Below are positions 1-64,000 of a stretch of 64,000 bases of DNA, piece by piece. The position numbers and the translations under genes are program-made. A model generated the notes under the pieces. It was given only the letters and a program-made list of their open reading frames with translations. It made no database searches and had not been told where the DNA came from. Source of the stretch: Catellatospora methionotrophica (lineage in GTDB: Bacteria; Actinomycetota; Actinomycetes; Mycobacteriales; Micromonosporaceae); assembly GCF_011297335.1 (NCBI RefSeq), contig NZ_JAAOTJ010000003.1, positions 248,001 to 312,000 on the forward strand, read 5' to 3'. Numbering within the stretch: position 1 is the stretch's first letter; the number at the start of each line of letters is the position of its first letter.

Positions 1-1
1 C

Positions 2-538
2 GGCTTCGCCTGGGGCGACCACGGCTGGACCAAGAAGTCGGTGCCCTACACCCCCGTCGTCGAGGTGCCGTTCTTCGTGTCCTGGCCCGCCGGCGGCCTG
101 GACACCGGCGCGAACGACAGCCGCCTCGCCGCCAACATCGACATCGCGCCGACCATCCTCGACGCCGCCGGGATCACCCCGGACGCCCAGTACCCGCAGG
201 ACGGGCGCTCGCTGCTCGGCTCCCACCGGCGCAACCACGTGCTGACCGAGTTCTTCAAGCACGGCACCGGCGCAGGCGGCCCGCTCACCTGGGCGTCCTG
301 GATCGGCGCGAACAAGCAGTACACCGAGTACTACCAGTTGCACACCGACGACAACGGCCTGCCGACCGGCTCCGGCGCGGTCCTGTTCCGCGAGTACTAC
401 GACCTCGTCAACGACCCGCACCAGCTCGTCAACAAACTCCACAACGCCACCCCGGCCCAGGAACAGGCCCTGGGCATCCCCGCCCTGGCCGCGCAGCTGG
501 CCGCCGACCGCGTCAGCTCCGGCAGCACCGCCCCCTGA
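2..538 (+). CDS. Sulfatase, C-terminal part (5' end outside window)
   Basis: The frame is open from base 2 and gives the last 178 residues of a sulfatase of the alkaline-phosphatase-like fold, which hydrolyses sulfate esters. The visible start GFAWGDHGWTKK carries the D-H-G/K segment that follows the metal-binding core in the family, then VEVPFFVSWPAG and a segment NIDIAPTILDAAGI typical of the sulfatase C-terminal half. The active-site Cys/Ser signature lies upstream of the window and cannot be seen. A formylglycine-generating enzyme starts 59 bases downstream, which suggests the missing active site is the Cys type that this enzyme activates. The substrate cannot be told. The first in-frame GTG at base 41 is internal to the domain and is not the real start. 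Confidence 0.85.
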   Translation, partial: GFAWGDHGWTKKSVPYTPVVEVPFFVSWPAGGLDTGANDSRLAANIDIAPTILDAAGITPDAQYPQDGRSLLGSHRRNHVLTEFFKHGTGAGGPLTWASWIGANKQYTEYYQLHTDDNGLPTGSGAVLFREYYDLVNDPHQLVNKLHNATPAQEQALGIPALAAQLAADRVSSGSTAP

Positions 539-597
539 TCCGACCGACGACGCCCGGCGGCGGCATCCCCGCCGCCGGGCACCTGGAAGGACCCTCC

Positions 598-1602
598 ATG
601 GCCGACCACCCGCCCGCGTGCTGCGCGCCCTCAGCGGACCGCAGCGGACCTGCCCTGCTCACACTCAGCCCACGGTCGGCGGGCATCGCCGGAGCGCCGC
701 AGACGCACGACCACTCGTCGGTCGACCGGGCCGCCAGCCCGCCGAGCAGGGCTGTCGCGCGCACCGTCGCCATACCCGGTGGCAGGTTCCTGATGGGCAC
801 CGACGACGCCGAAGGCTTCCCCGCCGACGGCGAAGGCCCGGTCCGCGAGATCACACTGGGCGGCTTCCGGATCGCCCCGACCACGGTCACCAACGCCCAG
901 TTCGCCACGTTCGCCAAGGCCACCGGGCATGTCACCGACGCCGAGCGGTTCGGGTTCTCGTTCGTGTTCGAGGGCTTCCTGCCGCCGCAGCTGGCCCGGC
1001 AGACCCAGCGGGTGCAGGCCACGCCGTGGTGGGCGGTGGTGCCCGGAGCCGACTGGCGGCACCCGTACGGACCAGGCTCCGACGTCGGCACGCTGCAGAA
1101 CCATCCCGTGGTCCACGTCTCCTGGCACGACGCGCAGGCCTACTGCGACTGGTCCGGCACCCGGCTGCCGACCGAGGCCGAATGGGAGTACGCCGCCCGC
1201 GGCGGCCTGGAGCAGGCCCGCTACCCGTGGGGTGACGAGCTGACTCCGGGCGGACGCCACCAGTGCAACATCTGGCAGGGCGAGTTCCCGACCCGCAACA
1301 CCGCCGCCGACGGCCACCTCGCCACCGCCCCGGTCAAGTCGTTCCGCCCCAACGGGTACGGGCTCTACAACGTCGCAGGCAACGTGTGGGAGTGGTGTAC
1401 GGACTGGTTCAGCGTCGACTTCCACGTCACCGGCCCGCGCGCCGACCCGGCCGGACCGGAGCAAGGCACGGCCCGCGTCATGCGCGGCGGCTCGCACATG
1501 TGCCACGAGTCGTACTGCAACCGCTACCGCATCGCGGCCCGCTCGTCGAACACCCCTGACAGCTCCGCGGGCAACATCGGCTTCCGCGTCGCCGCCGACT
1601 GA
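598..1602 (+). CDS. Formylglycine-generating enzyme (sulfatase-modifying factor)
   Basis: 334 residues. FGE oxidises the active-site cysteine of sulfatases to C-alpha-formylglycine with O2, using copper bound by two cysteines. Both are present: RGGSHMCHESYCNRYR puts them at about residues 302 and 307, followed by the family tail ARSSNTPDSSAGNIGFR. The domain begins near residue 55 (VAIPGGRFLMGTDD) and contains the usual HPVVHVSWHDAQAYC and RLPTEAEWEYAARGG blocks. The first 50 residues are low-complexity. The ATG has GGAAGGA upstream. Its position right after a sulfatase gene makes that enzyme the obvious substrate; the two probably form an operon. Confidence 0.95.
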   Translation: MADHPPACCAPSADRSGPALLTLSPRSAGIAGAPQTHDHSSVDRAASPPSRAVARTVAIPGGRFLMGTDDAEGFPADGEGPVREITLGGFRIAPTTVTNAQFATFAKATGHVTDAERFGFSFVFEGFLPPQLARQTQRVQATPWWAVVPGADWRHPYGPGSDVGTLQNHPVVHVSWHDAQAYCDWSGTRLPTEAEWEYAARGGLEQARYPWGDELTPGGRHQCNIWQGEFPTRNTAADGHLATAPVKSFRPNGYGLYNVAGNVWEWCTDWFSVDFHVTGPRADPAGPEQGTARVMRGGSHMCHESYCNRYRIAARSSNTPDSSAGNIGFRVAAD

Positions 1603-1657
1603 CTCGCTGTCGTCGCGTCGCGGGCAGCAGGCAGAGCTTCTCAGCGACAATAACGAC

Positions 1658-2161
1658 ATGTCGGTCATTCGGCGGTATCCGATCGTGCAACCGCTGATCA
1701 ACAGCATCCTGTTGCTCGTCGTGTACTTCGTCGTGCCTACTGACAGCGGTCACGGCACCGTGCCACTGATCATCCGTACCCTGGCCACGCTCGTCGGGCT
1801 GGCCGTCGCGGTGACACTGATCGTGCGCCAGGTCCGCCGCCAGCTCGACGTCGCCGAAGCGCCGCTGACCGGCCTGCTCACCACCCTGGTCGGCGGAGTG
1901 CTGTTCTTCGCCCTCGCCGACTACCTCGTCGCGGTCAACGCGCCAGGCGAGTTTGTCGACCTGGACACCCGCGTCGACGCGCTGTACTTCGCCCTGTCGA
2001 CGCTCGCCACGGTCGGGTTCGGCGACGTGCACGCGCAGGGCCAGGTCGCCCGCTCCCTGCTGATCGTGCAGATGCTGTTCAACGCCGTCATCATCGCCAC
2101 CGGCCTGTCCGTGCTGTCCAGGCAGATCGCCACCCGCGCCCGCGAGCGCCGCAGCCGCTGA
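1658..2161 (+). CDS. Two-TM potassium channel protein
   Basis: 167 residues with a hydrophobic N-terminus (about residues 10-28), a second segment near 40-58, a third at 75-92 and a fourth at about 130-150. Between the last two lies a pore loop ALYFALSTLATVGFGD, whose TVGFGD is the K+ selectivity filter of the ion-channel 2 family. No cytoplasmic RCK/TrkA-N domain follows; the chain ends in a basic tail. It is likely a small tetrameric K+ channel of the plasma membrane. The ATG at 1658 has only a weak ribosome site. A large inverted repeat follows the stop. Confidence 0.85.
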   Translation: MSVIRRYPIVQPLINSILLLVVYFVVPTDSGHGTVPLIIRTLATLVGLAVAVTLIVRQVRRQLDVAEAPLTGLLTTLVGGVLFFALADYLVAVNAPGEFVDLDTRVDALYFALSTLATVGFGDVHAQGQVARSLLIVQMLFNAVIIATGLSVLSRQIATRARERRSR

Positions 2162-2177
2162 CCGGCCAGCACGCAGG

Positions 2178-2244
2178 CATGATCGCCGTTTGCGGTCAGA
2201 ACACGGGGTATGGCCTGACATCTCGACCGCAAACAACGATCATG
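2178..2244. repeat. Palindromic intergenic element, copy 1 (possible terminator)
   Basis: Arms of 20 bases (2178-2197 and 2225-2244) pair at 18 of 20 positions around a 27-base spacer. The left arm starts CATGATCGCCGTTT. A closely related palindrome with the same first 14 bases lies at 58107-58170. It sits after the K+ channel gene and before the end of the convergent methyltransferase gene, so it could terminate transcription from both sides. There is no U-run. Confidence 0.7.
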
Positions 2245-2352
2245 CCGCAGGGGCGCGGCTGACCCCACCGCGTCGCAGAGGTTCCCCGCGCGCGACGTAC
2301 TCGCCGCGATGAGACGGGTCATGTCCCGCGAGATGACCTCGATCGGAAAGGC

Positions 2353-3477
2353 CTAGAGCACCACGGCGTAGTCGTGGTCGAGCCAAATCTGGCGGCGACC
2401 GTCGTCGAAGGCAGTCATGCCGAAGCGGCGGATGCCGGGGTACTGCCAGCGGCTCCAGCGCTGCCAGGTGTCCTCGACCTGCGGCCACAGCTGGCGTGGC
2501 CCGCCGTAGATGACGGTAGCCTTGCCGTTGTCGTCACCGGGCCGGTACTGCACCCACGAGCAGTCGTCCTCGGCGCGAAGGAACACGCCTTCGCCGCCCT
2601 CAGGCAGGTGGCTGCTGATCGGGCCGAGGCCGGGCACGGCCAGTTGCAGCAGGAACCGGAACTCGCGGGAGTCGAACGCGTCGGCTGGCATGTCGGTGGT
2701 GGCGTGCTGCGGGTCGGTGAAGTCGAACGTGGTGGCCGGGTCCGCGCCGTGGCGCAGCGGGTGATCGGGCCGGGCTCGCAGCCACATGAAGTGGCCGGGG
2801 ATGTCGTGGAACCTGCCTCGGACCTGGTGGGGTCCGTTCTTGGTGGCCACGATCAGCGCGGAGGCGAGCTCGCCTCGGATGTCAGCCACGATCACGCCGT
2901 CGTCGGCCAGCTGACCGATCCACGCCGGGGGGATCGCGGCGACTCCGGCCGTGGCGATGATCCGGCCGAAAGGCGCGCGTTGGGCCACGCCCTGAGCGCC
3001 GTCACCGACGAACAGGTACGGATAGAACCCGATCCCGGCCAGGCGGGCACGCGCCGCCTCGACCAGGCCGGCATCTATGTCGATGCTGGTCACGTTCCGG
3101 TCGCCGAGGCGATGGCACAGCAACGCGGCGTTGTAGCCGGTGCCCGTGCCGACCTCCAGCACCGTCTGCTCGTCGTTCACGTCGAGCAGGCCGAGCATCT
3201 GCGCCATGAGACTCGGCCTGGTAGATGAGCTGGTCGGCCACAGGAAGTCCCCGCCTGGGTGCGACGCGACCTGCGTGACGAGGGAGTCATCGGCGTAGAC
3301 GGCGGCCAGCCCGGCGGGGCTGTCGGCACCGACCCGGTTGTTGTCATCGTCGTAGAAGGAGGGCACGAACACGTGCCGGGGCGTGGACGCGAAGGCGTCT
3401 CGCCAGCTCGGCGCGAGCGCCCCCTTGCGGGTCAGTTCCTGGGTCAGTTCGGCGGCGTGTTGCTGCCAGGTGTTCAT
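2353..3477 (-). CDS. PIMT-like methyltransferase of graspetide cluster
   Basis: 374 residues. The SAM-binding motif I TVLEVGTGTGYNAALL lies near residues 106-120, in the context of protein-L-isoaspartate O-methyltransferases (PCMT family). A family-specific C-terminal extension follows. Such enzymes accompany ATP-grasp ligases in one class of graspetide clusters; in fuscimiditide the homologue methylates an Asp side chain of the esterified peptide, which collapses to an aspartimide. The precursor here has an Asp-Gly step (SSDGK) that would suit this. The ATG at 3477 overlaps the ATP-grasp stop by four bases (ATGA), so translation is coupled. An upstream in-frame start at 3573 would run deep into the ATP-grasp gene and is unlikely. 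Confidence 0.88.
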   Translation of the reverse strand: MNTWQQHAAELTQELTRKGALAPSWRDAFASTPRHVFVPSFYDDDNNRVGADSPAGLAAVYADDSLVTQVASHPGGDFLWPTSSSTRPSLMAQMLGLLDVNDEQTVLEVGTGTGYNAALLCHRLGDRNVTSIDIDAGLVEAARARLAGIGFYPYLFVGDGAQGVAQRAPFGRIIATAGVAAIPPAWIGQLADDGVIVADIRGELASALIVATKNGPHQVRGRFHDIPGHFMWLRARPDHPLRHGADPATTFDFTDPQHATTDMPADAFDSREFRFLLQLAVPGLGPISSHLPEGGEGVFLRAEDDCSWVQYRPGDDNGKATVIYGGPRQLWPQVEDTWQRWSRWQYPGIRRFGMTAFDDGRRQIWLDHDYAVVL

Positions 3478-4454
3478 GCTCGGGTGCCTTTCATCAGCAG
3501 GTCGGCCAGCGCGGCGGCGATCGGCGCACCAGTCTCGTGTTCGAGCCACAGCCATTGGCCTGCCGGGTTGCATTCGAGCATGACCCAGCGGCCCTCAGGG
3601 GTGACAACGAAGTCGAACGCGCCGTAGTGCAGCCCCAGCGAGGCCTGGAAACGGCGCATCCCCTCGGTGACCGCGTGCGGGACGTCGATCAGCTCGTAGG
3701 TCAGCGATTTGTAGTCGGCCCGCCAGTCGACTTGCCCGGCCGCCGAGGCCGAGCGGATCGCTACCGCGATCGGCAGTTCACCGACCATGGTGACGCGGGC
3801 CTCGAACGCCTTGGGCACCCACTCCTGCACCAGGTGCGCGGTCGCGGCGAACCCGGCCGCGGTCACCGTCGCGGGGTCGATGATCGTGGTGTAGGGCTTC
3901 ATCGGCTCGTCGCTGCCCTGGGTGAACACCAGCGACGACAGCGGCTTGCACACCACCTGACCGCCCACTCGTGCCGCGAAGGCCGTTACGTCGGCAGCAG
4001 TGTTGCTGAGCAGCGTGCGGGGCACCGCCAGGCCGCAGCGTGCAGCGACCATGAGTTGCAGCGGCTTGTACTCGGCCACGGCCGTCTTGACCGGGTCGTT
4101 GACCCACATGGCGTCGAGGCTGGCCAGCAGCCCGCCGAGGCCGTGGCGGGCCTCTACGGCCGCGAACACCTCATCAGCAGCAGACATCCCGGCAGGCAGC
4201 CTGAAACGGGTCGGACGCCAGTAGAACACCGAACGCACCCGCTCCAGGTCGAGCGTGTCGGTATCGGTGCTCAATGCGCCGGTCCAACTGCCATCCGCTG
4301 CGGTCGTCGCCGACATCCGCAGCTCCATCGGGAAGTCGCCGGTGTCCAAGCGCACGAACCCGCCTCCGGCGTGCGCCAGCGCCTCGCAGACCGCGTCGGC
4401 GGTAGCGTCCTGCGCGCTGGTCAGGAAAAGGATCGTGTCCTTGGTGGTGTTCAC
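3474..4454 (-). CDS. ATP-grasp ligase, graspetide (omega-ester peptide) maturase
   Basis: 326 residues. ATP-grasp enzymes of the MvdD/TgmB type activate Asp/Glu side chains of a precursor peptide and join them to Thr/Ser (ester) or Lys (amide), giving macrocycles. Visible family features are the N-terminal TILFLTSAQDATADAV, the tryptophan segment VFYWRPTRFRLP, the ATP-binding segment GGQVVCKPLSSLVFTQG, and the Mg-binding end YGAFDFVVTPEGRWVMLECNPAGQW (E and N of the ECNP motif). The GTG start at 4454 is 16 bases after the precursor gene, and the methyltransferase overlaps its end. The three genes almost certainly act together. Confidence 0.93.
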   Translation of the reverse strand: MNTTKDTILFLTSAQDATADAVCEALAHAGGGFVRLDTGDFPMELRMSATTAADGSWTGALSTDTDTLDLERVRSVFYWRPTRFRLPAGMSAADEVFAAVEARHGLGGLLASLDAMWVNDPVKTAVAEYKPLQLMVAARCGLAVPRTLLSNTAADVTAFAARVGGQVVCKPLSSLVFTQGSDEPMKPYTTIIDPATVTAAGFAATAHLVQEWVPKAFEARVTMVGELPIAVAIRSASAAGQVDWRADYKSLTYELIDVPHAVTEGMRRFQASLGLHYGAFDFVVTPEGRWVMLECNPAGQWLWLEHETGAPIAAALADLLMKGTRA

Positions 4455-4470
4455 GGCCGTCGACCCCGTC

Positions 4471-4740
4471 CTAGCTGTCCGAGCCGGTGTCGGACTGGCT
4501 GTCCTTGCTCACCTTGCCGTCCGACGACGTCTCGGTGGCCATGCTGGTCCGCGGGGAGGTGGAGGTGGTGTTGTGCTTGCCCTGCCACGGCATCGGCACG
4601 GCCAGACCCGCCGCGAACGGACGCAGCGTGCCAGGGGTGTTCTGCATGGGGTAGGACAGCCCGCCGGGCTCACCCATCGGCAGTAGTGCCGCGGGAGAGA
4701 ACAGGGGCGCGACAACCCTGGGAAGGGCGGATTTCTTCAC
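4471..4740 (-). CDS. Graspetide precursor peptide (ATP-grasp target RiPP)
   Basis: 89 residues. The leader half contains LRPFAAGLAVPMPW, matching the PF-centred recognition segment seen in actinobacterial ATP-grasp target peptides. The C-terminal third after GKHN is a Thr/Ser- and Asp/Glu-rich core: TSTSPRTSMATETSSDGK followed by VSKDSQSDTGSDS. Thr/Ser would give the hydroxyls, and Glu/Asp the carboxylates, for the ester macrocycles; the Asp-Gly pair is a candidate aspartimide site for the downstream PIMT-like enzyme. The GTG start at 4740 follows AAGGAG at a good distance. Ring connectivity cannot be told from sequence. Confidence 0.88.
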   Translation of the reverse strand: MKKSALPRVVAPLFSPAALLPMGEPGGLSYPMQNTPGTLRPFAAGLAVPMPWQGKHNTTSTSPRTSMATETSSDGKVSKDSQSDTGSDS

Positions 4741-4785
4741 TCGGATCTCCTTCGTCCTGCTTGCCGCCGCAGCGGCGGGGTCAGG

Positions 4786-4869
4786 TCACTTGTCGGCGGG
4801 CTCGGCGTCGGCGTCATCGGCGACGGGCTGCTCAGCCTCGGCGGTGGTCGGCTCCTCGGGAGCGGTCAC
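4786..4869 (-). CDS. 27-residue acidic small ORF at head of graspetide operon
   Basis: GTG start at 4869 preceded by a near-perfect Shine-Dalgarno AAAGGAGGT seven bases away, the strongest ribosome site in this operon. It reads MTAPEEPTTAEAEQPVADD then ADAEPADK and stops 45 bases before the precursor start. The peptide is acidic (nine Asp/Glu, one Lys) and Ala/Pro-rich with no signal peptide or HTH. It has two adjacent Thr and many carboxylates, so a second, degenerate ligase substrate is conceivable. A translated leader that controls the operon is the other option. I do not recognise a family. Confidence 0.55.
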   Translation of the reverse strand: MTAPEEPTTAEAEQPVADDADAEPADK

Positions 4870-4885
4870 AGCGGTTACCTCCTTT

Positions 4886-4898
4886 CCTCAAGTTGAGG
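4886..4898. promoter_or_regulatory. Palindrome just upstream of the graspetide operon ribosome site
   Basis: CCTCAAGTTGAGG is a perfect 6+1+6 palindrome. On the minus strand it reads TTGACCTCAACTTGAGG, directly before AAAGGAGGT of the small acidic ORF. CCTCAA/TTGAGG half-sites are typical of MerR-type operators. An operator for a regulator encoded nearby is possible; so is a small mRNA hairpin hiding the ribosome site. Confidence 0.4.
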
Positions 4899-4903
4899 TC
4901 AAT

Positions 4904-4940
4904 GGGTGCCCGCGCGGGTCGCAGCACCGCGCGGGCACCC
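4904..4940 (-). terminator. GC-rich hairpin between upstream ORFs and graspetide operon
   Basis: Perfect 14-bp arms (4904-4917 and 4927-4940) around a 9-base loop. On the minus strand it lies after the stop of the small wHTH-like gene and before the graspetide operon. It may end upstream transcription or act as an attenuator. No U-run follows. Confidence 0.55.
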
Positions 4941-4989
4941 CTCCGGCAGCCAACGGGAGAAATCGGCGACCGGAAGTTTCGTTGGCTTG

Positions 4990-5301
4990 TCAATGCGAAG
5001 TGCGCCACTCGCATCGAAGAAACCGGATGGCAGTCTCCGCGCCATTGCGCACGCGAACCGTCAGGTAGCGCTGATAAGGCACTGGCCCCAACAGGCGCTC
5101 ATGCATCAGTAGGGCTACCAACTCTGGAACCTGATGGTGAACCTGCCCTGCCTGATCGAGTGCTTCCGCCAGAGACCTGATCGTCCATTCGGCTTCCGGA
5201 TCGGCCAGCAGGGCATCAAGAATCGCCGCGCGGACCGGGAGAGGCCGAATCACGAAGCCCGCCCATGCGCGATACGTGGGCGGCTCACGAACGGCCACCA
5301 C
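4990..5301 (-). CDS. Small putative winged-helix protein
   Basis: 103 residues. The segment LPVRAAILDALLADPEAEW followed by TIRSLAEALDQAGQVHHQVPELVALLMHERLLG has the helix pattern of a winged-helix DNA-binding domain (helix 1, a short turn, the recognition pair, then a wing-like VPYQRYLTVRV). The frame has a TAA shortly before the first GTG (5301), so it is a separate ORF although it overlaps the preceding gene by 52 bases in another frame. It may regulate the graspetide operon just downstream. It could also be the 3' half of a gene broken by a frameshift. Confidence 0.5.
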   Translation of the reverse strand: MVAVREPPTYRAWAGFVIRPLPVRAAILDALLADPEAEWTIRSLAEALDQAGQVHHQVPELVALLMHERLLGPVPYQRYLTVRVRNGAETAIRFLRCEWRTSH

Positions 5302-5627
5302 GCCGTGCGCTTAGGACGTGGACGCGCAATTTCGCGCGCAGCGGGTACCGCCAGGGTCATCACTCGCGTCGGCCCCAGCAGGGCTGCGACCGAAGCCTCG
5401 GACACCGCGTGCTGCTCCTCCAGTACCGCCAGCACCCCGCAAGGCAAAGGCCGGAAACAAGAACATATGCCAAGCCGGGCGCGGTGCTGGGCCGCTAGGG
5501 CCACCGCAAGGTCGACGCGCTCCCGACTCGCGCGAATCCGCGACTCGAATACGTCGTCCAGATCATGCGACTTGAACTGCCGCCGGTCGACATCCGAGCT
5601 ACGTGCTTGAGTGCCCAGATCGCTCAC
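5250..5627 (-). CDS. Hypothetical protein
   Basis: 125 residues from a GTG at 5627, chosen because AGGGAGG lies eight bases upstream; the frame is also open to an upstream start at 5654. The protein has an Ala/Leu-rich middle (VDLAVALAAQHRARLG and VLAVLEEQHAVSEASVAALLG, which looks helical and HTH-like) and a basic tail. I do not recognise it. It overlaps the following small winged-helix ORF in a different frame, so the pair may be coupled genes or the two pieces of one frameshifted regulator. Confidence 0.4.
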   Translation of the reverse strand: MSDLGTQARSSDVDRRQFKSHDLDDVFESRIRASRERVDLAVALAAQHRARLGICSCFRPLPCGVLAVLEEQHAVSEASVAALLGPTRVMTLAVPAAREIARPRPKRTAWWPFVSRPRIAHGRAS

Positions 5628-5797
5628 ATCAGCCTCCCTCGCTAGGCAGCGCATTCCCGGTCTTGGACGTGAAACGCACTCATCCGCGCAGCACCTGCTC
5701 GACCACGACGCCGCGAACCATTCGACATTGGTGCGTTCCGATGCCCGTGTCGTGCACTTACCGTTACGTATCGCGTGCAGCCGAGGAACCCCGATCC

Positions 5798-5819
5798 AGG
5801 GGGCGATCTAGGGGGCGAT
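5798..5819. repeat. Direct repeat in divergent promoter region
   Basis: AGGGGGCGAT occurs at 5798-5807 and again at 5810-5819, a 12-base period of about one helical turn. It lies in the 412-base gene-free interval 5628-6039 between the leftward hypothetical gene and the rightward HTH regulator. Head-to-tail sites at this spacing are typical of regulator binding. Nothing else stands out in the interval. Confidence 0.4.
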
Positions 5820-6039
5820 TTGACTCGATCGGATGCCATGACGCCGAGAATCATCCAAGTGGAGTGCCCTCTGATCTGCGGTTATCTGGTCTGGGACCCA
5901 CGCCGAGACGTGGTGGCTTCGCGATTCCAGTCATAGATCAAGATGTTCGGCGCTTGGACGTCGGCTATGTGCGCTGCGATCCTGATGGCGACCAACGGGA
6001 GCACAGCGGATGAGCTGGCCAGGCGCGGCGGAGGTAATC

Positions 6040-7599
6040 ATGGGGCGGGTGGGGGACGATCGCGAACCCAACGATCAGTTGTACTGTGCGCGCACTCGAC
6101 TGCTGTCACTTACTGGCTCCGGGCTGCCGATGTCCCGCCAAGAGCTGGCCGACCGGGTAAACGTCTATCTATACGGCAGTAGTCGCCAAGAAATCGCCTC
6201 AGGTGTGGATGCGAAGTACATTGGGAAGCTTGAGCGCGGGGTTTACCGCTGGCCAAACGAGCTGTACCGGCAGGCTTTCCGGCACGTGCTGAAAGTATCC
6301 ACCGATGGCGAAATCGGCTTCTACGTTGCCCGACCGCAACGCAAGCAACTCGTCATGGTGTCGTCACCGGGGATCGATGGCGGCTACTCGTCGAACATCA
6401 TGTCCATGAGTAATGCCGAAATGATGAACGCGCCGGATGGAACCGACTGGCCAATGTGGTTTGCGATGAAGCTCGCGCATGCGATTTCCATCATTCACAA
6501 CCTGACCGGCGAGCACACCGAAACCCTGCAAACTCTGCTACATCAGGAGATTCTGATGTTTGACGCTTCCGCGCCGTCGGGCGCGCGCTTTGTGTTCGAC
6601 ACCTCGCGCCGCCAAGCTCTCATCACCCTAGCGACGCTGCCTCTCAGCTTTGGTATTCCGCGCGGGGGATCGGACGTCGGAGCAACCGAGATGTTTTTGG
6701 CACATTGCGGCGCAAGTCTTACCGCCTGCTGGCACTTACTTAAAGGCAGCGACCTCGAAACTGTAGACCGACTGCTCAACGGATATCTAATGCAGTTGGA
6801 GCTGGTGGCCCGCAAGCCGTCGAAGTATCAGGGCACCGCAGCGCGCCTCGCTTCGCAAGGACATCGGGTCAGCGGCATCATCGCTCTGCACCGTAACCAT
6901 TTGCGGGCACGCGAACACCACTGCAACCAGGCAGTGAAGTACGCCGAGCTGACAAACGACATTCCGAGCCAGGTGTCCGCCTTGATCTCGCTTGCCAGTA
7001 CGTACTTCTACGAAAGCGACCCCGTTCGCGCAGCGCACACGTACGAGAGGGCGCTGATCTTCGACGCCGGCATGTCACCGCTACAACGCTCGCGGACACG
7101 CGCAGAGCTGTCGGTGGTCTACGGGCAACTAGGCCAGGAACGCCAGACACTGGAATCGGCCGAGCTAGCCGAGGCGCTTTTCCCCGATCAGCCGGAGCAC
7201 GACCCGAGCTATCTATATGCCGAGTTCACGCGCGCCTCGCTGACTCTCGAACAGGGCCTCGCCTTCGCTGCGCTCGCTCAACGGTGCCCCACCCGTGGAT
7301 ACCAACAGACGGCCGCCGACGTGTTCTCCCGCATCGAGCAAGCCTCACCTTCAGCTGTCCCAGCGCGCATCAAATATGAGATCATCAATCATCAGGCGTC
7401 CACCGCCGTACTCCTCGGCGACATGGACGCCTTCGCCGGGTATCTCCACCAGGGAGTCGAAGGGGCCTTGCTGCTGGGCAGCAAGCAACGCCGCAAGGAG
7501 ATCCACACCGCGTGGCGACTCGCCGCCGACACCTGGCCTAACGAACCCCGTCTGAAAGCATTGGGACAAGACGTTATACCGACCCTGACCGCAGACTGA
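6040..7599 (+). CDS. Large HTH regulator with helical repeat domain
   Basis: 519 residues from the ATG at 6040, which has GGAGGT five bases upstream (an ATG at 6010 in frame lacks one). The N-terminus MSRQELADRVNVYL, then VDAKYIGKLERGVYRWPNELYRQAFRHVLKV, is an XRE-like HTH domain of about 70 residues. The remainder (from about residue 130) is a helical array, e.g. AVKYAELTNDIPSQVSALISLASTYFYESDPVRAAHTYERAL, resembling TPR-type sensor domains of large actinomycete regulators. GC content is lower than in the neighbours. An SDR gene follows 14 bases later, so both are probably co-transcribed. It may control this operon or the divergent graspetide cluster. Confidence 0.8.
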   Translation: MGRVGDDREPNDQLYCARTRLLSLTGSGLPMSRQELADRVNVYLYGSSRQEIASGVDAKYIGKLERGVYRWPNELYRQAFRHVLKVSTDGEIGFYVARPQRKQLVMVSSPGIDGGYSSNIMSMSNAEMMNAPDGTDWPMWFAMKLAHAISIIHNLTGEHTETLQTLLHQEILMFDASAPSGARFVFDTSRRQALITLATLPLSFGIPRGGSDVGATEMFLAHCGASLTACWHLLKGSDLETVDRLLNGYLMQLELVARKPSKYQGTAARLASQGHRVSGIIALHRNHLRAREHHCNQAVKYAELTNDIPSQVSALISLASTYFYESDPVRAAHTYERALIFDAGMSPLQRSRTRAELSVVYGQLGQERQTLESAELAEALFPDQPEHDPSYLYAEFTRASLTLEQGLAFAALAQRCPTRGYQQTAADVFSRIEQASPSAVPARIKYEIINHQASTAVLLGDMDAFAGYLHQGVEGALLLGSKQRRKEIHTAWRLAADTWPNEPRLKALGQDVIPTLTAD

Positions 7600-7613
7600 C
7601 GCGGAGACTTACC

Positions 7614-8369
7614 ATGGCAAACCACGCCCCAACGGCCGTCATCACCGGAAGCACCTCTGGCATCGGAAAAGCCATCGCCAAGCGGTTATTACATTCCGGC
7701 TACGGCGTCGTGCTCAACTACGCTCGCAATCGACATCGTGCCGAGGAAGCTCTTGCAGAGTGCCAGTTGATCAGCACCGCAGTGCGGCTCGTCCAAGCTG
7801 ACATCGCCAGATCCGACGACGCTGCCCGGCTGATCGCCACGGCGACCGAGGAATTCGGACGCCTTGACTTGCTTATCAACAATGCCGCCGCAGTTGCCGA
7901 CAAGCCTGCGCTCGACCTGACAGAGCATGACTGGGATACCGTCCTCGGCGTCAATCTCAAAGGGGCCTTCCTGTGCGCCCAGTACGCTGCCCGGACAATG
8001 CTTCAACAACAGGGCGGCTCCATTATCAACATCGGTGCCTCAACAGGAATTCGCGGCCGACGCAACGGTGTCAACACATGCGCATCGAAAGCGGGTCTCA
8101 TGATGCTGACCCAATGCCTGGCGCTTGAGCTAGCACCCAAGATTCGAGTCAATACCATCGTGCCCGGCCTGGTCCTCACCGAGGAAACCGAACGCCGCTT
8201 CGCCCTGACTGACGCCCAGACGCGCCAGACACGCATCGACGCCATCCCGATGAGCCGTCTTGGCAGCCCCACCGACGTAGCCGATGCCGTGATGCTTCTA
8301 ATCTCACCTGATGCTGGATTCATCACGGGCCAGAAGATCATCGTCGATGGGGGCCAAAACATGTGGTGA
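7614..8369 (+). CDS. SDR-family protein with altered active site
   Basis: 251 residues with the classical short-chain dehydrogenase fold: TGSTSGIG at residues 11-18 for NAD(P) binding, LINNAA near 87-92, catalytic Asn in GVNLKG, Ser143 in IINIGASTG, and a C-terminal VDGGQNMW. The catalytic Tyr-x-x-x-Lys reads Thr155-C-A-S-Lys159, so the proton-donating Tyr is replaced by Thr (codon aca). The enzyme may be inactive as an oxidoreductase, or use another donor. ATG with GGAG upstream; 14 bases after the HTH regulator. Convergent with an MFS exporter gene. Confidence 0.85.
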   Translation: MANHAPTAVITGSTSGIGKAIAKRLLHSGYGVVLNYARNRHRAEEALAECQLISTAVRLVQADIARSDDAARLIATATEEFGRLDLLINNAAAVADKPALDLTEHDWDTVLGVNLKGAFLCAQYAARTMLQQQGGSIINIGASTGIRGRRNGVNTCASKAGLMMLTQCLALELAPKIRVNTIVPGLVLTEETERRFALTDAQTRQTRIDAIPMSRLGSPTDVADAVMLLISPDAGFITGQKIIVDGGQNMW

Positions 8370-8426
8370 TCGACGGAGGTATCGCCCTACTGGACGAGGC
8401 GTCCGCACGTACCACCCATCAACTCA

Positions 8427-9674
8427 TCATTGGTGAGGGCCGACGTTGCCCGGGAGATACTGAGTCGCGGCCAGAACCGTTGTCTGCCCGCGAGAGAGTG
8501 CTCGTCCCGGCCCTAGGGCTGTCGCCAACAGTACGAGAGACGCGGCGACGAACAGGAGCGCTGTCGTGGGACCTTCGGCCAGTAGGCCGCCTACGGCCAT
8601 GCCGACAGTCGCACCAGCATTGCTTGCGGTGTTCAGCCAAGCAGACGCCTCGGTGCGGCCCTCGTCGGGAGCCAGCTCGTCGGCAATCAGGTATCCCATG
8701 ATCAGACTCGGTGCCAGAACCAAGCCCGTCAACGCCAACCCGACCGCGAGCAGCCACAAAGTCGACGTCAGCGACATCAGCGCGATCAGCACGGCCAGAA
8801 TCGCCGGGACGTATGACAACAGCACATGCCAAGGTCGCGCCCACCGCCGACGACCGAACAACAAGCCGCCGGCAGCGCTGCTCGCTGATAGTGCCGCAAG
8901 CAGGTAGCCCGCAGCTTCTGGACTGCCGGCGTGTGCGGCCGTGACGGGTACGGCGATGTCGAGGAGCCCAAGCGCGCAAAAGACGCCGGCGAGGGTCAGT
9001 AGCAATGTCCAGAACCTCGGGATGCGCAACACTCTGGCCCTCGGCTGTCGACCGGCTTGGCCAGCAGATGTACGAGCGCGGGTTGCAGGCCCGGACCCGA
9101 ATGCCGCCGCCCCGACGATCATCAAGGTGAAGCCCGCGCCGACTGCGGCTAGAGGATCGACGAGCGCAATGGCGAGGCTGGCGGCCAACGGCCCTGCGGT
9201 GAAGATGACCTCCTCGACGACAGCGTCCAGGCTGTAGGCCCGGGTTCTCATCGCGCCCTGCGGCGCGATTTCGGACCAAGCCGTGCGCATGGCAGCCCCG
9301 AGCGGAGGAGGGCATGCGCCCATCATGGCTCCCGCAGCCATGACAACTCCGAGCGGCGCCCGGGCGTAGGCGCACAGAAGAAGACCTGCGCCGCAGGCCG
9401 CGTACGCCAGAGCGAAGGCAGGAAGTACTCGACGGCCTAACCGGTCGACGACTCGGGCGCGCATCGGTCCGAGCATCACGACGCCCAGATTGACGGCGGC
9501 AGTGACCAGGCCAGCGACACTGAGTGAACCGCTCGCCTGGGCCAGAGCAAAGAACATACCTAGAGGCAAAACGCCGAAGGACAGCCTTCCAAGGGCTGCG
9601 GGAAGGAACAGTCTTCGGGCGCGTGGAAGCAGCAGGACAGCACGATAAGACGTGCCCGCACTTTCGGCGGACAT
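8427..9674 (-). CDS. MFS transporter
   Basis: 415 residues, about 12 hydrophobic segments, strongly enriched in Ala/Leu/Gly/Val. The loop after TM2 reads MLGPMRARVVDRLGRR, the usual basic D-R-x-G-R-R of the major facilitator superfamily. It is likely a proton-driven exporter in the plasma membrane. The ATG at 9674 is followed upstream by a 14-bp palindrome that could be its operator. The substrate is unknown; its place beside the regulator/SDR pair and the graspetide cluster allows, but does not prove, a role in peptide or metabolite export. Confidence 0.8.
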   Translation of the reverse strand: MSAESAGTSYRAVLLLPRARRLFLPAALGRLSFGVLPLGMFFALAQASGSLSVAGLVTAAVNLGVVMLGPMRARVVDRLGRRVLPAFALAYAACGAGLLLCAYARAPLGVVMAAGAMMGACPPPLGAAMRTAWSEIAPQGAMRTRAYSLDAVVEEVIFTAGPLAASLAIALVDPLAAVGAGFTLMIVGAAAFGSGPATRARTSAGQAGRQPRARVLRIPRFWTLLLTLAGVFCALGLLDIAVPVTAAHAGSPEAAGYLLAALSASSAAGGLLFGRRRWARPWHVLLSYVPAILAVLIALMSLTSTLWLLAVGLALTGLVLAPSLIMGYLIADELAPDEGRTEASAWLNTASNAGATVGMAVGGLLAEGPTTALLFVAASLVLLATALGPGRALSRGQTTVLAATQYLPGNVGPHQ

Positions 9675-9699
9675 GGAGACTCCCGGTAAGTGAAACGAA

Positions 9700-9734
9700 C
9701 ACTAGTGATGACCGAAGGCGGGTCATCACTAGTG
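9700..9734. promoter_or_regulatory. Perfect 14-bp inverted repeat upstream of MFS gene
   Basis: CACTAGTGATGACC (9700-9713) and its exact reverse complement (9721-9734) are separated by seven bases. It begins 26 bases upstream of the MFS start codon, in the 5' region of that gene. Position and symmetry suit a repressor operator (TetR/MarR class) or a 5'-UTR hairpin. Confidence 0.5.
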
Positions 9735-10061
9735 GGGGCCGGAAGTCACGGCCAGAGGCTACTACCTGGACTTTGGCTGTACAACCAGCAAAATCGACGG
9801 GTTCGCGCTGGAGATCGGCGCGCCGCTGGAGCACTACCCGCTGCTGGCGTACGCCGGTCGGTGCGCATCGTCGAGGGAGCGCACGGCGACAGGAGCAAGC
9901 GGACGGACCGGCCGATCCGGCCGTGACCGTCGCGCGGCGGCATGGCCCCGGAGCAGCGTGCCCCGGGAACCGTGTAGTTCGATCGGGCGAACCTTGTGGG
10001 GCAAATACGCCCAATATGCTCGATCCTTTTGACATCGCATGTGTAGACCTCGATACGGTCG
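9735..10061. other. Gene-poor interval, possible gene remnant
   Basis: No complete gene is supported here. One plus-strand frame from about 9749 reads GYYLDFGCTTSKIDGF then ALEIGAPLEHYPLLAYAG, which looks like real protein over about 35 residues and then degenerates into Arg/Gly-rich noise. It has no start codon with a ribosome site, so it is at most a fragment. Confidence 0.3.
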
Positions 10062-10673
10062 ATGCGGCCCCGGTCCGCCGGAGCCCGACCCTGTTGCCTA
10101 CGGAAGGTCAGCGCCTTGCCCGGCCGACATTCGCTTCCCAGCAAGCCCCGCCGCAAGCTCGCCCCGTTCGCCACCGCCACTGTCGCCACGGCCGTCCTGG
10201 TCGGAGGCGGGTTGATCGCCCACGAAGTGGCCGCCGAGCCCCAGACCGATCCCGCCGCGGCTGCCGGAGAGTCCGTGTCGCCGTCACCGATGGTCACCGA
10301 CGCCACTGCCCGCCGGGAAGCCCCGCAGCGCGCCTCGCGCGGCAACCGCAACGCCCCCTCGCCGACGCCGACCGAGACCGCCTCGGTGCTCGACTCCGGC
10401 ACCTGCAAGGCGTCCTACTACGACGAACCGCAGGGCACCGCCAACGGCGAGACCTTCGACCCGGACGCCCTCACCGCGGCGCACAAGTCGCTGAAGTTCA
10501 ACACGCGGGTCCGCGTCACCAACACCACCAACGGCAAGTCCGTCGTCGTACGCATCAACGACCGCGGCCCGTACATCGCCGGGCGCTGCCTGGACCTGTC
10601 CCGCGCAGCCTTCGCCGAGATCGCCAGCCTGGGCAGCGGCGTGACGACCGTCCGGTACGACATCCTCGCCTGA
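10062..10673 (+). CDS. RlpA-like double-psi beta-barrel secreted protein
   Basis: 203 residues. A basic N-terminus is followed by a hydrophobic signal segment ([20 protein letters not shown]), a Pro/Ser/Thr linker, and a C-terminal barrel of about 90 residues: [43 protein letters not shown] and [11 protein letters not shown]. These match the RlpA/DPBB domain with the conserved D-R-G-P motif, found in peptidoglycan-cleaving or cell-wall-binding exported proteins. The 5' end is uncertain: a TTG inside (ALPGRH segment) with GGAAGG upstream is an alternative start that still leaves the signal peptide. Confidence 0.82.
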
Positions 10674-10699
10674 CCGATCAGACATGCCAGGATATCCAT

Positions 10700-11341
10700 A
10701 TGACGGCGGTCTATCTGGAACTCGGCACGAAACGGATCTTCGCGTGCGCGCTGGAGTGGCCCGGCTGGTGCCGCTCCGGCCGCGACGCGCAGCGCGCGCT
10801 GGCCGCGCTGACCGCCTACGCCGAGCGCTACGCCGTCGTCGCCGAGCGGGCGAAGATCACCTTCGAGCCCGGTGACGTACGGGTCGTCGAGCGGGTCCGG
10901 GGCGGCTCGACGACCGACTTCGGCGCACCCGAGCGGCCTGCCGGCACCGACTTCGCAGCACGCGACGGTGCGACGGCGCAGCGGCAGGCCGCGCTCGTGC
11001 GGGCCGCCTGGGACGTGTTCGCCGAGGTCGCCGCAGTGACCCCGGAGCAGCTGCGCAAAGGTCCGCGTGGCGGCGGGCGGGACCGGGACAAGATGATCGA
11101 GCATGTGATCGCCGCCGAGGCGTCGTACGCCCGCAGGATCGGGGTGAAGCACCCCGCGCCCGCAGCGGGCGACACCGCGGCGGTCGCGGCGCTGCGCGCG
11201 GAGGTGCTGGACGTGCTCGCCGCCCCGACCGACGGCACGCCCGTGCCGCGTGGTGGCTGGCCTGCGGCGTACGCGGCGCGGCGCATCGCGTGGCACGTGC
11301 TCGACCACGCGTGGGAGATGCAGGACCGCGCCACGCCGTAA
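10700..11341 (+). CDS. DinB/maleylpyruvate-isomerase-like protein
   Basis: 213 residues from the ATG at 10700. The second half forms a helical bundle: RQAALVRAAWDVFAEVAAV, DKMIEHVIAAEASYARRIG and ARRIAWHVLDHAWEMQDR. The spaced His residues (EHV, WHVLDHAWE) are the expected metal ligands of the DinB/YfiT-like fold, members of which include mycothiol-dependent enzymes. The N-terminal 60 residues (TAVYLELGTKRIFACALEWPGW) are a separate small domain. Enzymatic role not assignable. It precedes proS by 95 bases. Confidence 0.65.
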   Translation: MTAVYLELGTKRIFACALEWPGWCRSGRDAQRALAALTAYAERYAVVAERAKITFEPGDVRVVERVRGGSTTDFGAPERPAGTDFAARDGATAQRQAALVRAAWDVFAEVAAVTPEQLRKGPRGGGRDRDKMIEHVIAAEASYARRIGVKHPAPAAGDTAAVAALRAEVLDVLAAPTDGTPVPRGGWPAAYAARRIAWHVLDHAWEMQDRATP

Positions 11342-11436
11342 TCCGCTCGTGCGACATACCCGCTGCTCATAGGATCGTCGGATCGCCCGGCGGGCATGCC
11401 GCCGGTCCGACGGCAGAGAGTGCAGGTGTACGTGTA

Positions 11437-13137
11437 ATGCGCTGGTCAGAGCTTTACGTCCCGACCCTCCGCCAGGACCCGGCGGGGGCGGACGCCGTCA
11501 GCCACCGGCTGCTCCTGCGCGCAGGCTACATCCGCCAGCTGATGGCGGGCCACTACTCGCTGCTGCCGCTGGCCGTGAAGGTCCGCGCGAAGATCATCGA
11601 CGTGATCCGCGAGGAGATGTCGCGCATCGGCGCGCAGGAGTTCCTGCTGCCCACGATGCAGCCCGCCGAGGTGTGGCAGAAGAGCGGCCGCTGGGAGAAG
11701 ATCGGCGCGGAGATGTTCCGGCTGCGCGACCGCAGGGGCGCGGACCTGGCCCTGGGCATGACCCACGAGGAGATCTTCACGACCGTCGCGCAGGAGTTGC
11801 GCTCCTACCGCGACCTGCCCCAGCGCTGGTACCAGTTCCAGACGAAGTTCCGCGACGAGCCCCGGGCCAAGAGCGGCCTGATCCGGGTCCGCGAGTTCAC
11901 CATGAAGGACTCCTACAGCTTCGACGTCGACGACGCCGGGCTCGACCGCTCCTTCGACCTGCACCACGAGGCGTACACGCGGATCTTCGGCCGGCTCGGC
12001 ATCCCGGCCATCGCGGTCGAGGCGTCCAGCGGCATCATGGGCGGCAGCGACTCGGTGGAGTTCATGTCCCCGACCGACGCGGGCGAGGACCTGGTCGTGC
12101 ACTGCGGCTGCGGATACGCCGCGAACGTCGAGAAGGCCACCTCGCACCTGGCGGCGGTCGCCGACGGGGACGGCCTGGCCGCGCCGGAGCCGTTCGACAC
12201 CCCCGACGTGCGCACCATCGAGGACCTGGCCACCGGGTTCGGCGTCACCGCCGACCGGCAGGTCAAGACGCTGGTGTACGTCGTCGACGACCAGCTCACC
12301 CTGGTGCTCATGCGCGGCGACCACGCGCTGGTCGAGCAGAAGCTCATCGACACCCTCGCCGCCGTGAACGTGCGCCCCGCGCACGCCGACGAGATCCGTG
12401 AGACGCTCGGCGCGCTGCCGGGCAGCCTCGGCGGCGTCGGCGTCACCGACCTGCCGATCCTCGCCGACCTGGCGCTGCGGGGCCGGCGCGACATGACCAC
12501 GGGCGCCAACCGTGACGGCGTACACCTGCGCGGCGTCGACGTCGACCGCGACCTGGCCGTCGGCCGCTGGGCCGATCTGCGCGAGGTCGTCGCCGGTGAA
12601 CCCTGCCCGCGCTGCGAGCAGCCCCTGTCCGTGCTGCGTACCGTCGAGATCGGGCACATCTTCAAACTCGGCCGCCGCTACACCGAGACCCTCGGCGTGA
12701 CCGTGCTCGGCGCGGACGGCGAGCGGGTCAGCCCGATCATGGGCTCCTACGGCATCGGCGTGGAGCGGGCGCTGGCCGCGATCGTCGAGACGCACCACGA
12801 CGACAAGGGCATCGTGTGGCCGGTCGCGGTCGCGCCGTTCGAGGTCGCCATCGCCGTGCTCGGCGACGCCGAGCAGGTCGTCGCGGCCGCGGAGTCGCTG
12901 TACACGGGGCTGCGCGGGCAGCGCATGGACGTGCTGATCGACGACCGGGCCGAGCGCCCCGGGGTGAAGTTCAGCGACATCGAGCTGATCGGCGTGCCGT
13001 ACCGGATCACGGTCAGCGCCCGCGGCCTGGCCGACGGCACCGTCGAGTTCACCGACCGGGCCACCGGCCACACCGAGCGCATCCCGCTGGCCGGTGCGGT
13101 CGCCCACGTGACCGCGGCGGTACGCGCCACCGAGTGA
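11437..13137 (+). CDS. proS: Proline--tRNA ligase (bacterial type)
   Basis: 566 residues from ATG 11437. It charges tRNA-Pro with proline. Class II motifs are clear: motif 1 around EMSRIGAQEFLLPTMQPAEVW, motif 2 RDEPRAKSGLIRVREFTMKDSYSFD, and motif 3 GSYGIGVERALAAI. The insertion (editing-type) domain lies near residues 220-390 (VKTLVYVVDDQLTLVLMRGDHALVEQKL), and a short anticodon-binding domain ends the chain. Length matches the bacterial-type enzyme. The frame stays open upstream, but MRWSELYVPTL is the conserved N-terminus of the family. Confidence 0.97.
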   Translation: MRWSELYVPTLRQDPAGADAVSHRLLLRAGYIRQLMAGHYSLLPLAVKVRAKIIDVIREEMSRIGAQEFLLPTMQPAEVWQKSGRWEKIGAEMFRLRDRRGADLALGMTHEEIFTTVAQELRSYRDLPQRWYQFQTKFRDEPRAKSGLIRVREFTMKDSYSFDVDDAGLDRSFDLHHEAYTRIFGRLGIPAIAVEASSGIMGGSDSVEFMSPTDAGEDLVVHCGCGYAANVEKATSHLAAVADGDGLAAPEPFDTPDVRTIEDLATGFGVTADRQVKTLVYVVDDQLTLVLMRGDHALVEQKLIDTLAAVNVRPAHADEIRETLGALPGSLGGVGVTDLPILADLALRGRRDMTTGANRDGVHLRGVDVDRDLAVGRWADLREVVAGEPCPRCEQPLSVLRTVEIGHIFKLGRRYTETLGVTVLGADGERVSPIMGSYGIGVERALAAIVETHHDDKGIVWPVAVAPFEVAIAVLGDAEQVVAAAESLYTGLRGQRMDVLIDDRAERPGVKFSDIELIGVPYRITVSARGLADGTVEFTDRATGHTERIPLAGAVAHVTAAVRATE

Positions 13138-13202
13138 CGCGGCGCGGTGCGGGCCGTACCGTTCACGCGGTGCGGCCCGCACCGGCTACGAGGAGGCGCG
13201 AC

Positions 13203-14171
13203 GTGCACCTGCGGATCGAGCGGCACCACAGCGGCAGCCCCGAGTCCCGGCAGCTGCGCCGGGAGTTCGTCGCCGAGCTGGCCAGCCGCTACCCGGAGCA
13301 GGACTTCAGCGCTGACGCCGACGTCGCCGAGCTGCCGGACCTGGACGCGCCGGGGGCGGTCTGGTTCGTGGTGTACGACGGCGAGCAGCCGCTCGGCTGC
13401 GGCGGCCTGTGCGGGCTCGACGAGCACACCGCCGTGATCAAGTGGGTGTACCTGCGCGAAGCCGCGCGCGGCCGGCAGGTCGGCCGGTCGCTGCTGACCG
13501 AGCTGGAGGACACCGCACGGCAGTTCGGCTACACGCGGCTGACGCTGAGCACCGGCAACCGCCAGCCCGAGGCACTGGGCCTGTACGCCAGTGCCGGATA
13601 CCGGCCGGTCGAGGGCGGCACGGCCAGCGTGCACCGACTGGGCAAGGACCTGCGGCCGGGACCCGACGACGTGCGGGTCGAGTTCGGCAAGTACGACGGG
13701 TCGCCGCACTGGCACACCACGCTGCGCCGCCTCGGCGACGACGAGCACGGCGTGTGGCTGGGCGGCACCAGCCACACCCCGTGGCGTCGCCATGGCCGAC
13801 CGGCACACTTCCCGCACGCTCCGCACGTGATGCTGGTGCCGCACGAGGGCGGCTGGGTCGCCACCTTCCACGCCCCGCCCCGGCGGACCGAGCTCTACGT
13901 CGACGTGACGGGCCGTCCGGTGTGGATCGGCACCGGGCTGGTGACCGTGGTCGACCTCGACCTCGACGTGGTGCGCCGCCGCGACACCGGCACGGTCGAA
14001 CTGCTCGACGAGGACGAGTTCGCCGCCCACCGGGCGACCTTCGGATATCCACCCGAGTTGGTCGACACCGCCCGTGGCACGAGCAGCTGGTTGCTGGCCG
14101 CGGTCACCGCCGCCCGGGAGCCGTTCGGCACCGCGCACCTGCGGTGGCTGGCCCACCTCAGGCGCGGCTGA
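13203..14171 (+). CDS. GNAT acetyltransferase-DUF402 fusion, copy 1
   Basis: 322 residues from a GTG with GGAGG seven bases upstream. Residues 1-155 are a GNAT N-acetyltransferase (GCGGLCGLDEHTAVIKWVYL, then the acetyl-CoA loop REAARGRQVGRSLL). Residues 160-322 form a DUF402-type domain (FGKYDGSPHWHTTLRRLGDDEHGVW; TGRPVWIGTGLVTVVDLDLDVV with the acidic metal-binding strand; LLDEDEF). DUF402 proteins include FomD-like CMP/nucleotide hydrolases. A second fusion of the same order and length lies at 19160-20125. It overlaps the convergent UMP kinase gene by 14 bases. Confidence 0.82.
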   Translation: MHLRIERHHSGSPESRQLRREFVAELASRYPEQDFSADADVAELPDLDAPGAVWFVVYDGEQPLGCGGLCGLDEHTAVIKWVYLREAARGRQVGRSLLTELEDTARQFGYTRLTLSTGNRQPEALGLYASAGYRPVEGGTASVHRLGKDLRPGPDDVRVEFGKYDGSPHWHTTLRRLGDDEHGVWLGGTSHTPWRRHGRPAHFPHAPHVMLVPHEGGWVATFHAPPRRTELYVDVTGRPVWIGTGLVTVVDLDLDVVRRRDTGTVELLDEDEFAAHRATFGYPPELVDTARGTSSWLLAAVTAAREPFGTAHLRWLAHLRRG

Positions 14172-14910
14172 CGACCTCCTGCTCGAAGACGTCCGGAGCC
14201 GACTCTGTGATGAGGGTCCCGAACTTGCGCCCGCCGAGCAGCGCATCCGTCACCGCGTTCTCCGCCTCCATGTCGAACACGTAGATCGGCGTGCCGTTGT
14301 CCCGGCACAGCGACACCGCCGTGGAATCCATCACCTGCAGGTTCTGGGTCATCAGGGTGTTGAAGCTCATCTGCCGGTACTTCTTGGCGTCGGCGAACTG
14401 GCGCGGGTCCTTGTCGTAGACCCCGTCGGTGCCGAACTTCGCCAGCAGTATCACCTCCGCGCCGATCTCGGCGGCCCGCAGCGCCGCGGCGGTGTCGGTC
14501 GTGAAGTAGGGGTTGCCGGTGCCGCCCGCGAATATGACGATCCGGTTCTTCTGCAGGTGCCGCAGTGCCCTGCCGAGGATGAAGGGCTCCGCGACGCGCG
14601 GCATCTCGATGCCCGTCATGACCCGCGACTCCAGCCCCAGCTTGTCCATGGCGTCGCCCAACGCCAGCGCGTTGATCACGGTGGCGAGCATGCCCATGTA
14701 GTCGGCTTTCGTGCGGTCGACGCCCTCCAGTTGCTTGCCGCGCAGGATGTTGCCGCCGCCGACCACGACCGACAGCGAGAGCATCGGCCTGTCCGCCCGC
14801 GCCAGGGCGATCTGCCGGCAGAAGACGTCCAGCCGCTCGGCACTGATGACGTGCTCGCCCTCCACGTCGACGACCGCTTCGCCGGACATCTTCAGGAGTA
14901 CTCGCTCCAC
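14158..14910 (-). CDS. UMP kinase (PyrH-type), NACHT-linked
   Basis: 250 residues, full family length. PyrH phosphorylates UMP to UDP with ATP. Conserved blocks are all present: LLKMSGEAVV, VVVGGGNILRG, ADYMGMLATVINALAL, GGTGNPYFTTDTAAALRAAEI, LLAKFGTDGVYDKDP and LCRDNGTPIYVFD. Housekeeping pyrH normally sits in rpsB-tsf-pyrH-frr; none of those genes is near, so this is probably a second copy. The GTG start at 14910, with AAGGAG five bases upstream, begins one base after the NACHT stop codon; the ribosome site lies inside the NACHT gene. The two are clearly one operon. Confidence 0.9.
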   Translation of the reverse strand: MERVLLKMSGEAVVDVEGEHVISAERLDVFCRQIALARADRPMLSLSVVVGGGNILRGKQLEGVDRTKADYMGMLATVINALALGDAMDKLGLESRVMTGIEMPRVAEPFILGRALRHLQKNRIVIFAGGTGNPYFTTDTAAALRAAEIGAEVILLAKFGTDGVYDKDPRQFADAKKYRQMSFNTLMTQNLQVMDSTAVSLCRDNGTPIYVFDMEAENAVTDALLGGRKFGTLITESAPDVFEQEVVSRA

Positions 14911-14911
14911 A

Positions 14912-17653
14912 CTAGCTCCTTACTAGTTTGCGGACGTCTTCGGTCCACATCTGTTGAATGACGGCACAGCCGATCAGGCTGAGCCTCCGGTCTCCCAGAT
15001 CGGGGCAGAACCTTCTCCAGAGCAGGAAGAAGACCCTCGTGTAGACCGCGATTCGCGGCCCGTCGTTGCCGCGCGGCGGGCGCAGCGTCCAGCGCGGCAG
15101 CCGGGACGCCCCGGCGACCAGCCGCAGCCGCGATCCGGAATCGGTCAGCCATCCGCTGTCCAGGGGATACAGGTTCAGAATCCGCCGCGACGGCAGCACG
15201 ATGTCGCCCTGCTGGACGGCCCGCCGCAACAGCACGCCGCCGACCAGCAGGACCGCGGCGAACCCCGTCAGCAGCCAGCCCGTCGGCACACCCAGCAGCA
15301 CCAGCGACAGCAGCGCGCAGACCACCGTGATGGTGATCGACAACGTCGCGGCGACGTCGGAGAACACCAGCTCGTGCCGCATCCGCCGGATGGGCGAGGT
15401 GTAGGCGAGGATGGCCAGGTGCGGGAACTCCGCCCGCTGCTCCCGGGACAGCCCGCGCAGGTACGGCAGCGCCACCGCCAGCGTCGCGGCGAACCGGGTC
15501 CCCCTGATCGGCCACGCGTCCGCCCACGGCTCGTGCGGGTACCGGAAGGAACGCGGCTTGCGGCCCGCCAGACCACGTTCGCTGCGCAGGGTCGTCGCGA
15601 ACAGTGACGAGCGCAGCGCCGTCTCGGCGACGATCGCCGCGAGCCGCGGTTCGCCGTTGATCTCCTCCTGCTCCAGGCGCTCGCCGACGGAGGGCTCGTA
15701 CAGCGCCACGATGGCGTCCTCGGTGCCGCTGTCCAGCAGGATCGGAGCGATCGCCGTCTGGCGACTCAGCCGCAGCGCGAGTTCGGCGTCGAGCCGTGCC
15801 GCCTGCAGGATCGACAGTCCGGCGCCGCCGACCGCGTCGCCGAACTCCCCGAGCACGGTGATCTCGGCCGGCTGGTCCAGTGCGGCCATGACGTGTTCGT
15901 AGTCCACGAGGACCGAGACCAGGTCCCGGAAGAGGTTGATGTTCCGCTGGTCAGCGCGCCACTGACCGCAGAAGAACCGGATCCGCTCGACGAAATCCGG
16001 CAGGTAGTAGGCCTGGGTCTCCAGCATCGCCCGGGCGTAGTACCTGCCCACGAAGGCGCTGTTGCCGAGGTCCCGCAGCAGGTCGGGCAGCTGCGAGGTG
16101 TTCCTGCTGGCCATCAGGCCACAGGCGAGGTAGAAGCCCTCGAGATAGCTCAGCGGATGCAGGCGGAGGTTGCTCAGCAGCTGCTGCGCGTCCCGGCGGC
16201 CGTTGATCGACGAGAGCGAGCAGGCCAGGAAGTAGTCGAGGAACGACCGGTGGATGAACTGCCAGACACCGTCGAACTCGTTCCATTCGATGATGCCGGT
16301 GTCCTTGGCCAGTTCCATGAGCGCCTGCTGTCGGGGTTGCCCGACCCTGGTCAGCTGGTCGGCGAACTGGAGCAGGACCGCTTCGCTGATGTGGTTGAAG
16401 GGCTGCTGGAGCCGGACGTGCTCGGCCGCGACGTCGATGAAGAAGCGCCGGCGGATCTGCCGGAACGGCCTCGTCGAGTTCACCAATGGCGCGTCGGTCC
16501 CCCGGGTACGGGTCATCAGGTAGTCGATGACGTCGCTGAAGAAGGCGGCGCGCGTGTCGGGCTGAGAGGAGTCGTTGTCCCGGCCCAGTTCCCGCAGACG
16601 GAGGTGATGGTTGACGTACAACGCCAGGGCCAGCGGGTTGGTGCACGTCTCCATGAGCGTGGGATTGATCCTCAGCTGCGAGAAGATCCTCCTGGCCTCC
16701 TCGTGTGCGCGGATCCCCTGGCCGTAGGGATAACGCAGCAGGAAGGAGTAGATCGCCGCGGGACTGAACGGCTTCAGCTCGACCGCCGCGATGTCCGGGA
16801 TCTCGCCGCCCAGCAGCCGTGGCGCGAAGTCGAGCGCCTGGCGACGACTCGCGATGACCAGGAGGTTCGGGCCGGCGGCGTGGTGCAGGAACTGCCCGAG
16901 CGCGACGATGAACTCCTCGACCGCCTGGATCTTGTCGCTGGCGACCTCGTCGAGCCCGTCGAGCAGGACGATGACCCCGTTTCGCTCGTTCTGCGCGAAG
17001 GTGCTCGGCAGGGCGTCCGAGTCGAACATGTTGAGCGGGCGGACGAACGTCTCCCGGAACCAGTTGGTCAGCGCCTCGGCGGCCTGACCGGGGTGCATCC
17101 TGTCCGCGTCCTGTCCGAGATGAGGAACGATCTGCTGCAACGTCAGATACATGGGCAGGCGGATGCGCTCCTTGCCTTTCATGATCCGAAAGCTGGACGT
17201 GCGCAACAACCGGTACAGCAGAGCGCTTTTCCCGGTTCCCGGGTCGCCGTGCAGAAGCAGCGCCCCGTTCTTCTCGAGGATCTGCAAGGCCTCCGACATC
17301 TGCCCCGCACGCAGTTCGAGAGGGATGTAGCACCTGTCGATGGACAGCGTCACCCGGCCCGGAACGGTCAGTTTCTCGTACCTGTTGAACAGGGCACGGC
17401 CGTAGATGTCCAGGGCGTAGAAGCCCAGCCATTGACGTCGCAGAGCCCGGCCGAGGAAATGCGACATGGCGCGGAAGATCCAGGTGCGGGCGGCAGAGGT
17501 GACCTCGTCGGTATTCGAGGTCTCGTCGGCTCGCCTGCGCCGAATCAGCCCCAGGATCAACCTGGCGGCGGTGCCGGCGGCGACCGCGCCCAGACTCACC
17601 ATCGTCGCCATGCCAGGAGTCGAGGAAAGCGTTTCTTTGAGCCAGTTCTGCAC
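14912..17653 (-). CDS. Membrane-anchored NACHT-type STAND NTPase
   Basis: 913 residues from the GTG at 17653, chosen because AAGGGA lies eight bases upstream (GTG at 17659 and starts further up are possible). An N-terminal TM helix at about 16-37 is followed by basic RRRR. The NTPase has Walker A GALLLHGDPGTGKS (about 132-143) and Walker B GVIVLLDGLDEVAS (about 226-239), the DGLDE form typical of NACHT. A winged-helix-like IHRSFLDYFLA segment closes the STAND core. A long helical sensor-like region follows, and two further TM helices lie at about 766-812. NACHT proteins in bacteria often sense phage or damage and trigger an effector. Here the only linked gene is a UMP kinase. Confidence 0.88.
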   Translation of the reverse strand: MQNWLKETLSSTPGMATMVSLGAVAAGTAARLILGLIRRRRADETSNTDEVTSAARTWIFRAMSHFLGRALRRQWLGFYALDIYGRALFNRYEKLTVPGRVTLSIDRCYIPLELRAGQMSEALQILEKNGALLLHGDPGTGKSALLYRLLRTSSFRIMKGKERIRLPMYLTLQQIVPHLGQDADRMHPGQAAEALTNWFRETFVRPLNMFDSDALPSTFAQNERNGVIVLLDGLDEVASDKIQAVEEFIVALGQFLHHAAGPNLLVIASRRQALDFAPRLLGGEIPDIAAVELKPFSPAAIYSFLLRYPYGQGIRAHEEARRIFSQLRINPTLMETCTNPLALALYVNHHLRLRELGRDNDSSQPDTRAAFFSDVIDYLMTRTRGTDAPLVNSTRPFRQIRRRFFIDVAAEHVRLQQPFNHISEAVLLQFADQLTRVGQPRQQALMELAKDTGIIEWNEFDGVWQFIHRSFLDYFLACSLSSINGRRDAQQLLSNLRLHPLSYLEGFYLACGLMASRNTSQLPDLLRDLGNSAFVGRYYARAMLETQAYYLPDFVERIRFFCGQWRADQRNINLFRDLVSVLVDYEHVMAALDQPAEITVLGEFGDAVGGAGLSILQAARLDAELALRLSRQTAIAPILLDSGTEDAIVALYEPSVGERLEQEEINGEPRLAAIVAETALRSSLFATTLRSERGLAGRKPRSFRYPHEPWADAWPIRGTRFAATLAVALPYLRGLSREQRAEFPHLAILAYTSPIRRMRHELVFSDVAATLSITITVVCALLSLVLLGVPTGWLLTGFAAVLLVGGVLLRRAVQQGDIVLPSRRILNLYPLDSGWLTDSGSRLRLVAGASRLPRWTLRPPRGNDGPRIAVYTRVFFLLWRRFCPDLGDRRLSLIGCAVIQQMWTEDVRKLVRS

Positions 17654-17810
17654 TCGCACCGTCCCTTGGCACACGATCACCGATTGGCAGCCAAATGACA
17701 TGCTGCTGTCTCGTAGACCACGCCACCATCCACCATGCGTATTGATCCACATCACTCACTGTGCAAAGTGGTGATCGGCGGATCGCGCGGGGCGGGCAGG
17801 CGCCGTACGC

Positions 17811-18965
17811 TCACCCGGCCTTGCGGTTGATGAACTCCGGGTACAGGGCGGTGAACTCGCCGAGCTTGTCCAGCGAGGCGGCCTTGAACATCAGCTTGGA
17901 CTTGTCATTGAGGTCCTCGAACGACTCGTTGCCGACCTTGTAGCCGTTGTACCAGCCCGCGTTCGTCTTCAGCGAGACGAGGTCCACGGCGGCGAGGTCC
18001 TGCAGCGCGAAGAAGAAGTCGATGACTTCCATGCCCTGGGGCAGGCTGAGCAGCATCGACTCGCCCGCGGCCCGGATCAGGTCGTTCACCTTGCCGATGT
18101 CGGTGAGCACCCCGGCCGAGGTCGCCTTGCTCACCATCGCCTGGATGAGCTGCTGCTGGTGGCGCTGGCGGCCGTAGTCGGCGGAGCCGTCGGGCAGGTA
18201 GCGCTGGCGGGCGAAGTCCAGCGCCTCCCACGCCTGCATGTCGCGGCAGCCCTTGCGGTGCACGAAGCGCTTGTTGCCGGTGCGGTCGGTGTACTGGTCG
18301 GCCTCGGTGGCGTCGGCGATGCCGCCGATGTACTTCGGCTTGCCCTTGACCACGAAGTGGTGGATGGACTTGGTGTCGGCCTCCACGCACATCCGCACGC
18401 TGCCCAGCGCTTCGATGATCTTGTTGAACCCGCCGAAGTCGATGACGGCCGCCGCCTCGAAGGTGATCCCGGTGAGCTTGCTGACCGTCTGCGTGGCCGT
18501 CTTCAGCCCGCCGCGCCAGTCGCCCTGCGGGCCGAGCCCGGCCTGGAACGCGCCGTTCACCTTCCGGTAGCCCTTGCCGGGGATCTCCACCCGTACGTCA
18601 CGCGGCACCGACATCAGGTAGGCCTCCCGATGCGTGCCGGACACGTGCACGATGATGATCGTGTCGGAGCGGGCGTCGTCGGCCTTCTGCCCGGGGCGGG
18701 TGTCGATGCCGAGCAGCAGCACGTCGAATGCCCCCCGCAGCGCCTTGGCATCCGGTGCGGCCTGCCCCGACGGTCCGGCCAGGACGTCGGAGCCGGCCAG
18801 GTCGACGGACTCCTCCAGGGTGCCGACGACCGAGCGCAGCAGCACCATGCTGGTTCCGGCGATCATCATCAGCACCGCGCCGAACGTCAGCACGAGCTTG
18901 GCCCACAGCGGCGCCTTGCGGCGGGCGGCGGGCTTTGCGGAGGTACGGGGGTGGCGCTGGGACAC
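17811..18965 (-). CDS. LytR-CpsA-Psr (LCP) family cell-wall glycopolymer ligase
   Basis: 384 residues from a GTG with AGAGGA upstream. One N-terminal TM segment (LWAKLVLTFGAVLMMIAGTSMVLL) anchors an extracellular LCP domain: DVLLLGIDTRPGQKADDARSDTIIIV, LMSVPRDVRVEIPGKGYRKVNGAF, and EALDFARQRYLPDGSADYGRQRHQQQLI. The Arg/Asp residues that bind the polyprenyl pyrophosphate are in these blocks. LCP enzymes attach teichoic acid-like or arabinogalactan polymers to peptidoglycan. The gene is divergent from the second GNAT-DUF402 gene. Confidence 0.93.
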   Translation of the reverse strand: MSQRHPRTSAKPAARRKAPLWAKLVLTFGAVLMMIAGTSMVLLRSVVGTLEESVDLAGSDVLAGPSGQAAPDAKALRGAFDVLLLGIDTRPGQKADDARSDTIIIVHVSGTHREAYLMSVPRDVRVEIPGKGYRKVNGAFQAGLGPQGDWRGGLKTATQTVSKLTGITFEAAAVIDFGGFNKIIEALGSVRMCVEADTKSIHHFVVKGKPKYIGGIADATEADQYTDRTGNKRFVHRKGCRDMQAWEALDFARQRYLPDGSADYGRQRHQQQLIQAMVSKATSAGVLTDIGKVNDLIRAAGESMLLSLPQGMEVIDFFFALQDLAAVDLVSLKTNAGWYNGYKVGNESFEDLNDKSKLMFKAASLDKLGEFTALYPEFINRKAG

Positions 18966-19159
18966 GGGGGTGGTCCTCTCCACGGGCGGCGCGGGGCACC
19001 TGCTCCCCGTGCAGACGCGTTCAACCAACGTAGATGTTGCGCGCCGGCACGGCGAGGTCCGTCCCACGTCCGCATCGCGACAGGGTGCCGCTCGTCACCC
19101 TGCGGGGCGGGTAGGGCATCCTCGACACCGAAGCGAACCGAGCCGAGGGGGGCCGTGCC

Positions 19160-20125
19160 GTGCCGCAGGTGCGCATCGCGCTGGAGGACGCCGACGACCC
19201 GGTGTCGCGGGAGCTGACCGCGGAGTTCTTCGCCGACATCGCCGCCCGCTACGGCGACGCCGCCAGCCCTCCCCCACTCGACCTCGCCGAGCTGCGCGCC
19301 CCCGACGGCACCTGGCTGGTGATGTACGACGACGGCGAGCCGATCGGCTGCGGCGGCCTGCGCCGCTGCGACGATCACACCGCCGAGGTACGGCGGCTGT
19401 TCCTGCGCCCGGCCGCGCGGGGCCGCAAGCTGGCTCGCACGCTGATGGCCGAGCTGGAGGACGTGGCCCGCCGCCGCGGCTACCGACGCATCCGCCTCGA
19501 CACCGGCGATCGGCAGCCCGAGGCGCTGCGCATCTACCTGACCAGCGGCTACCACGAGATCGACGACTACAACGGCAACCCCCGCGCCCGGCACTGGCTG
19601 GAGAAGGACCTGATGCCGCGGCCCGGTGACGTGCGCGTGATCGCCCGCAAGTACGACGGGCGCCTGCACTGGCACGCCACCCTGCCCCGCCTCGGCGAGG
19701 ACGAGCACGGGGTCTGGCTGGGCGCGACCGCGTACACGCCGTGGCGGCGCGGCGCGGAACCGGCCGTGTTCATCCCGGCCACTCACGTGGTGCTGATCCC
19801 GCACTCCGGCGACTGGGTCGCCGCGTTCAACGCGGCCCCGTTCCGCACCGAGATCTACATCGACGTGTCGGACCGGCCCGTGTGGCACGGCCCCGACGAG
19901 GTCGTCTCCATCGACCTGGACCTCGACGTCGTACGCCGCCGGGAGTCCGGCGAGGTGGCGCTGCTCGACGAGGACGAGTTCGACGAGCACCGGGTCGCGT
20001 TCGGCTACCCCGACGACGTGGTCGCCGGGGCGCGCCGCACCGCCGAGGAGTTGCTCGCCGCCGTACGCGCCCACGCCGAGCCGTTCGGCAAGGCGAGCGC
20101 GCCGTGGCTGGAGCGGATGGGCTGA
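19160..20125 (+). CDS. GNAT acetyltransferase-DUF402 fusion, copy 2
   Basis: 321 residues with the same order as the copy at 13203-14171. The GNAT half has GCGGLRRCDDHTAEVRRLFL and RPAARGRKLARTLMAELEDV. The DUF402 half has RKYDGRLHWHATLPRLGEDEHGVW, FRTEIYIDVSDRPVWHGPDE and LDLDVVRRRESGEVALLDEDEF. By eye roughly half of all residues are identical between the two copies, most in the DUF402 half. GTG start after GAGGGGGG. Only 7 bases separate its stop from that of the convergent TetR gene. Function unknown; joining an acetyltransferase to a probable phosphohydrolase fold suggests two steps on one small substrate. Confidence 0.82.
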   Translation: MPQVRIALEDADDPVSRELTAEFFADIAARYGDAASPPPLDLAELRAPDGTWLVMYDDGEPIGCGGLRRCDDHTAEVRRLFLRPAARGRKLARTLMAELEDVARRRGYRRIRLDTGDRQPEALRIYLTSGYHEIDDYNGNPRARHWLEKDLMPRPGDVRVIARKYDGRLHWHATLPRLGEDEHGVWLGATAYTPWRRGAEPAVFIPATHVVLIPHSGDWVAAFNAAPFRTEIYIDVSDRPVWHGPDEVVSIDLDLDVVRRRESGEVALLDEDEFDEHRVAFGYPDDVVAGARRTAEELLAAVRAHAEPFGKASAPWLERMG

Positions 20126-20132
20126 CCGGGTC

Positions 20133-20687
20133 TCAGGGGCGGTCGGCGGTCAGGTAGCGCTGGATCGTCGGGCCGAGCCAGGAGACGAGGTCGTCCTCGG
20201 ACATCGCGACCACCGGTGGGAACAGCAGGATGTAGCGGGCGAGCCCGATGCCGAGCATCTGGGCGCTGACCATCGCGGCCCGCACCGGCGCGCTCGCGGG
20301 GTCGCCGGTGAGCGCTGCGATCCTCGGGGCGAGCTGCCCGGCGAAGATCTCGCGCATGCGTTCGGCCGCGCCGTCGTTGGTGATGCCGGTGCGCAGCAGC
20401 ACCTGCAGCGACTCCCCGGCCTCCCACTGGCGCAGGAAGTGCCGGACGAACGCCGCCCCGAGCTGCTCGGGCGCGACGCCGGCGAGGGCGTCGAAGCGCA
20501 GGTCGAACTCGGCCGCCGCGGCGAACAGCTTCTCCTTGCTGCCGTAGTAGCGCATCACCATGGCCGGGTCGATCTTGGCGTCGGCGGCGATGGACCGGAT
20601 GGTGGCCCGCTCGTAGCCGTCGGCGGCGAACCGCTCACGGGCCGCCGCGAGGATGATCGACTTGGTTTCCGCCGAGGTGCGCCGCAT
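20133..20687 (-). CDS. TetR-family repressor of the adjacent flavin monooxygenase
   Basis: 184 residues from ATG 20687. The N-terminal HTH reads AARERFAADGYERATIRSIAADAKIDPAMVMRYYGSKEKLF, the TetR signature. The C-terminal ligand-binding part ends in YLTADRP. There is no Shine-Dalgarno before this ATG; the base next to it begins a 30-bp operator, so a leaderless or very short transcript is likely. An upstream start at 20723 would place coding sequence over the operator and is less likely. The gene is divergent from the monooxygenase and two matched operators lie between them, so it probably represses both. Confidence 0.92.
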   Translation of the reverse strand: MRRTSAETKSIILAAARERFAADGYERATIRSIAADAKIDPAMVMRYYGSKEKLFAAAAEFDLRFDALAGVAPEQLGAAFVRHFLRQWEAGESLQVLLRTGITNDGAAERMREIFAGQLAPRIAALTGDPASAPVRAAMVSAQMLGIGLARYILLFPPVVAMSEDDLVSWLGPTIQRYLTADRP

Positions 20688-20717
20688 GTCAACGACTGTA
20701 GGCCAACACTTGTTGAC
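20688..20717. promoter_or_regulatory. TetR operator 1
   Basis: 30-bp imperfect palindrome with GTCAAC at the left end, GTTGAC at the right end and centre GGCC; 24 of 30 positions are symmetric. It abuts the TetR start codon, so binding there would block the repressor's own transcription. It shares ends, length and centre with the site at 20747-20776. Confidence 0.75.
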
Positions 20718-20746
20718 AAGCAAGCCGGGCCAGGTCTACCGTCGAA

Positions 20747-20776
20747 GTCAACAGATGTTGGCCAACGATCGTTGAC
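20747..20776. promoter_or_regulatory. TetR operator 2
   Basis: 30-bp palindrome GTCAAC...TGTTGGCCAAC...GTTGAC, the same design as operator 1. It ends 12 bases before the monooxygenase start codon, overlapping its promoter/leader. Two identical-length sites 59 bp apart, centre to centre, flank the two divergent start regions. Confidence 0.75.
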
Positions 20777-20788
20777 CTGGAGGAGACC

Positions 20789-21937
20789 ATGTCCACCCCG
20801 ACCACCGACGTGCTCATCGTCGGCGCCGGCCCCGCCGGCCTCACCGCCGCCGTCGCGCTCACCCAGCGCGGACACACCGTCACCGTCGTCGACACCCAGG
20901 CCGAGGGCGCCAACACGTCCCGCGCCGCCGTCGTGCACGCCCGCACCCTCGAAGTGCTCCAGCCCTACGGCGTCGCGGCGATGCTCGAAGCCCAGGGCAT
21001 CCCCGCGTCCCGGTTCACCATCCGCGACCGCGACCGGCTGCTGGTCGCGGTGCCGTTCGGCGGGCTGCCCACACCCTTCCCGCACACCCTGATGATCTCC
21101 CAGGCCCAGACCGAGGCCGCACTGCTCACGCGGCTGCGCGAACTCGGCGGCAGCGTGCTGCGGCCCGCCACGGTGACCTCCGTCGAGCAGGACGCCACCG
21201 GCGTCACCGCGACCCTCGCCGACGGGCGCGCCGTCCGCGCGGCCTACCTCATCGGGGCCGACGGCATGCACAGCACGGTCCGCGACAGCGCCGGGATCGG
21301 GTTCACCGGCAGCAGCTACGCCGAATCCTTCTCGCTGGCCGACGTACGGCTCACCGGCGCCGTCCACGACGCCGAGGTCATCCTCTACTTCTCCCCCGCC
21401 GGGATGGTCGTCGTCGCACCGCTGCCCGACGGGACCCACCGCATCGTCGCCACCGTCGACAACGCACCCGAACACCCCGGCGTCGCCTTCGTCCAGCACC
21501 TGCTCGACACCCGCGGGCCGAAGAAGTCCCCGGTCACCGTCCACGAGGTCGTCTGGGGCTCCCGGTTCCGCGTGCACCACCGCATCGCCGACACGTTCCG
21601 CCACGGCCGGGTGCTGCTGGCCGGCGACGCCGCCCACGTCCACTCACCGGCCGGCGGGCAGGGCATGAACCTCGGCATCGACGACGCGGCAGCCCTGGGC
21701 GAGACGCTGTCGCGCGTGCTCGGCGGCGCGAGCCCCGACCTGCTCGACGGATACGCGACCACGCACCGCGCGCACGCCCGCAAGGTCGTCGCGCTCGCCG
21801 ACCGGCTCACCGGCCTGGCCACCGTACGCGCGGCCTGGCGACCGGCCCGCAACCTGCTCCTCGGGCTGCTCGGCCGCCTGCCCGCCTTCCGCAACCGCCT
21901 GGCCTGGCAGCTGGCCGGACTGGACCGCCGCCGATGA
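20789..21937 (+). CDS. FAD-dependent aromatic monooxygenase
   Basis: 382 residues. The p-hydroxybenzoate-hydroxylase-like fold is shown by DVLIVGAGPAGLTAAVAL (FAD Rossmann, residues 7-24), the DG motif YLIGADGMHSTVRDSAGI near 154-171, and GRVLLAGDAAHVHSPAGGQGMNLGIDDAAALGE (FAD ribityl-binding GD). It hydroxylates an aromatic or polyketide-like substrate with NAD(P)H and O2; it lacks the C-terminal thioredoxin-like domain of the PheA class. ATG after GGAGGAG. Probably induced when the divergent TetR binds its ligand, as in detoxification of antibiotics or phenols. Confidence 0.9.
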   Translation: MSTPTTDVLIVGAGPAGLTAAVALTQRGHTVTVVDTQAEGANTSRAAVVHARTLEVLQPYGVAAMLEAQGIPASRFTIRDRDRLLVAVPFGGLPTPFPHTLMISQAQTEAALLTRLRELGGSVLRPATVTSVEQDATGVTATLADGRAVRAAYLIGADGMHSTVRDSAGIGFTGSSYAESFSLADVRLTGAVHDAEVILYFSPAGMVVVAPLPDGTHRIVATVDNAPEHPGVAFVQHLLDTRGPKKSPVTVHEVVWGSRFRVHHRIADTFRHGRVLLAGDAAHVHSPAGGQGMNLGIDDAAALGETLSRVLGGASPDLLDGYATTHRAHARKVVALADRLTGLATVRAAWRPARNLLLGLLGRLPAFRNRLAWQLAGLDRRR

Positions 21938-21986
21938 GCCCGGCGGACTGGACCGCCGCCGTCCTCGACGCGCGTGGCCTGCGGCG

Positions 21987-22688
21987 CTAGACGCGCAGCC
22001 GCAGGCCAGGCTGGGCCAGCAGGACGGGGCAGCCCGCGAAACGGGCGGCCTCATCGAGCAGGCGCTCGTGGTCCAACCAGGAACGCAGGTGTGTCAGCAC
22101 CAGCAGCCGCGCCCCGGACCGTGCCGCGAGCCGCCCCGCGTCGCCCGCGGTGAGGTGCCGGGGCACACCCGTGTCGTCGAATCCCGCACCCTCGGCCAGC
22201 AGCACCGCACAGCCCTGCGCGAGCTCGTCCAGCGCGTCGCACGGCGCGGTGTCGCCCGAGTAGCACAGGGCGTCGCCGACCCGGAACGCGTACGCCTCGA
22301 TGCCGTGCTCGACCGCCGCGACGGTGACCTCCAGCGGCCCGAGACGCAGCGCGCCCGACGGCAGCTCGTGGAAAGCGAACTGGGGTGCGGGATGACGCCA
22401 GTTCAGTGCGTCGCGCAGGTTCGCCGGGCCGTACACGTCCAGCGGCGCGGCCCCGACCCGGTGCCGCAGGTAGGCGATCGAGCTGAGGTCCGCGCAGTGG
22501 TCCGCGTGGGCGTGCGAGATCAGCACCGCGTCCAGCGCCGCCGGATCGGCGTGCCGCTGCAACGGCCCCGCCGCACCCGTGCCCAGGTCCAGCAGCACCC
22601 GCTGCCCGTCGGCCTCCACCAGGTAGCAGGACCCGGCACTGTCCGGGCCCGGCACCGACCCGGCACACCCCACCACCGTCAGCTGCAT
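21987..22688 (-). CDS. MBL-fold metallohydrolase (RNase Z-like)
   Basis: 233 residues from ATG 22688 with GGGGAGG upstream. The metal-binding motif LISHAHADHCADL (HxHxDH) is at about 57-69; further ligands are in YSGDTAPCDALDEL and LTHLRS. MQLTVVGCAGSVPGPDSAGSCYLV is the N-terminus of the ElaC/RNase Z-like beta-lactamase-fold subgroup, but the RNase Z exosite arm is not visible. The substrate is unknown; phosphodiester or similar hydrolysis is likely. Divergent from a small leader-like protein gene. Confidence 0.88.
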   Translation of the reverse strand: MQLTVVGCAGSVPGPDSAGSCYLVEADGQRVLLDLGTGAAGPLQRHADPAALDAVLISHAHADHCADLSSIAYLRHRVGAAPLDVYGPANLRDALNWRHPAPQFAFHELPSGALRLGPLEVTVAAVEHGIEAYAFRVGDALCYSGDTAPCDALDELAQGCAVLLAEGAGFDDTGVPRHLTAGDAGRLAARSGARLLVLTHLRSWLDHERLLDEAARFAGCPVLLAQPGLRLRV

Positions 22689-22821
22689 CGTCGACCTCCC
22701 CGTCGCCGCCCACCATGATGCCGCAGACGGCGCTGTCACGTGACCGTCGTCATCGTGACCACGTGTGGACGATGTCGCACCAACGCCGCACAATGGACCA
22801 CCCAGCGAAAGGACCTTGATC

Positions 22822-23136
22822 ATGTCCCGGTTCCCTGAGGTCGTCGAGCGCATGGCGATCGATCCCGAGTTCGCCGCGCACGCCCGCGGCAACCCCGACG
22901 AGGTCACCGCCGAGTACGGTCTCAGCCCCGAGGAGGCCGCCCAGATGCTGGCGCTGACCGACGCCGGTTCGGGTGGCCCGACCGAACTCGACCAGCGGCT
23001 GTCCAAGAGCGGCATCGGCAGCGGCGGGCTGGCGGGTCTGCTGGCGGGCGTCGACCGGTCCACGAAGGATGACGAGGACACCGCTGACGGCCGGCCGCTG
23101 GGCCGCTGGGTCGGGCCGGGAGCGAACGACAGATGA
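22822..23136 (+). CDS. Small acidic protein with leader-peptide-like N-terminus
   Basis: 104 residues from ATG 22822 with GAAAGGA upstream. The N-terminal 45 residues (SRFPEVVERMAIDPEFAAHA, then GNPDEVTAEYGLSPEEAAQMLAL) form a helical unit with the D-P-E/N-P-D-E-V pattern shared by Nif11-like leader peptides and by LigA-type small subunits. After that comes a Gly-rich SGIGSGGLAGLLAG and a charged tail. No modifying enzyme gene is adjacent. It may be a small regulatory or scaffold protein, or an orphan RiPP-like precursor. Its stop is 3 bases from that of the convergent PhoU-like gene. Confidence 0.6.
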   Translation: MSRFPEVVERMAIDPEFAAHARGNPDEVTAEYGLSPEEAAQMLALTDAGSGGPTELDQRLSKSGIGSGGLAGLLAGVDRSTKDDEDTADGRPLGRWVGPGANDR

Positions 23137-23139
23137 ACA

Positions 23140-23778
23140 TCACAGGCTGCGTTTGAGCATCGCGTCGGCGAGCGCGTCGGCGCACTCGGCCAGGCGCAGC
23201 CCCACCACGTCCAGGCGGCGCAGCAGCTCGCGCTGCTTGAGCACCGGGCCGGTGATCTCGCCGCTGAGCAGGTCGGCCAGGCCCTGGGCGTAGAGGTGGC
23301 GGACCCGGCCGGAGCGCTTGTGCGCGGCCAGCGCCGCCTGCGCGGCCTCGGCCGGGCGGTCGACCAGCCGGTCCAGCGCCCGGCGCAGGTCGCGCAGCCC
23401 GATGGCGACCTGCTCCAGCATCGCCGCCGCGTTGTGGTCCAGGCGCACCCCGTAGAGGTCGGTCTCGCGTACGTAGTCGCGCAGGTGGTCGAGCACGTCG
23501 TCGACGGAGCGGGACAGCCGGAACAGGTCCTCGCGGTCGATCGGGGTGGCCAGCGTCGCGGCCAGTTCGGCGACCAGCCGCCCCCGGTGGGCGTCACCGT
23601 CGTGCTCGATCTCGGCGATCCGCAGCCGGGCCAGCGGCGGTTCGATGTCGCCGATGGTGACCAGCACCGCCAGCGCCACCCCTTCGAGCGCGGCGTCGAT
23701 CTGCGCCAGCACGATGGCCAGCACCCGCTTCGGAGCGCGCCCCGCGAGATCGTCCAGCACCCGTCGCAGCCTGATCAC
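23140..23778 (-). CDS. PhoU-like (DUF47) phosphate transport regulator
   Basis: 212 residues from a GTG with GGGAGGTG upstream. The protein is almost wholly helical with the repeated heptad layout of PhoU/DUF47 proteins (EHDGDAHRGRLVAELAATLATPIDREDLFRLSRSVDDVLDHLRDYV). The E/D-rich turn and 'TPIDREDLFRLSRSVDDVLD' are typical of the DUF47 members that accompany Pit transporters. It lies 40 bases downstream of the Pit gene in the same direction and probably controls its activity. Confidence 0.88.
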   Translation of the reverse strand: MIRLRRVLDDLAGRAPKRVLAIVLAQIDAALEGVALAVLVTIGDIEPPLARLRIAEIEHDGDAHRGRLVAELAATLATPIDREDLFRLSRSVDDVLDHLRDYVRETDLYGVRLDHNAAAMLEQVAIGLRDLRRALDRLVDRPAEAAQAALAAHKRSGRVRHLYAQGLADLLSGEITGPVLKQRELLRRLDVVGLRLAECADALADAMLKRSL

Positions 23779-23818
23779 GGTCACCTCCCGGCGGAACCGG
23801 TGCACCGGGCACCGGGGC

Positions 23819-24820
23819 TCACAGCGTGCCCCGCAATGCCAGACCTGCGACATATCCGAGGGTGAGGCTCGCGGGCACGGTTACCAGCCAGGCCGTCAGC
23901 ACCGGGGTGGCGAACTGCCAGCGGATGCGGCGTACGCCGGTGCTGGCCCCCGCGCCGACCAGGCCCGCGGTGGCCGACTGGGTCATGCTGACCGGCACGC
24001 CCATGCCCGCGCTGCCGAACACCGCGGTCGCCGACGCCAGACCGGCCGTGACCAGGGTCCACGGGCGTTGCGGGGTGAGCCCGCCGGTCGCGCCCCGGGC
24101 CATGCGCCGCAGGCTCAGCACCGCCCCTGCGGCGAACACGGCGGCCGTCGCGCACAGCAGCAGCAGCGGTGGGGCCTGCATCCCCCGAGCCCGGTGGGCG
24201 ACCCCGAGGGCGACTCCGACCACGGCGAACATCTTCTGCCCGTCGTTGGCGGCATACGCCAGGCTCTGCCCGGCGAACGCGGTGACGTGGGCGTAACGCA
24301 TGGCGCGCGGCAGCCGGGACGTCGTCGGCAGGCGGCGGGCGGCCATGCCGAGCAGGTAGCCCAGAGCGCCGCCGAGCAGCGGAGCGATCGCGGCGACCGC
24401 GAGCACGACACCCAGCGTGGACCAGGCGGGCGGCACGCCGAGTCCGGCCCCGACCCCGGCGAGTCCACCGAGGACGGCGAGGGTGACGCTGGTCGGCACA
24501 CCGCGCCAGGCCAGCGTCAGCACCAGGGCCAGTGCGACGCCGACCCCGGCGAGCACGACCAGGGGGCCGCGCACGTCACCGGCGTTGATCAGGCGGTCGG
24601 TGAAGGTGTGCGCCACGGCGAGCCCGAACAGCGCGGGACCGGCGATGATCGCCGCCAGCAGCACGGCCAGCACGACATAGAGCGGCAGTTCGCGCTGGCG
24701 CAGGGCCAGGGCGAGCAGCGCCCCGCCGTCGTTGGCGCCACAGACGAAGACGAACCCGGTGGCCAGCATCGCAAAGCCGATCACCACGGCCGACCACCCC
24801 CGACTCCGCCAGGAGTTCAC
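23819..24820 (-). CDS. Pit-family inorganic phosphate transporter
   Basis: 333 residues with about ten TM segments. The two inverted family signatures are present: FVFVCGANDGGALLALAL near the N-terminus and SLAYAANDGQKMFAVVGVAL in the second half (GAND/AND motifs of PiT carriers). It takes up phosphate, probably as metal-phosphate, with protons. The GTG start at 24820 has no good ribosome site; a GTG about ten codons further in is an alternative. Forms an operon with the PhoU-like gene. Confidence 0.88.
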   Translation of the reverse strand: MNSWRSRGWSAVVIGFAMLATGFVFVCGANDGGALLALALRQRELPLYVVLAVLLAAIIAGPALFGLAVAHTFTDRLINAGDVRGPLVVLAGVGVALALVLTLAWRGVPTSVTLAVLGGLAGVGAGLGVPPAWSTLGVVLAVAAIAPLLGGALGYLLGMAARRLPTTSRLPRAMRYAHVTAFAGQSLAYAANDGQKMFAVVGVALGVAHRARGMQAPPLLLLCATAAVFAAGAVLSLRRMARGATGGLTPQRPWTLVTAGLASATAVFGSAGMGVPVSMTQSATAGLVGAGASTGVRRIRWQFATPVLTAWLVTVPASLTLGYVAGLALRGTL

Positions 24821-24912
24821 CGTACGTGATCAACAGAGTTCCGCCGGCGGGAATCCTGATTGCCGCCCGACCGGGTGATCCTCTAGCGTCACCCGTCGGG
24901 AGGACAACACTG

Positions 24913-25644
24913 ATGGCGAAGCTGAACCAGATCATCGCGGTCGAGAAGGGCATCAAGTCCCGCTCGTTCCAGGACCTGACCGAGGCCCACCACGCCGTGC
25001 AGAAGCCGGCGCTGCTGTCGGGCATCTCGCGGACCTACCAGGCCAAGGACGAGGAGGGCGAACAACTGCCGCCGGAGTCCACCAAGGTGCAGGCCCGCGC
25101 CGAGGACGTGCTGCGCCAGATGGGCACCACGCTGACCCGGCTGTTCGACGTGACCGCGACCAAGGACGCCACCAACTGCGTGGCCCGCGCCGACGTGGTC
25201 GTCGACGACCGGGTGCTGCTGTCCGACGTGCCGGTGACGTACCTGCTGTTCCTGGAGAAGCAGCTCACCGACCTGCACACCTTCGTCAAGAAGCTGCCGG
25301 TGCTCGACGCCGCCGAGTCGTGGGTGTTCAGCGACTCCGCGGACTGCTGGTCCACCGAGCCGGTGCGTACCATCCGCACCAAGAAGGTGCCCCGCAACCA
25401 CGTCAAGGCCGAGGCGACCGAGAAGCACCCGGCGCAGGTCGAGGTGTACTACGAGGACATCGCGGTGGGCTACTGGACCACGGTGAAGTTCTCCGGCGCG
25501 CTGCCGGCCAAGCGGGTGTCGACGCTGCTGGAGCGGGTGGAGAAGCTGCAGCAGGCGGTCAAGTTCGCCCGCGAGGAGGCCAACAACGCCGAGGCGGTCG
25601 ACAAGCACGTCGGCGACCGGGTGTTCGGTTACCTGTTCGCCTGA
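24913..25644 (+). CDS. Unknown conserved-looking protein upstream of tandem Y-like RNAs
   Basis: 243 residues from ATG 24913 with GGAGG nine bases upstream. I do not recognise the family. It is charged and rich in Lys/Glu/Val: residues 1-60 look helical (AKLNQIIAVEKGIKSRSFQD), the middle alternates beta strands (CVARADVVVDDRVLLSDVPV), the part around 155-190 is basic (RTIRTKKVPRNHVKAEATEK), and residues 200-230 form a helix (LLERVEKLQQAVKFAREEAN). No signal peptide, TM segment or nuclease motif is visible. It is followed within 45 bases by two tRNA-like structured RNAs and a terminator, so protein and RNAs probably share one transcript. Binding of the RNAs is an inference from this layout and the basic patch. 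Confidence 0.8.
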   Translation: MAKLNQIIAVEKGIKSRSFQDLTEAHHAVQKPALLSGISRTYQAKDEEGEQLPPESTKVQARAEDVLRQMGTTLTRLFDVTATKDATNCVARADVVVDDRVLLSDVPVTYLLFLEKQLTDLHTFVKKLPVLDAAESWVFSDSADCWSTEPVRTIRTKKVPRNHVKAEATEKHPAQVEVYYEDIAVGYWTTVKFSGALPAKRVSTLLERVEKLQQAVKFAREEANNAEAVDKHVGDRVFGYLFA

Positions 25645-25687
25645 CCCATGAACTCCCCGCCGGAGGGCGGGGGGCGCGGAAGCGCAA

Positions 25688-25822
25688 GCTGAAACTGAAG
25701 CCGAAACTGAACAACGCGGTCCCAGTGCAGGTTCGAGTCCTGCCCACCCGCACCACCTGCGGGGGTAGCCCAACTGGCAGAGGCAGCCGCGATCAGACTC
25801 AGATTCTCGCTCCAGACTCAGC
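25688..25822 (+). ncRNA. YrlA-type Y-like RNA 1 (permuted tRNA mimic)
   Basis: From the inside out: acceptor-like stem 25745-25751 with 25759-25765 (6 of 7 pairs), closed by the loop ACCACCT; T arm GCAGG-TTCGAGT-CCTGC (25727-25743); D arm GCC/GGC (25768-25770, 25782-25784) with the conserved GG; anticodon-like stem GCGGT (25716-25720) with GCCGC (25786-25790), five pairs including one G-U. Beyond it an internal loop leads to an imperfect helix: CTGA/TCAG, GAA/TTC, AGC/GCT, CTG/CAG and GCTGA/TCAGC between 25688-25710 and 25799-25822. The acceptor end is closed and the RNA ends exit through the anticodon stem. This is the published architecture of YrlA Y RNAs, whose long stem binds Ro60/Rsr. 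Confidence 0.75.
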
Positions 25823-25831
25823 ATTCGCCGC

Positions 25832-25976
25832 CGAACACCAGATCGACCGCGTACGGGCGAAACCCCCGGGGTGCCGGTTCGAGCCCGGCCCGCACCTCTT
25901 CCTGGTGCGGTAGTCCAAACGGTAGAGACACGGGGTCGTCATGACTGACCCGTACGCTTAAACGTGCTGGTGTGCG
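25832..25976 (+). ncRNA. YrlA-type Y-like RNA 2 (permuted tRNA mimic)
   Basis: The acceptor-like stem CCGCACC/GGTGCGG (25890-25896, 25904-25910) is perfect and closed by the 7-nt loop TCTTCCT. T arm GCCGG-TTCGAGC-CCGGC (25873-25889), D stem GTC/GAC (25913-25915, 25927-25929) with GG in the loop, and anticodon-like stem CCCCG/CGGGG (25864-25868, 25931-25935) are all perfect. Outward, a perfect 9-bp helix GCGTACGGG/CCCGTACGC (25849-25857, 25949-25957) and a 7-bp helix ACACCAG/CTGGTGT (25835-25841, 25967-25973) extend the stem. Four independent helices agree with the inside-out tRNA model, stronger than for RNA 1. There is no free CCA end. Confidence 0.8.
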
Positions 25977-25994
25977 CAAATCGGCGGCACCCCG

Positions 25995-26025
25995 AGGCCC
26001 GGGAGAAGGACACTCTCCCGGGCTT
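25995..26025 (+). terminator. Intrinsic-type terminator after the Y-like RNAs
   Basis: GCCCGGGAGA (25997-26006) pairs perfectly with TCTCCCGGGC (26014-26023) across a 7-base loop, extended by A-U and G-U pairs at the base. It lies 20 bases after the second RNA and would define a common 3' end for the unknown gene plus both RNAs. Confidence 0.75.
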
Positions 26026-26111
26026 CACCATGTCCGGCGGACGACTCGTTACCGGTGGGTATTACCTGAGCATTCGCTCCGCTATGTGGCGTTCTGGAGT
26101 AAATTCATGTT

Positions 26112-26840
26112 ATGACCGAACCCGCGAGGGCGCGGCATGGCGTGCCGGGCCTCGCCCTCGGCACCGCGATGCTCGTCGCCGAACGACTCCGCCGACTCAC
26201 CTCTCCGGTCGACCCCGCCGAGCAGGCCCGCATCGAGGACATGCTCACCGGCGGCGTCGAGCCGTCCCCGGCCAGCGCCCGCTCCCCGGTCGCCGTCGCC
26301 GTCGGCCTCACCCAGCAGAGCTACGACCTCGCCGTACGCACCCGAAACCGGATCGGCGAGGCCACCCGTGGACAGGCCCGCCGGCTGGCCGACGCGACCC
26401 GCGCCGCACTACCGGCCTCGCCCATCGACACCGCCCGTGACGTCGTCAGCTCCGCCGGGCAGCGCGGGCACGACACGCTCGTGTCCAGCCGCGCCGCCGC
26501 GTCGGTCGCACTGCGCGACACCGTCGACGAGAGCCTGACCTGGGTCGAGAAGACCATCGTGCCCCGCATGATGGACAACCTGATGCCCTACCTGATCAAC
26601 AGCGTGGTGCCGCGCCTCGTCGAGGGCGCGATCCCCGAGATCAGGCGCAAGGTCATCCCCGTCGTGATCGACGACATGACCCGCGACCCCCGGCTCCAGG
26701 AACTGATCACCGAGCAGAGCCGTGGCGTGCTCGCCAACGCCACCGACGAACTGCGGGAGACCTCAGCCAGCGCCGACGACCGGATCGAGTCCTCGTTCCG
26801 CCGCGTCTTCCACCGCCATCACACGAACGGTGACAGGTGA
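26112..26840 (+). CDS. Hypothetical helical protein
   Basis: 242 residues. Not recognised as a family. The chain is mostly helical; the second half has the motif series WVEKTIVPRMMDNLMPYLINSVVP, RLVEGAIPEIRRKVIPVVIDDMT and DPRLQELITEQSRGVLANATDELRE, which looks like amphipathic membrane-associating repeats without a true TM helix. Its stop overlaps the GTG of the next gene (GTGA at 26837), so it is coupled to an RDD membrane protein and may act with it at the membrane. Confidence 0.75.
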   Translation: MTEPARARHGVPGLALGTAMLVAERLRRLTSPVDPAEQARIEDMLTGGVEPSPASARSPVAVAVGLTQQSYDLAVRTRNRIGEATRGQARRLADATRAALPASPIDTARDVVSSAGQRGHDTLVSSRAAASVALRDTVDESLTWVEKTIVPRMMDNLMPYLINSVVPRLVEGAIPEIRRKVIPVVIDDMTRDPRLQELITEQSRGVLANATDELRETSASADDRIESSFRRVFHRHHTNGDR

Positions 26841-27316
26841 CCGCGGCTGGCCAACACCCACCGTACGCAGGCATGGTCTCCCGACTGTCGGGCCTGGCCA
26901 TCGACGCGGGCCTGCTCGCCATCGCGTCGTCGCTGGCCGTGTCCGGTGTGCCCGCCGTCTGGTCCGCGCTGGCCGGTGAACCGCCCGGCTGGCTCAAGGC
27001 GGCCTCCGCGGTGGTCGCCGCGGCGCTGCCGGTCGTCTACTTCACCGGCTGCTGGTGGATGACCGGACAGACCCTGGGCTCGCTGCTGTTCGGCACCGTC
27101 GTACGCCGCACCGACGGCCGCCACGTCGGCCTGTGCCGCGCCCTGCTACGCGCCCTCGTCGGCCTGGCCATCCCCGTCCTCTGGCTGGTCGGCCTGCTCG
27201 GCGTGCTCACCGACGACCGCCGCCGCGCCTGGCACGACCGCCTCTTCGGCACCGTGGTCCGCTACGTCGACCGCCCACCCGAACAGGGCAGGGCACTGTC
27301 CTATCGCCGTAGGTAG
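26837..27316 (+). CDS. RDD-family membrane protein
   Basis: 159 residues with three hydrophobic segments. MVSRLSGLAIDAGLLAI carries the R...D residues of the RDD domain, and TDDRRRAWHDRLFGTVVRYV is its conserved C-terminal end with D-R-x-x-A-W-H-D. RDD proteins are small membrane proteins; some are linked to ion transport, but the role here is unknown. Translationally coupled to the upstream helical protein. Confidence 0.88.
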   Translation: MTAAGQHPPYAGMVSRLSGLAIDAGLLAIASSLAVSGVPAVWSALAGEPPGWLKAASAVVAAALPVVYFTGCWWMTGQTLGSLLFGTVVRRTDGRHVGLCRALLRALVGLAIPVLWLVGLLGVLTDDRRRAWHDRLFGTVVRYVDRPPEQGRALSYRRR

Positions 27317-27374
27317 CCTGCCGATCCTCACCGTCCGTCGCCGGGCGCGCCGCACGCGGGAGTAGGGTCGGCGG

Positions 27375-28064
27375 GTGCGTTCCCCCCTTGCAGCCGCCGG
27401 GCTGACGGCCGCCCTGGCGCTGGCCGCCTGCTCCGGACCGGCCCCTGAGCCTGCCTTCGTGCCCGCGAAGGCGACCTCTGCCCCGGCCGCGACACCGACC
27501 CCGGCGGCCACGCCCTCGCCCGCCGCGTCGCCGTCCGCCGCCGCCCTGCGCCACGTGTTCCCGGTGCTCGGCAAGAGCTCGTACGGGCGCACCCACCACG
27601 ACTACCAGGCCACCGACATCATGGCCCCGTGCGGGGCGACGGTCGTCGCGGCCATCGACGGGGTCGTGCTGGAGACCTCGACGGTGGACCTCTACGACCC
27701 GAAGACCGACGACGGCGCGCTGCGCGGCGGCAAGTCCGTGTCGCTGCTCGGCGACGACGGCGCGCGTTACTACGGCTCGCACTTCTCCGCGATCGACGCG
27801 AAGATCAAGGCGGGGGTACGCGTCAAGGCCGGCCAGCCGCTCGGCAAGGTCGGCCGCACCGGCCTAGCCAGCGCCTGCCACCTGCACTTCGGCATCTCCC
27901 CGGAGTGCACCCGCACCGGCGACTGGTGGATCCGCCGCGGCGTGATCTGGCCCTGGCGCTACCTCGACGCGTGGCGCAAGAACACCCCCAAGTCCCCCGT
28001 CCCCGAACTCCAGACCTGGCAAAACAAGAACGGCTGCTCCACCAACCCCCCCAAGGGCGCCTGA
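27375..28064 (+). CDS. M23-family peptidase-like lipoprotein
   Basis: 229 residues. Signal peptide with lipobox ALAAC (Cys near residue 19), then a Pro/Ala/Thr linker, then an M23 domain from about 60: YGRTHHDYQATDIMAPCGATVVAAIDGVV supplies the HxxxD zinc ligands and ASACHLHFGISPEC the HxH ligand. M23 enzymes cut peptide bridges in peptidoglycan. It is exported and probably lipid-anchored. Convergent with an MFS gene across a large hairpin. Confidence 0.87.
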   Translation: MRSPLAAAGLTAALALAACSGPAPEPAFVPAKATSAPAATPTPAATPSPAASPSAAALRHVFPVLGKSSYGRTHHDYQATDIMAPCGATVVAAIDGVVLETSTVDLYDPKTDDGALRGGKSVSLLGDDGARYYGSHFSAIDAKIKAGVRVKAGQPLGKVGRTGLASACHLHFGISPECTRTGDWWIRRGVIWPWRYLDAWRKNTPKSPVPELQTWQNKNGCSTNPPKGA

Positions 28065-28098
28065 CGCGGCCGGCCTCGCCCACCCCGCCCCCGTACAC

Positions 28099-28159
28099 AG
28101 ACGCTGGCCTATCTCATCGAAAATTCGTGGCTCGAATTCGATGAGATAGGCCAGCGTCT
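28099..28159. terminator. Long perfect hairpin between convergent genes
   Basis: Arms of 23 bases (28099-28121 and 28137-28159) are exact reverse complements around 15 bases, with TTAAAA after the right arm. The arm begins AGACGCTGGCCTATCTCATC and is AT-richer than the surroundings. It lies between the M23 peptidase gene (plus) and the DHA2 exporter gene (minus), so it probably acts as a two-way terminator. Confidence 0.8.
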
Positions 28160-28181
28160 ATTAAAAGCGGGGTCGTCGGGG

Positions 28182-29693
28182 TCAGCCGACGTGGACCGCG
28201 CCCTCCGTCGGGAGGTCGGACTTGCGGACCTTGATCAGGATCGCGATCACGATCGCCGACACGGTCAGCAGCGCGCCGCCCCAGGCGAACGCCACGGTGA
28301 ACCCGTGCACCGCCGCCTCGGCCTGGACCAGGCCCGCGAGCTGCGGGTCCATGCCGGGCTTGAGGTTCTCGGCCGCGTAGTCGGTGGTGGCGTTGAGCGC
28401 GAACGTGCTCAGCAGCGCCGCGCCCAGCGAGCCGCCCACCTGCTGGGTGGCGTTCAAAGTCGCGCTGGCCGCACCGGCGTCGTGCTGCGGCACGCCGACC
28501 AGCGCGAGGCTGGACAGCGGCACGAACGTGAAGCCGAGGCCCAGACCCAGCACCAGCGCGCCGGGCAGCACGTGGCTGGCGTAGCCGGTGGTCACGCCGA
28601 TCTGGGTGAGGAAGAACATCGCGCCCGCGGCGAGCACCGCACCGGCGATCATCAGCGGCTTCGCGCCGAGCTTGGGCAGCAGCTGGCTGGCGACGCCGGC
28701 GGAAATGAACACGCCCGCCGAGATCGGCAGCGAGGCCAGGCCGGCCTCGATCGGGGTGTAGCCGAGCACGCCCTGGAAGTAGAAGGTCAGGAAGAAGAAC
28801 GCGCCCATCAGGCCGGCCCCGGTCAGGGTGCTGGACACGTACGCGCCACCGCGGTTGCGGTCGAGCAGGATGCGCAGCGGCAGCAGCGGGTTCTTCGAGA
28901 ACTTCTGGATGATCACGAACACGGCCAGCAGCACGACACCGCCGCCCATGTAGGCCAGCGCCTCCGGGGAGTCCCAGCCGTGCTCCGGCTCGGCGGCCTT
29001 GGTCAGGCCGTACACCAGGGCGACCAGGCCCAGGGTGACCGCGATCGCGCCGGGGATGTCGTAGCGGGTGTTGCCCTCGGCCTTGCTCTCCGGCACGAAC
29101 GGAACCGCCAGCACGATGGCGATGACCGCGATCGGGATGTTGACCAGCAGGCACCAGCGCCAGTCGGCGTACTCGGTGAGCACGCCGCCCAGCAGCAGGC
29201 CGACCGCCGCGCCGCCACCGGCGATCGCGCCGTACACGGCGAACGCCTTGGCGCGCTCCTTGGCGTCGGTGAACAGCACCGTCAGCAGGGCCAGACCGGC
29301 CGGGGCGAGCAGCGCGCCGAAGGCGCCCTGCAGGCCGCGGGCGGCGAACAGGCTCAGGCCGTCCCAGGCCAGACCGCCCAGGGCGGACGCGGCCGCGAAA
29401 CCGATCGCACCGGCGATGAAGGTGCGCTTGCGGCCCCAGTAGTCGGCGATGCGGCCGCCGAGCAGCAGCAGACCGCCGAAGGTCAGCGTGTACGCCGTCA
29501 GCACCCACTGGCGCTCGGCGTTGGTGATGCCGAGGTCGACCTGCATCTTGGGCAGGGCGATGTTCACGATGGTCGCGTCGAGGACCACCATCAGCTGCGC
29601 GATGGCGATGATCGTCAGGGCGAGCCAGCGCCGGGGGTTCGGTGCCGCGGCGGAGGGTTCCGCCGCTTCGGGGCGGGAGACCGTGGTGGTCAT
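28182..29693 (-). CDS. DHA2-type (EmrB/QacA) MFS multidrug exporter
   Basis: 503 residues from ATG 29693 with GAAAGG upstream. About 14 TM segments. Motif LDATIVNIALPKMQVDLGI after TM1 and LGGRIADYWGRKRTFIAG (motif A) identify the DHA2 drug:H+ antiporter family; LLTVLFTDAKERAKAFAVYGAIAGGGAAVGLLLGGVL contains motif C. It probably exports hydrophobic drugs or a metabolite. The frame is open far upstream through the TetR gene, but that part is an out-of-phase shadow. Forms an operon with the tetR gene 26 bases upstream. Confidence 0.93.
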   Translation of the reverse strand: MTTTVSRPEAAEPSAAAPNPRRWLALTIIAIAQLMVVLDATIVNIALPKMQVDLGITNAERQWVLTAYTLTFGGLLLLGGRIADYWGRKRTFIAGAIGFAAASALGGLAWDGLSLFAARGLQGAFGALLAPAGLALLTVLFTDAKERAKAFAVYGAIAGGGAAVGLLLGGVLTEYADWRWCLLVNIPIAVIAIVLAVPFVPESKAEGNTRYDIPGAIAVTLGLVALVYGLTKAAEPEHGWDSPEALAYMGGGVVLLAVFVIIQKFSKNPLLPLRILLDRNRGGAYVSSTLTGAGLMGAFFFLTFYFQGVLGYTPIEAGLASLPISAGVFISAGVASQLLPKLGAKPLMIAGAVLAAGAMFFLTQIGVTTGYASHVLPGALVLGLGLGFTFVPLSSLALVGVPQHDAGAASATLNATQQVGGSLGAALLSTFALNATTDYAAENLKPGMDPQLAGLVQAEAAVHGFTVAFAWGGALLTVSAIVIAILIKVRKSDLPTEGAVHVG

Positions 29694-29719
29694 CGTCGTG
29701 CCTTTCGCAGGAGGGTGTT

Positions 29720-30280
29720 TCAGCGGGCCAGGACGGGGAGTAGTACCTCGTCGCAGACCCGGGCCAGATACTCGCCGTCGAGCGGCCGGCCGTGTCCGAG
29801 GTGCCTGGCCATCAGCAGTGCCGTGACCAGGTCGGGAAAGAGGCTGTCGTAGGGTTGCGGCTTGATCTCGCCGCGCTGCACGGCACGTTCCAGCAGCGTC
29901 GCGGTGTGCCGGTGGATCTCCGGGTACACCTGGCCGCGGACGATGCCGGCGAGTTCGGGGTTGGACTGCATCTCGAAGGACAGCGCGTGGATCAGCGGGC
30001 CCTCCTCCACGACGCAGCGCGACGCGACGCCCAGCAGCTCGAACAGGTCCCCGCGCAGGGTCCCGGTGTCGGCGGGCGCGACGTCGGCGGCCTGCTGCTG
30101 GCGCAGCACCTGGGCGACGAGTTCGGGCTTGCCCGGCCAGTGGCGGTACAGCGTCGCCTTGCTCATGTGCGCGCGCGACGCGATCGCGTCCATGGTCATC
30201 TTGTCGTAGCCGACCTCGCGCAGCAGCTCGACCACGGCAGCGCACAGGGGCGCTCCGGCGGGCACGCGGGCATGGCTCAT
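29720..30280 (-). CDS. TetR-family regulator of DHA2 exporter
   Basis: 186 residues from ATG 30280 with GGAG upstream. HTH: LREVGYDKMTMDAIASRAHMSKATLYRHWPGKPELVAQVL, a typical TetR domain; the C-terminal part is all-helical ligand-binding. It is first in the operon with the exporter, and a palindrome lies just upstream (30308-30325), consistent with autorepression relieved by an exporter substrate. Confidence 0.92.
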   Translation of the reverse strand: MSHARVPAGAPLCAAVVELLREVGYDKMTMDAIASRAHMSKATLYRHWPGKPELVAQVLRQQQAADVAPADTGTLRGDLFELLGVASRCVVEEGPLIHALSFEMQSNPELAGIVRGQVYPEIHRHTATLLERAVQRGEIKPQPYDSLFPDLVTALLMARHLGHGRPLDGEYLARVCDEVLLPVLAR

Positions 30281-30307
30281 GACAGGCTCCGGGGGGACGG
30301 GGAGATG

Positions 30308-30325
30308 CGGAACGGTACGGTTCCG
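30308..30325. promoter_or_regulatory. Likely TetR operator upstream of tetR-exporter operon
   Basis: CGGAACGGTACGGTTCCG has mirror ends CGGAAC/GTTCCG. With its flank on the minus strand it reads GAAACGGAACCGTACC, the style of TetR operators such as those of QacR-like repressors. It lies 28 bases upstream of the TetR start. Confidence 0.55.
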
Positions 30326-30462
30326 TTTCCTGACCATACGCAGTTGCCCTGGTCAGACGCGCTCCCCTGAGAGGTGGATCACCTGATGGATGACGGTCTG
30401 TCCGCGTAGCCGTGGCGCGGGCGGCCACGGCGGGCGATGATCGCAGTAGCGGCACATCGGAC

Positions 30463-30490
30463 CCATCCGTGGCGGGCTCGGCACCGAATC
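30463..30490 (+). promoter_or_regulatory. SigK-type promoter of sigK
   Basis: CCATCC (30463-30468), 16 bases, then CGAATC (30485-30490), 53 bases before the sigK start codon. CCATCC/CGAATC are the -35/-10 elements reported for SigK promoters in mycobacteria, so the gene is probably autoregulated. Confidence 0.6.
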
Positions 30491-30543
30491 ACCGGTGATA
30501 CGCAAGTGATGGGTGAACAGATCCATGCCGGAAGGGCGGAACT

Positions 30544-31161
30544 GTGAACGGTGACGAACAGCCGTACCAACGGCCCGATCGGCTGGCGAGCGTGCCCGAT
30601 CTGGCCCCGCCCGCCGACGCCGAGAGCCTGCTGCGGGCCGTGGCCCGCGGCGACGAGGCTGCCTTCACCAGGCTCTACGAGCTGGTCGCGCCGCGCGTCT
30701 ACGGCCTGGCCCGGCGCGTGGTGCGCGACCCGGCGCAGGCCGAGGAGGTGGCGCAGGAGGCGCTGGTCGAGGTGTGGCGTACGGCCAGCCGCTTCGACCC
30801 GGCCCGGGGCTCGGCCACGGCCTGGGTCTTCACCATCACCCACCGCCGCGCGGTCGACCGGGTGCGCTCGGAGCAGGCGGCGCTGGACCGGGTCCAGCGC
30901 ATGGCCCCGGAGCCGACCCAGACCCCCGCCGACGAGGTCGTCGAGCAGGCCACCGCGCGGGTGCAGCGCCAGCAGGTGCGCCGGTGCATCAAGACGCTGA
31001 CCGACCTGCAGCGCGAGGCGATCACCCTGGCCTACTACGGCGGCTACACCTATCAGCAGGTCGCCCAGCTGCTGGGCGCCGGGCTGCCGACCGTGAAGAC
31101 CCGCATGCGCGACGGCCTCATCCGGCTGCGCGACTGCCTCGGCGTGGAGGTGTCGGCATGA
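30544..31161 (+). CDS. sigK: ECF sigma factor, SigK-like
   Basis: 205 residues from GTG 30544. Region 2: EAAFTRLYELVAPRVYGLARR, then AEEVAQEALVEVWRTASRFD and GSATAWVFTITHRRAVDRVR. Region 4: LTDLQREAITLAYYGGYTYQQVAQLLGAGLPTVKTRMRDGLIRLRDCL. It directs RNA polymerase to extracytoplasmic-stress promoters. The downstream RskA-like anti-sigma factor and a fasciclin lipoprotein reproduce the sigK-rskA-mpt70/mpt83 arrangement of mycobacteria, which supports the SigK name. A matching promoter lies upstream. Confidence 0.88.
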   Translation: MNGDEQPYQRPDRLASVPDLAPPADAESLLRAVARGDEAAFTRLYELVAPRVYGLARRVVRDPAQAEEVAQEALVEVWRTASRFDPARGSATAWVFTITHRRAVDRVRSEQAALDRVQRMAPEPTQTPADEVVEQATARVQRQQVRRCIKTLTDLQREAITLAYYGGYTYQQVAQLLGAGLPTVKTRMRDGLIRLRDCLGVEVSA

Positions 31162-31220
31162 GCGAGCGAATCATCGGCCGGGCGGGTGCCCGCGACGGAC
31201 AGGGCAAGGTGCCGGCATGA
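31158..31220 (+). CDS. 20-residue ORF bridging sigK and rskA
   Basis: ATG 31158 overlaps the sigK stop (ATGA), and its own stop overlaps the rskA start (ATGA at 31217). It reads MSERIIGRAGARDGQGKVPA. The sequence around both start codons is duplicated: a GGCATGAGCGAG block occurs at 31155 and 31214. The mini-ORF probably carries ribosomes from sigK to rskA, or is a relic of a start-site duplication. No function as a peptide is claimed. Confidence 0.35.
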   Translation: MSERIIGRAGARDGQGKVPA

Positions 31221-31954
31221 GCGAGATCCACTCCCTGGCCGGCCCGTATGTGCTGCACGCGCTGGACGAGTCCGAGCGTGAGACGTTCATCCAGCACCTG
31301 CGCGGGTGCCAGACGTGCGCGGACGAGGTGGCCGAGCTGAACGAGACCGTCGCGCGGCTGGCCGACGACGCCTGGTCGGTGCCCCCGCCCGCGCTGCGCG
31401 GCAACGTGCTGGCCGCGGTGCGGAGCACCCGGCAGATCCCACCGGCCCGGCCGGTGCGCTCACGCCGCGAGCCGACCCGCTGGTGGCGGCACCCGGCCGC
31501 GCTGACCGTGGCCGCGTGCCTGCTCGTCGCGGCACTGGTCGGCGGGGCGACGTGGGCGGTGCAGGAGCAGCGGCTGCGCGACGAGCGCGCCACCGCGCAG
31601 GCGGCGCAACAGGAACTGGCCCGCACGCAGGCGGTGCTGACCGCGCAGGACGCGACGGTACGCACCGCGAACGTGGCCGGTGGCGGCAAGGTCACCGTGG
31701 TGGCCTCGCCCAGCCAGGACGCGGCGGTGATCCTGCTGGCCTCACACTCGCCGGGCGAGCAGAAGGCGTACCAGTTCTGGCTGATCGAGGACTCGACCCC
31801 GCACTCGGCAGGCGTGCTCGCCGCCGGACAGGCCACCGCCACGCGGCTGGTCACCGGTGTCAGCGCCGCCGACGCGATGGGCCTGACCGTCGAACCGGCG
31901 GGTGGATCCACCACTCCCACACTGCCCATCATCGCCGAGATCCCCATGAAATAG
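31217..31954 (+). CDS. rskA: RskA-type anti-sigma factor
   Basis: 245 residues. N-terminal anti-sigma domain with zinc-finger-like FIQHLRGCQTCADEVAEL (HX3CX2C, about 26-33), one TM segment AALTVAACLLVAALVGGATWAV (about 94-115), then an extracytoplasmic RskA domain (VILLASHSPGEQKAYQFWLIED). It holds the SigK-like factor inactive at the membrane; regulated proteolysis frees it. The translational link to sigK through a 20-residue ORF would keep the two in balance. Confidence 0.92.
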   Translation: MSEIHSLAGPYVLHALDESERETFIQHLRGCQTCADEVAELNETVARLADDAWSVPPPALRGNVLAAVRSTRQIPPARPVRSRREPTRWWRHPAALTVAACLLVAALVGGATWAVQEQRLRDERATAQAAQQELARTQAVLTAQDATVRTANVAGGGKVTVVASPSQDAAVILLASHSPGEQKAYQFWLIEDSTPHSAGVLAAGQATATRLVTGVSAADAMGLTVEPAGGSTTPTLPIIAEIPMK

Positions 31955-31985
31955 AAAAAAACCGACAAAAATCGTGCCAATCGCT

Positions 31986-32014
31986 CCAAAGCATGACTGA
32001 TTCGGTGTCGAATC
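31986..32014 (+). promoter_or_regulatory. Possible SigK-type promoter of the fasciclin gene
   Basis: CGAATC at 32009-32014 is followed by ACCGGTG exactly as at the sigK promoter (CGAATCACCGGTG in both). The -35 at 17 bases upstream is CCAAAG, only half matching CCATCC. The shared 13-base block argues for common control. Confidence 0.5.
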
Positions 32015-32054
32015 ACCGGTGGAGGTCTTCACCGGAGGAAAGGAACCACCAGTC

Positions 32055-32699
32055 ATGCACGCACGAAGGAAGCTCACCGCGCTCGCGGCCGTCGCCGCGT
32101 TCTCGCTCGCCCTGGCGCTCAGCGCCTGCGGCGGCGAGACCACGGCGGCGACCACGCAGCCGACCGGCCTGCCCACCACGGTCCCGACGGCCCTGCCGTC
32201 CATGCCCGCGGGCGCCACCGGCGGCGAGTTCGGACCTGCCTGCGCCAGCATCCCCACCGACCCGGCCAACCCCGGCAGCCTGGAGATGATGGCCCAGCAG
32301 CCCGTGGCGACCGCCGCGGCGGGCAACCCGCAGCTGTCAACCCTGGTCGCCGCGATCCAGGCCGGCGGCCTGGCCGACACGCTCAACAGCGCCGAAGCCG
32401 TCACCGTCTTCGCACCCACCAACGAGGCGTTCGCCAAGATCCCCAAGGCCGACCTGGACAAGGTGCTGGCCGACAAGGAACTGCTCAAGAAGATCCTGAC
32501 CTACCACGTCGTATCCGGAAAGACCGCGCCCGACGCGCTCGCCGGCACCCACAAGACGCTCGAAGGCCAGGACCTCACGGTGACCGGCAGCGGCACCGAG
32601 TTCAAGGTCAACGACACGGCGATGGTCGTCTGCGGCAACATCCAGACCCGCAACGGCGTCGTCTACCTCGTCGACAGCGTGCTCATGCCGCCGGCCTGA
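32055..32699 (+). CDS. Fasciclin-domain lipoprotein (MPT70/MPT83-like)
   Basis: 214 residues from ATG 32055. Signal peptide with lipobox ALSAC, a Thr/Pro linker, then one fasciclin domain: NPQLSTLVAAIQAGGLADTLNSAEAVTVFAPTNEAFAKIPKADL, ILTYHVVSGK and ARNGVVYLVDSVLMPP-like end (NGVVYLVDSVLMPPA). Fasciclin domains mediate adhesion. As with MPT83 in mycobacteria it follows sigK-rskA and shares a promoter block with sigK, so it is a likely member of that regulon. Confidence 0.92.
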   Translation: MHARRKLTALAAVAAFSLALALSACGGETTAATTQPTGLPTTVPTALPSMPAGATGGEFGPACASIPTDPANPGSLEMMAQQPVATAAAGNPQLSTLVAAIQAGGLADTLNSAEAVTVFAPTNEAFAKIPKADLDKVLADKELLKKILTYHVVSGKTAPDALAGTHKTLEGQDLTVTGSGTEFKVNDTAMVVCGNIQTRNGVVYLVDSVLMPPA

Positions 32700-32707
32700 C
32701 CGGCGGC

Positions 32708-32766
32708 AGGAAGGGCGCCACCGCCGCGGACAAGGCATCGCTTTCCGCGCGGAAGGCGCCCTTCCT
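32708..32766 (+). terminator. Terminator after fasciclin gene
   Basis: AGGAAGGGCGCC (32708-32719) is the exact reverse complement of 32755-32766; inner CCGCGGA/TCCGCG segments lengthen the stem. It starts 9 bases after the stop codon. Confidence 0.7.
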
Positions 32767-33548
32767 GATTCTCTGAAAGGACATCGCGCGAGGTCTCATT
32801 GTCCCGCACTGAGCAAGCTGCTGTCTGGCCACGAGCGTCGCCGCGGCGAGTTTGGTCCGTCGCCCGGGCGGCCAGAGCGTTCGCCAAGGTGGCCATCGGT
32901 AAACCGCCGTCGACGCCAACCAAAACGTCGATCAGGATTGCGTGGCCTCGACCTTAAAGGGCCTACAACGCCCACGCGACCTCGTTGCAAGGTCGTCGCT
33001 CCAGCAGGCCCAAGGCGGCCACCGCTTAAGGCCCACCCGCACTGCTCACCGAAGCCACCCCGGCCGGAATGCTGGCCCAGCTAATTCCTGAAGGCCGTCA
33101 CCGCTCCCCTCGCCTCTTCTCCCAACCGACCACATCCCGCCGGGCCGAGCCCGGAAGCAGCCGAAGGAACCTCTTATACTTCACCGCGGCGCGGACCCTA
33201 ACCTGCCGTAGTCGACGTGTATGACGTATTCGAATGGGGCCGCAAGGTCTGCTGAAACCCGAAACCCTGCCTCGAATCGACGCCCGAGCGATGGCTAGCG
33301 CAGGTACAGCCGCCGCTCGGCGACGCGCGCATGGGGACTTGTGTGCGGTGAGGATAGATGATAGATGGCGTGATAGCACCGCCTGCAACAGTGCACGCGG
33401 GTTCGCAGCACCGAGGCTCGAAAACCGGTTCGGACTGTCGTCTCGCAAGCGCAGGCAGCGCTCCCCTACACAGGAATGGTGAACATCGCCAAGCTTCGCG
33501 AAAATGTCGGTCGGCGGACCTAATTGAGGCCCGCCGACCGCACATCAT
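32767..33548. other. Gene-poor interval
   Basis: No frame in these 780 bases has codon use, a ribosome site and a protein-like sequence together. GC content falls towards the right end, where the toxin/immunity module begins. No inverted terminal repeats or transposase motifs were found. It may be decayed sequence at an island border. Confidence 0.4.
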
Positions 33549-33830
33549 TTATCCTTCGATCAGCTCATCGAGTTTACGGATTGATTCCGGAGTCCCCAGT
33601 TCATCAGCCGCAAACACGAGGCGCTTATAGTAACTCGAAGTAATTGATAGAGCATCCTCGTATAGCCATGAGCACATCGTATAGAACGCTAGCTCCTCTT
33701 CGCCCACGCTCATCAAATGGCGAACGTCTTCGATGACTTCTTCCCTAGTTAGCGGCGAGTCTTCAAGAAGTGCCGTAATGAGAGACCGCAGATAGACGTA
33801 CCGTTCCAATTGGCCTACCTTCTTCCTCAT
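33549..33830 (-). CDS. Putative immunity protein for the RHS-EndoU toxin
   Basis: 93 residues, wholly helical and acidic: VIEDVRHLMSVGEEELAFYT then MCSWLYEDALSITSSYYKRLVFAADELG. The pattern of a short helix pair with 'ED-V...L...GEEELA...C.WLYE' and a following 'I...YY.RL...A.ELG' resembles MafI-type immunity proteins. It starts 23 bases downstream of the toxin stop, the usual place for an immunity gene, and its low GC matches the toxin tip. It should bind and block the nuclease in the producing cell. Confidence 0.7.
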   Translation of the reverse strand: MRKKVGQLERYVYLRSLITALLEDSPLTREEVIEDVRHLMSVGEEELAFYTMCSWLYEDALSITSSYYKRLVFAADELGTPESIRKLDELIEG

Positions 33831-33852
33831 TCAGCGGAGCAGAGCGCTCAGC

Positions 33853-36800
33853 TCATAATCTCGGGAAAGCAGTGAGAAGTTTTCCTGTCAGTGGTACGAA
33901 CCGAACTTCGATGTCAACTCCTCGTATCTGTCCGAGAATTACTTGAACGGCAGGATCACCCGCCCTTGTTTTCAGAGTTTTGTCAGCATACTTGGCAGAG
34001 CCCGTTTTCCAGCTACGAACACTCTTCGGATCCGTGAGCACGTCCGCCACGGCGTCCAGGATGTCGTCGTCGCTCCACGACTGAGGAAAGGACGTCTTTC
34101 CCGGCATCCCAGGATGGGCGTGACCATCGAGGATATGCTGGGCATCCCCACCGAGAAGTTGTCGCCCAACGCCGCAGTTGTGAACGAGAACCGGAGTGGC
34201 CCCCGCCATGACATAGTACGTATGTATATCGGTGACCGTGAGGTTGTGGACTTCGGCACGAGCACCATACGTCGCCACTGCAGCGATGCGAACGAGCGAT
34301 CCGTCAGGCGCGAGCAAATCATCGCCAGACTTCAGCCCGAGGCTGTTCACCCACTCGTCACGCCCAGGGAGCCACCAGAGATGGTTGTCTGTTGAGCCGA
34401 TGGTGGCGGTCGCATCGCCGGCATCGCCATCGGTGTCGACGAGGACGTCGACAAGAACCTTCTCACCGTCGCTCGTGCGCTTTGTAGCTACCGCCTTGAT
34501 GGCGGACTCGCCAGTTTCAGGGTCGGTGGCTAGCACCTCGTCGCCAGCGCGCACTTTTTCGATCGGCTTAGTAGCGCCGTCGGCCATTAAGACAAGCGTC
34601 CCGGGGAGGAAGCTTTTAGCGGCGCAGGTTTCGTCGACTTCTTTTGCCTTGTTCTTAAGCTTCTCGGACGCCTTTCTTGCGGCCGCCTGAGCTCTTTCCT
34701 TCGCTTGCTTGGCTGCGGCCTCGGCTGCAATCCGCGCGTTACGAGCGGCTAGGGCTGCCGCTTCGGCTGCTTCTTTAGCTGCCTTTCGAGCGAGTTGGGT
34801 GAATTCTTCGACCTGGGCGATGATGCGTTTTGCCCAGCGGAGTTTCTCCCAGAAGACCTGGACTGCCGACCATGCGCGTTCGATGGCTTTGACGATCTTG
34901 GGGAGTTTAAAGAGTTTGGCCCAGGGGATGACATTGGCGACGATGGATACGCAGGCGACGATGTCGCCCTTGCCGAAGCAGTCCTTGATGTCGTTGATGC
35001 CGAGCAGTTCCATGAGGATGTCGCCGCCGGCCTGAAGGATGATGTCGAGCAGTGACATCTTCTGCAGTTTGCGGGCTTCGTCTAGCATGGCCTGCAGGTC
35101 GGGCGGGAGGGTGATCTCCCCGTCACCGGTCTCGGTTCCCTGGCCGTCGCCGTCGTTGGGCGGCGATCCCGGGTCGTCCGGGATGTGCTTGAGCCCGGAG
35201 GGGTCAGAGAAGGTGGTGGGGTTGTTGTTGGAGTAGGCGTAGCCGTTCATCTGCTGGGAGTCGCCCTGATCGACGATCGGGTCGACGGAGATGAACCGGC
35301 CGGTGTCGGGGTCGTACTCCCGAGCACTGAGGTGCGTCAGTCCTGTGCCGTCCTTCGCCCCGCCAAGAAATCCTTTGTCTCCTGTCCAGGCGGACGAAAC
35401 GCCACGTTCTTCACCAAAGGGGGTAGAACGGCGGCGTGCGACTGAAGCCGTATTGGTTGCGTCAACGAGCAGACTGCTAGTTCCTTGGTTGTTGGCGCAC
35501 ATCCATTGCAGGCTATTACCCGTCCGTACCGCGACTACTTGCCCTGCGAAGCTGTAGTACCGAGTGGCGTTCTTGGCCGTGCCGGTGAGCTTCAGTTCCG
35601 TGTCGGGTAGATAGAGGGTGGTGACGCCGTTCTCCTTGCGCAGCAGCCGGTTGCCGCTGGCGTCGTAGATGAACTCGGTGGTGTTTCCGCCTTCGACGAC
35701 CTTCTCAAGTCGTCCTTCGACGTTCCAGTGAAGTTCCTGGTTACCGGTCGGCGTCGGCCGACTTTCGACATTGCCAGCGGCATCGTGCTCCCAGTCGAAG
35801 GTGTGGATGCCGGCGCTGTCGGTGATCTTCGTTTGGAGGAGCTTGTGCGGGCTGCCCTGACCGGGTAGCGGGTAGGTGTAGTCGGTGGTGATGTCGCCGG
35901 TCGGGGTGTCGTGCTCGACCTGCTGGCTGCGGTTGCCGTAGTTGTCGTACTCCCAGTTGGTCCAGTACTTGGCGGGTCCGCCCAAGGCTCCGTTGGAGAC
36001 GGCTGCGGTGCAGTCTCCGCTGGTGGGGGTCCAGGCCTGCTTCAGCCGGCGGAGTCCGTCGTAGTTGAAGCACTGAGTGTCGGCGGTCTGGCCGGAGCCG
36101 GTGTCGACGGTCTTGGCGAGGTTGCCGGTGGCGTCCCAGGTGTAGACGGTCTTGGTGACGTTGCCGATGAGTCCGTCGCGGGTGACGGAGGTGTTGTCCA
36201 GGCGGCGGGTGCCTTCCTGGTAGACGAAGTTGAGGTTCACCCGGTTCGGATTGACTCCGAGAGTGAGCTTTGTAACCTCACCAAACGGGCTATACTGGGC
36301 AGTGTTGACATACGTGCCCAGACCTGAGGCCAAGGTCAGCGGCAGGCCCTCAGCCGTGTAGCCATGCGCAAGGACTTCTTCACCCAGATCACCGACCTGC
36401 GGCAGGGTTGTCGTCGCGATCGAGCCGTCCGTATTAAAAGTCGCCTTGTACTTGTATGTACCGGCCAGCAGACCTTCGACTGCAGGGATCGTGACGGCAG
36501 TTTCCAGCGGCCGGAAGTATTCGTCGACATCCAGGACTTCGGTCTTATAGGCCGCACCATTGACGAACCTGGTGGCGGAGGCGAGCAGGCCGGCACCGAG
36601 GGTGTCGTACTCCATTTCCGTCAGTTTGGTGCCAGTGTCGGCGTTGTCCTTGCGGGTCCGAATGATGCGGCCGAGCACGTCATACTCAAAGAAGATCTTC
36701 TTGTTGTTGGACTCGGTCGACAGCAAGTCACTCGACGAGTTGTAGTTCAGTTTGGTCGTGCCCTTGTCAGGATCGCTCTGCTCATACATCCGACCACGGA

Positions 36801-39800
36801 GATCGTACTTGTACGTCCAGGCGTTGTTGCTGGAGTCCTTGACCGCGGTCATCTGACTGCGCTTGTTGAACTCGTAGGTGGTCTTGACCGCAGGGCCGGT
36901 GTGGCTGGCGGTTGTGTATTCGTAGAACTCCTTCGCGCGGCCTTGAGCGTCAAATTTGACACGGGTTGGGGACTGGCCAGCCGCGGGTAGAGTGACGATT
37001 TCGTCGCCGTCGTAGAGCGCGCGGGTGCGCCATTGTTCGACGCGTGCGCCGCCGCCTGGAGGGCTGGCCATAAACACTTCTGCAGTGCGGCGACCAGCGC
37101 CGTCGTACTCGGTCTTAACCCCCGAAGATCCGGCGGAAGGGTGGTAGTCCACGGTCGGGGACGCAGTGTTGTAGAACGGGTTGTCCTGTCCAACGACCTG
37201 GCCGCGGGAGTTGTAGTAGGTGTTAACGATGGTGCGTCCGCCACCTGGGGCCGCTACCTGGGTCTGCACCGGCCGCATCAGCCCGTCAAACAGTTCGACG
37301 CTGACGTTGTAACCGCCGTTGGGGCGGATACCACGGGTGGTGACGGCGTTGATCTGGTTGGCGGTGCCCGACTTGCGGACCGTGTAGTCGTATTCGGAGC
37401 TGGGCAGGTCGACGCCCTTGGTCCGGCCCGGCAGCCACGCCTGCTTCATCCGGCCTAGGCCGTCGTAGACCATGTCGGTGCGCAGCCCGTTTGCGTCGAT
37501 CTGTGCGGTGGGCTGGCCGTTGCCGACCTCGAACTCGGTGCGGGTCTTGTGTCGCAGCGGGTTGTAGTTCTCCACGGCGGTGACTGGTCCGCCGGTGGTG
37601 GGGGTGTAGACGGTCTCCGACATCTTGCCGGCTTCGTCCCAGGTCTTCAGACCCCGGCCGTAGGCGTCGACCTCGCTCTTGGTGACCGTGACATAAGAGC
37701 GTCCGGTCGGCGACCACGTGTCGATCGCCTCGACGGAGGTGACCATGCCCTTGATCGGGACCTGGTTCGGCGTCCAGACGGTGGCACCGTCATACAGGGT
37801 CCGCTGGTCGGAGATCAGCAGTTCCTGGTTGGCGATCTCGGTGACCGGAACGCCCGTGGTCGGATTGAGGACGGGGATGTTCGCACATGCCAGGGCGTAC
37901 TTCTCGACGCGGGACGTGAGTCCCTGGATGTTCTTGGTGGGGTTGGGTGCGTAGGTGAGGCGGGTGCACTCCTCGTCGCCGGGAGTGTTCTTGTCACCCT
38001 GGTCCTCCATCATGACGACCTGGCCGTCGGCGTTGAACGTCTTGACGACCTGGTTGTCGCGCTCACCGCCCTTGATCACCGAGCGGACCAGGGTGTTGTT
38101 CATCCCGGACCGGGTGGCTTTGACCGTCGCCCACGGGTGGGTCGACGTCGCGGTCGCAGCCGACACCCAGCCGTCGGAGATCGACCGGTTCAGGACCGTC
38201 TTGGTGGCCAGGTCGGAGTCGTAGGAGATCCGCTCGCGGGGCTGTCCGGCGAGTTCGTCGAGGTCGCGGACGACCCCGCCGAGACCGTCGGTGATGTCGG
38301 TCTCCGACTGGGGCCGGTAGGACGTGGCGTTGGTGGGGTGGTTGCGGTCGCCGTCCATGCCCCGGTAGAACCGGGTCACTTCCAGGGTCCGGCCCTCGGC
38401 CGCGATGCCGGAGCGGGTCTGGACCTCGCCGTAGCCGCGCCACTGCGACCACGTCTTCTGCTCCGGGATCGTCAGGCCGTCGTCCTCGGCGTAACGCCAG
38501 GCGGCGTTGCCGACATAGTCGTAGCTGGTGGTGGTGGACGTGCCGATGCCGTGGCCGTCCTGCTCGTCGATCTGGGCGATCACATACTTGTGGAACCAGT
38601 ACAGGCCGATCGAGCCACCCGGCGGGGTCCACCACACCGGCATACACCGCTTGGTGTTGGTCTGCGGACTGGCCGGTAGCGTCGTGATCGTGCAGTCCAG
38701 CGGCTTGTAGGTGATCACCACCGCGCCACCGGACTCGTTCTTGATGTTGTTCATCCGCCACTTACGGACCTGATTGTTCGAACCCGACGTCACCCGGTTC
38801 GCCATGTGAGTTCCGTCGAATACCACCGGCGGCATCACCGCGTCCGTCGTTCCGAGGTGCCCGGTCTGCTGGATCTGGTTCAACCACAACACCGGTGTAC
38901 CGATATTGTCACCCGTGATCGGGAAGCTGTGGGTCAGCGTCCACGAGTCCACGTCGTCATACGCCCCGGCGCGGATGACCTGCGTGGTCACCTTCGACAG
39001 GCGCTTGGACGACCAGAACGTCGGCGCGTAGTCGTCACACGCCCCGACCAGGCACTCCTGATCCCACGGCACATCGCGGTAGTCGGCCGGCTTCACACAC
39101 GACGAACCCGGCACACACCGCTCGACATTGGTGAACTTCACCCGCGACGGAGCCGCCGTAGCCGTCCACGTCTGACCCGCCCGCAGCCCGTACTCGATCC
39201 GGTCGACCGTCCCACCACGGGTATACGACCGCGGACCACCCACGGTGATGTTGTGGTACCGGTTGGTCTCCGGATTGTAGAAGTACGCCAGGGCGTTGCC
39301 GTGCACATCCACGACATAGTCCAGGTTCCACCGCCACGCCTGGTCACACACCGACGTCGACGGATGCGTCAAAAAGCACGGCTCACCGGTGTTGTTACCG
39401 ACCACCGGCACCGTCCACGCCGAATTGCTGTCCGGCGCACCGGCCATCCCGGTCACACCCGCGTTCGCCGGCAGGGCCGACAGCTTGTGCACGCCGAAGA
39501 AGTACTGCGTACCGTCGGTCGTGGTGACCTTCCAGTACTCACCCTCGGTCGTGCCGTCACGGTTCTTGTCACCGTTGTTCGCACCGAGCAGCCGCTCGAT
39601 CTTCGAACCGTCGTCGTTACGGAACTTCCACACCCCAGTGGTGTCGTCCTTGACCAGCTCACTGGCCCGGCCGTTCAGCGAGATCGTCGCGTTGTCGCTC
39701 AGCCAGCACTGGTCATAGGTCGCCCAGCCATCCGACTGGCAGTCCTTGTACTTACGCTCGACATAACCCGGCCAGTAGTCGAAGCCCTCACCGATCGCCG

Positions 39801-40800
39801 AGGGCTGCGAGTTCGCAGAACTGGTCCGGCCGTCCACCGCACCGGCCGAGTACCCGAACGAGATCGACGGCGACGGCCCGCCCAGCGACGGCGGCACCCG
39901 CAACCCGTACGACCACGAGAAGTCACCGGTGTTGCTACCCGACTGCCACGTCGCCGACGCCGACAACGGCGAACTGGAGTAGCTACCGCCCTCACCGTCC
40001 GCACCGGCAGCAAGCGCCACCAGCGAACCACCCGACGCGACCAGCGAACCGCCCGCGGCCTGCGCACGATCGACCGAACCGACCGTCACACCGGTCACCG
40101 CCACATCAGCGGTCACGTTGCCCGCGGCGGTGTCGTTGACACCCGGTAGGGGCTTGCCCTGGCACTCGGCCCGCTCAGGCGTGGTCAGCGCACAGGCGGG
40201 CAGCGACACCAGCCGCAGCCGGGTCGCCCAGTCCGCACCGTAGGCCTCGCGGAAGCCCCGGTAGTCGACCTGCACCGACACCCGCGACGCACCCACACCA
40301 CCGTCACCACGGCCCAGACGGAACACCAGGCCATCACGCGCCGACACAGGCAACGACGCCTTGTCCAGCAGCGACACCGACACACTGCCCGGCACACCAG
40401 CCGAAGCGGCGGCACCGGCCAAGCCCTTCGACACCGCAGCACTCGGGCCACCCACAGTGACCGGCAAGGCCCCAGCCTTGACCCGGCCACCAGCCGCACC
40501 CGACGCACCAGCCGCCCGCCCAGCAGACGGCAACACCACCGTCGCCGAACCCGGCGCGGGCCAGGACACCTGCGGGCGGCCCTTCACCGCCAGCTTCTCG
40601 GCGTTGGTCGGACCAGCGGCCACGGACTTCGGCGTCCAGCTGGCCGGGACCGACTTCTCCACCTGAGGGATGTCGTCGGGGTTGGGCGCCGCCGCTGCGG
40701 GCAACGCCACAGCCAGCGACGACATCATCAAAAACGGTACGGCGAAAGCCAACCGCGCCAAACGCGGTCTAGGCCTCGGCCGCGCTAACAAATGTTGCAC
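33853..40800 (-). CDS. RHS-repeat polymorphic toxin with Hint and EndoU-like nuclease tip
   Basis: 2315 residues from GTG 40800 (GGAGG four bases upstream); GTG 40833, without a ribosome site, would add 11. Signal peptide LAFAVPFLMMSSLAVALPAAAA, a SpvB-like N-terminal region (SFGYSAGAVDGRTSS), then many RHS/YD repeats (YDGLGRMKQAW, YDLRGRMYEQ, YDNYGNR, HDAAGNVESR). The RHS core end is YDPDTGRFISVDPIVDQG...YAYSNNNPTTFSDPSGL. An Ala/Lys coiled coil follows. A Hint autoprotease domain spans about 2059-2209 (CAAKSFLPGTLVLMADG to VHNC). The last 106 residues (AQHILDGHA, GKTSFPQSWSDDDILD, VDIEVRFVP, LLTAFPRL) match the bacterial EndoU RNase pattern. It is a likely contact-delivered antibacterial toxin. 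Confidence 0.92.
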   Translation of the reverse strand: MQHLLARPRPRPRLARLAFAVPFLMMSSLAVALPAAAAPNPDDIPQVEKSVPASWTPKSVAAGPTNAEKLAVKGRPQVSWPAPGSATVVLPSAGRAAGASGAAGGRVKAGALPVTVGGPSAAVSKGLAGAAASAGVPGSVSVSLLDKASLPVSARDGLVFRLGRGDGGVGASRVSVQVDYRGFREAYGADWATRLRLVSLPACALTTPERAECQGKPLPGVNDTAAGNVTADVAVTGVTVGSVDRAQAAGGSLVASGGSLVALAAGADGEGGSYSSSPLSASATWQSGSNTGDFSWSYGLRVPPSLGGPSPSISFGYSAGAVDGRTSSANSQPSAIGEGFDYWPGYVERKYKDCQSDGWATYDQCWLSDNATISLNGRASELVKDDTTGVWKFRNDDGSKIERLLGANNGDKNRDGTTEGEYWKVTTTDGTQYFFGVHKLSALPANAGVTGMAGAPDSNSAWTVPVVGNNTGEPCFLTHPSTSVCDQAWRWNLDYVVDVHGNALAYFYNPETNRYHNITVGGPRSYTRGGTVDRIEYGLRAGQTWTATAAPSRVKFTNVERCVPGSSCVKPADYRDVPWDQECLVGACDDYAPTFWSSKRLSKVTTQVIRAGAYDDVDSWTLTHSFPITGDNIGTPVLWLNQIQQTGHLGTTDAVMPPVVFDGTHMANRVTSGSNNQVRKWRMNNIKNESGGAVVITYKPLDCTITTLPASPQTNTKRCMPVWWTPPGGSIGLYWFHKYVIAQIDEQDGHGIGTSTTTSYDYVGNAAWRYAEDDGLTIPEQKTWSQWRGYGEVQTRSGIAAEGRTLEVTRFYRGMDGDRNHPTNATSYRPQSETDITDGLGGVVRDLDELAGQPRERISYDSDLATKTVLNRSISDGWVSAATATSTHPWATVKATRSGMNNTLVRSVIKGGERDNQVVKTFNADGQVVMMEDQGDKNTPGDEECTRLTYAPNPTKNIQGLTSRVEKYALACANIPVLNPTTGVPVTEIANQELLISDQRTLYDGATVWTPNQVPIKGMVTSVEAIDTWSPTGRSYVTVTKSEVDAYGRGLKTWDEAGKMSETVYTPTTGGPVTAVENYNPLRHKTRTEFEVGNGQPTAQIDANGLRTDMVYDGLGRMKQAWLPGRTKGVDLPSSEYDYTVRKSGTANQINAVTTRGIRPNGGYNVSVELFDGLMRPVQTQVAAPGGGRTIVNTYYNSRGQVVGQDNPFYNTASPTVDYHPSAGSSGVKTEYDGAGRRTAEVFMASPPGGGARVEQWRTRALYDGDEIVTLPAAGQSPTRVKFDAQGRAKEFYEYTTASHTGPAVKTTYEFNKRSQMTAVKDSSNNAWTYKYDLRGRMYEQSDPDKGTTKLNYNSSSDLLSTESNNKKIFFEYDVLGRIIRTRKDNADTGTKLTEMEYDTLGAGLLASATRFVNGAAYKTEVLDVDEYFRPLETAVTIPAVEGLLAGTYKYKATFNTDGSIATTTLPQVGDLGEEVLAHGYTAEGLPLTLASGLGTYVNTAQYSPFGEVTKLTLGVNPNRVNLNFVYQEGTRRLDNTSVTRDGLIGNVTKTVYTWDATGNLAKTVDTGSGQTADTQCFNYDGLRRLKQAWTPTSGDCTAAVSNGALGGPAKYWTNWEYDNYGNRSQQVEHDTPTGDITTDYTYPLPGQGSPHKLLQTKITDSAGIHTFDWEHDAAGNVESRPTPTGNQELHWNVEGRLEKVVEGGNTTEFIYDASGNRLLRKENGVTTLYLPDTELKLTGTAKNATRYYSFAGQVVAVRTGNSLQWMCANNQGTSSLLVDATNTASVARRRSTPFGEERGVSSAWTGDKGFLGGAKDGTGLTHLSAREYDPDTGRFISVDPIVDQGDSQQMNGYAYSNNNPTTFSDPSGLKHIPDDPGSPPNDGDGQGTETGDGEITLPPDLQAMLDEARKLQKMSLLDIILQAGGDILMELLGINDIKDCFGKGDIVACVSIVANVIPWAKLFKLPKIVKAIERAWSAVQVFWEKLRWAKRIIAQVEEFTQLARKAAKEAAEAAALAARNARIAAEAAAKQAKERAQAAARKASEKLKNKAKEVDETCAAKSFLPGTLVLMADGATKPIEKVRAGDEVLATDPETGESAIKAVATKRTSDGEKVLVDVLVDTDGDAGDATATIGSTDNHLWWLPGRDEWVNSLGLKSGDDLLAPDGSLVRIAAVATYGARAEVHNLTVTDIHTYYVMAGATPVLVHNCGVGRQLLGGDAQHILDGHAHPGMPGKTSFPQSWSDDDILDAVADVLTDPKSVRSWKTGSAKYADKTLKTRAGDPAVQVILGQIRGVDIEVRFVPLTGKLLTAFPRL

Positions 40801-41350
40801 AGCTCCTCCGAGGAGTGGTGGGGAACCGATCACATGGGATACAGGGGCAGCACGGCACCGTTGTCCGGTGCCGTGCGCAAGGCAGTGATGTCAGAATTGT
40901 GGCGAGTCAACGGATCGCCGAGGCTCGCCCTATCGAGGCGCCCCCGGTCCTGTCTCGCTCCGGAATGGCCGGACGGCGTCATCGCCGTGCCGGAATGCGT
41001 AAGCAGTCACCCGATTTCGGGCAGAATCCGCCGCCACCACTCGTTTCATGACCTACCGTCCCCCGTGAACCATGGTCGTTGGCGATGACCGTAGGGCCGT
41101 CCGGCAGACCCGTCAAGACTTTCGTACGACGCGGTATCGCCCTTGCACAACCTGCAATCCGTGCGACGCAGTGCTGCTGATTCGGCTGATCACACAGATG
41201 ATGGCGCATACAAGCATCTCGATCACATCGACAAAAAGCCATGTCTTGGAAGGTTGCAGTGGGAATCCACTCACGGCCCTGCCCCGCCGTAGACATTTCC
41301 GCCCTCCGGCCCTAGCCTCCTGCCACCATCAATATCCAGGAAGAGGTTTC
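40801..41350. other. Divergent promoter region between toxin and giant secreted protein 1
   Basis: 550 bases without a supported gene between the leftward RHS toxin and the rightward DNRLRE protein. Both promoters must lie here. No clear palindrome or sigma-factor consensus was recognised. Confidence 0.4.
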
Positions 41351-44300
41351 ATGTCCCACAGATCACGGGGGAGCCAGGCCAGAAGAGCCGTCGCGGTCAC
41401 CGCGGCGATGCTCGCAGGCCTGGCACTGTCGGCCGTATCGCCGACCGGCCCCGCCCAAGCAACAACAGCGCCGAAGCCTGCGCCTTCTGAGTTCGCCAAG
41501 ACGACCACGTCGATCCTGGACGCGCGTAGGGAGGCGAAGCAGACCGGTAAGCCGGTGCAGATCCCTGCCCTGACCACCGAGACGACCCGGGTATGGGCCG
41601 AGCCCGACGGCACCGAGACCGCCGAGATCCATACCGGCCCGGTCCGCCTGAAGCGCGACGGCAAATGGCTCGACTACGACTTCACGCTCGTCCGCCGCCC
41701 CGACGGCACCGTCGGCCCGAAGGTCCACCCCCACGACCTGGTCATCGCCGGAGCAAAGACCGCAGGTGAACACGACCTCGCCACGTTGAACGCCCACGGT
41801 GAGAAGCTTGGCTTCGGCTGGACCGGCACACTGCCCGAACCCGTCCTCGACGGTTCGAAGGCCACCTACCACGAGGTGACACCCGGCATCGACCTGGTCA
41901 TCGAAGCCCGCACCACCGGCTTCGAACAGTTCTACATCGTCAAGGACCGCACCGCCGCCACCCGCGTCGCCGCGTTGCGTACCCCGCTGCGCACCGGCGG
42001 CACCACGTTCGCCGGCAAGGCCGACGGGTCCGGGGAGTTCCGCAAGGCCGACGGCAAGATCGCCGCACGGATGCCCGTCGCCCTCATGTGGGACAACCAG
42101 GGCCTCGACGGCCGAGGCGACCGTAAACGCCAAGCCAAGGTGAACGTCGACGTCGTCGACGTCAGGCATGGCACCGATGTGACCGGCCGCGACATGCGCC
42201 TGCGCCCTGACACCACCTGGCTCAACGACCCCGCCACCAAATACCCGGTCGTCGTCGACCCCGGCATCGACGTCGACGTCACCGTCGGATTCGACGAATT
42301 CGTCCAGAACACCATCGACGTCTCCGACAACTCCACCAAGGACGAGCTCAAGGTCGGCTACACCAACGACGGCTGCCAGTGCTACGCCCGCAGCTACCTG
42401 CGCTTCGACGGTCTCACCGCGTACAAGAACGCAAAGATCAACTCGGCGATGCTGAACCTGTGGGAGACCCACTCCCACAACTGCACGCCCACCAAATGGC
42501 TGGCCAAACGCACCGAACACGTCACCAGCTCGGTCCAGTGGGGCAACGAACCCGCCGCGCTCGAACCCGCCGGCAACTCCTCCGACGCCAAGGGCTGGAG
42601 CGGCAGTTGCCCGGCGGACTGGGTCGACGTCGACGTCGCCGCCGCACTAGACGACACGTTCAACAGCGGGGGCAGCTCGGCCAGCATCATGATCCAGTCG
42701 GAGAACTGGGACCTGGGCTCGTGGAAGAAGTTCGACTCCTACGAGGGCACCCGCCGCCCCCACATCAAGCTCAACTACAACCGCGTGCCGACGATCTCCC
42801 AGGTCAAGGCCGCAGGCGACCCCACCTGCCGCACCGGCACCGGCGTACGGCTCTACCTGAACACGCTCACGCCGACGTTCTCCGCCTACGTCGGCGACCT
42901 CGACGCGCAGAACGTGCGCCTTCAGGTCGAGATCACACCTGTCGGCGGCAGCGCGAGACCGCTGCTGGAGTCGACCAACGGCGCCCGCAACACCGTCCAT
43001 GCCGTCACCGTGCCCGCCGGGCAGGCACTGGTCGTCAACACCGTCTACACCTACCGGGTCCGTGCCCTGGACCTGACCTCCACCGGCGCTGCTGTCGACT
43101 ACTCGCCATGGACCACACCCTGCGAGATTCAGTACGACGCGACCACGCTGGACAGCGCACCGCAGATCACCGACGTGCCCACGGTCGATGTCGACGGCGA
43201 GTTGTGGCCGGTGCTGAAGTTCGGCCGCGGCAACCTGGTGACGTTCCGGCCCGACCCCGCCGACGCCGGCGAGGTGGTGCGTTACAGCTACGGCTTCAGT
43301 GCCGACCGGGTCGGCGACAGCAGCGTGAGTGTGCCCGCCGGGCTCGACGGCTCGGCCACGGTCACCATCACGCCGTGGGAGGTCGACGGCACCAACGCCC
43401 CCGCGTCCAGCTCCACGCTCTACGTCCGGGCGTTCACCGGCAGCGGGACGCTGGCGAGCTCGAAGATGGCCAGCATGGACCTGTTCTTCGATTACCTGGA
43501 CATGATCGACGGCAACGGCGTGCTGGTGCCGCCGGCGGCCAAGCCCGACGACGTCAATGGCGACGGCCTGGCCGACCTGTCCGGGTTCCGGGACCTGGGC
43601 ACCGGCAAGGGCATGTTCTACAGCTACAGCGGCAAGTCGGACGGGTCGACGCTCGAACCGATCTCGCTGATGACCACCAACGCGTACACCGATGCCGACA
43701 CCAGGACCGTCCAGGGCGACTTCAACGGTGACGGCAAGACGGACTTCGCCGCGTTCAAGTCGATCAGCACCAGCAGCACCACCGTGTCGCTGCTGCGCTC
43801 GACCGGCACCGTCCCCTACGCCGACGTCCTGGCCGACGTCCAGGTCAAGGCGCTGGCTCTCAACCTGGCCAATATGAAGATCATGGCCGGGGACGTCAAC
43901 GCCGACGGCAAGGACGACCTGGCCTTCGGCTACCTCAACACCACCACCAACTGGAACATCAAGGTCATGCTGGCCTCGGTCGACGGCCACGGCACCGTGA
44001 CACCCCACGACGACGAGGTGCTGTTCGCCAACCCGGTCGACTGGCTGGCCGTGTCGCCGGGCTCCAACCTGAACAACGCCCAGCTGGTGATGGGTCAGTT
44101 CGACAAGGTCCCCGGCGCAGACATCATGGAGTTCTTCGACCATGGCAGCTGCCGCACCGGCGGCTTCCTGCACAAGAACCTCGGCACGACGTTCTCGGCC
44201 GGTCAGGTGGTCTGGGACTCGAACACCACGGGCGCGTGGTGTGCCGCGAGCGCCAGGTACACCGTCGGCAGGTACGCGACGGGCGCCTACGGACTCGACG

Positions 44301-45745
44301 GCATCGTCGCGACCTACGACCCGGGCAGCTGCCGGATGAACGTCTACACCTTCACGCCCAAGCACGTCGCGCCGAACGACACGTGGACGATGGAGGGGCC
44401 GACGCTGCGGTTCGACTCCGGCCCGTCGGTGGAGCTGTTCTGCTGGAACTGGACCGAGCCCGAGCTGCGGGATCTCAGCGGTGACGGCAAGGACGACCTG
44501 CTGCTGACGTACCGCTGCTGCGGCGCGTTCCAGCAGCGCGTATGGCAGCTCGACAGCAACGGCACCGGATTCGACGCCCCCGTGCTCAAGTGGCAGGGTG
44601 CGCTCGGCCCGGCCGGCACCGGCAGCCTCAAGTACAACGGCACGACGCACTACCAGTTCGTCGCCAAGCACTCCGGCATGTGCCTGGCCGTCAACGGCAG
44701 CCCCATCGACGGCACCGCACTCGTGCAGCAGCCCTGCGCCCGTAACCTGCTCGACCAGCGGTTCGTGCTGGAGCAGCGCGGAGCGGGCCATGTCCGGCTG
44801 CACCCGCAGCACATCACCTCCAAGTGCATCATCTACGACGTCGTCGGCGCGGGCAGCCCGATCATCCAGAAGTCCTGCTCGGCGACGGGATCGAAGGAGT
44901 CGTTCCAGCTCGACTACGTCAGCGGTTTCACCAACGACCCGGCGAACCCGCTGCCCACCGACGTCGCGGTGAAGATCGTCTCGAACACCACGGCCAGTCG
45001 CTGCGTCAGCGTCCAGGGTGCGAGCATGGCCGCGGCCGCGGCCACGGTGCAGGACGCTTGCCAGCCGCCCGGCTACGGGAGCCAGACGTACTACCTGCGG
45101 GCGTTGCCGGCACAGCAGCCGTCGATGACCGCCCGGTGGACGATGGGTGAGTCCGGCGGCACGACGCTGGCCGACGGCACCGGCAACACCGCCACCGCGA
45201 AGATCGCCGGTAGCGGGGTCGTCGGCAGTGGCGTGCTGACCCTCAACGGCACCAGCCAGTACGCCTCGACCACCGGCGGCGCGGTGCACACCGGGATGAG
45301 CTACACCGTCTCGGCGTGGGCCAAGCTCGACGTCGGTGCCCGCTCGCAGACGATCCTGTCCCAGGAGGGTGCGACGAACTACTCGTTCGCCCTGCGGCAG
45401 AACGTCAACGGCAAGTGGAACTTCACCGTCCTGTCCAATGCCAACTCCAGCGTGTTCACGTCCTACATCGCGTCGTCGACGGCGGTGGCACCGCTCAACA
45501 CCTGGGTGCACCTGACCGGCGTCTTCGATCAGGCCACCGGCCAGGCCCGGCTGTATGTCAACGGCGTCCTGGAGGGCACCGCGACCGGCGTCACGGCGGG
45601 GTCCAGCGGCCCGGTCTTCATCGGCGCTACCAAGATCAACGGCGCTCGTGCCGAGTACTTCGACGGCCAGATCGACGACGTGCGGATGTGGAACTACGTC
45701 CTGACCCCGACCGAGATCACAGCCGCCGCAGCGGCACGATCCTGA
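41351..45745 (+). CDS. Giant secreted DNRLRE/FG-GAP/ricin/LamG protein, copy 1
   Basis: 1464 residues from ATG 41351 (AGAGG upstream). Signal peptide (AVAVTAAMLAGLALSAVSPTGPAQA), a conserved front domain (RVWAEPDGTETAEIHTGPVR; DLVIEARTTGFEQFYIVKDR), then a DNRLRE domain (ELKVGYTNDGCQCYARSYLRFDGL to RRPHIKLNYN). Next a fibronectin-like part with TTPCEIQYD, FG-GAP/VCBS calcium-binding repeats (DVNGDGLADLSGF, DFNGDGKTDFAAF, DVNADGKDDLAFGY), a ricin-like segment (KHSGMCLAVNGSP, CARNLLDQRFVLEQR) and a C-terminal LamG lectin (SYTVSAWAKLDVGARSQTIL). It is a cell-surface or secreted adhesin-like protein. The front domains also occur in actinobacterial RHS proteins, which suits its place beside the toxin. 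Confidence 0.88.
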   Translation: MSHRSRGSQARRAVAVTAAMLAGLALSAVSPTGPAQATTAPKPAPSEFAKTTTSILDARREAKQTGKPVQIPALTTETTRVWAEPDGTETAEIHTGPVRLKRDGKWLDYDFTLVRRPDGTVGPKVHPHDLVIAGAKTAGEHDLATLNAHGEKLGFGWTGTLPEPVLDGSKATYHEVTPGIDLVIEARTTGFEQFYIVKDRTAATRVAALRTPLRTGGTTFAGKADGSGEFRKADGKIAARMPVALMWDNQGLDGRGDRKRQAKVNVDVVDVRHGTDVTGRDMRLRPDTTWLNDPATKYPVVVDPGIDVDVTVGFDEFVQNTIDVSDNSTKDELKVGYTNDGCQCYARSYLRFDGLTAYKNAKINSAMLNLWETHSHNCTPTKWLAKRTEHVTSSVQWGNEPAALEPAGNSSDAKGWSGSCPADWVDVDVAAALDDTFNSGGSSASIMIQSENWDLGSWKKFDSYEGTRRPHIKLNYNRVPTISQVKAAGDPTCRTGTGVRLYLNTLTPTFSAYVGDLDAQNVRLQVEITPVGGSARPLLESTNGARNTVHAVTVPAGQALVVNTVYTYRVRALDLTSTGAAVDYSPWTTPCEIQYDATTLDSAPQITDVPTVDVDGELWPVLKFGRGNLVTFRPDPADAGEVVRYSYGFSADRVGDSSVSVPAGLDGSATVTITPWEVDGTNAPASSSTLYVRAFTGSGTLASSKMASMDLFFDYLDMIDGNGVLVPPAAKPDDVNGDGLADLSGFRDLGTGKGMFYSYSGKSDGSTLEPISLMTTNAYTDADTRTVQGDFNGDGKTDFAAFKSISTSSTTVSLLRSTGTVPYADVLADVQVKALALNLANMKIMAGDVNADGKDDLAFGYLNTTTNWNIKVMLASVDGHGTVTPHDDEVLFANPVDWLAVSPGSNLNNAQLVMGQFDKVPGADIMEFFDHGSCRTGGFLHKNLGTTFSAGQVVWDSNTTGAWCAASARYTVGRYATGAYGLDGIVATYDPGSCRMNVYTFTPKHVAPNDTWTMEGPTLRFDSGPSVELFCWNWTEPELRDLSGDGKDDLLLTYRCCGAFQQRVWQLDSNGTGFDAPVLKWQGALGPAGTGSLKYNGTTHYQFVAKHSGMCLAVNGSPIDGTALVQQPCARNLLDQRFVLEQRGAGHVRLHPQHITSKCIIYDVVGAGSPIIQKSCSATGSKESFQLDYVSGFTNDPANPLPTDVAVKIVSNTTASRCVSVQGASMAAAAATVQDACQPPGYGSQTYYLRALPAQQPSMTARWTMGESGGTTLADGTGNTATAKIAGSGVVGSGVLTLNGTSQYASTTGGAVHTGMSYTVSAWAKLDVGARSQTILSQEGATNYSFALRQNVNGKWNFTVLSNANSSVFTSYIASSTAVAPLNTWVHLTGVFDQATGQARLYVNGVLEGTATGVTAGSSGPVFIGATKINGARAEYFDGQIDDVRMWNYVLTPTEITAAAAARS

Positions 45746-45750
45746 TCTCG

Positions 45751-45830
45751 CCGGGGCGGTGACGCACCGCCCCGGCCCGACCAGCGAGAACCGAGCCCGT
45801 CCCGTCGACGCGGGGCGGGCTCGGCGCTGG
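45751..45830 (+). terminator. Double hairpin terminator after copy 1
   Basis: First stem: 11 bp, 45751-45761 with 45765-45775, a three-base loop, starting five bases after the stop codon. Second: CCAGCG/CGCTGG (45781-45786, 45825-45830) enclosing CCGAGCCCG/CGGGCTCGG. It separates copy 1 from copy 2. Confidence 0.7.
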
Positions 45831-46028
45831 TCCCTGTCCGCACGGCCGACCTGGCGGCTCTCCGGCAACCGTGCGGTCCGCACGGCCCCCCCGACGGTTC
45901 CCCGGCAACCGTGTTCCGCCGGACGGCCGGCGCCTCCGTTCGCAGACTTCCGGATTCCGGCGGGGCAGCACCACGCACGCCGACTGCCTAGGCTGCCGAC
46001 CATTACCCACCCAACAGGAGAAGGTCTC

Positions 46029-49000
46029 ATGTCACGACGCCCACGGGGGATCCAGGCCAGACGGGCTGCCGCCGTAGTAGTGGCGATGCTCGCAGGCATC
46101 GCTGTACAGGCACTGGCACCATCCGTTCCCGCACAGGCCGAACCATCCGCACGTGGCACGGCAAACCCGACCACCACCGCCATTCTCGACGCGCGCAAGG
46201 CGGCGAAGCAGACTGGCAAGTCGGTGCAGATCCCTGCCCTGACCACCGAGACCACCAGGGTATGGGCCGAGCCTGACGGCACCGAGACCGCCGAGATCCA
46301 CACCGGCCCCGTGCGTCTGAAGCGCGACGGCAAATGGCTCGACTACGACTTCACCCTCGTCCGCCGCCCCGACGGCACCGTCGGCCCGAAGGCCCACCCC
46401 CACGACCTGGTCATCGCCGGAGCCAAGACCGCAGGTGAACACGACCTCGCCACGTTGAACGCCCACGGCGAGAAGCTCGGCTTCGGCTGGACCGGTGCGC
46501 TGCCCGAACCCGTCCTCGACGGATCCAAGGCCACCTACCCCGAAGTAGCGCCCGGCATCGACCTGGTCATCGAAGCCCGCACCACCGGCTTCGAGCAGTT
46601 CTACATCGTCAAGGACCGCACCGCCGCCACCCGCGTCGCCACACTCCGGACCCCGCTGCGCACCGGCGGCACCACCTTCGCCGGCAAGGCCGACGGCTCC
46701 GGGGAGTTCCGCAAGGCCGACGGCAAGATCGCCGCACGGATGCCCGTCGCCCTCATGTGGGACAACCAGGGCCTCGACGGCCGAGGCGACCGCAAACGCC
46801 AAGCCAAGGTGAACGTCGACGTTACCGACGTCAGGCGTGGCACCGATGTGGCCGGCCGCGACATGCGCCTGCGCCCCGACACCACCTGGCTCAACGACCC
46901 CGCCACCAAGTACCCGGTGGTCGTCGACCCGGGCATCGACGTCGACGTCACCGTCGGATTCGACGAGTTCGTCCAGAACACCATCGACATCGACGACAAC
47001 TCCACCAAAGACGAGCTGAAGATCGGCTACACCAACGACGGCTGTAGTTGTCAAGCCCGCAGTTACCTGCGCTTCGACAGCCTCGGCGCCTACCGCGGCG
47101 CTAAGATCAACTCGGCGATGCTGAACCTGTGGGAGACCCACTCCCACAACTGCACCGCCACCAAATGGCTGGCCAAACGCACCGCACACGTCACCAGCTC
47201 GGTCCAGTGGCGCAACGAACCCGCCGCGCTCGAACCCGCCGGGGACTCCTCCGACGCCAAGGGCTGGAGCAGCAGCTGCGCCGCGGGCTGGGTCGACGTC
47301 GACGTCGCCGCCGCACTCGACGACACCTTCAACTCCCCCACGGCCACCTCCGCCAGCATCATGATCCAGTCAGAGAACTGGAACCTGGGCTCCTGGAAGA
47401 AGTTCGACTCCTACGAGGGCACCCGCCGCCCCCACATCAAGCTCAACTACAACCGGCTGCCCACGATCTCCCAGGTCAAGGTCGACAAGGATCCCACCTG
47501 CCGCAGCGGCGCGGGTGTGCGGCTGCTCCTCAAGACCCCGACGCCGGCGTTCGAGGCGTTCATCGTCGACGTGGACAAGCAGAACGTGCGGCTGCAGGTG
47601 GAGATCACTCCGTTCGGCGGGACCGCGTGGCCGCTGATCGAGTCGACGATCGGCAGTGCCGGCAACGGAGACACTCAGACCGCATACGCCAGCAGGGTGG
47701 AGTTGCCGCAGGCGCAGGCATTGCAGGCCAACACGGTCTACAGCTACCGCGTACGCGCGGTCGATCTGACCCCCAGCGGGGCCCCGATCGACTACTCGGC
47801 GTGGAGCCCGTCATGCGAGATCCAGTACGACACGACGGCGCTTGACGGCGTCCCGCTCATCGAGGGCATTCCGGTCGTCGATGTCGGCGGCGAGCAGTAC
47901 AACCTGCTGAAGTTCGGGCGCAGCAACGTGCTGACGCTGCGGCCCGATCCGGCCGACCTCGGTGACGTGGTGCGCTACAGCTACGGCTTCGACCAGGCGC
48001 GGGTCGGCGAGAGCAGCGCCGGCATCGCGGCAGGCGGCGACGGGACCGCCACGGTGTCGGTGGTGCCGTGGGAGGTCGACGGGTACAACGCCCCGGTCGG
48101 TGAGAGCACGCTGTACGTGCGGGCCTTCGCCGCCAACGGCAGCTTCCGGACCAGCTCCGTGCAGATCTTCTTCGACCCCGCGTACCCGATGCCCGACCCG
48201 GTGCCGCACGTGCGCGACGACGTCGACGGCGACGGCGTGCCGGACCTGTCCGGGTTCCGTGACCTGGGCAACGGCAAGGGCATGTTCTACACCTACCCGG
48301 TCCAGCCGGGCGGCGCGCTGCTGGAGCCGGTGGCGCTGATGACGACCGAGAGCTACACCGACGCCAACTCCGACACCGTGCGCGGCGACTTCGACGGCGA
48401 CGGCAAGACCGACTTCGCCGTGTTCAAGTCGGTCGGCGCGACCAGCACCACCGTGTCGCTGCTGCGCTCGACCGGCAACGTGCCCTACGCCGACGCGCTG
48501 TCCGACATCCAGGTCAAGGCGCTCGCACTCAGCCTGAGCGCCATGCGGGTGATGGCGGCGGACATGAACAGCGACGGCAAGGACGACCTGGTCATGGCGT
48601 ACGCCAACGGGACCGCCAGCTGGACCGTCAAGGTGCTGACCGCCTCGGTCGACGATCACGGCACGACGACTCCCCATGACGACGAGGTGCTGTTCTCCGA
48701 GCCGGTGGACTGGCGGACCACACCGATCGCCGCAGACCTGAGCAAGTCGAAGGTGCTCGTCGCCCGAGGCTTCAGCGGCGGCAGCGGGGTGACCGTCGTG
48801 GAGTACCGCCAGATCGGCACCTGCCAGACGGCGATGTACACGCACGGCCCGAGCTCGTCGACCAACTGGCACCAGTCCCCCGCCACCCCGCTGCCCTGGT
48901 GCCTGGACAAGCTGCAGCTCACCACCGGTAACTACGACGGCGACGGCGACACGGACGTGATCGCGGGCTACGACATGGGCGGATGCCGGCTCACCATCGA

Positions 49001-50414
49001 CACGTTCACCCCCAAGACCGTGATCATGCAGCCCTCGGGCGTGCCGGCGTTCACGATCGCCCGGGACCAGCGGTTCGACTCGGGAATCGGCAACGGGCAG
49101 TACTGGTGCGCTCCCTGGGTCGAGCTCGCGGCCCGGGACCTGACCGCCGACGGCAAGGACGACCTGCTGCTCACGTACAAGTGCTGCGGCCTGTACCAGC
49201 AGCGGATCTGGCAGTTCACCGCCGACGGCAGCGGCTTCGGCGCCCCGGCGCTCAAGTGGCAGGGCATGCTCGGCGCGGCGGGCACCGGCAGCCTCAAGCA
49301 CGACGGCACCACCCACTACCAGCTGGTCGCCAAGCAGTCCGGGATGTGCCTGTCCCTCAACGGCGGGTCCTACGACGGCGTGCCGCTGGTGCAGCAGCCG
49401 TGCGCACGCAACCTGCTCGACCAGCGGTTCGTATTGGAGCAGCGCGGCGCCGGCCACATCCGGCTACAGCCCCAGCACATCCCGTCCCGGTGCCTCGTCT
49501 ACGACGTGATCGGAGCCGGGAACCCGGTGCTGCAGAAACTGTGCACGACGGGTGTCTCCCAGGAGAGCTTCCAGGCCGAGTACGTCAGCGGGACCACCAA
49601 CGACCCGCAGGACCCGCAGCCCACCGACGTCGCGGTGCGGCTGCTGTCCAACGGCACGGGCAGCCGGTGCGTCGGCATCCAGGGCGCCTCGGTCAACGCC
49701 GGCGCGGCCGCGGTGCAGGACATCTGCCAGTCGCCCGGGTATCCGGCGCAGTCGTACTACCTGCGGGCGCTTGCGCCGTTGCAGGCCACGGTGCGTGCCT
49801 CCTGGGCGATGAACGAGGCGGGCGGCACGACGCTGGCCGACGGCACCGGCAACGGGGCGACCGCGAAGATCGCCGGTGGCGGCGTCGTCGGTGGCGGCGC
49901 GCTGACCCTGAACGGCACCAGCCAGTTCGCCTCCCTCACCGGCCCGCCGCTCTACACCCACTGGGGCAGCTACACCGTCTCGGCCTGGGTGAAGCTCGAC
50001 ACCGGCGCCCGCTGGCAGAACATCGTCGCCCAGGAGGGTTCCCTCAACAGCGCGTTCTACCTGCGGCAGAACGCCAACGGAAAGTGGAACTTCACGGTCC
50101 TGTCCAACCCCAACTCGGGCACCTACACCGCCTACGTGGCGTCTTCGGCGCAGGTGGCGCAGGTCGGCGTATGGACCCACCTGGTCGGTGTGCATGACGA
50201 GGCCACCCACGAGACCAGGCTGTACGTCGACGGAGTGCTGGCCGGCACCGCCACCGGCAGTTCCTCGGGCACCAGCGGACCGCTGATCATCGGCGCGTCG
50301 AAGGTGTCCGGCGCCCGGTCGGAGTACCTGGACGGCCAGATCGACGACGTCAGCGTGTGGAACCACGCGCTCACCGCGGCGGAGATCAGCCAGCTCCCCG
50401 CGACCCGCGCCTGA
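46029..50414 (+). CDS. Giant secreted DNRLRE/FG-GAP/ricin/LamG protein, copy 2
   Basis: 1461 residues from ATG 46029 with AGAAGG upstream. Same order as copy 1: signal peptide (AVVVAMLAGIAVQALAPSVPAQA), front domain, DNRLRE, fibronectin-like linker, FG-GAP repeats, ricin-like segment, LamG. The first 450 residues are nearly identical to copy 1 even at DNA level (over 90% by eye around 46230-46990). The FG-GAP stretch around 48195-48525 is instead almost identical to copy 3. Own ribosome site and terminator-separated, so it is probably transcribed separately. Likely a surface-exposed adhesin or glycan-binding protein. Confidence 0.88.
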   Translation: MSRRPRGIQARRAAAVVVAMLAGIAVQALAPSVPAQAEPSARGTANPTTTAILDARKAAKQTGKSVQIPALTTETTRVWAEPDGTETAEIHTGPVRLKRDGKWLDYDFTLVRRPDGTVGPKAHPHDLVIAGAKTAGEHDLATLNAHGEKLGFGWTGALPEPVLDGSKATYPEVAPGIDLVIEARTTGFEQFYIVKDRTAATRVATLRTPLRTGGTTFAGKADGSGEFRKADGKIAARMPVALMWDNQGLDGRGDRKRQAKVNVDVTDVRRGTDVAGRDMRLRPDTTWLNDPATKYPVVVDPGIDVDVTVGFDEFVQNTIDIDDNSTKDELKIGYTNDGCSCQARSYLRFDSLGAYRGAKINSAMLNLWETHSHNCTATKWLAKRTAHVTSSVQWRNEPAALEPAGDSSDAKGWSSSCAAGWVDVDVAAALDDTFNSPTATSASIMIQSENWNLGSWKKFDSYEGTRRPHIKLNYNRLPTISQVKVDKDPTCRSGAGVRLLLKTPTPAFEAFIVDVDKQNVRLQVEITPFGGTAWPLIESTIGSAGNGDTQTAYASRVELPQAQALQANTVYSYRVRAVDLTPSGAPIDYSAWSPSCEIQYDTTALDGVPLIEGIPVVDVGGEQYNLLKFGRSNVLTLRPDPADLGDVVRYSYGFDQARVGESSAGIAAGGDGTATVSVVPWEVDGYNAPVGESTLYVRAFAANGSFRTSSVQIFFDPAYPMPDPVPHVRDDVDGDGVPDLSGFRDLGNGKGMFYTYPVQPGGALLEPVALMTTESYTDANSDTVRGDFDGDGKTDFAVFKSVGATSTTVSLLRSTGNVPYADALSDIQVKALALSLSAMRVMAADMNSDGKDDLVMAYANGTASWTVKVLTASVDDHGTTTPHDDEVLFSEPVDWRTTPIAADLSKSKVLVARGFSGGSGVTVVEYRQIGTCQTAMYTHGPSSSTNWHQSPATPLPWCLDKLQLTTGNYDGDGDTDVIAGYDMGGCRLTIDTFTPKTVIMQPSGVPAFTIARDQRFDSGIGNGQYWCAPWVELAARDLTADGKDDLLLTYKCCGLYQQRIWQFTADGSGFGAPALKWQGMLGAAGTGSLKHDGTTHYQLVAKQSGMCLSLNGGSYDGVPLVQQPCARNLLDQRFVLEQRGAGHIRLQPQHIPSRCLVYDVIGAGNPVLQKLCTTGVSQESFQAEYVSGTTNDPQDPQPTDVAVRLLSNGTGSRCVGIQGASVNAGAAAVQDICQSPGYPAQSYYLRALAPLQATVRASWAMNEAGGTTLADGTGNGATAKIAGGGVVGGGALTLNGTSQFASLTGPPLYTHWGSYTVSAWVKLDTGARWQNIVAQEGSLNSAFYLRQNANGKWNFTVLSNPNSGTYTAYVASSAQVAQVGVWTHLVGVHDEATHETRLYVDGVLAGTATGSSSGTSGPLIIGASKVSGARSEYLDGQIDDVSVWNHALTAAEISQLPATRA

Positions 50415-50440
50415 CGCCGGCGAGCACCACCTGAAGAAGG

Positions 50441-50471
50441 CGAGCCCGCCCGGATGATCCGGGCGGGCTCG
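50441..50471. terminator. Two-way terminator between copies 2 and 3
   Basis: Perfect 14-bp arms (50441-50454, 50458-50471) around a TGA loop, between two convergent stop codons 76 bases apart. Confidence 0.8.
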
Positions 50472-50490
50472 ACCGCTGTCTGGGCGCGGA

Positions 50491-53400
50491 TCAGGCGCGT
50501 CCCGCGGCGTAGAGGGCGGTCACCTCCGCCGCGCTCAGCGTGCGGGCCCAGGCGGTCACGTCGTCGATCTGACCGTTGACGTGGTCGGTCCGGTTGCCGC
50601 CGGACCGCGCCGCGCCGAGGACGACGGGTCCGCTGCTGCTGGCACCGGGCGCCGTGACGACGACCGAACCCGCGGACACCCCGTTGACGTACAGCGTCGC
50701 TGTGCGGGTGGGGGCGTCGTAGACGCCGGTGAGGTGCGCCCAGGCCCCGGCCTGGGCCGCTGCCCCCTCGACGCCGTTGTACACGTACCCGCTGGTGACG
50801 TTGACGTTGCTGACGAGGGCGAAGTTCCACTTGCCGGTGGTGCCGTTGACCCGCAGGTAGAATGCGCTGTACTGGCTTCCCTCCTGGGCGATGATGGTCT
50901 CGTACTTGTTCACCACGTTCGGCTTGATCCAGCCCGACACCGTGAAGCTCTTGGTGGTGTCGAGCACGGGCCCGGTCGTTGCGGCGAATCCGGTGGTGCC
51001 GTTGAGCGTCAGCACCCCGGAGCCGAGGGTGGCCCCGGAGGCGGCGGTCGCCCCCGCGCCCCGGCCGCTGTCGTCGGACATGGCCGTGCCGCTGGCCGCG
51101 TTCATCGACCAGCGGGCGACCGGACCGGTCGGTGCCGCCGGCAGCGGCCGCAGGTAGAAGTACTGGTCGACGTTGCCGTTGCAGGTCCACTGGAGCCCCG
51201 CCGCGCCCGCGCTGGTGCTGCTGGCGCTGATGCCGATGCACTTGCCCGACAGGTTCGACAGCATCTGTATCGCGATGTCACCGGCCTGCGGAACACCCGG
51301 CACGCTCGTGAAGCCCGAGCTGTACCGGAACTCCCACGACTCGTTGGACTGCCCCGCGGTGCACGTGCTGGCGATGATCGGGCGGCCGTCGGTGGTGAGC
51401 CCGCCGGACACGTTCAGGCACCTGGCCGGATCGTGCACCGGATGCATCCGCACGTAGGCCGCGCCCCGCTCCTCCAGGGTGAACTGGGTGTTGAGCAGCG
51501 CGGGCGCGCACGGCTGCTGGCTGGTCGGCGCGTGCTCGACGGTGGATCCGCCGGTCACCGCCAGGCACAGTCCGGAGTGCTTGGCGACCAGCTGGTATCG
51601 GGTGACGGCGTCACGCCGGACCGAACCGGTGCCCGCCGGGCCGAGCGCCCCCTGCCACTTCAGGGTCCGCGTCTGGAAGGTGCTGTTGGTGCCCGACGTG
51701 CCCGTCGCCGTCCACACCCAGACCCGCTGCTGGTACGGGCCGCAGCAGCCGTACTCGAACACCAGGTCCTCCAGGCCGTCGCCGGTCATGTCGACCATCG
51801 ACAGCGGCGCCGCCGTGGCCGGGGCACACCAGTACTGGGTGAGGCCCGGCGTCGAGTTGAAGTGCTGGGTGTGCGGCTCGAACGTCCACATGTCGTTGAT
51901 CGACTGCGGCGGGGAGTAGACGTACTTCGGGGTGAACGTGTAAAGGCCCATCTGGCAGCCGCCGAAGTCGTACGTCGCGACGACGCCGTCGACGTCGCGC
52001 TGGCCCGGCGAGTACCGGCCCACCGTGAACCTGGACTTGGCCATACACCAGGTGCTGGTGTCGTTGGAGTCCCACACCAGCTGACCGGCCTCGAACGACC
52101 CGCCGAGATTCTTGTGCATGAAGGCCCTGGTCCGGCAGCTGCCGAGGTCGTAGAACTCCATCACGTCGACGCCGGGCACCTTGTCGAAATTGCCGATCAG
52201 CAGCGTGGTGTTGGCGAGCACGGAGTTCGCGCCCGTGCCGAGCCAGTCGACGGGGTCGGCGAACAGGATCTCGTCGTCGTGCGGGTCCTGGTCGTCCGCC
52301 GTGTCCTCCGGGTCGTCATGGCTGTCGATCGAAGCCAGCATGACCTTGAGGTTCCAGTTGGTGGCGGTGGTGGCATACCCGAAGACGAGGTCGTCCTTGC
52401 CGTCGGCGTTGACGTCACCGGCCAGCACCTTCATCTTGGCCAGGTCGAGGCTCAGCGTCTTGACCTGGATGTCGGACAGCGCGTCGGCGTAGGGCACGTT
52501 GCCGGTCGAGCGCAGCAGCGACACGGTGGTACTGGTCGCGCTGACCGACTTGAAGACCGCGAAGTCGGTCTTGCCGTCGCCGTCGAAGTCGCCGCGCACG
52601 GTGTCGGAGTTGGCGTCGGTGTAGCTCTCGGTCGTCATCAGCGCCACCGGCTCCAGCAGCGCGCCGCCCGGCTGGACCGGGTAGGTGTAGAACATGCCCT
52701 TGCCGTTGCCCAGGTCACGGAACCCGGACAGGTCCGGCACGCCGTCGCCGTCCACGTCGTCGCGCACGTGCGGCACCGGGTCGGGCATGGGGAACTCGGG
52801 ATCGAAGACGACCTCCACGGCGGCGGTCCGGACACTGCCGTTGCCGGCGTAGGCGCGGACGTACAGCGTGTTGCCGTAGGCGGGGTCGTTGGACCCGTCG
52901 ACCTCCCACGGAACCACCGACACCGTGACCGAGCCGTCACGACCGGCCGCCACGCTGGCACTGCTCTCCGAGACCCGCTCCGGCGCGAAGCCGTAGCTGT
53001 AGCGGACCACCTCACCGACGTCGGCCGGATCGGGCCGCAGGGTCACCAGGTTGGCACGCCCGAACTTCAGCAGGTGGTACACCTCGCCGTCGACGTCGAG
53101 GGTCGGGATGCCCTCGACGATCGGCACACCGTCCAGTGCGGTGGTGTCGTACTGGACCTCGCACGGCGGGCTCCACGACGAGTAGCCGACCGGGTCGCCG
53201 CTCGGGGTCAGGTCCGTCGCGCGCACCCGGTAGGTGTAGACGGTGTTCGGCTGCAGCGCCTGGGCGGCCGACAGTTGCACACTCGACACCGCGTTGCGGG
53301 CGCCGTTGGTCGATTCGATCAGCGGCCACGCGGCCGATCCGGCCGGGGTGACCTCGACCTGCAACCGCACGTTCTGCGAGTCGAGGTCGCCGATGTAGGC

Positions 53401-54981
53401 CTCGAACTCCGGCGTGCTGTCGTTGAGGTACAGGCGCATTCCCGCGCCACTGCCGCAGGTGGCGTCCTTGTTGGCCTTGACCTGCGACACCGTCGGCAGG
53501 TGGTTGTACTCCAGGCTGATGTACGGCTTCTTGGTGGTCTCGTTGGACGAGAACTTCTTCCACGAGTCGGTGCTGTTGACATTCCAGCTCGTCGGGCTCG
53601 TGTCCGTCGAGGCCTTGATCACCATGCTGGCCGAGTTCCAGCCGGCGGCGAACGAGTCGTCGAGGATCGTCCTGACGTCGGTCTTCACCCAGCCGTCGGC
53701 GCACGAACTGCTGTAGCCCGTGGTCTCGGTCGAGACCGGGCCGTCCTCGCGCCAGGTCGGCTCGTTGCCCCACTGCACCGACGGCCCGACGTTGTCGGTG
53801 CGGGTGGCCCGCCACCCGTAGTCGCGGCACGACCACGACCAGGTCTCCCACAGGTTCAGGTCGGCCTTGTAGATCGTCGCGCCCTTGTAGCCGGCGAGGC
53901 CGTCGAAGCGCAGGTAGGAACGTGCGTAGAACTGGCCGCCGTCGTTGCTCCAGCCGAGCTTGAGCTCGTCGGAACCCGAGTTGTCGCTGATGTTGATCGT
54001 GTTCTGCACGAACTCGTCGAACCCGGTGCCCAGGTTGGTGCTGATACCCGGATCCACGGTGACCGGGTACCGGGTCGCCGGGTCTGCCAGCCAGGCCTGG
54101 TCCGGCGCGAAGGCGAGCTCCGTGCCCGCCGGGGCGGTGTCGGCCCCGGAGGCCTTCGCCTTGGCGGAGCCGGACTTCGTGAGGTCGAGTCGCACGGTCT
54201 TCTTTCGGCGCGGCTCGCCCTGCATGTTGAGGCCGGAGCCGTCCCACATCAGCGGTACCGGCACCCGCGCGACGACCGCGCCGTCGCGGGCGGTGAAGCG
54301 GCCCGACCCGTCGGCGTCGGCGGCGTACGTCGTCGACGCCGAGCGCAGCGGCAGGCTCAGGCCCGCCACCCGGGTCGCCGCGGCCCGGTCCTTGAGGACG
54401 AGGAACTGCTCGAAGCCCACCGCGGACGCCTCGATCACCAGGTCGACGCCCGGCCGGACCTCGGGATAGGTCGCCTTTGGCCCGTCGAGCACCGGCTCGG
54501 GCAGCGACCCACGCCAGCCGAGGCCGATGCGCTCGCCCTTGGCGGTCACCATGGCCAGATCGTGGTCACCGGCACCCGCGGCGCCGGCGATGACCAGGTC
54601 GGCCGGGTGCACCTTCGGCACGATCGCGCCGTCGGCCCGCTTGACCAGGGTGAGGTCGTAGTCCAGCCAGGTGCCGTCGCGCTTGAGGCGGGTCGGCACG
54701 CCGTGGATCTGCGCGGTCTGGGTGCCGGACGGGTTGGCCCATACCCGCGTGGTCTCGGTCGTCATCGACGTGACCTCGACGGGCCTGCCGGTCTGGCGTG
54801 CTTCGGCTTTCGCCAGGGCCAGCTCTGAGGGTGGTGCCGCGTTCGCGGCCGGAGCAGACGGTGCGGCCTGGGCCGGAGCGGCGCTGACGGCAGCACTGAG
54901 CGCCGCGAGCAGGACAAGAGTGGTCGACGCAGCGACCGCCCGTTTCCGGGCAGGATCGACTGCGAGAAATGCGTGGCGCAT
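50491..54981 (-). CDS. Giant secreted DNRLRE/FG-GAP/ricin/LamG protein, copy 3 (inverted)
   Basis: 1496 residues from ATG 54981, in the opposite direction to copies 1 and 2. Signal peptide (AVAASTTLVLLAALSAAVSAAPAQA); front domain RVWANPSGTQTAQIHGVPTR; DNRLRE (DELKLGWSNDGGQFYARSYLRF); FG-GAP repeats (DVDGDGVPDLSGF, DFDGDGKTDFAVF, DVNADGKDDLVFGY); ricin-like (KHSGLCLAVTGGS); LamG (SFTVSGWIKPNVVNKYETI). The front domain has diverged more than in copies 1/2. The ribosome site is weak and the frame is open much further upstream, but MRHAFLAVDPARKRAV precedes a good signal peptide. Confidence 0.87.
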   Translation of the reverse strand: MRHAFLAVDPARKRAVAASTTLVLLAALSAAVSAAPAQAAPSAPAANAAPPSELALAKAEARQTGRPVEVTSMTTETTRVWANPSGTQTAQIHGVPTRLKRDGTWLDYDLTLVKRADGAIVPKVHPADLVIAGAAGAGDHDLAMVTAKGERIGLGWRGSLPEPVLDGPKATYPEVRPGVDLVIEASAVGFEQFLVLKDRAAATRVAGLSLPLRSASTTYAADADGSGRFTARDGAVVARVPVPLMWDGSGLNMQGEPRRKKTVRLDLTKSGSAKAKASGADTAPAGTELAFAPDQAWLADPATRYPVTVDPGISTNLGTGFDEFVQNTINISDNSGSDELKLGWSNDGGQFYARSYLRFDGLAGYKGATIYKADLNLWETWSWSCRDYGWRATRTDNVGPSVQWGNEPTWREDGPVSTETTGYSSSCADGWVKTDVRTILDDSFAAGWNSASMVIKASTDTSPTSWNVNSTDSWKKFSSNETTKKPYISLEYNHLPTVSQVKANKDATCGSGAGMRLYLNDSTPEFEAYIGDLDSQNVRLQVEVTPAGSAAWPLIESTNGARNAVSSVQLSAAQALQPNTVYTYRVRATDLTPSGDPVGYSSWSPPCEVQYDTTALDGVPIVEGIPTLDVDGEVYHLLKFGRANLVTLRPDPADVGEVVRYSYGFAPERVSESSASVAAGRDGSVTVSVVPWEVDGSNDPAYGNTLYVRAYAGNGSVRTAAVEVVFDPEFPMPDPVPHVRDDVDGDGVPDLSGFRDLGNGKGMFYTYPVQPGGALLEPVALMTTESYTDANSDTVRGDFDGDGKTDFAVFKSVSATSTTVSLLRSTGNVPYADALSDIQVKTLSLDLAKMKVLAGDVNADGKDDLVFGYATTATNWNLKVMLASIDSHDDPEDTADDQDPHDDEILFADPVDWLGTGANSVLANTTLLIGNFDKVPGVDVMEFYDLGSCRTRAFMHKNLGGSFEAGQLVWDSNDTSTWCMAKSRFTVGRYSPGQRDVDGVVATYDFGGCQMGLYTFTPKYVYSPPQSINDMWTFEPHTQHFNSTPGLTQYWCAPATAAPLSMVDMTGDGLEDLVFEYGCCGPYQQRVWVWTATGTSGTNSTFQTRTLKWQGALGPAGTGSVRRDAVTRYQLVAKHSGLCLAVTGGSTVEHAPTSQQPCAPALLNTQFTLEERGAAYVRMHPVHDPARCLNVSGGLTTDGRPIIASTCTAGQSNESWEFRYSSGFTSVPGVPQAGDIAIQMLSNLSGKCIGISASSTSAGAAGLQWTCNGNVDQYFYLRPLPAAPTGPVARWSMNAASGTAMSDDSGRGAGATAASGATLGSGVLTLNGTTGFAATTGPVLDTTKSFTVSGWIKPNVVNKYETIIAQEGSQYSAFYLRVNGTTGKWNFALVSNVNVTSGYVYNGVEGAAAQAGAWAHLTGVYDAPTRTATLYVNGVSAGSVVVTAPGASSSGPVVLGAARSGGNRTDHVNGQIDDVTAWARTLSAAEVTALYAAGRA

Positions 54982-55257
54982 TCTCGTAAAACCCCCGTGA
55001 GTTGAAGTTGTTGCCAGAAAGCTAGGGCCGCTCACATCGACCGTCAATACCGATGTGTTTGAGCTGCGCAGACTCGTCCACGAGCCGGGTGGGCGCAATC
55101 GGGCATCGGCGCGTGAACCCTGGCCTAGCGGTGGATCCCACGCGCACGGTCGTCGCCGGCACGAACCATGACGCACCGGTGTCCGCGGACCTACCGGGGC
55201 GACAGGCCGCATCGTCGCCCGCCGAGGTGGCCCGGGACGGCCCGGTGAGCTGACATC

Positions 55258-55677
55258 ATGGCTGTCGTGACCGGAGAACGCGACCTTGGCGCACTGCTGC
55301 ACGGACTGCAGCCGCAGCGCCACCCGTACGAGTACGTCTTCACCACCGTCACCGGCGTCGTGCCGCCGGGGGTGCACCCGGTCGTCATGGTCGCCGAACC
55401 GGAGGGCACCACGCTGGTGGTGATGCGGGCCGAGGCCGACGCGGCCGGGCTGCCGTACGACTTCGTCGCCTCGTGGATCACCCTGCGGGTGCACTCGGCG
55501 CTGGACGCCGTCGGGCTGACCGCGGCCGTGTCCACGGCCCTGGCCGACGTCGGGATCAGCTGCAACGTGGTGGCCGGCTACTTCCACGACCACCTGTTCG
55601 TCGGCTGCGCCGACGCCGACCAGGCCATGGCCGTGCTGACCGGCCTGTCCACCGCCACCCGCCCGATCAACGCCTGA
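55258..55677 (+). CDS. ACT-domain protein
   Basis: 139 residues. Two ACT-like halves: YEYVFTTVTGVVPPGVHPVVMVAEPEGTTLVVMRAEAD, then ITLRVHSALDAVGLTAAVSTALADVGISCNVVAGYFHDHLFVGCADADQAMAVL. The second has the ligand-binding turn 'GISCNVVAGYFHDHLFV' of small stand-alone ACT proteins that bind amino acids. The partner is unknown. The ATG at 55258 has a weak ribosome site; a GTG three codons later is possible. Confidence 0.82.
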   Translation: MAVVTGERDLGALLHGLQPQRHPYEYVFTTVTGVVPPGVHPVVMVAEPEGTTLVVMRAEADAAGLPYDFVASWITLRVHSALDAVGLTAAVSTALADVGISCNVVAGYFHDHLFVGCADADQAMAVLTGLSTATRPINA

Positions 55678-55769
55678 ACCCGGACCGGCGCCTGTACTCC
55701 GGCGGGAGTAGGCGGGGTGACTCCCGCCGGGCGACGACGGGAGGGCGGGGCCGCGCCTAGCGTGAGGGC

Positions 55770-56894
55770 ATGACCTGGGAACACCCTCAACGAGTCCGTG
55801 GACGCCGGTTCTTTCCGGTGTTCGTCGCCCTGATCCAGATGGTCGGGGTCACCTTCGCGGCGACGGTCGCCGGCAGCCACGGCGGCTTCATCGCGGGGCG
55901 CTCGCTCGACTGGCTCGGCTACGTCCTGCTGGCCGGGTCCGCGGCGGCGATGTGGCTGGCGCGCGTACACGTGTACGCCGCTCTCGGCGCGGTCACCGCA
56001 CTCACCCTCGGCTATGTCGCGCTCGGCTACCCGTGGGGGCCGTTCTTCCTGGCGTTCCTGTTCAGCCTGGTCGCGGCGGTGGTGCTGGGGCACCGCGCCG
56101 CGGCCTGGGTCACCGCCGGGCTGGCGTACGCCCTGTTCGTGCTGGTCGGCTGGCGGCTGCGGGACGAGACCCTGCTGTCGTGGCACTGGGTCGTGGTCGC
56201 CGCCGTGCTGGTCGGGGTGCTGCTCATCGCGCAGGTGATGCGCAGCAACCGGGACCGGATGCTGGAGATGCGCCGCCGCCGCGTCGGCGACGAGCGGCTG
56301 CGGATGGCCCGCGAGGTGCATGACGTCGTCGCCCACCACATCTCCCTGATCAACGTGCAGGCGGGGGTGGCGCTGCACCTGCTCGACGACGACCCGGAGC
56401 AGGCCCGTACGGCGCTCGCGGCGATCAAGACGGCCAGCCGGGACACCCTGCGCGAGCTGCGCGCCACCCTCGGCGTGCTGCGTGGCGTCGATGAGCAGGC
56501 CCCGCGCAGCCCCGCGCCGAGCATCGACCGCCTCGACGAGCTGGTCGAGCGTTTCGCCGGGGCCGGGCTGCGGGTCGACGTGCGGACCACGGGCACGCCG
56601 AGGGAGCTGCCGACGCCGGTGGACCTGGCGGCGTACCGGATCGTGCAGGAGTCGCTGACCAACGTGCACCGCCACGCGGGCGCCGACAGCGCCCAGGTGA
56701 CCGTCGGCTACGACGTCGACGAGCTGGTCGTCGACATCACCGACCGGGGCCGTGGCGGCGACACCGCCGACGGCAACGGGCTGTCCGGGATCCGTGAACG
56801 GGTCGCGTCGCTGGGCGGTACGGTCGCGATCGGTCCGCGTCCCGAGGGCGGGTTCACCGTCTGCGCGGTCCTGCCCACCGGGGGAACCACATGA
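55770..56894 (+). CDS. Sensor histidine kinase, NarL-type
   Basis: 374 residues. About five TM segments fill the first 150 residues; then HisKA_3 dimerisation with RLRMAREVHDVVAHHISLINVQAGVALHLL (phospho-acceptor His in REVHDVVAHH), and a HATPase with RIVQESLTNVHRHAGADSAQV, DRGRGGD and GNGLSGIRERVASLGG. It autophosphorylates on an unknown membrane signal. The response regulator start overlaps its stop (ATGA). Confidence 0.94.
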   Translation: MTWEHPQRVRGRRFFPVFVALIQMVGVTFAATVAGSHGGFIAGRSLDWLGYVLLAGSAAAMWLARVHVYAALGAVTALTLGYVALGYPWGPFFLAFLFSLVAAVVLGHRAAAWVTAGLAYALFVLVGWRLRDETLLSWHWVVVAAVLVGVLLIAQVMRSNRDRMLEMRRRRVGDERLRMAREVHDVVAHHISLINVQAGVALHLLDDDPEQARTALAAIKTASRDTLRELRATLGVLRGVDEQAPRSPAPSIDRLDELVERFAGAGLRVDVRTTGTPRELPTPVDLAAYRIVQESLTNVHRHAGADSAQVTVGYDVDELVVDITDRGRGGDTADGNGLSGIRERVASLGGTVAIGPRPEGGFTVCAVLPTGGTT

Positions 56895-57574
56895 TCAAGG
56901 TGTTGCTGGTCGACGATCAGGCGCTGGTTCGCGCCGGGTTCCGGGCCCTGCTGGCCGCCCAGGACGACATCACCGTCGTGGGCGAGGCCGCCGACGGCGA
57001 GCAGGGCGTACTCCAGACCGCCGAGCTGCGCCCCGACGTGGTGCTCATGGACATCCGCATGCCGCGCCTGGACGGCATCGAAGCCACCCGCCGCATCGCC
57101 GCCGACCCGGCGCTGGCCGAGGTCAGGGTCGTCATCCTGACCACGTTCGACCTCGACGAGTACGTGTTCGACGCGCTGCGCGACGGGGCCAGCGGCTTCC
57201 TGGTCAAGGACACCGAACCCGCCGACCTGATCCAGGCGGTGCGGGTGGTCGCCCGCGGCGACGCGCTGCTGTCCCCCGGGGTCACCCGGCGGCTGATCGC
57301 CGAGTACGCCCAGCGCTCGCGGCGGCCCAGGGACTCCGGTCGGCTGGCCGCGCTGGACGCGCTCACCGACCGCGAGCGCGAGGTGATGGCCCTGGTAGCC
57401 GCCGGGCTGTCCAACGACGAGATCGGCGAGCGGCTGTTCGTCAGCCCCGCCACCGCCAAGACCCACGTCAGCCGGGCGATGGTGAAACTCGGCGCCCGGG
57501 ACCGCGCCCACCTGGTCGTCGCGGCGTACGAGTCGGGCCTGGTCCGGCCCGGCTGGACGGAGGACGACGCGTGA
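56891..57574 (+). CDS. NarL/LuxR-type response regulator
   Basis: 227 residues. Receiver: VLLVDDQALVRAGFRALL with DD at 9-10, phospho-acceptor Asp in VVLMDIRMP, and the Lys in GFLVKDTEP. C-terminal LuxR HTH: LTDREREVMALVAAGLSNDEIGERLFVSPATAKTHVSRAMVKLG. Partner of the kinase just upstream; a small membrane protein follows with a GTGA overlap and may be its accessory or target. Confidence 0.95.
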   Translation: MIKVLLVDDQALVRAGFRALLAAQDDITVVGEAADGEQGVLQTAELRPDVVLMDIRMPRLDGIEATRRIAADPALAEVRVVILTTFDLDEYVFDALRDGASGFLVKDTEPADLIQAVRVVARGDALLSPGVTRRLIAEYAQRSRRPRDSGRLAALDALTDREREVMALVAAGLSNDEIGERLFVSPATAKTHVSRAMVKLGARDRAHLVVAAYESGLVRPGWTEDDA

Positions 57575-58104
57575 CCGCCACCGCCACCCCCACCCGGCGT
57601 GCTCCGCGCCCCCGGCCCGGACCGCCGCGCCTGCCCCGCAACGCGCGCCGCTTCCTGCTCACCGTGCACGTGGTCACGTCCGTCGGCTGGCTCGGTGTCG
57701 CGTACGCGCTGCTCGTCATGGCGCTGAGCGCGCGGGCGTCGGACGATCCGGGCAGCCGCGCCACGACGTACGCCCTCATGCTGTCCTTCGACAACGCCGC
57801 CATGCTGCCGCTGGGCCTGGCCGCCCTGGTCACCGGTGTCGTGCTCGGTGTGGGCAGCCACTGGGGCGTGCTGCGCCACTGGTGGGTCGCCGTCAAGCTG
57901 GTCCTCAACATCGCCGTGCTGGTCGTCCCGATGCTGACCCGCCACCCCGCGCTGGCCGACGCCGTCGACGCCGCCCGCGCCGGCCTGCTGACCGACCCCG
58001 CCCAGCAGGTCCTCGACGGCTCCGTCGCCTCCGTCATCGTCCTGACCTTCGCCACCATCCTCTCCACCTACAAACCCTGGGGCCGCACCCGCGCGAACTT
58101 CTGA
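57571..58104 (+). CDS. Membrane protein coupled to the two-component system
   Basis: 177 residues from GTG 57571 (overlaps the regulator stop). Four hydrophobic segments: FLLTVHVVTSVGWLGVAYALLVMAL, NAAMLPLGLAALVTGVVLGVGSHW, WWVAVKLVLNIAVLVVPML and SVASVIVLTFATILSTY. The HVVTSVGWLG and histidine-containing helices resemble DUF2269-like small membrane proteins. A role in signalling or redox at the membrane is possible but not shown. Confidence 0.82.
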   Translation: MTATATPTRRAPRPRPGPPRLPRNARRFLLTVHVVTSVGWLGVAYALLVMALSARASDDPGSRATTYALMLSFDNAAMLPLGLAALVTGVVLGVGSHWGVLRHWWVAVKLVLNIAVLVVPMLTRHPALADAVDAARAGLLTDPAQQVLDGSVASVIVLTFATILSTYKPWGRTRANF

Positions 58105-58106
58105 GC

Positions 58107-58170
58107 CATGATCGCCGTTTCGGGTCGAGACCTGCGGCTGGACCGCAGTTTCCGACCCGAAACGGCGATC
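58107..58170. repeat. Palindromic intergenic element, copy 2
   Basis: 18-bp perfect arms (58110-58127, 58153-58170) with an inner CTGCGG/CCGCAG stem. It begins CATGATCGCCGTTTCGGGTC and matches the element at 2178-2244 at 18 of the first 20 bases. As there, it lies just after the stop codon of a rightward gene. Confidence 0.7.
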
Positions 58171-58328
58171 TCCGTCCGAAGCCGACCCGTGGCGGGCACT
58201 GATCGTTAACGCGGATACGCGAACGGTTAACTCGCCTGCAACAGCCGGTCGTTAGCATCGGCGACGATCAACGCGGCTGACGACGGCGTCACCTCGGGTC
58301 GCTTCGAGGCAAACTCGGGAGCTTCGCT

Positions 58329-60377
58329 ATGGCACAGCATCTCCTGGTGGTCGACTTCGGCACGTACCAGACCACGGCGGCGCTCGTCACCGGGGCGCAG
58401 GTCCACCCCGTCCCGTGCCCGGTGACCGGCGCGTTCAGCTGGCCGTCGGCGGTCTGCCTGGACGGCGGCGACCTGCTGGTCGGCACGGCCGCGGTGCGCA
58501 GGCGCGAGGCGCTGCCGCGCTGGTTCGCCACGGGGCCGCGGCAGTCGCTGGACAGCGGCGAACCGGTCCGGCTCGGCGACCGGCACGCCTCCGGCCAGGA
58601 GGTGCTGGCGGTGTTCCTGCGTACGCTGCGGGCCGAGGCGCAGCGCCGGTTCGGGGTCACCGTCGACCGGCTGGCGATGACCGTGCCGGCCGGCTACGCC
58701 CCGCACGACGCACGGCGCGACGCCCTCATCGCGCTGGCCGGCGACGCCGGTTTCCCCGACGCTGAACTGGTCACCGACGCGGTCGCGGCGGCCATGGACC
58801 CCTACACCCACGGCGACACCCCCGACGGCGCGCTGCTGCTGGTCTGCGACCTGGGCGCGTCGTGGACGGTGTCGCTGGCCCGGATGCACGGCGACCGCCC
58901 GCAGGTGCTGGCGCACGAGACGTCGGGCAGCGGGCAGGACTTCGACCGGCTGCTCGTCGACGACCTGCGGGCGGTGCTGCACGACTGGCTGGGCCCGGCG
59001 CTGGCCACTGGCGGGGACACCGGCCTGCACGCCCGGTACGCGGCCGGTGAGTTCGTCCGCTCCGTCAAGCACCGGCTCGCCGACGCCGACGAGGTCGTGG
59101 ACCGGATGACCCCGCACGCGCCGCCGTACCGGCTCGACCGGGGCGGGCTGGAGCGGCTGGCCGAACCCGCGCTGCGGTGGCTCGCCGCGAGCAGCCGCGC
59201 CGTGGTGGCCCGCGCCGGATTCGGGCTCGGCGACGTGAGCGGCGTGCTGCTGGTCGGCGGGGCGTCCCGGCTGCCCGCGGCCCGCGCGGTGCTGCACGCC
59301 GAGCTGGGCCGCCCGGTGCGGCACCCGGCCGAACCGGAGTACGCGGTGATCCGGGGCGCGGCGCGCTGGGCCGGGCGGGTAGCCGCGCGCCGGGTGCCGG
59401 CCAACACCGCGTCGTGGCGGATGGAGCCGCTGAGCTGGGACCTGCCCGACGGCCGGGTCCGCCTGGTGCGCTGGCTGGTCGCGCCGGGTGAGCAGTACGG
59501 CCCCGGCGTGGCCCTGGCGCAGGTGCGCACCGCCGACGACCGGGTCTACGACCTGACCGCGCACCGCGAAGGCATCATGATGGAGCACCGGGTCGCCGCC
59601 GGAGCCGTGCTGACCTCGGACGTGATCGCGGCGGTGGCCCGCTCGGCGAAGCTGCTCAGCGGCGACCGGGCCGCCAAACGCCACCAGCTGCGCGTCGCCG
59701 GGGACTGGCTGCTGACCCCGGACCACGGGCTGCTAGTGGAGTGCGAGCGGACCGGGGCGTACGTGCGGATGCGGTCCATCGCCAACGGCGCGGTCGTCAA
59801 CGAGGTGCGCCCCGACCAGCGCCTGGGTGGCGGCAGCGGCAAGGTGTTCGTCGGGCCCGGCGGGCGGCTGTCGCTGGTCGCCTGGAACCCCGAGGGGCGG
59901 TTCACCGTCTGGGACGTCACCAGCGGACATCTGACCAGCAGCTTCCAGGCGGCGGCGAACAACAGGCCGGTGAAGGTGCTGGTGCACGAGGGCCAGTGGC
60001 GGCTGATCGCCGAGGCCGACCGCAAGGTCCACGTCGGACGGTACGTACGCGACGTGGCCACGATGTGGGACCTGGGTTCGGGCACGGTCGTCGAGGAGAT
60101 GGTCGGCGAGGACCTGCACCGCCGCTACGACGGCTACACCGAGCACAGCCCGCATGACGGCTTCGCGCCGCAGTGCGCCAGCCCCGACGGGCGGCTGCGG
60201 GCCGGGGCCGCGGGCACCGCGGTGTGGCTGCACGAGTCCGGCACCGACGAGGAGGTGTTCCGCACCGACATCGCCGCCGCGCGCTCGGTGCGCACCGCCT
60301 TCAGCGCCGACGGCCACCACCTGCTGGCCCGATGGTCCACCGACGACACCACCTGCGTCGACGTCTGGCAGGTCTGA
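58329..60377 (+). CDS. Hsp70-like ATPase fused to lipoyl-like and beta-propeller-like regions
   Basis: 682 residues. Residues 1-345 are an actin/Hsp70-type ATPase: LLVVDFGTYQTTAALV (phosphate 1), VTVDRLAMTVPAGY, ALLLVCDLGASWTVSL (phosphate 2), and SGVLLVGGASRLPAARAVL (adenosine). No Hsp70 substrate-binding domain follows. Residues about 370-440 (LVRWLVAPGEQYGPGVALAQV, YDLTAHREGIMMEHRVAAGAVLTSD) have the half-hairpin pattern of lipoyl/biotinyl domains but no modifiable Lys. The rest has WD/PQQ-like strands (GGRLSLVAWNPEGRFTVWDV; SPDGRLRAGAAGTAVWLHES; SADGHHLLARWSTDDTTCVDVW). Probably a regulatory or scaffold ATPase; cytoplasmic, no signal peptide. Confidence 0.8.
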   Translation: MAQHLLVVDFGTYQTTAALVTGAQVHPVPCPVTGAFSWPSAVCLDGGDLLVGTAAVRRREALPRWFATGPRQSLDSGEPVRLGDRHASGQEVLAVFLRTLRAEAQRRFGVTVDRLAMTVPAGYAPHDARRDALIALAGDAGFPDAELVTDAVAAAMDPYTHGDTPDGALLLVCDLGASWTVSLARMHGDRPQVLAHETSGSGQDFDRLLVDDLRAVLHDWLGPALATGGDTGLHARYAAGEFVRSVKHRLADADEVVDRMTPHAPPYRLDRGGLERLAEPALRWLAASSRAVVARAGFGLGDVSGVLLVGGASRLPAARAVLHAELGRPVRHPAEPEYAVIRGAARWAGRVAARRVPANTASWRMEPLSWDLPDGRVRLVRWLVAPGEQYGPGVALAQVRTADDRVYDLTAHREGIMMEHRVAAGAVLTSDVIAAVARSAKLLSGDRAAKRHQLRVAGDWLLTPDHGLLVECERTGAYVRMRSIANGAVVNEVRPDQRLGGGSGKVFVGPGGRLSLVAWNPEGRFTVWDVTSGHLTSSFQAAANNRPVKVLVHEGQWRLIAEADRKVHVGRYVRDVATMWDLGSGTVVEEMVGEDLHRRYDGYTEHSPHDGFAPQCASPDGRLRAGAAGTAVWLHESGTDEEVFRTDIAAARSVRTAFSADGHHLLARWSTDDTTCVDVWQV

Positions 60378-60467
60378 CGCCGACCCGATCGAGCGCCGGT
60401 GGGGTGTCGACGGCGCGACACCTCACCGGCGCTTTCCACCGCCGTGGCGGCACCGCCGGGCCGGAGC

Positions 60468-61034
60468 TCAGCAGGAGGCGACGGGACGGACGTTCGCGAC
60501 CGTGGTGAGGTGGATCTCCAGGGTCTCGCCGGCGGCGGTGTTGAGCCACATCGCGCCCGCCGGAGCGCCCTCGGCGACCTCCCCGCAGGCCCTGCTGCCG
60601 TTGCCGAGGCTGACCTCGACCGACGGGGCCTGCTCGGTGGGCCACCAGGCCGACAGGCCCGCGAACGCCATCATCGCCACCGCGGCGATCGTGGTACGGA
60701 TGCCGGTGCGCAGCCGGCCGCTCATCGCGACGGGGTCGGCGGGCGCGGACGGGTCGCCGGTCGGCCAGGCCACCTGGCCGACCATGACGATCGACCACAG
60801 CGCCGTCACGAACGCGCCGACCGAGCCGCCGGTGGCCAGCCACTGCAGCCAGGCGGGGCCGGGTGCTTCCGCGCCCATCTTCAGCACGCCGCAGAAGCCG
60901 ATGAAACCGAGCACGCCGAGTTGTACGCCGTGCCAGCCGCGCGCCGAGTCGATCAGCTTGGCCAGCGGATCGCCACCGTCGACTGTGGACACGGCGGAGG
61001 GGTAGTTGCCGTCGGGTTGCATGCCGACAGTCAT
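60468..61034 (-). CDS. Membrane protein of unknown function
   Basis: 188 residues with three hydrophobic stretches: VQLGVLGFIGFCGVLKMG, GSVGAFVTALWSIVMVGQVAW and TIAAVAMMAFAGLSAWW. A C-terminal domain of about 50 residues (VEVSLGNGSRACGEVAEGAP...LEIHLTTVANVRPVASC) has two Cys that could form a disulfide outside the membrane. ATG 61034 or 61022. Family not recognised. Confidence 0.7.
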   Translation of the reverse strand: MTVGMQPDGNYPSAVSTVDGGDPLAKLIDSARGWHGVQLGVLGFIGFCGVLKMGAEAPGPAWLQWLATGGSVGAFVTALWSIVMVGQVAWPTGDPSAPADPVAMSGRLRTGIRTTIAAVAMMAFAGLSAWWPTEQAPSVEVSLGNGSRACGEVAEGAPAGAMWLNTAAGETLEIHLTTVANVRPVASC

Positions 61035-61086
61035 ACCGCATCAAAGGACGTGGTGGTGTGTCGGCCTTCCGTCGGCTCCGCTGCCC

Positions 61087-62214
61087 TCAGATGCGGTCTA
61101 GGTGCGGCATCGCGATCTTCCGCATGGTCAGCTGCACGGCCGCCACCACCGGGATCGCGATCAGCGCGCCGAGCGCGCCCAGCAGCACCGCCCCGATCAG
61201 CGCGGACAGGATCACCGCCAGGTCGGACACGTCGACGGAGCGCTTGAGCACCCGCGGCGCGATGACCCAGTTCTCCAGCTGCTGGTACAGGATGAAGAAG
61301 ATCACCGCGGCGATGCCCGCCTCGGGCGAGTGCGCGAACCCGGCGACGACCACCACGATCGCGCCCAGCGTCGCGCCGATCTGCGGGATCAGGTCGCACA
61401 CGGCGACGACCATCGCCAGCGCGAATGCGTACGACACCCCGACGATCAGCAGGAACACGAACGTGCTCACCCCGGCGACGAACGCGATGGCCAGCGAGCC
61501 GAGCAGGTACGCCCCGATCTTCTCGAAGATCTCGTCGCCGATCTCGCGGGCGGTGTCGCGCCGCGACGCCGGGAACAGCTTGTAGAAGCCCTCCTTGAGC
61601 CGCGTCCAGGCGGCCAGGAAGTAGATGGTGAGCACGAACACGGTCAGCACGTTGAAGATCGCGCCGAAGACCGCGCGCACCCCGCCCAGTGCCCCACCCA
61701 GCGCCTTGGTGATGTTCTCGCTGGTGACGGCTTCCTTGAGCCGGTCGATCAGGTGGTAGCGCTCGCTGAAGTCGGCCACCTGCTGGTTGCGGTTCAGCTC
61801 GTCGAGGTAACCGGGCAGGTTCGTGACCAGCTCACCGGTCTGCGTGATCAGCGGCGGGGCCAGCGCGCCGAGGCCGCCGCAGCCGACCAGCACCACCCCG
61901 AGCACGACCACCGCCACCGCCAGGCCGCGCGGCAGCCCGCGCCGCTGCAGCCAGGTCACGGCCGGGTGCAGGCCGATCGCCAGGAACAGCGCGGCCAGCA
62001 TCAGCAGCAGCACCGACAGCGTCTCGCGCACCGCCCAGGTGAGGATGATCGCGCACATCAGCCCGAGCCCGCCGAGGAAGCCGACGACGAACACGTGCCG
62101 GTTGCGCCGGGCCGCCCGCGCGTCCGGGTTGTCCGGGTCCACCTCCGGCCGCCGCTGCACCGGGGGCTTCGCCTGCTTGGCCTCGTCCTGCGCTGCCGTG
62201 TCCTCTGCCGCCAT
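61087..62214 (-). CDS. AI-2E family transporter
   Basis: 375 residues from ATG 62214, which has GGAGG six bases upstream; an in-frame start 129 bases further up has none. About eight TM segments in the family layout, with the soluble coiled region ETGELVTNLPGYLDELNRNQQ-like (QTGELVTNLPGYLDELNRNQQ) between them and the signature CDLIPQIGATLGAIVVVVAG and QQLENWVIAPRVLKRSVDVSDLAVILSALIG. Members export small solutes or Na+(Li+) against protons; the substrate here is unknown. Confidence 0.9.
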   Translation of the reverse strand: MAAEDTAAQDEAKQAKPPVQRRPEVDPDNPDARAARRNRHVFVVGFLGGLGLMCAIILTWAVRETLSVLLLMLAALFLAIGLHPAVTWLQRRGLPRGLAVAVVVLGVVLVGCGGLGALAPPLITQTGELVTNLPGYLDELNRNQQVADFSERYHLIDRLKEAVTSENITKALGGALGGVRAVFGAIFNVLTVFVLTIYFLAAWTRLKEGFYKLFPASRRDTAREIGDEIFEKIGAYLLGSLAIAFVAGVSTFVFLLIVGVSYAFALAMVVAVCDLIPQIGATLGAIVVVVAGFAHSPEAGIAAVIFFILYQQLENWVIAPRVLKRSVDVSDLAVILSALIGAVLLGALGALIAIPVVAAVQLTMRKIAMPHLDRI

Positions 62215-62306
62215 CACACACCTCCGCGAAGAGAGTGCCACATCGAACGCGGTCACGGCAGCGCCCGGATGGTCACGGGTCGACGATCCTGGATAGGCTC
62301 CGACAG

Positions 62307-63644
62307 GTGCGCACCCCCCTTCGCAGCACCGCACGACCCGCACTCGCCCTCGGCACGGTGCTCCTGCTGACCTCGCTGACCGCCGCGTCCTGTGAGGACA
62401 CCCTCGACGTGACCGTCGCCGACGTCGGACGGTCCACCGTCAGCGAGGTCGTCGACGCCCCCGCCTCGGTCACCGCCCGCGCCGCCGCGACCCTGACCGC
62501 GCCCGCCGAAGGCACCCTGGCCCGGCTCGCCGTGACACCGGGCCAGCAGGTCGCCAAGGGCCAACTGCTGGCCGTGATCGACTCCCCCGCCACCCGCACC
62601 CGGCTGCGCCAGGCCAAGCAGGCGCTCGACGCCTCCAAGCGCTCTGGTGGCGGCGGGGTGCGGGTCGACCTGTCGGCCGCGCGGCGCAAGCTGGACAGGT
62701 CGGCCAAGGAGGCGTTCGACCACGCCCGCGACGCCGCCGCGCAGGTCGCCGACCCGTCGACCAGGGACGCGCTGCTCGCGCACGTCACCGCCGCCGAGGC
62801 CGGCTACCGGCAGGCGTCGGCCGGGGTGGCCGCGGCTGCCGACGCGGTGCAGCGCGGGGTGGCCGGCCTCGGTTCGGCCATGCAGGCGCTGGGGTCGGCG
62901 CAGCGGCTGCAGGCACTGCAGGCGTACGACCTGGCGAAAGCAGGCGTGGACGCGCTGACCCTGCGCGCGCCCATCGCCGGGGTGGTGCAACTGGGCGGCA
63001 CCTCGTCGGCGGCGGCGGGCCCCGACCTGAGCAGCCTGCTCGGCGGCCTGGGCAGCGGCGCGCCCGCCGCGGTCACCGGCCCGGTGGCCGCGCCCGCCGG
63101 GGTGGCCGCCGCACCGGCGATCGGCGCACCGGTCGGCGCCGGGACCGCGATCCTGACCGTCGTCGACACCAGCGTGCTCGGCATCGTCGCCGACGTCGAC
63201 GAGACAGACATCCTGCTGGTGCGCCCCGGGATCACCGCCGAGGTCGAACTCGACGCCGCGCCCGGTGTCGGGTACCCGGCCCGTGTCGGCGCGGTCGACG
63301 TGCTGCCGACCCCGAACAGCCGTGGCGCGGTGGCATACCGGGTGCACCTGACGCTGGAGACCCCGGCGGACGCGCCGACGCCACGGCCGGGCATGAGCGC
63401 CGTGGCCCGGCTGAAGGTGCGCGAGGAGACCGGTGTGATCGCGGTGCCCGCCGCGGCCGTGTTCACCGGCGAGGGACACGACAGCGTCTGGGTGCGCGGC
63501 GAGGAAGGCAAGGCCCGGCGGCGCACCGTGGTCGTCGGCGCGTCCGGGATGGACACCCTGCAGATCACCGACGGGCTGCGCGAGGGCGAGCGGATCGTGG
63601 TGCGCGGCGTGGACCGCGTCACCGAGGGGCTGACCCTGCCGTGA
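62307..63644 (+). CDS. MacA/HlyD-like periplasmic adaptor lipoprotein
   Basis: 445 residues from GTG 62307, the start that leaves a normal lipoprotein signal (ARPALALGTVLLLTSLTAASC). It has the split lipoyl domain (LTAPAEGTLARLAVTPGQQVAKGQLLAVIDSP and LTLRAPIAGVVQLGG), a helical hairpin between them (about 105-225), a beta-barrel (GIVADVDETDILLVRPGITAEVEL) and a membrane-proximal end (GVIAVPAAAVF...VWVRGEEGKARRRTVVVG). It probably links an ABC transporter to the outside. The downstream ATPase gene overlaps its stop (GTGA), giving a MacAB-like operon. Confidence 0.88.
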   Translation: MRTPLRSTARPALALGTVLLLTSLTAASCEDTLDVTVADVGRSTVSEVVDAPASVTARAAATLTAPAEGTLARLAVTPGQQVAKGQLLAVIDSPATRTRLRQAKQALDASKRSGGGGVRVDLSAARRKLDRSAKEAFDHARDAAAQVADPSTRDALLAHVTAAEAGYRQASAGVAAAADAVQRGVAGLGSAMQALGSAQRLQALQAYDLAKAGVDALTLRAPIAGVVQLGGTSSAAAGPDLSSLLGGLGSGAPAAVTGPVAAPAGVAAAPAIGAPVGAGTAILTVVDTSVLGIVADVDETDILLVRPGITAEVELDAAPGVGYPARVGAVDVLPTPNSRGAVAYRVHLTLETPADAPTPRPGMSAVARLKVREETGVIAVPAAAVFTGEGHDSVWVRGEEGKARRRTVVVGASGMDTLQITDGLREGERIVVRGVDRVTEGLTLP

Positions 63645-64000
63645 CCGCAGACGCCGCGATCGAGGCGATCGACGTGGCCCGCACGTACGCCCTGGACGGG
63701 GTGAGCGTGCCGGCGCTGCGCGGGGTGAGCCTGACCATCGCCCACGGCGAGCACGTGGCCCTGGTCGGGCCGTCGGGCTCGGGCAAGTCCACGCTGATGC
63801 ACCTGCTCGGCGGGCTGGACCAGCCGACGTCGGGCAGGCTGCGCATCGGCGGCCGCGACGTGGCCGGGCGCACCCCGGCGGAGATGGCGCACCTGCGCAA
63901 CGCCACCATCGGGTTCGTCTTCCAGTCGTTCCACCTGCTGTCGCGCACCAGCGCGCTGGACAACGTGGCGCTGCCGCTGGTCTACCGCGGTATGGGCGCG
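63641..64000 (+). CDS. ABC transporter ATPase, MacB/LolD type (3' end outside window)
   Basis: 120 residues visible. Walker A VALVGPSGSGKSTLMHLLGGLD at about 40-61, the typical P-T-S-G-R-L-R-I-G-G-R-D-V segment, and the Q-loop IGFVFQSFHLLSRTSALDNVALPLVYRG; signature and Walker B lie beyond the window. The subfamily exports peptides, macrolides or lipoproteins. GTG 63641 overlaps the adaptor stop by four bases. Confidence 0.93.
   Translation, partial: MTADAAIEAIDVARTYALDGVSVPALRGVSLTIAHGEHVALVGPSGSGKSTLMHLLGGLDQPTSGRLRIGGRDVAGRTPAEMAHLRNATIGFVFQSFHLLSRTSALDNVALPLVYRGMGA

Follow-up and report, generated by a model that had tools for sequence, protein, structure and literature searches.

The gene of a DUF7873 protein and the RNA lying next to it very probably constitute one, so far undescribed, protein-RNA machine, because many phages and soil bacteria carry the same gene and the same RNA as neighbors. 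The pair in question is found in Catellatospora methionotrophica (in the window, i.e., the whole 64,000-nt stretch of DNA analyzed), in which the RNA follows the gene on the + strand, from 25655 to approximately 26025, and comprises, within approximately 370 nt, two inside-out tRNA modules (Table 1). A second protein family, besides Ro60, would thus be coupled to inside-out tRNA RNAs, across phages of very different hosts, the biology of phage tRNA islands would gain a concrete protein-RNA machine to test, and a large DUF family (one search, with 7999 candidates scored, yielded at least 7618 relatives) would gain a candidate role. The pair also raises the question of whether the tRNA machinery processes modules of permuted tRNA type.

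Table 1. Features of the DUF7873 gene and of the adjacent RNA (window positions).
Feature	Position	Strand	Basis
DUF7873 (PF25283) gene, 243 aa	24913..25644	+	Pfam match 398.6 bits, residues 1-242
5' hairpins (7 bp; GCGC/GCGC)	25655-25672; 25674-25685	+	sequence; both in minimum-energy fold
Block 1, four hexanucleotides AAGCTG AAACTG AAGCCG AAACTG (consensus ARNYUN)	25686..25709	+	
Module 1, inside-out tRNA-like	25715..25791	+	Rfam comparison; covariation on alignment A6 (homologues, window row left out)
Module 1, anticodon-type stem	25715-25719/25787-25791		
Module 1, T arm	25727-25743		
Module 1, acceptor	25745-25751/25759-25765		
Module 1, acceptor loop ACCACCT (contains ACCA)	25752-25758		
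Module 1, D arm	25768-25784		
Block 2, ARNYUN repeats flanking conserved TCGCTC (25807-25812)	25792..25826	+	
Domain B	25825..25998	+	alignment A5; covariation; model R1
Domain B, helices	25827-25832/25983-25988; 25835-25841/25967-25973; 25849-25857/25949-25957		
Domain B, conserved internal loop ATCGACC/CTTAAACG	25842-25848/25957-25964		
Module 2, inside-out tRNA-like	25864..25935	+	Rfam comparison; alignment A5 and covariation
Module 2, anticodon-type stem	25864-25868/25931-25935		
Module 2, T arm	25873-25889		
Module 2, acceptor	25890-25896/25904-25910		
Module 2, acceptor loop TCTTCCT	25897-25903		
Module 2, D arm	25913-25929		
10-bp GC-rich hairpin at the 3' end, possibly a terminator lacking a T tract	25997..26023	+	sequence; fold

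The Protein

The 243-residue protein, left unrecognized in a sequence-only reading of the window, belongs to Pfam family DUF7873, a family with no assigned function, scoring 398.6 bits versus a curated cut-off of 27 bits; at E <= 0.01 Pfam returns this family alone, with no TROVE domain. The genome of C. methionotrophica (8.39 Mb, 56 contigs) contains a single DUF7873 match, and the closest relatives of the protein are proteins named Catellatospora. The AF2 model of the monomer (pLDDT 92.8, pTM 0.70) produced, in structure comparison, no confident structural relative and no functional lead. No mention of DUF7873 was found in the literature searched, and the DUF7873-RNA pairing is not described among the matches listed for the literature on Y RNAs, permuted tRNAs, two-piece tmRNAs and phage RNAs; we make no claim of novelty in print.

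The Inside-Out Modules

The same reading had proposed two inside-out tRNA modules downstream of the gene, and their positions are confirmed, with RF02553 (YrlA) as the best Rfam family for both (module 1: 25703-25809, 25.4 bits, E 0.0033; module 2: 25854-25945, 21.4 bits, E 0.047). The Rfam search thus agrees with it as to family and falls short as to score, both matches remaining under the gathering score of 69, and no family in the window search passing its gathering score at the locus. As the two reported YrlA copies near rsr in the same genome also remain under this score (55.4 and 42.6 bits), it does not discriminate here. The proposed geometry of module 2 is likewise borne out: its acceptor (7), T (5), and anticodon-type (5) stems pair perfectly, and perfect stems of 9 and 7 bp close it, to which a perfect 6-bp stem can be added. 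In module 1, the acceptor contains a single A.G mismatch and its strand is preceded by an additional base.

The sequence from 25650 to 26026 (377 nt) folds at -184.4 kcal/mol, compared to -154.3 +/- 5.6 for shuffled sequences, none of 100 being as low (z = -5.3), and block 1 is paired with block 2 in the minimum-energy fold of the window sequence. This single-sequence fold forms neither T arm (in the centroid, the one belonging to module 2 is present), and therefore the modules rest on comparison. A GC hairpin at the 5' end of the RNA is visible by eye in most of 23 bacterial sequences. Overall, the conservation points to a single unit of approximately 370 nt rather than to two separate RNAs. 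The suggestion of a Y-RNA system with a different protein and paired RNAs is thus partly supported: the linkage is to DUF7873 and not to Ro60, in bacteria and in phages, and one double-domain unit is likelier than paired RNAs. The terminator that the gene and the RNAs were proposed to share did not emerge, a simple scan of the locus detecting no T-rich terminator and also missing the 3' hairpin.

A module detector blind to the protein fired 438 times in 338 downstream stretches of 700 nt, its scan sets overlapping, versus 9 times in 1670 shuffled ones. ARAGORN calls overlap detected modules in 17 cases: 13 of these (12 in Streptomyces, one in L115) extend over block 1 and the T arm and are regarded as false, and four are real-looking tRNAs, at three modules, all viral, that border real tRNA genes (L143, L170, L346). 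The 12 Streptomyces calls, across the T arm of module 1 and block 1, are given as tRNA-Phe, tRNA-Leu or undetermined (e.g., L027, 3765-3850), and genome annotations may therefore carry false tRNAs at such sites. Tandem tRNA genes, at 40-45 bits with both RF02553 and the domain B model R1 (see below), are a false-positive trap in searches for inside-out tRNAs. A candidate third class, an orphan YrlA-like RNA in Streptomyces (L352, L356, L357, L363; acceptor loop GCTCGR/GCGCGG), was dropped because L357 (1480-1628), the one of the four that was read, represents two tandem, near-identical tRNA genes, as the other three perhaps do too.

Linkage in Bacteria

The possibility that homologues of the protein never lie beside such RNAs can be set aside, as a module is present in 79/80 bacterial and 164/193 viral loci. 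The bacterial set represents the best 80 of at least 555 DUF7873 loci, and the modules counted lie within 700 nt downstream of the gene and on its strand, two of them together in 66 loci; in the remaining sequence of these loci, 1.71 Mb altogether, the detector made 72 calls on the gene strand and 20 on the opposite strand. The single bacterial locus missed (L017) has a module visible by eye. Of all modules detected in the 700-nt search zone, 425/445 are found within 400 nt of the DUF7873 stop codon. In some Streptomyces (L023, L043, L064, L068, L082) module 1 is reduced, as judged by eye, to a short hairpin, and, together with the one-module phage loci described below, this indicates that two modules are not essential.

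The linkage is also apparent in whole genomes, as searched with R1, a model built from 36 bacterial domain B sequences (179.1 bits on the domain B of the window, which belongs to the training set). Among 148 genomes of the class, nine encode DUF7873, and R1 scores at least 76 bits in exactly these nine, beside the gene, other matches being partial, except in G386, in which a full-length match (33 bits) lies close to an Rsr match. Among 61 genomes of the family, 29 encode DUF7873, and each of the 29 possesses a full-length R1 match adjacent to it, with scores of at least 62.8 bits in 28 and of 45.2 bits in one (G423); for the 32 genomes without DUF7873, no full-length match above 36 bits was reported (35.4 bits in G437). 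The two samples overlap (at least in G000 and G204), and 18 or 45 candidates were scored per genome. Since DUF7873 loci underlie both R1 and the linkage samples, the RNA may exist without DUF7873 in forms not seen by them. R1 also matches the DUF7873-linked RNA of L370 over its whole length (81.6 bits). The gene itself occurs in one of 14 control genomes (Deinobacterium chartae) and in 4 of 72,556 plasmid records.

Presence in Phages

By tblastn, DUF7873 is found in 73 of 50,697 phage records, the hosts including Vibrio, Gordonia, Rhizobium, Klebsiella, Serratia, Arthrobacter, Pseudanabaena, Rhodococcus, and Microcoleus. Ten of these records were opened: eight have at least 400 nt without annotated features after the gene, and seven have annotated tRNA genes in its 2.5-kb flanks. 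The 193 distinct viral loci (the ten phage records included; zone of 700 nt) each extend for 500 nt or more beyond the gene, and the 164 positive ones have at least one module on the gene strand; of the 29 with none detected, three were inspected (L201, L226, L241), each containing a recognizable deviant module. R1, although trained on bacteria only, recognizes the RNA in 63 of the 71 viral contigs used (80 loci minus 9 left out, a few of those kept being near-identical), at 49.6-142 bits and always on the gene strand. Among the ten named phage loci, an R1 match lies next to the gene in six (L090-L094 and L099, the last two partial), modules are detected with no R1 match in three (L095, L096, L097), and in Microcoleus phage My-WqHQDG (L098) neither is found after DUF7873. 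Among the 79 loci belonging to the proteobacterial-phage type, 58 show a single module. About half of the viral loci (102/199) contain tRNA genes as called by ARAGORN, 395/397 of these calls being on the gene strand. Two other RNAs were seen in these loci: a HEARO RNA (129 bits) directly after DUF7873 in L098 (3450-3659), and a tmRNA match (89 bits), absent from the annotation, among the tRNA genes of Gordonia phage Phendrix (L091, 572-1100).

Conservation of the Fold

The sequence-only reading had staked itself on covariation of the stems in homologues, and the stems of both domains do covary, no shuffle out of 500 reaching the observed value in either. In domain B, 93.6% of cells are paired and double-sided changes occur in 31/42 pairs, with a covariation of 0.438 versus 0.184 +/- 0.008 for shuffled alignments and 0.09-0.12 for slid ones, the weak part being the anticodon-type helix (74% paired). 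In domain A (42 sequences, bacterial and viral), 89.3% are paired, with double-sided changes in 24/31 pairs and a covariation of 0.398 versus 0.153 +/- 0.010 shuffled and at most 0.157 slid; pairing is weaker in the anticodon-type helix (67%) and in a block 1 self-hairpin (74%). Over 67 loci, all eight inner pairs below module 2 exceed all 500 shuffles, while only 3/8 positions of the outer stem of domain B covary in a gap-free count. One pair of domain B, 25835/25973, is not maintained, being unpaired in 28/36 sequences.

Four perfect A...T. hexamers between the gene and the first module are present in 92 of 203 non-redundant loci, and at least seven of the eight fixed positions in 161; in mononucleotide shuffles, depending on the group, eight of eight are reached in 0-1% and at least seven in 0.2-14%. 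When 116 loci were picked by their other three hexamers, the held-out hexamer began with A in 102 and had T as its fifth base in 99, suggesting a nucleotide rather than an amino-acid constraint and making block 1 unlikely as a coding sequence. ARNYUN is self-complementary, every three positions providing two pairs and one mismatch, and the partner of block 2 may be block 1 or, alternatively, block 2 itself. Block 1 pairs with block 2 of its own locus at -16.16, compared to -14.69 +/- 0.42 upon permutation (1/2000; 14/2000 in 22 viral loci), and because own-locus pairing beats pairing across loci, the two blocks together probably form a long stem below module 1. A self-hairpin of block 2 covaries at positions 1, 3, 5, and 9 (58 distinct loci; at most 11/500 shuffles); it was rejected as the sole fold, the duplex of blocks 1 and 2 being lower in energy. 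As ARNYUN pairs with itself, both structures are possible, and a switch between them may be entertained as an idea only.

Signals of tRNA Processing

NCCA opens 118 of 284 unique acceptor loops in the DUF7873 loci, placing CCA exactly at tRNA positions 74-76, and at five other offsets it opens 2, 2, 5, 3, and 2 of the 284; T is found at position -1 of the 5' acceptor strand in 144. By group, NCCA is present in 35/145 bacterial modules, in 9/14 from named phages, and in 63/117, 55/68, and 32/101 from three overlapping viral scans, and T at -1 in 43/145, 4/14, 83/117, 40/68, and 66/101, respectively. For real tRNAs on the gene strand of de-duplicated viral loci, CCA is encoded in 18/55, 19/175, 65/94, and 16/69, and T at -1 in 31/55, 72/175, 48/94, and 37/69. 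By both signals, therefore, the viral modules resemble tRNA genes, NCCA being at least as frequent. RNase P prefers U at -1 and makes contact with the RCCA end. NCCA in register suggests tRNA-type processing of the modules, and their cutting appears plausible in phages and less clear in bacteria. This departs from the picture of tRNA mimics lacking a free CCA end: many acceptor loops in the family encode tRNA 3' ends, and the modules may therefore gain a free CCA end after processing.

Comparison with Known RNAs

Bacterial Y RNAs are partners of Ro60. The absence of Ro60, claimed earlier, is true of the locus, no rsr being present beside DUF7873, and false for the genome, because a TROVE (Ro60-type) protein is encoded on contig C55 (51.8 bits; gene 4819-6348, minus strand, within L084, G000:C55:203000-217000), accompanied by three YrlA-type RNAs of inside-out form, which are located 0.9-1.4 kb upstream and on the same strand as this rsr (near L084 positions 7272, 7419, and 7720). 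The acceptor loops of these three have no NCCA. YrlA is described as an RNA of 90-150 nt with one module, a stem formed by the 5' and 3' ends, and D, T, and acceptor arms (PMC8394870). The DUF7873-linked modules are alike in being inside-out, in their D, T, and acceptor arms, in their long basal stem, and in having a protein gene nearby. They differ in that the RNA is approximately 370 nt in length and holds two modules, each with its own stem, in the frequent NCCA loops, in the mismatch-periodic ARNYUN helix, and in the conserved internal loop of domain B; unlike in YrlA or the RYPER complex, the protein is DUF7873 and not Ro60, with no rsr adjacent, and the spread among phages is wide.

Other parallels are more distant. 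GOLLD and ROOL, presented as large structured phage RNAs of unknown function near tRNA islands (PMC12286853), share with the RNA in question its phage occurrence near tRNA genes, whereas this RNA is smaller, is coupled to a protein gene, and carries tRNA-like modules within its fold; neither family has an Rfam match in the window or in the 11 loci searched. Transcripts of circularly permuted tRNA genes are circularized and then cut into normal tRNAs (PMC10085705); the order of the halves, 3' before 5', is the same, while the DUF7873-linked modules possess long stems in place of the anticodon arm.

Possible Role of the Pair and Alternative Readings

The pairing of gene and RNA is strongly, if indirectly, supported by sequence comparison, and we consider it fairly probable that the pair is a dedicated DUF7873 ribonucleoprotein presenting two tRNA mimics to tRNA-handling enzymes, i.e., a Y-RNA-like particle with another protein. 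DUF7873 and the RNA would assemble as one particle, in which DUF7873 would bind the long stems, at the mismatch-periodic helix in domain A and at the conserved internal loop in domain B, in the manner of Ro60 on a Y-RNA stem, and the two modules would be offered to the enzymes. Some modules, judging from the RNase P and 3'-end signals, would probably be cut open to true tRNA-like acceptor ends. The particle might then serve as a decoy, a gate or a tether for tRNA-binding, tRNA-trimming or tRNA-cleaving enzymes, among which those acting on the acceptor, T or D arm are the likelier targets, because the modules have no anticodon loop. In phages it might perhaps act alongside the phage tRNA genes, to be later taken over by actinobacteria. 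Such a decoy role fits with the hypothesis that phage tRNAs answer the tRNA-cutting defenses of the host (PMC10264068), and with the suggestion that the tRNA-like domain of YrlA could inhibit an anticodon nuclease (PMC7790460). A bolder version, which we consider doubtful, has both acceptor loops cut, RNase P and the enzymes of tRNA 3'-end processing being the agents. The RNA would then consist of three pieces, and DUF7873 would hold its two genuine tRNA-like acceptor ends, which might be aminoacylated. Such a particle would represent a new class of phage ribonucleoprotein, neither Y RNA nor tmRNA, competing with or replacing tRNAs in infection.

We think it unlikely that the RNA is a double YrlA of the RYPER type, with DUF7873 in the place of Ro60 and the modules tethering PNPase or another nuclease to degrade structured RNA. 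The architecture of a basal stem with inside-out D, T, and acceptor arms is that reported for YrlA (PMC8394870), and RF02553 is the best Rfam match, yet DUF7873 has no match to the TROVE/Ro60 families in Pfam, NCCA loops are rare near Rsr (where an Rsr match is present, they occur in 2/20 detected modules, one of which is at a distant and doubtful site), and R1 scores approximately 20-42 bits on Rsr-linked RNAs, mostly over the tRNA module alone (the full-length exceptions being L361 at 33.0 bits and one match in L084 at 29.1). Decidedly unlikely is a cis-acting 3' UTR of the DUF7873 mRNA, in which the modules would invite cuts by RNase P or related enzymes, or the protein would regulate itself. 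The position of the modules close downstream on the same strand, the processing-like signals in the acceptor loops, and the result of a simple scan, by which no sigma-70-type promoter was found in 24700-26200, all speak for it; what argues against it are the two covarying domains and the conserved internal loops, common to bacteria and phages, which exceed the needs of a cleavage site or an operator.

A tmRNA-like function, with block 1 translated as a short tag of alternating Lys/Arg/Ser and Leu/Phe, is very improbable. The hexamers can be read as ARN-YUN codons, and the permuted tRNA domains, with the 3' half ahead of the 5' half, are reminiscent of two-piece tmRNA (PMC10085705, PMC9004378), processing of the joining loop being plausible for the DUF7873-linked RNA as well. 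However, this RNA has D arms, often two domains, another protein, and no convincing tag frame: though block 1 reads as alternating codons, no common in-frame stop is seen by eye in the sequences read, CGN occurs once and TCN never in the held-out hexamer, and pairing with block 2 accounts for block 1. No Rfam match to tmRNA (RF00023) is found in the window, nor after the gene in 11 loci. Chance or tRNA debris, i.e., tandem tRNA genes misread as inside-out modules, has a probability close to negligible: such misreading did occur with the RF02553 and R1 matches of L357, and three detected modules do border real tRNA genes, but ARAGORN finds no tRNA in the window, the flanking stems covary, and strong full-length R1 matches are limited to DUF7873 genomes in the two samples.

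Neighboring Genes

Divergent from the DUF7873 gene, on the minus strand, are the genes for a PhoU-like (DUF47) protein and a PHO4 phosphate transporter (window 23143-24820). Further along, also on the minus strand, a 2326-aa open reading frame (33853-40833) appears by eye to be Rhs/YD-repeat-like, with a Hint-like stretch near the C-terminus, and is followed by a small open reading frame (33549-33830), in a polymorphic-toxin-like arrangement.
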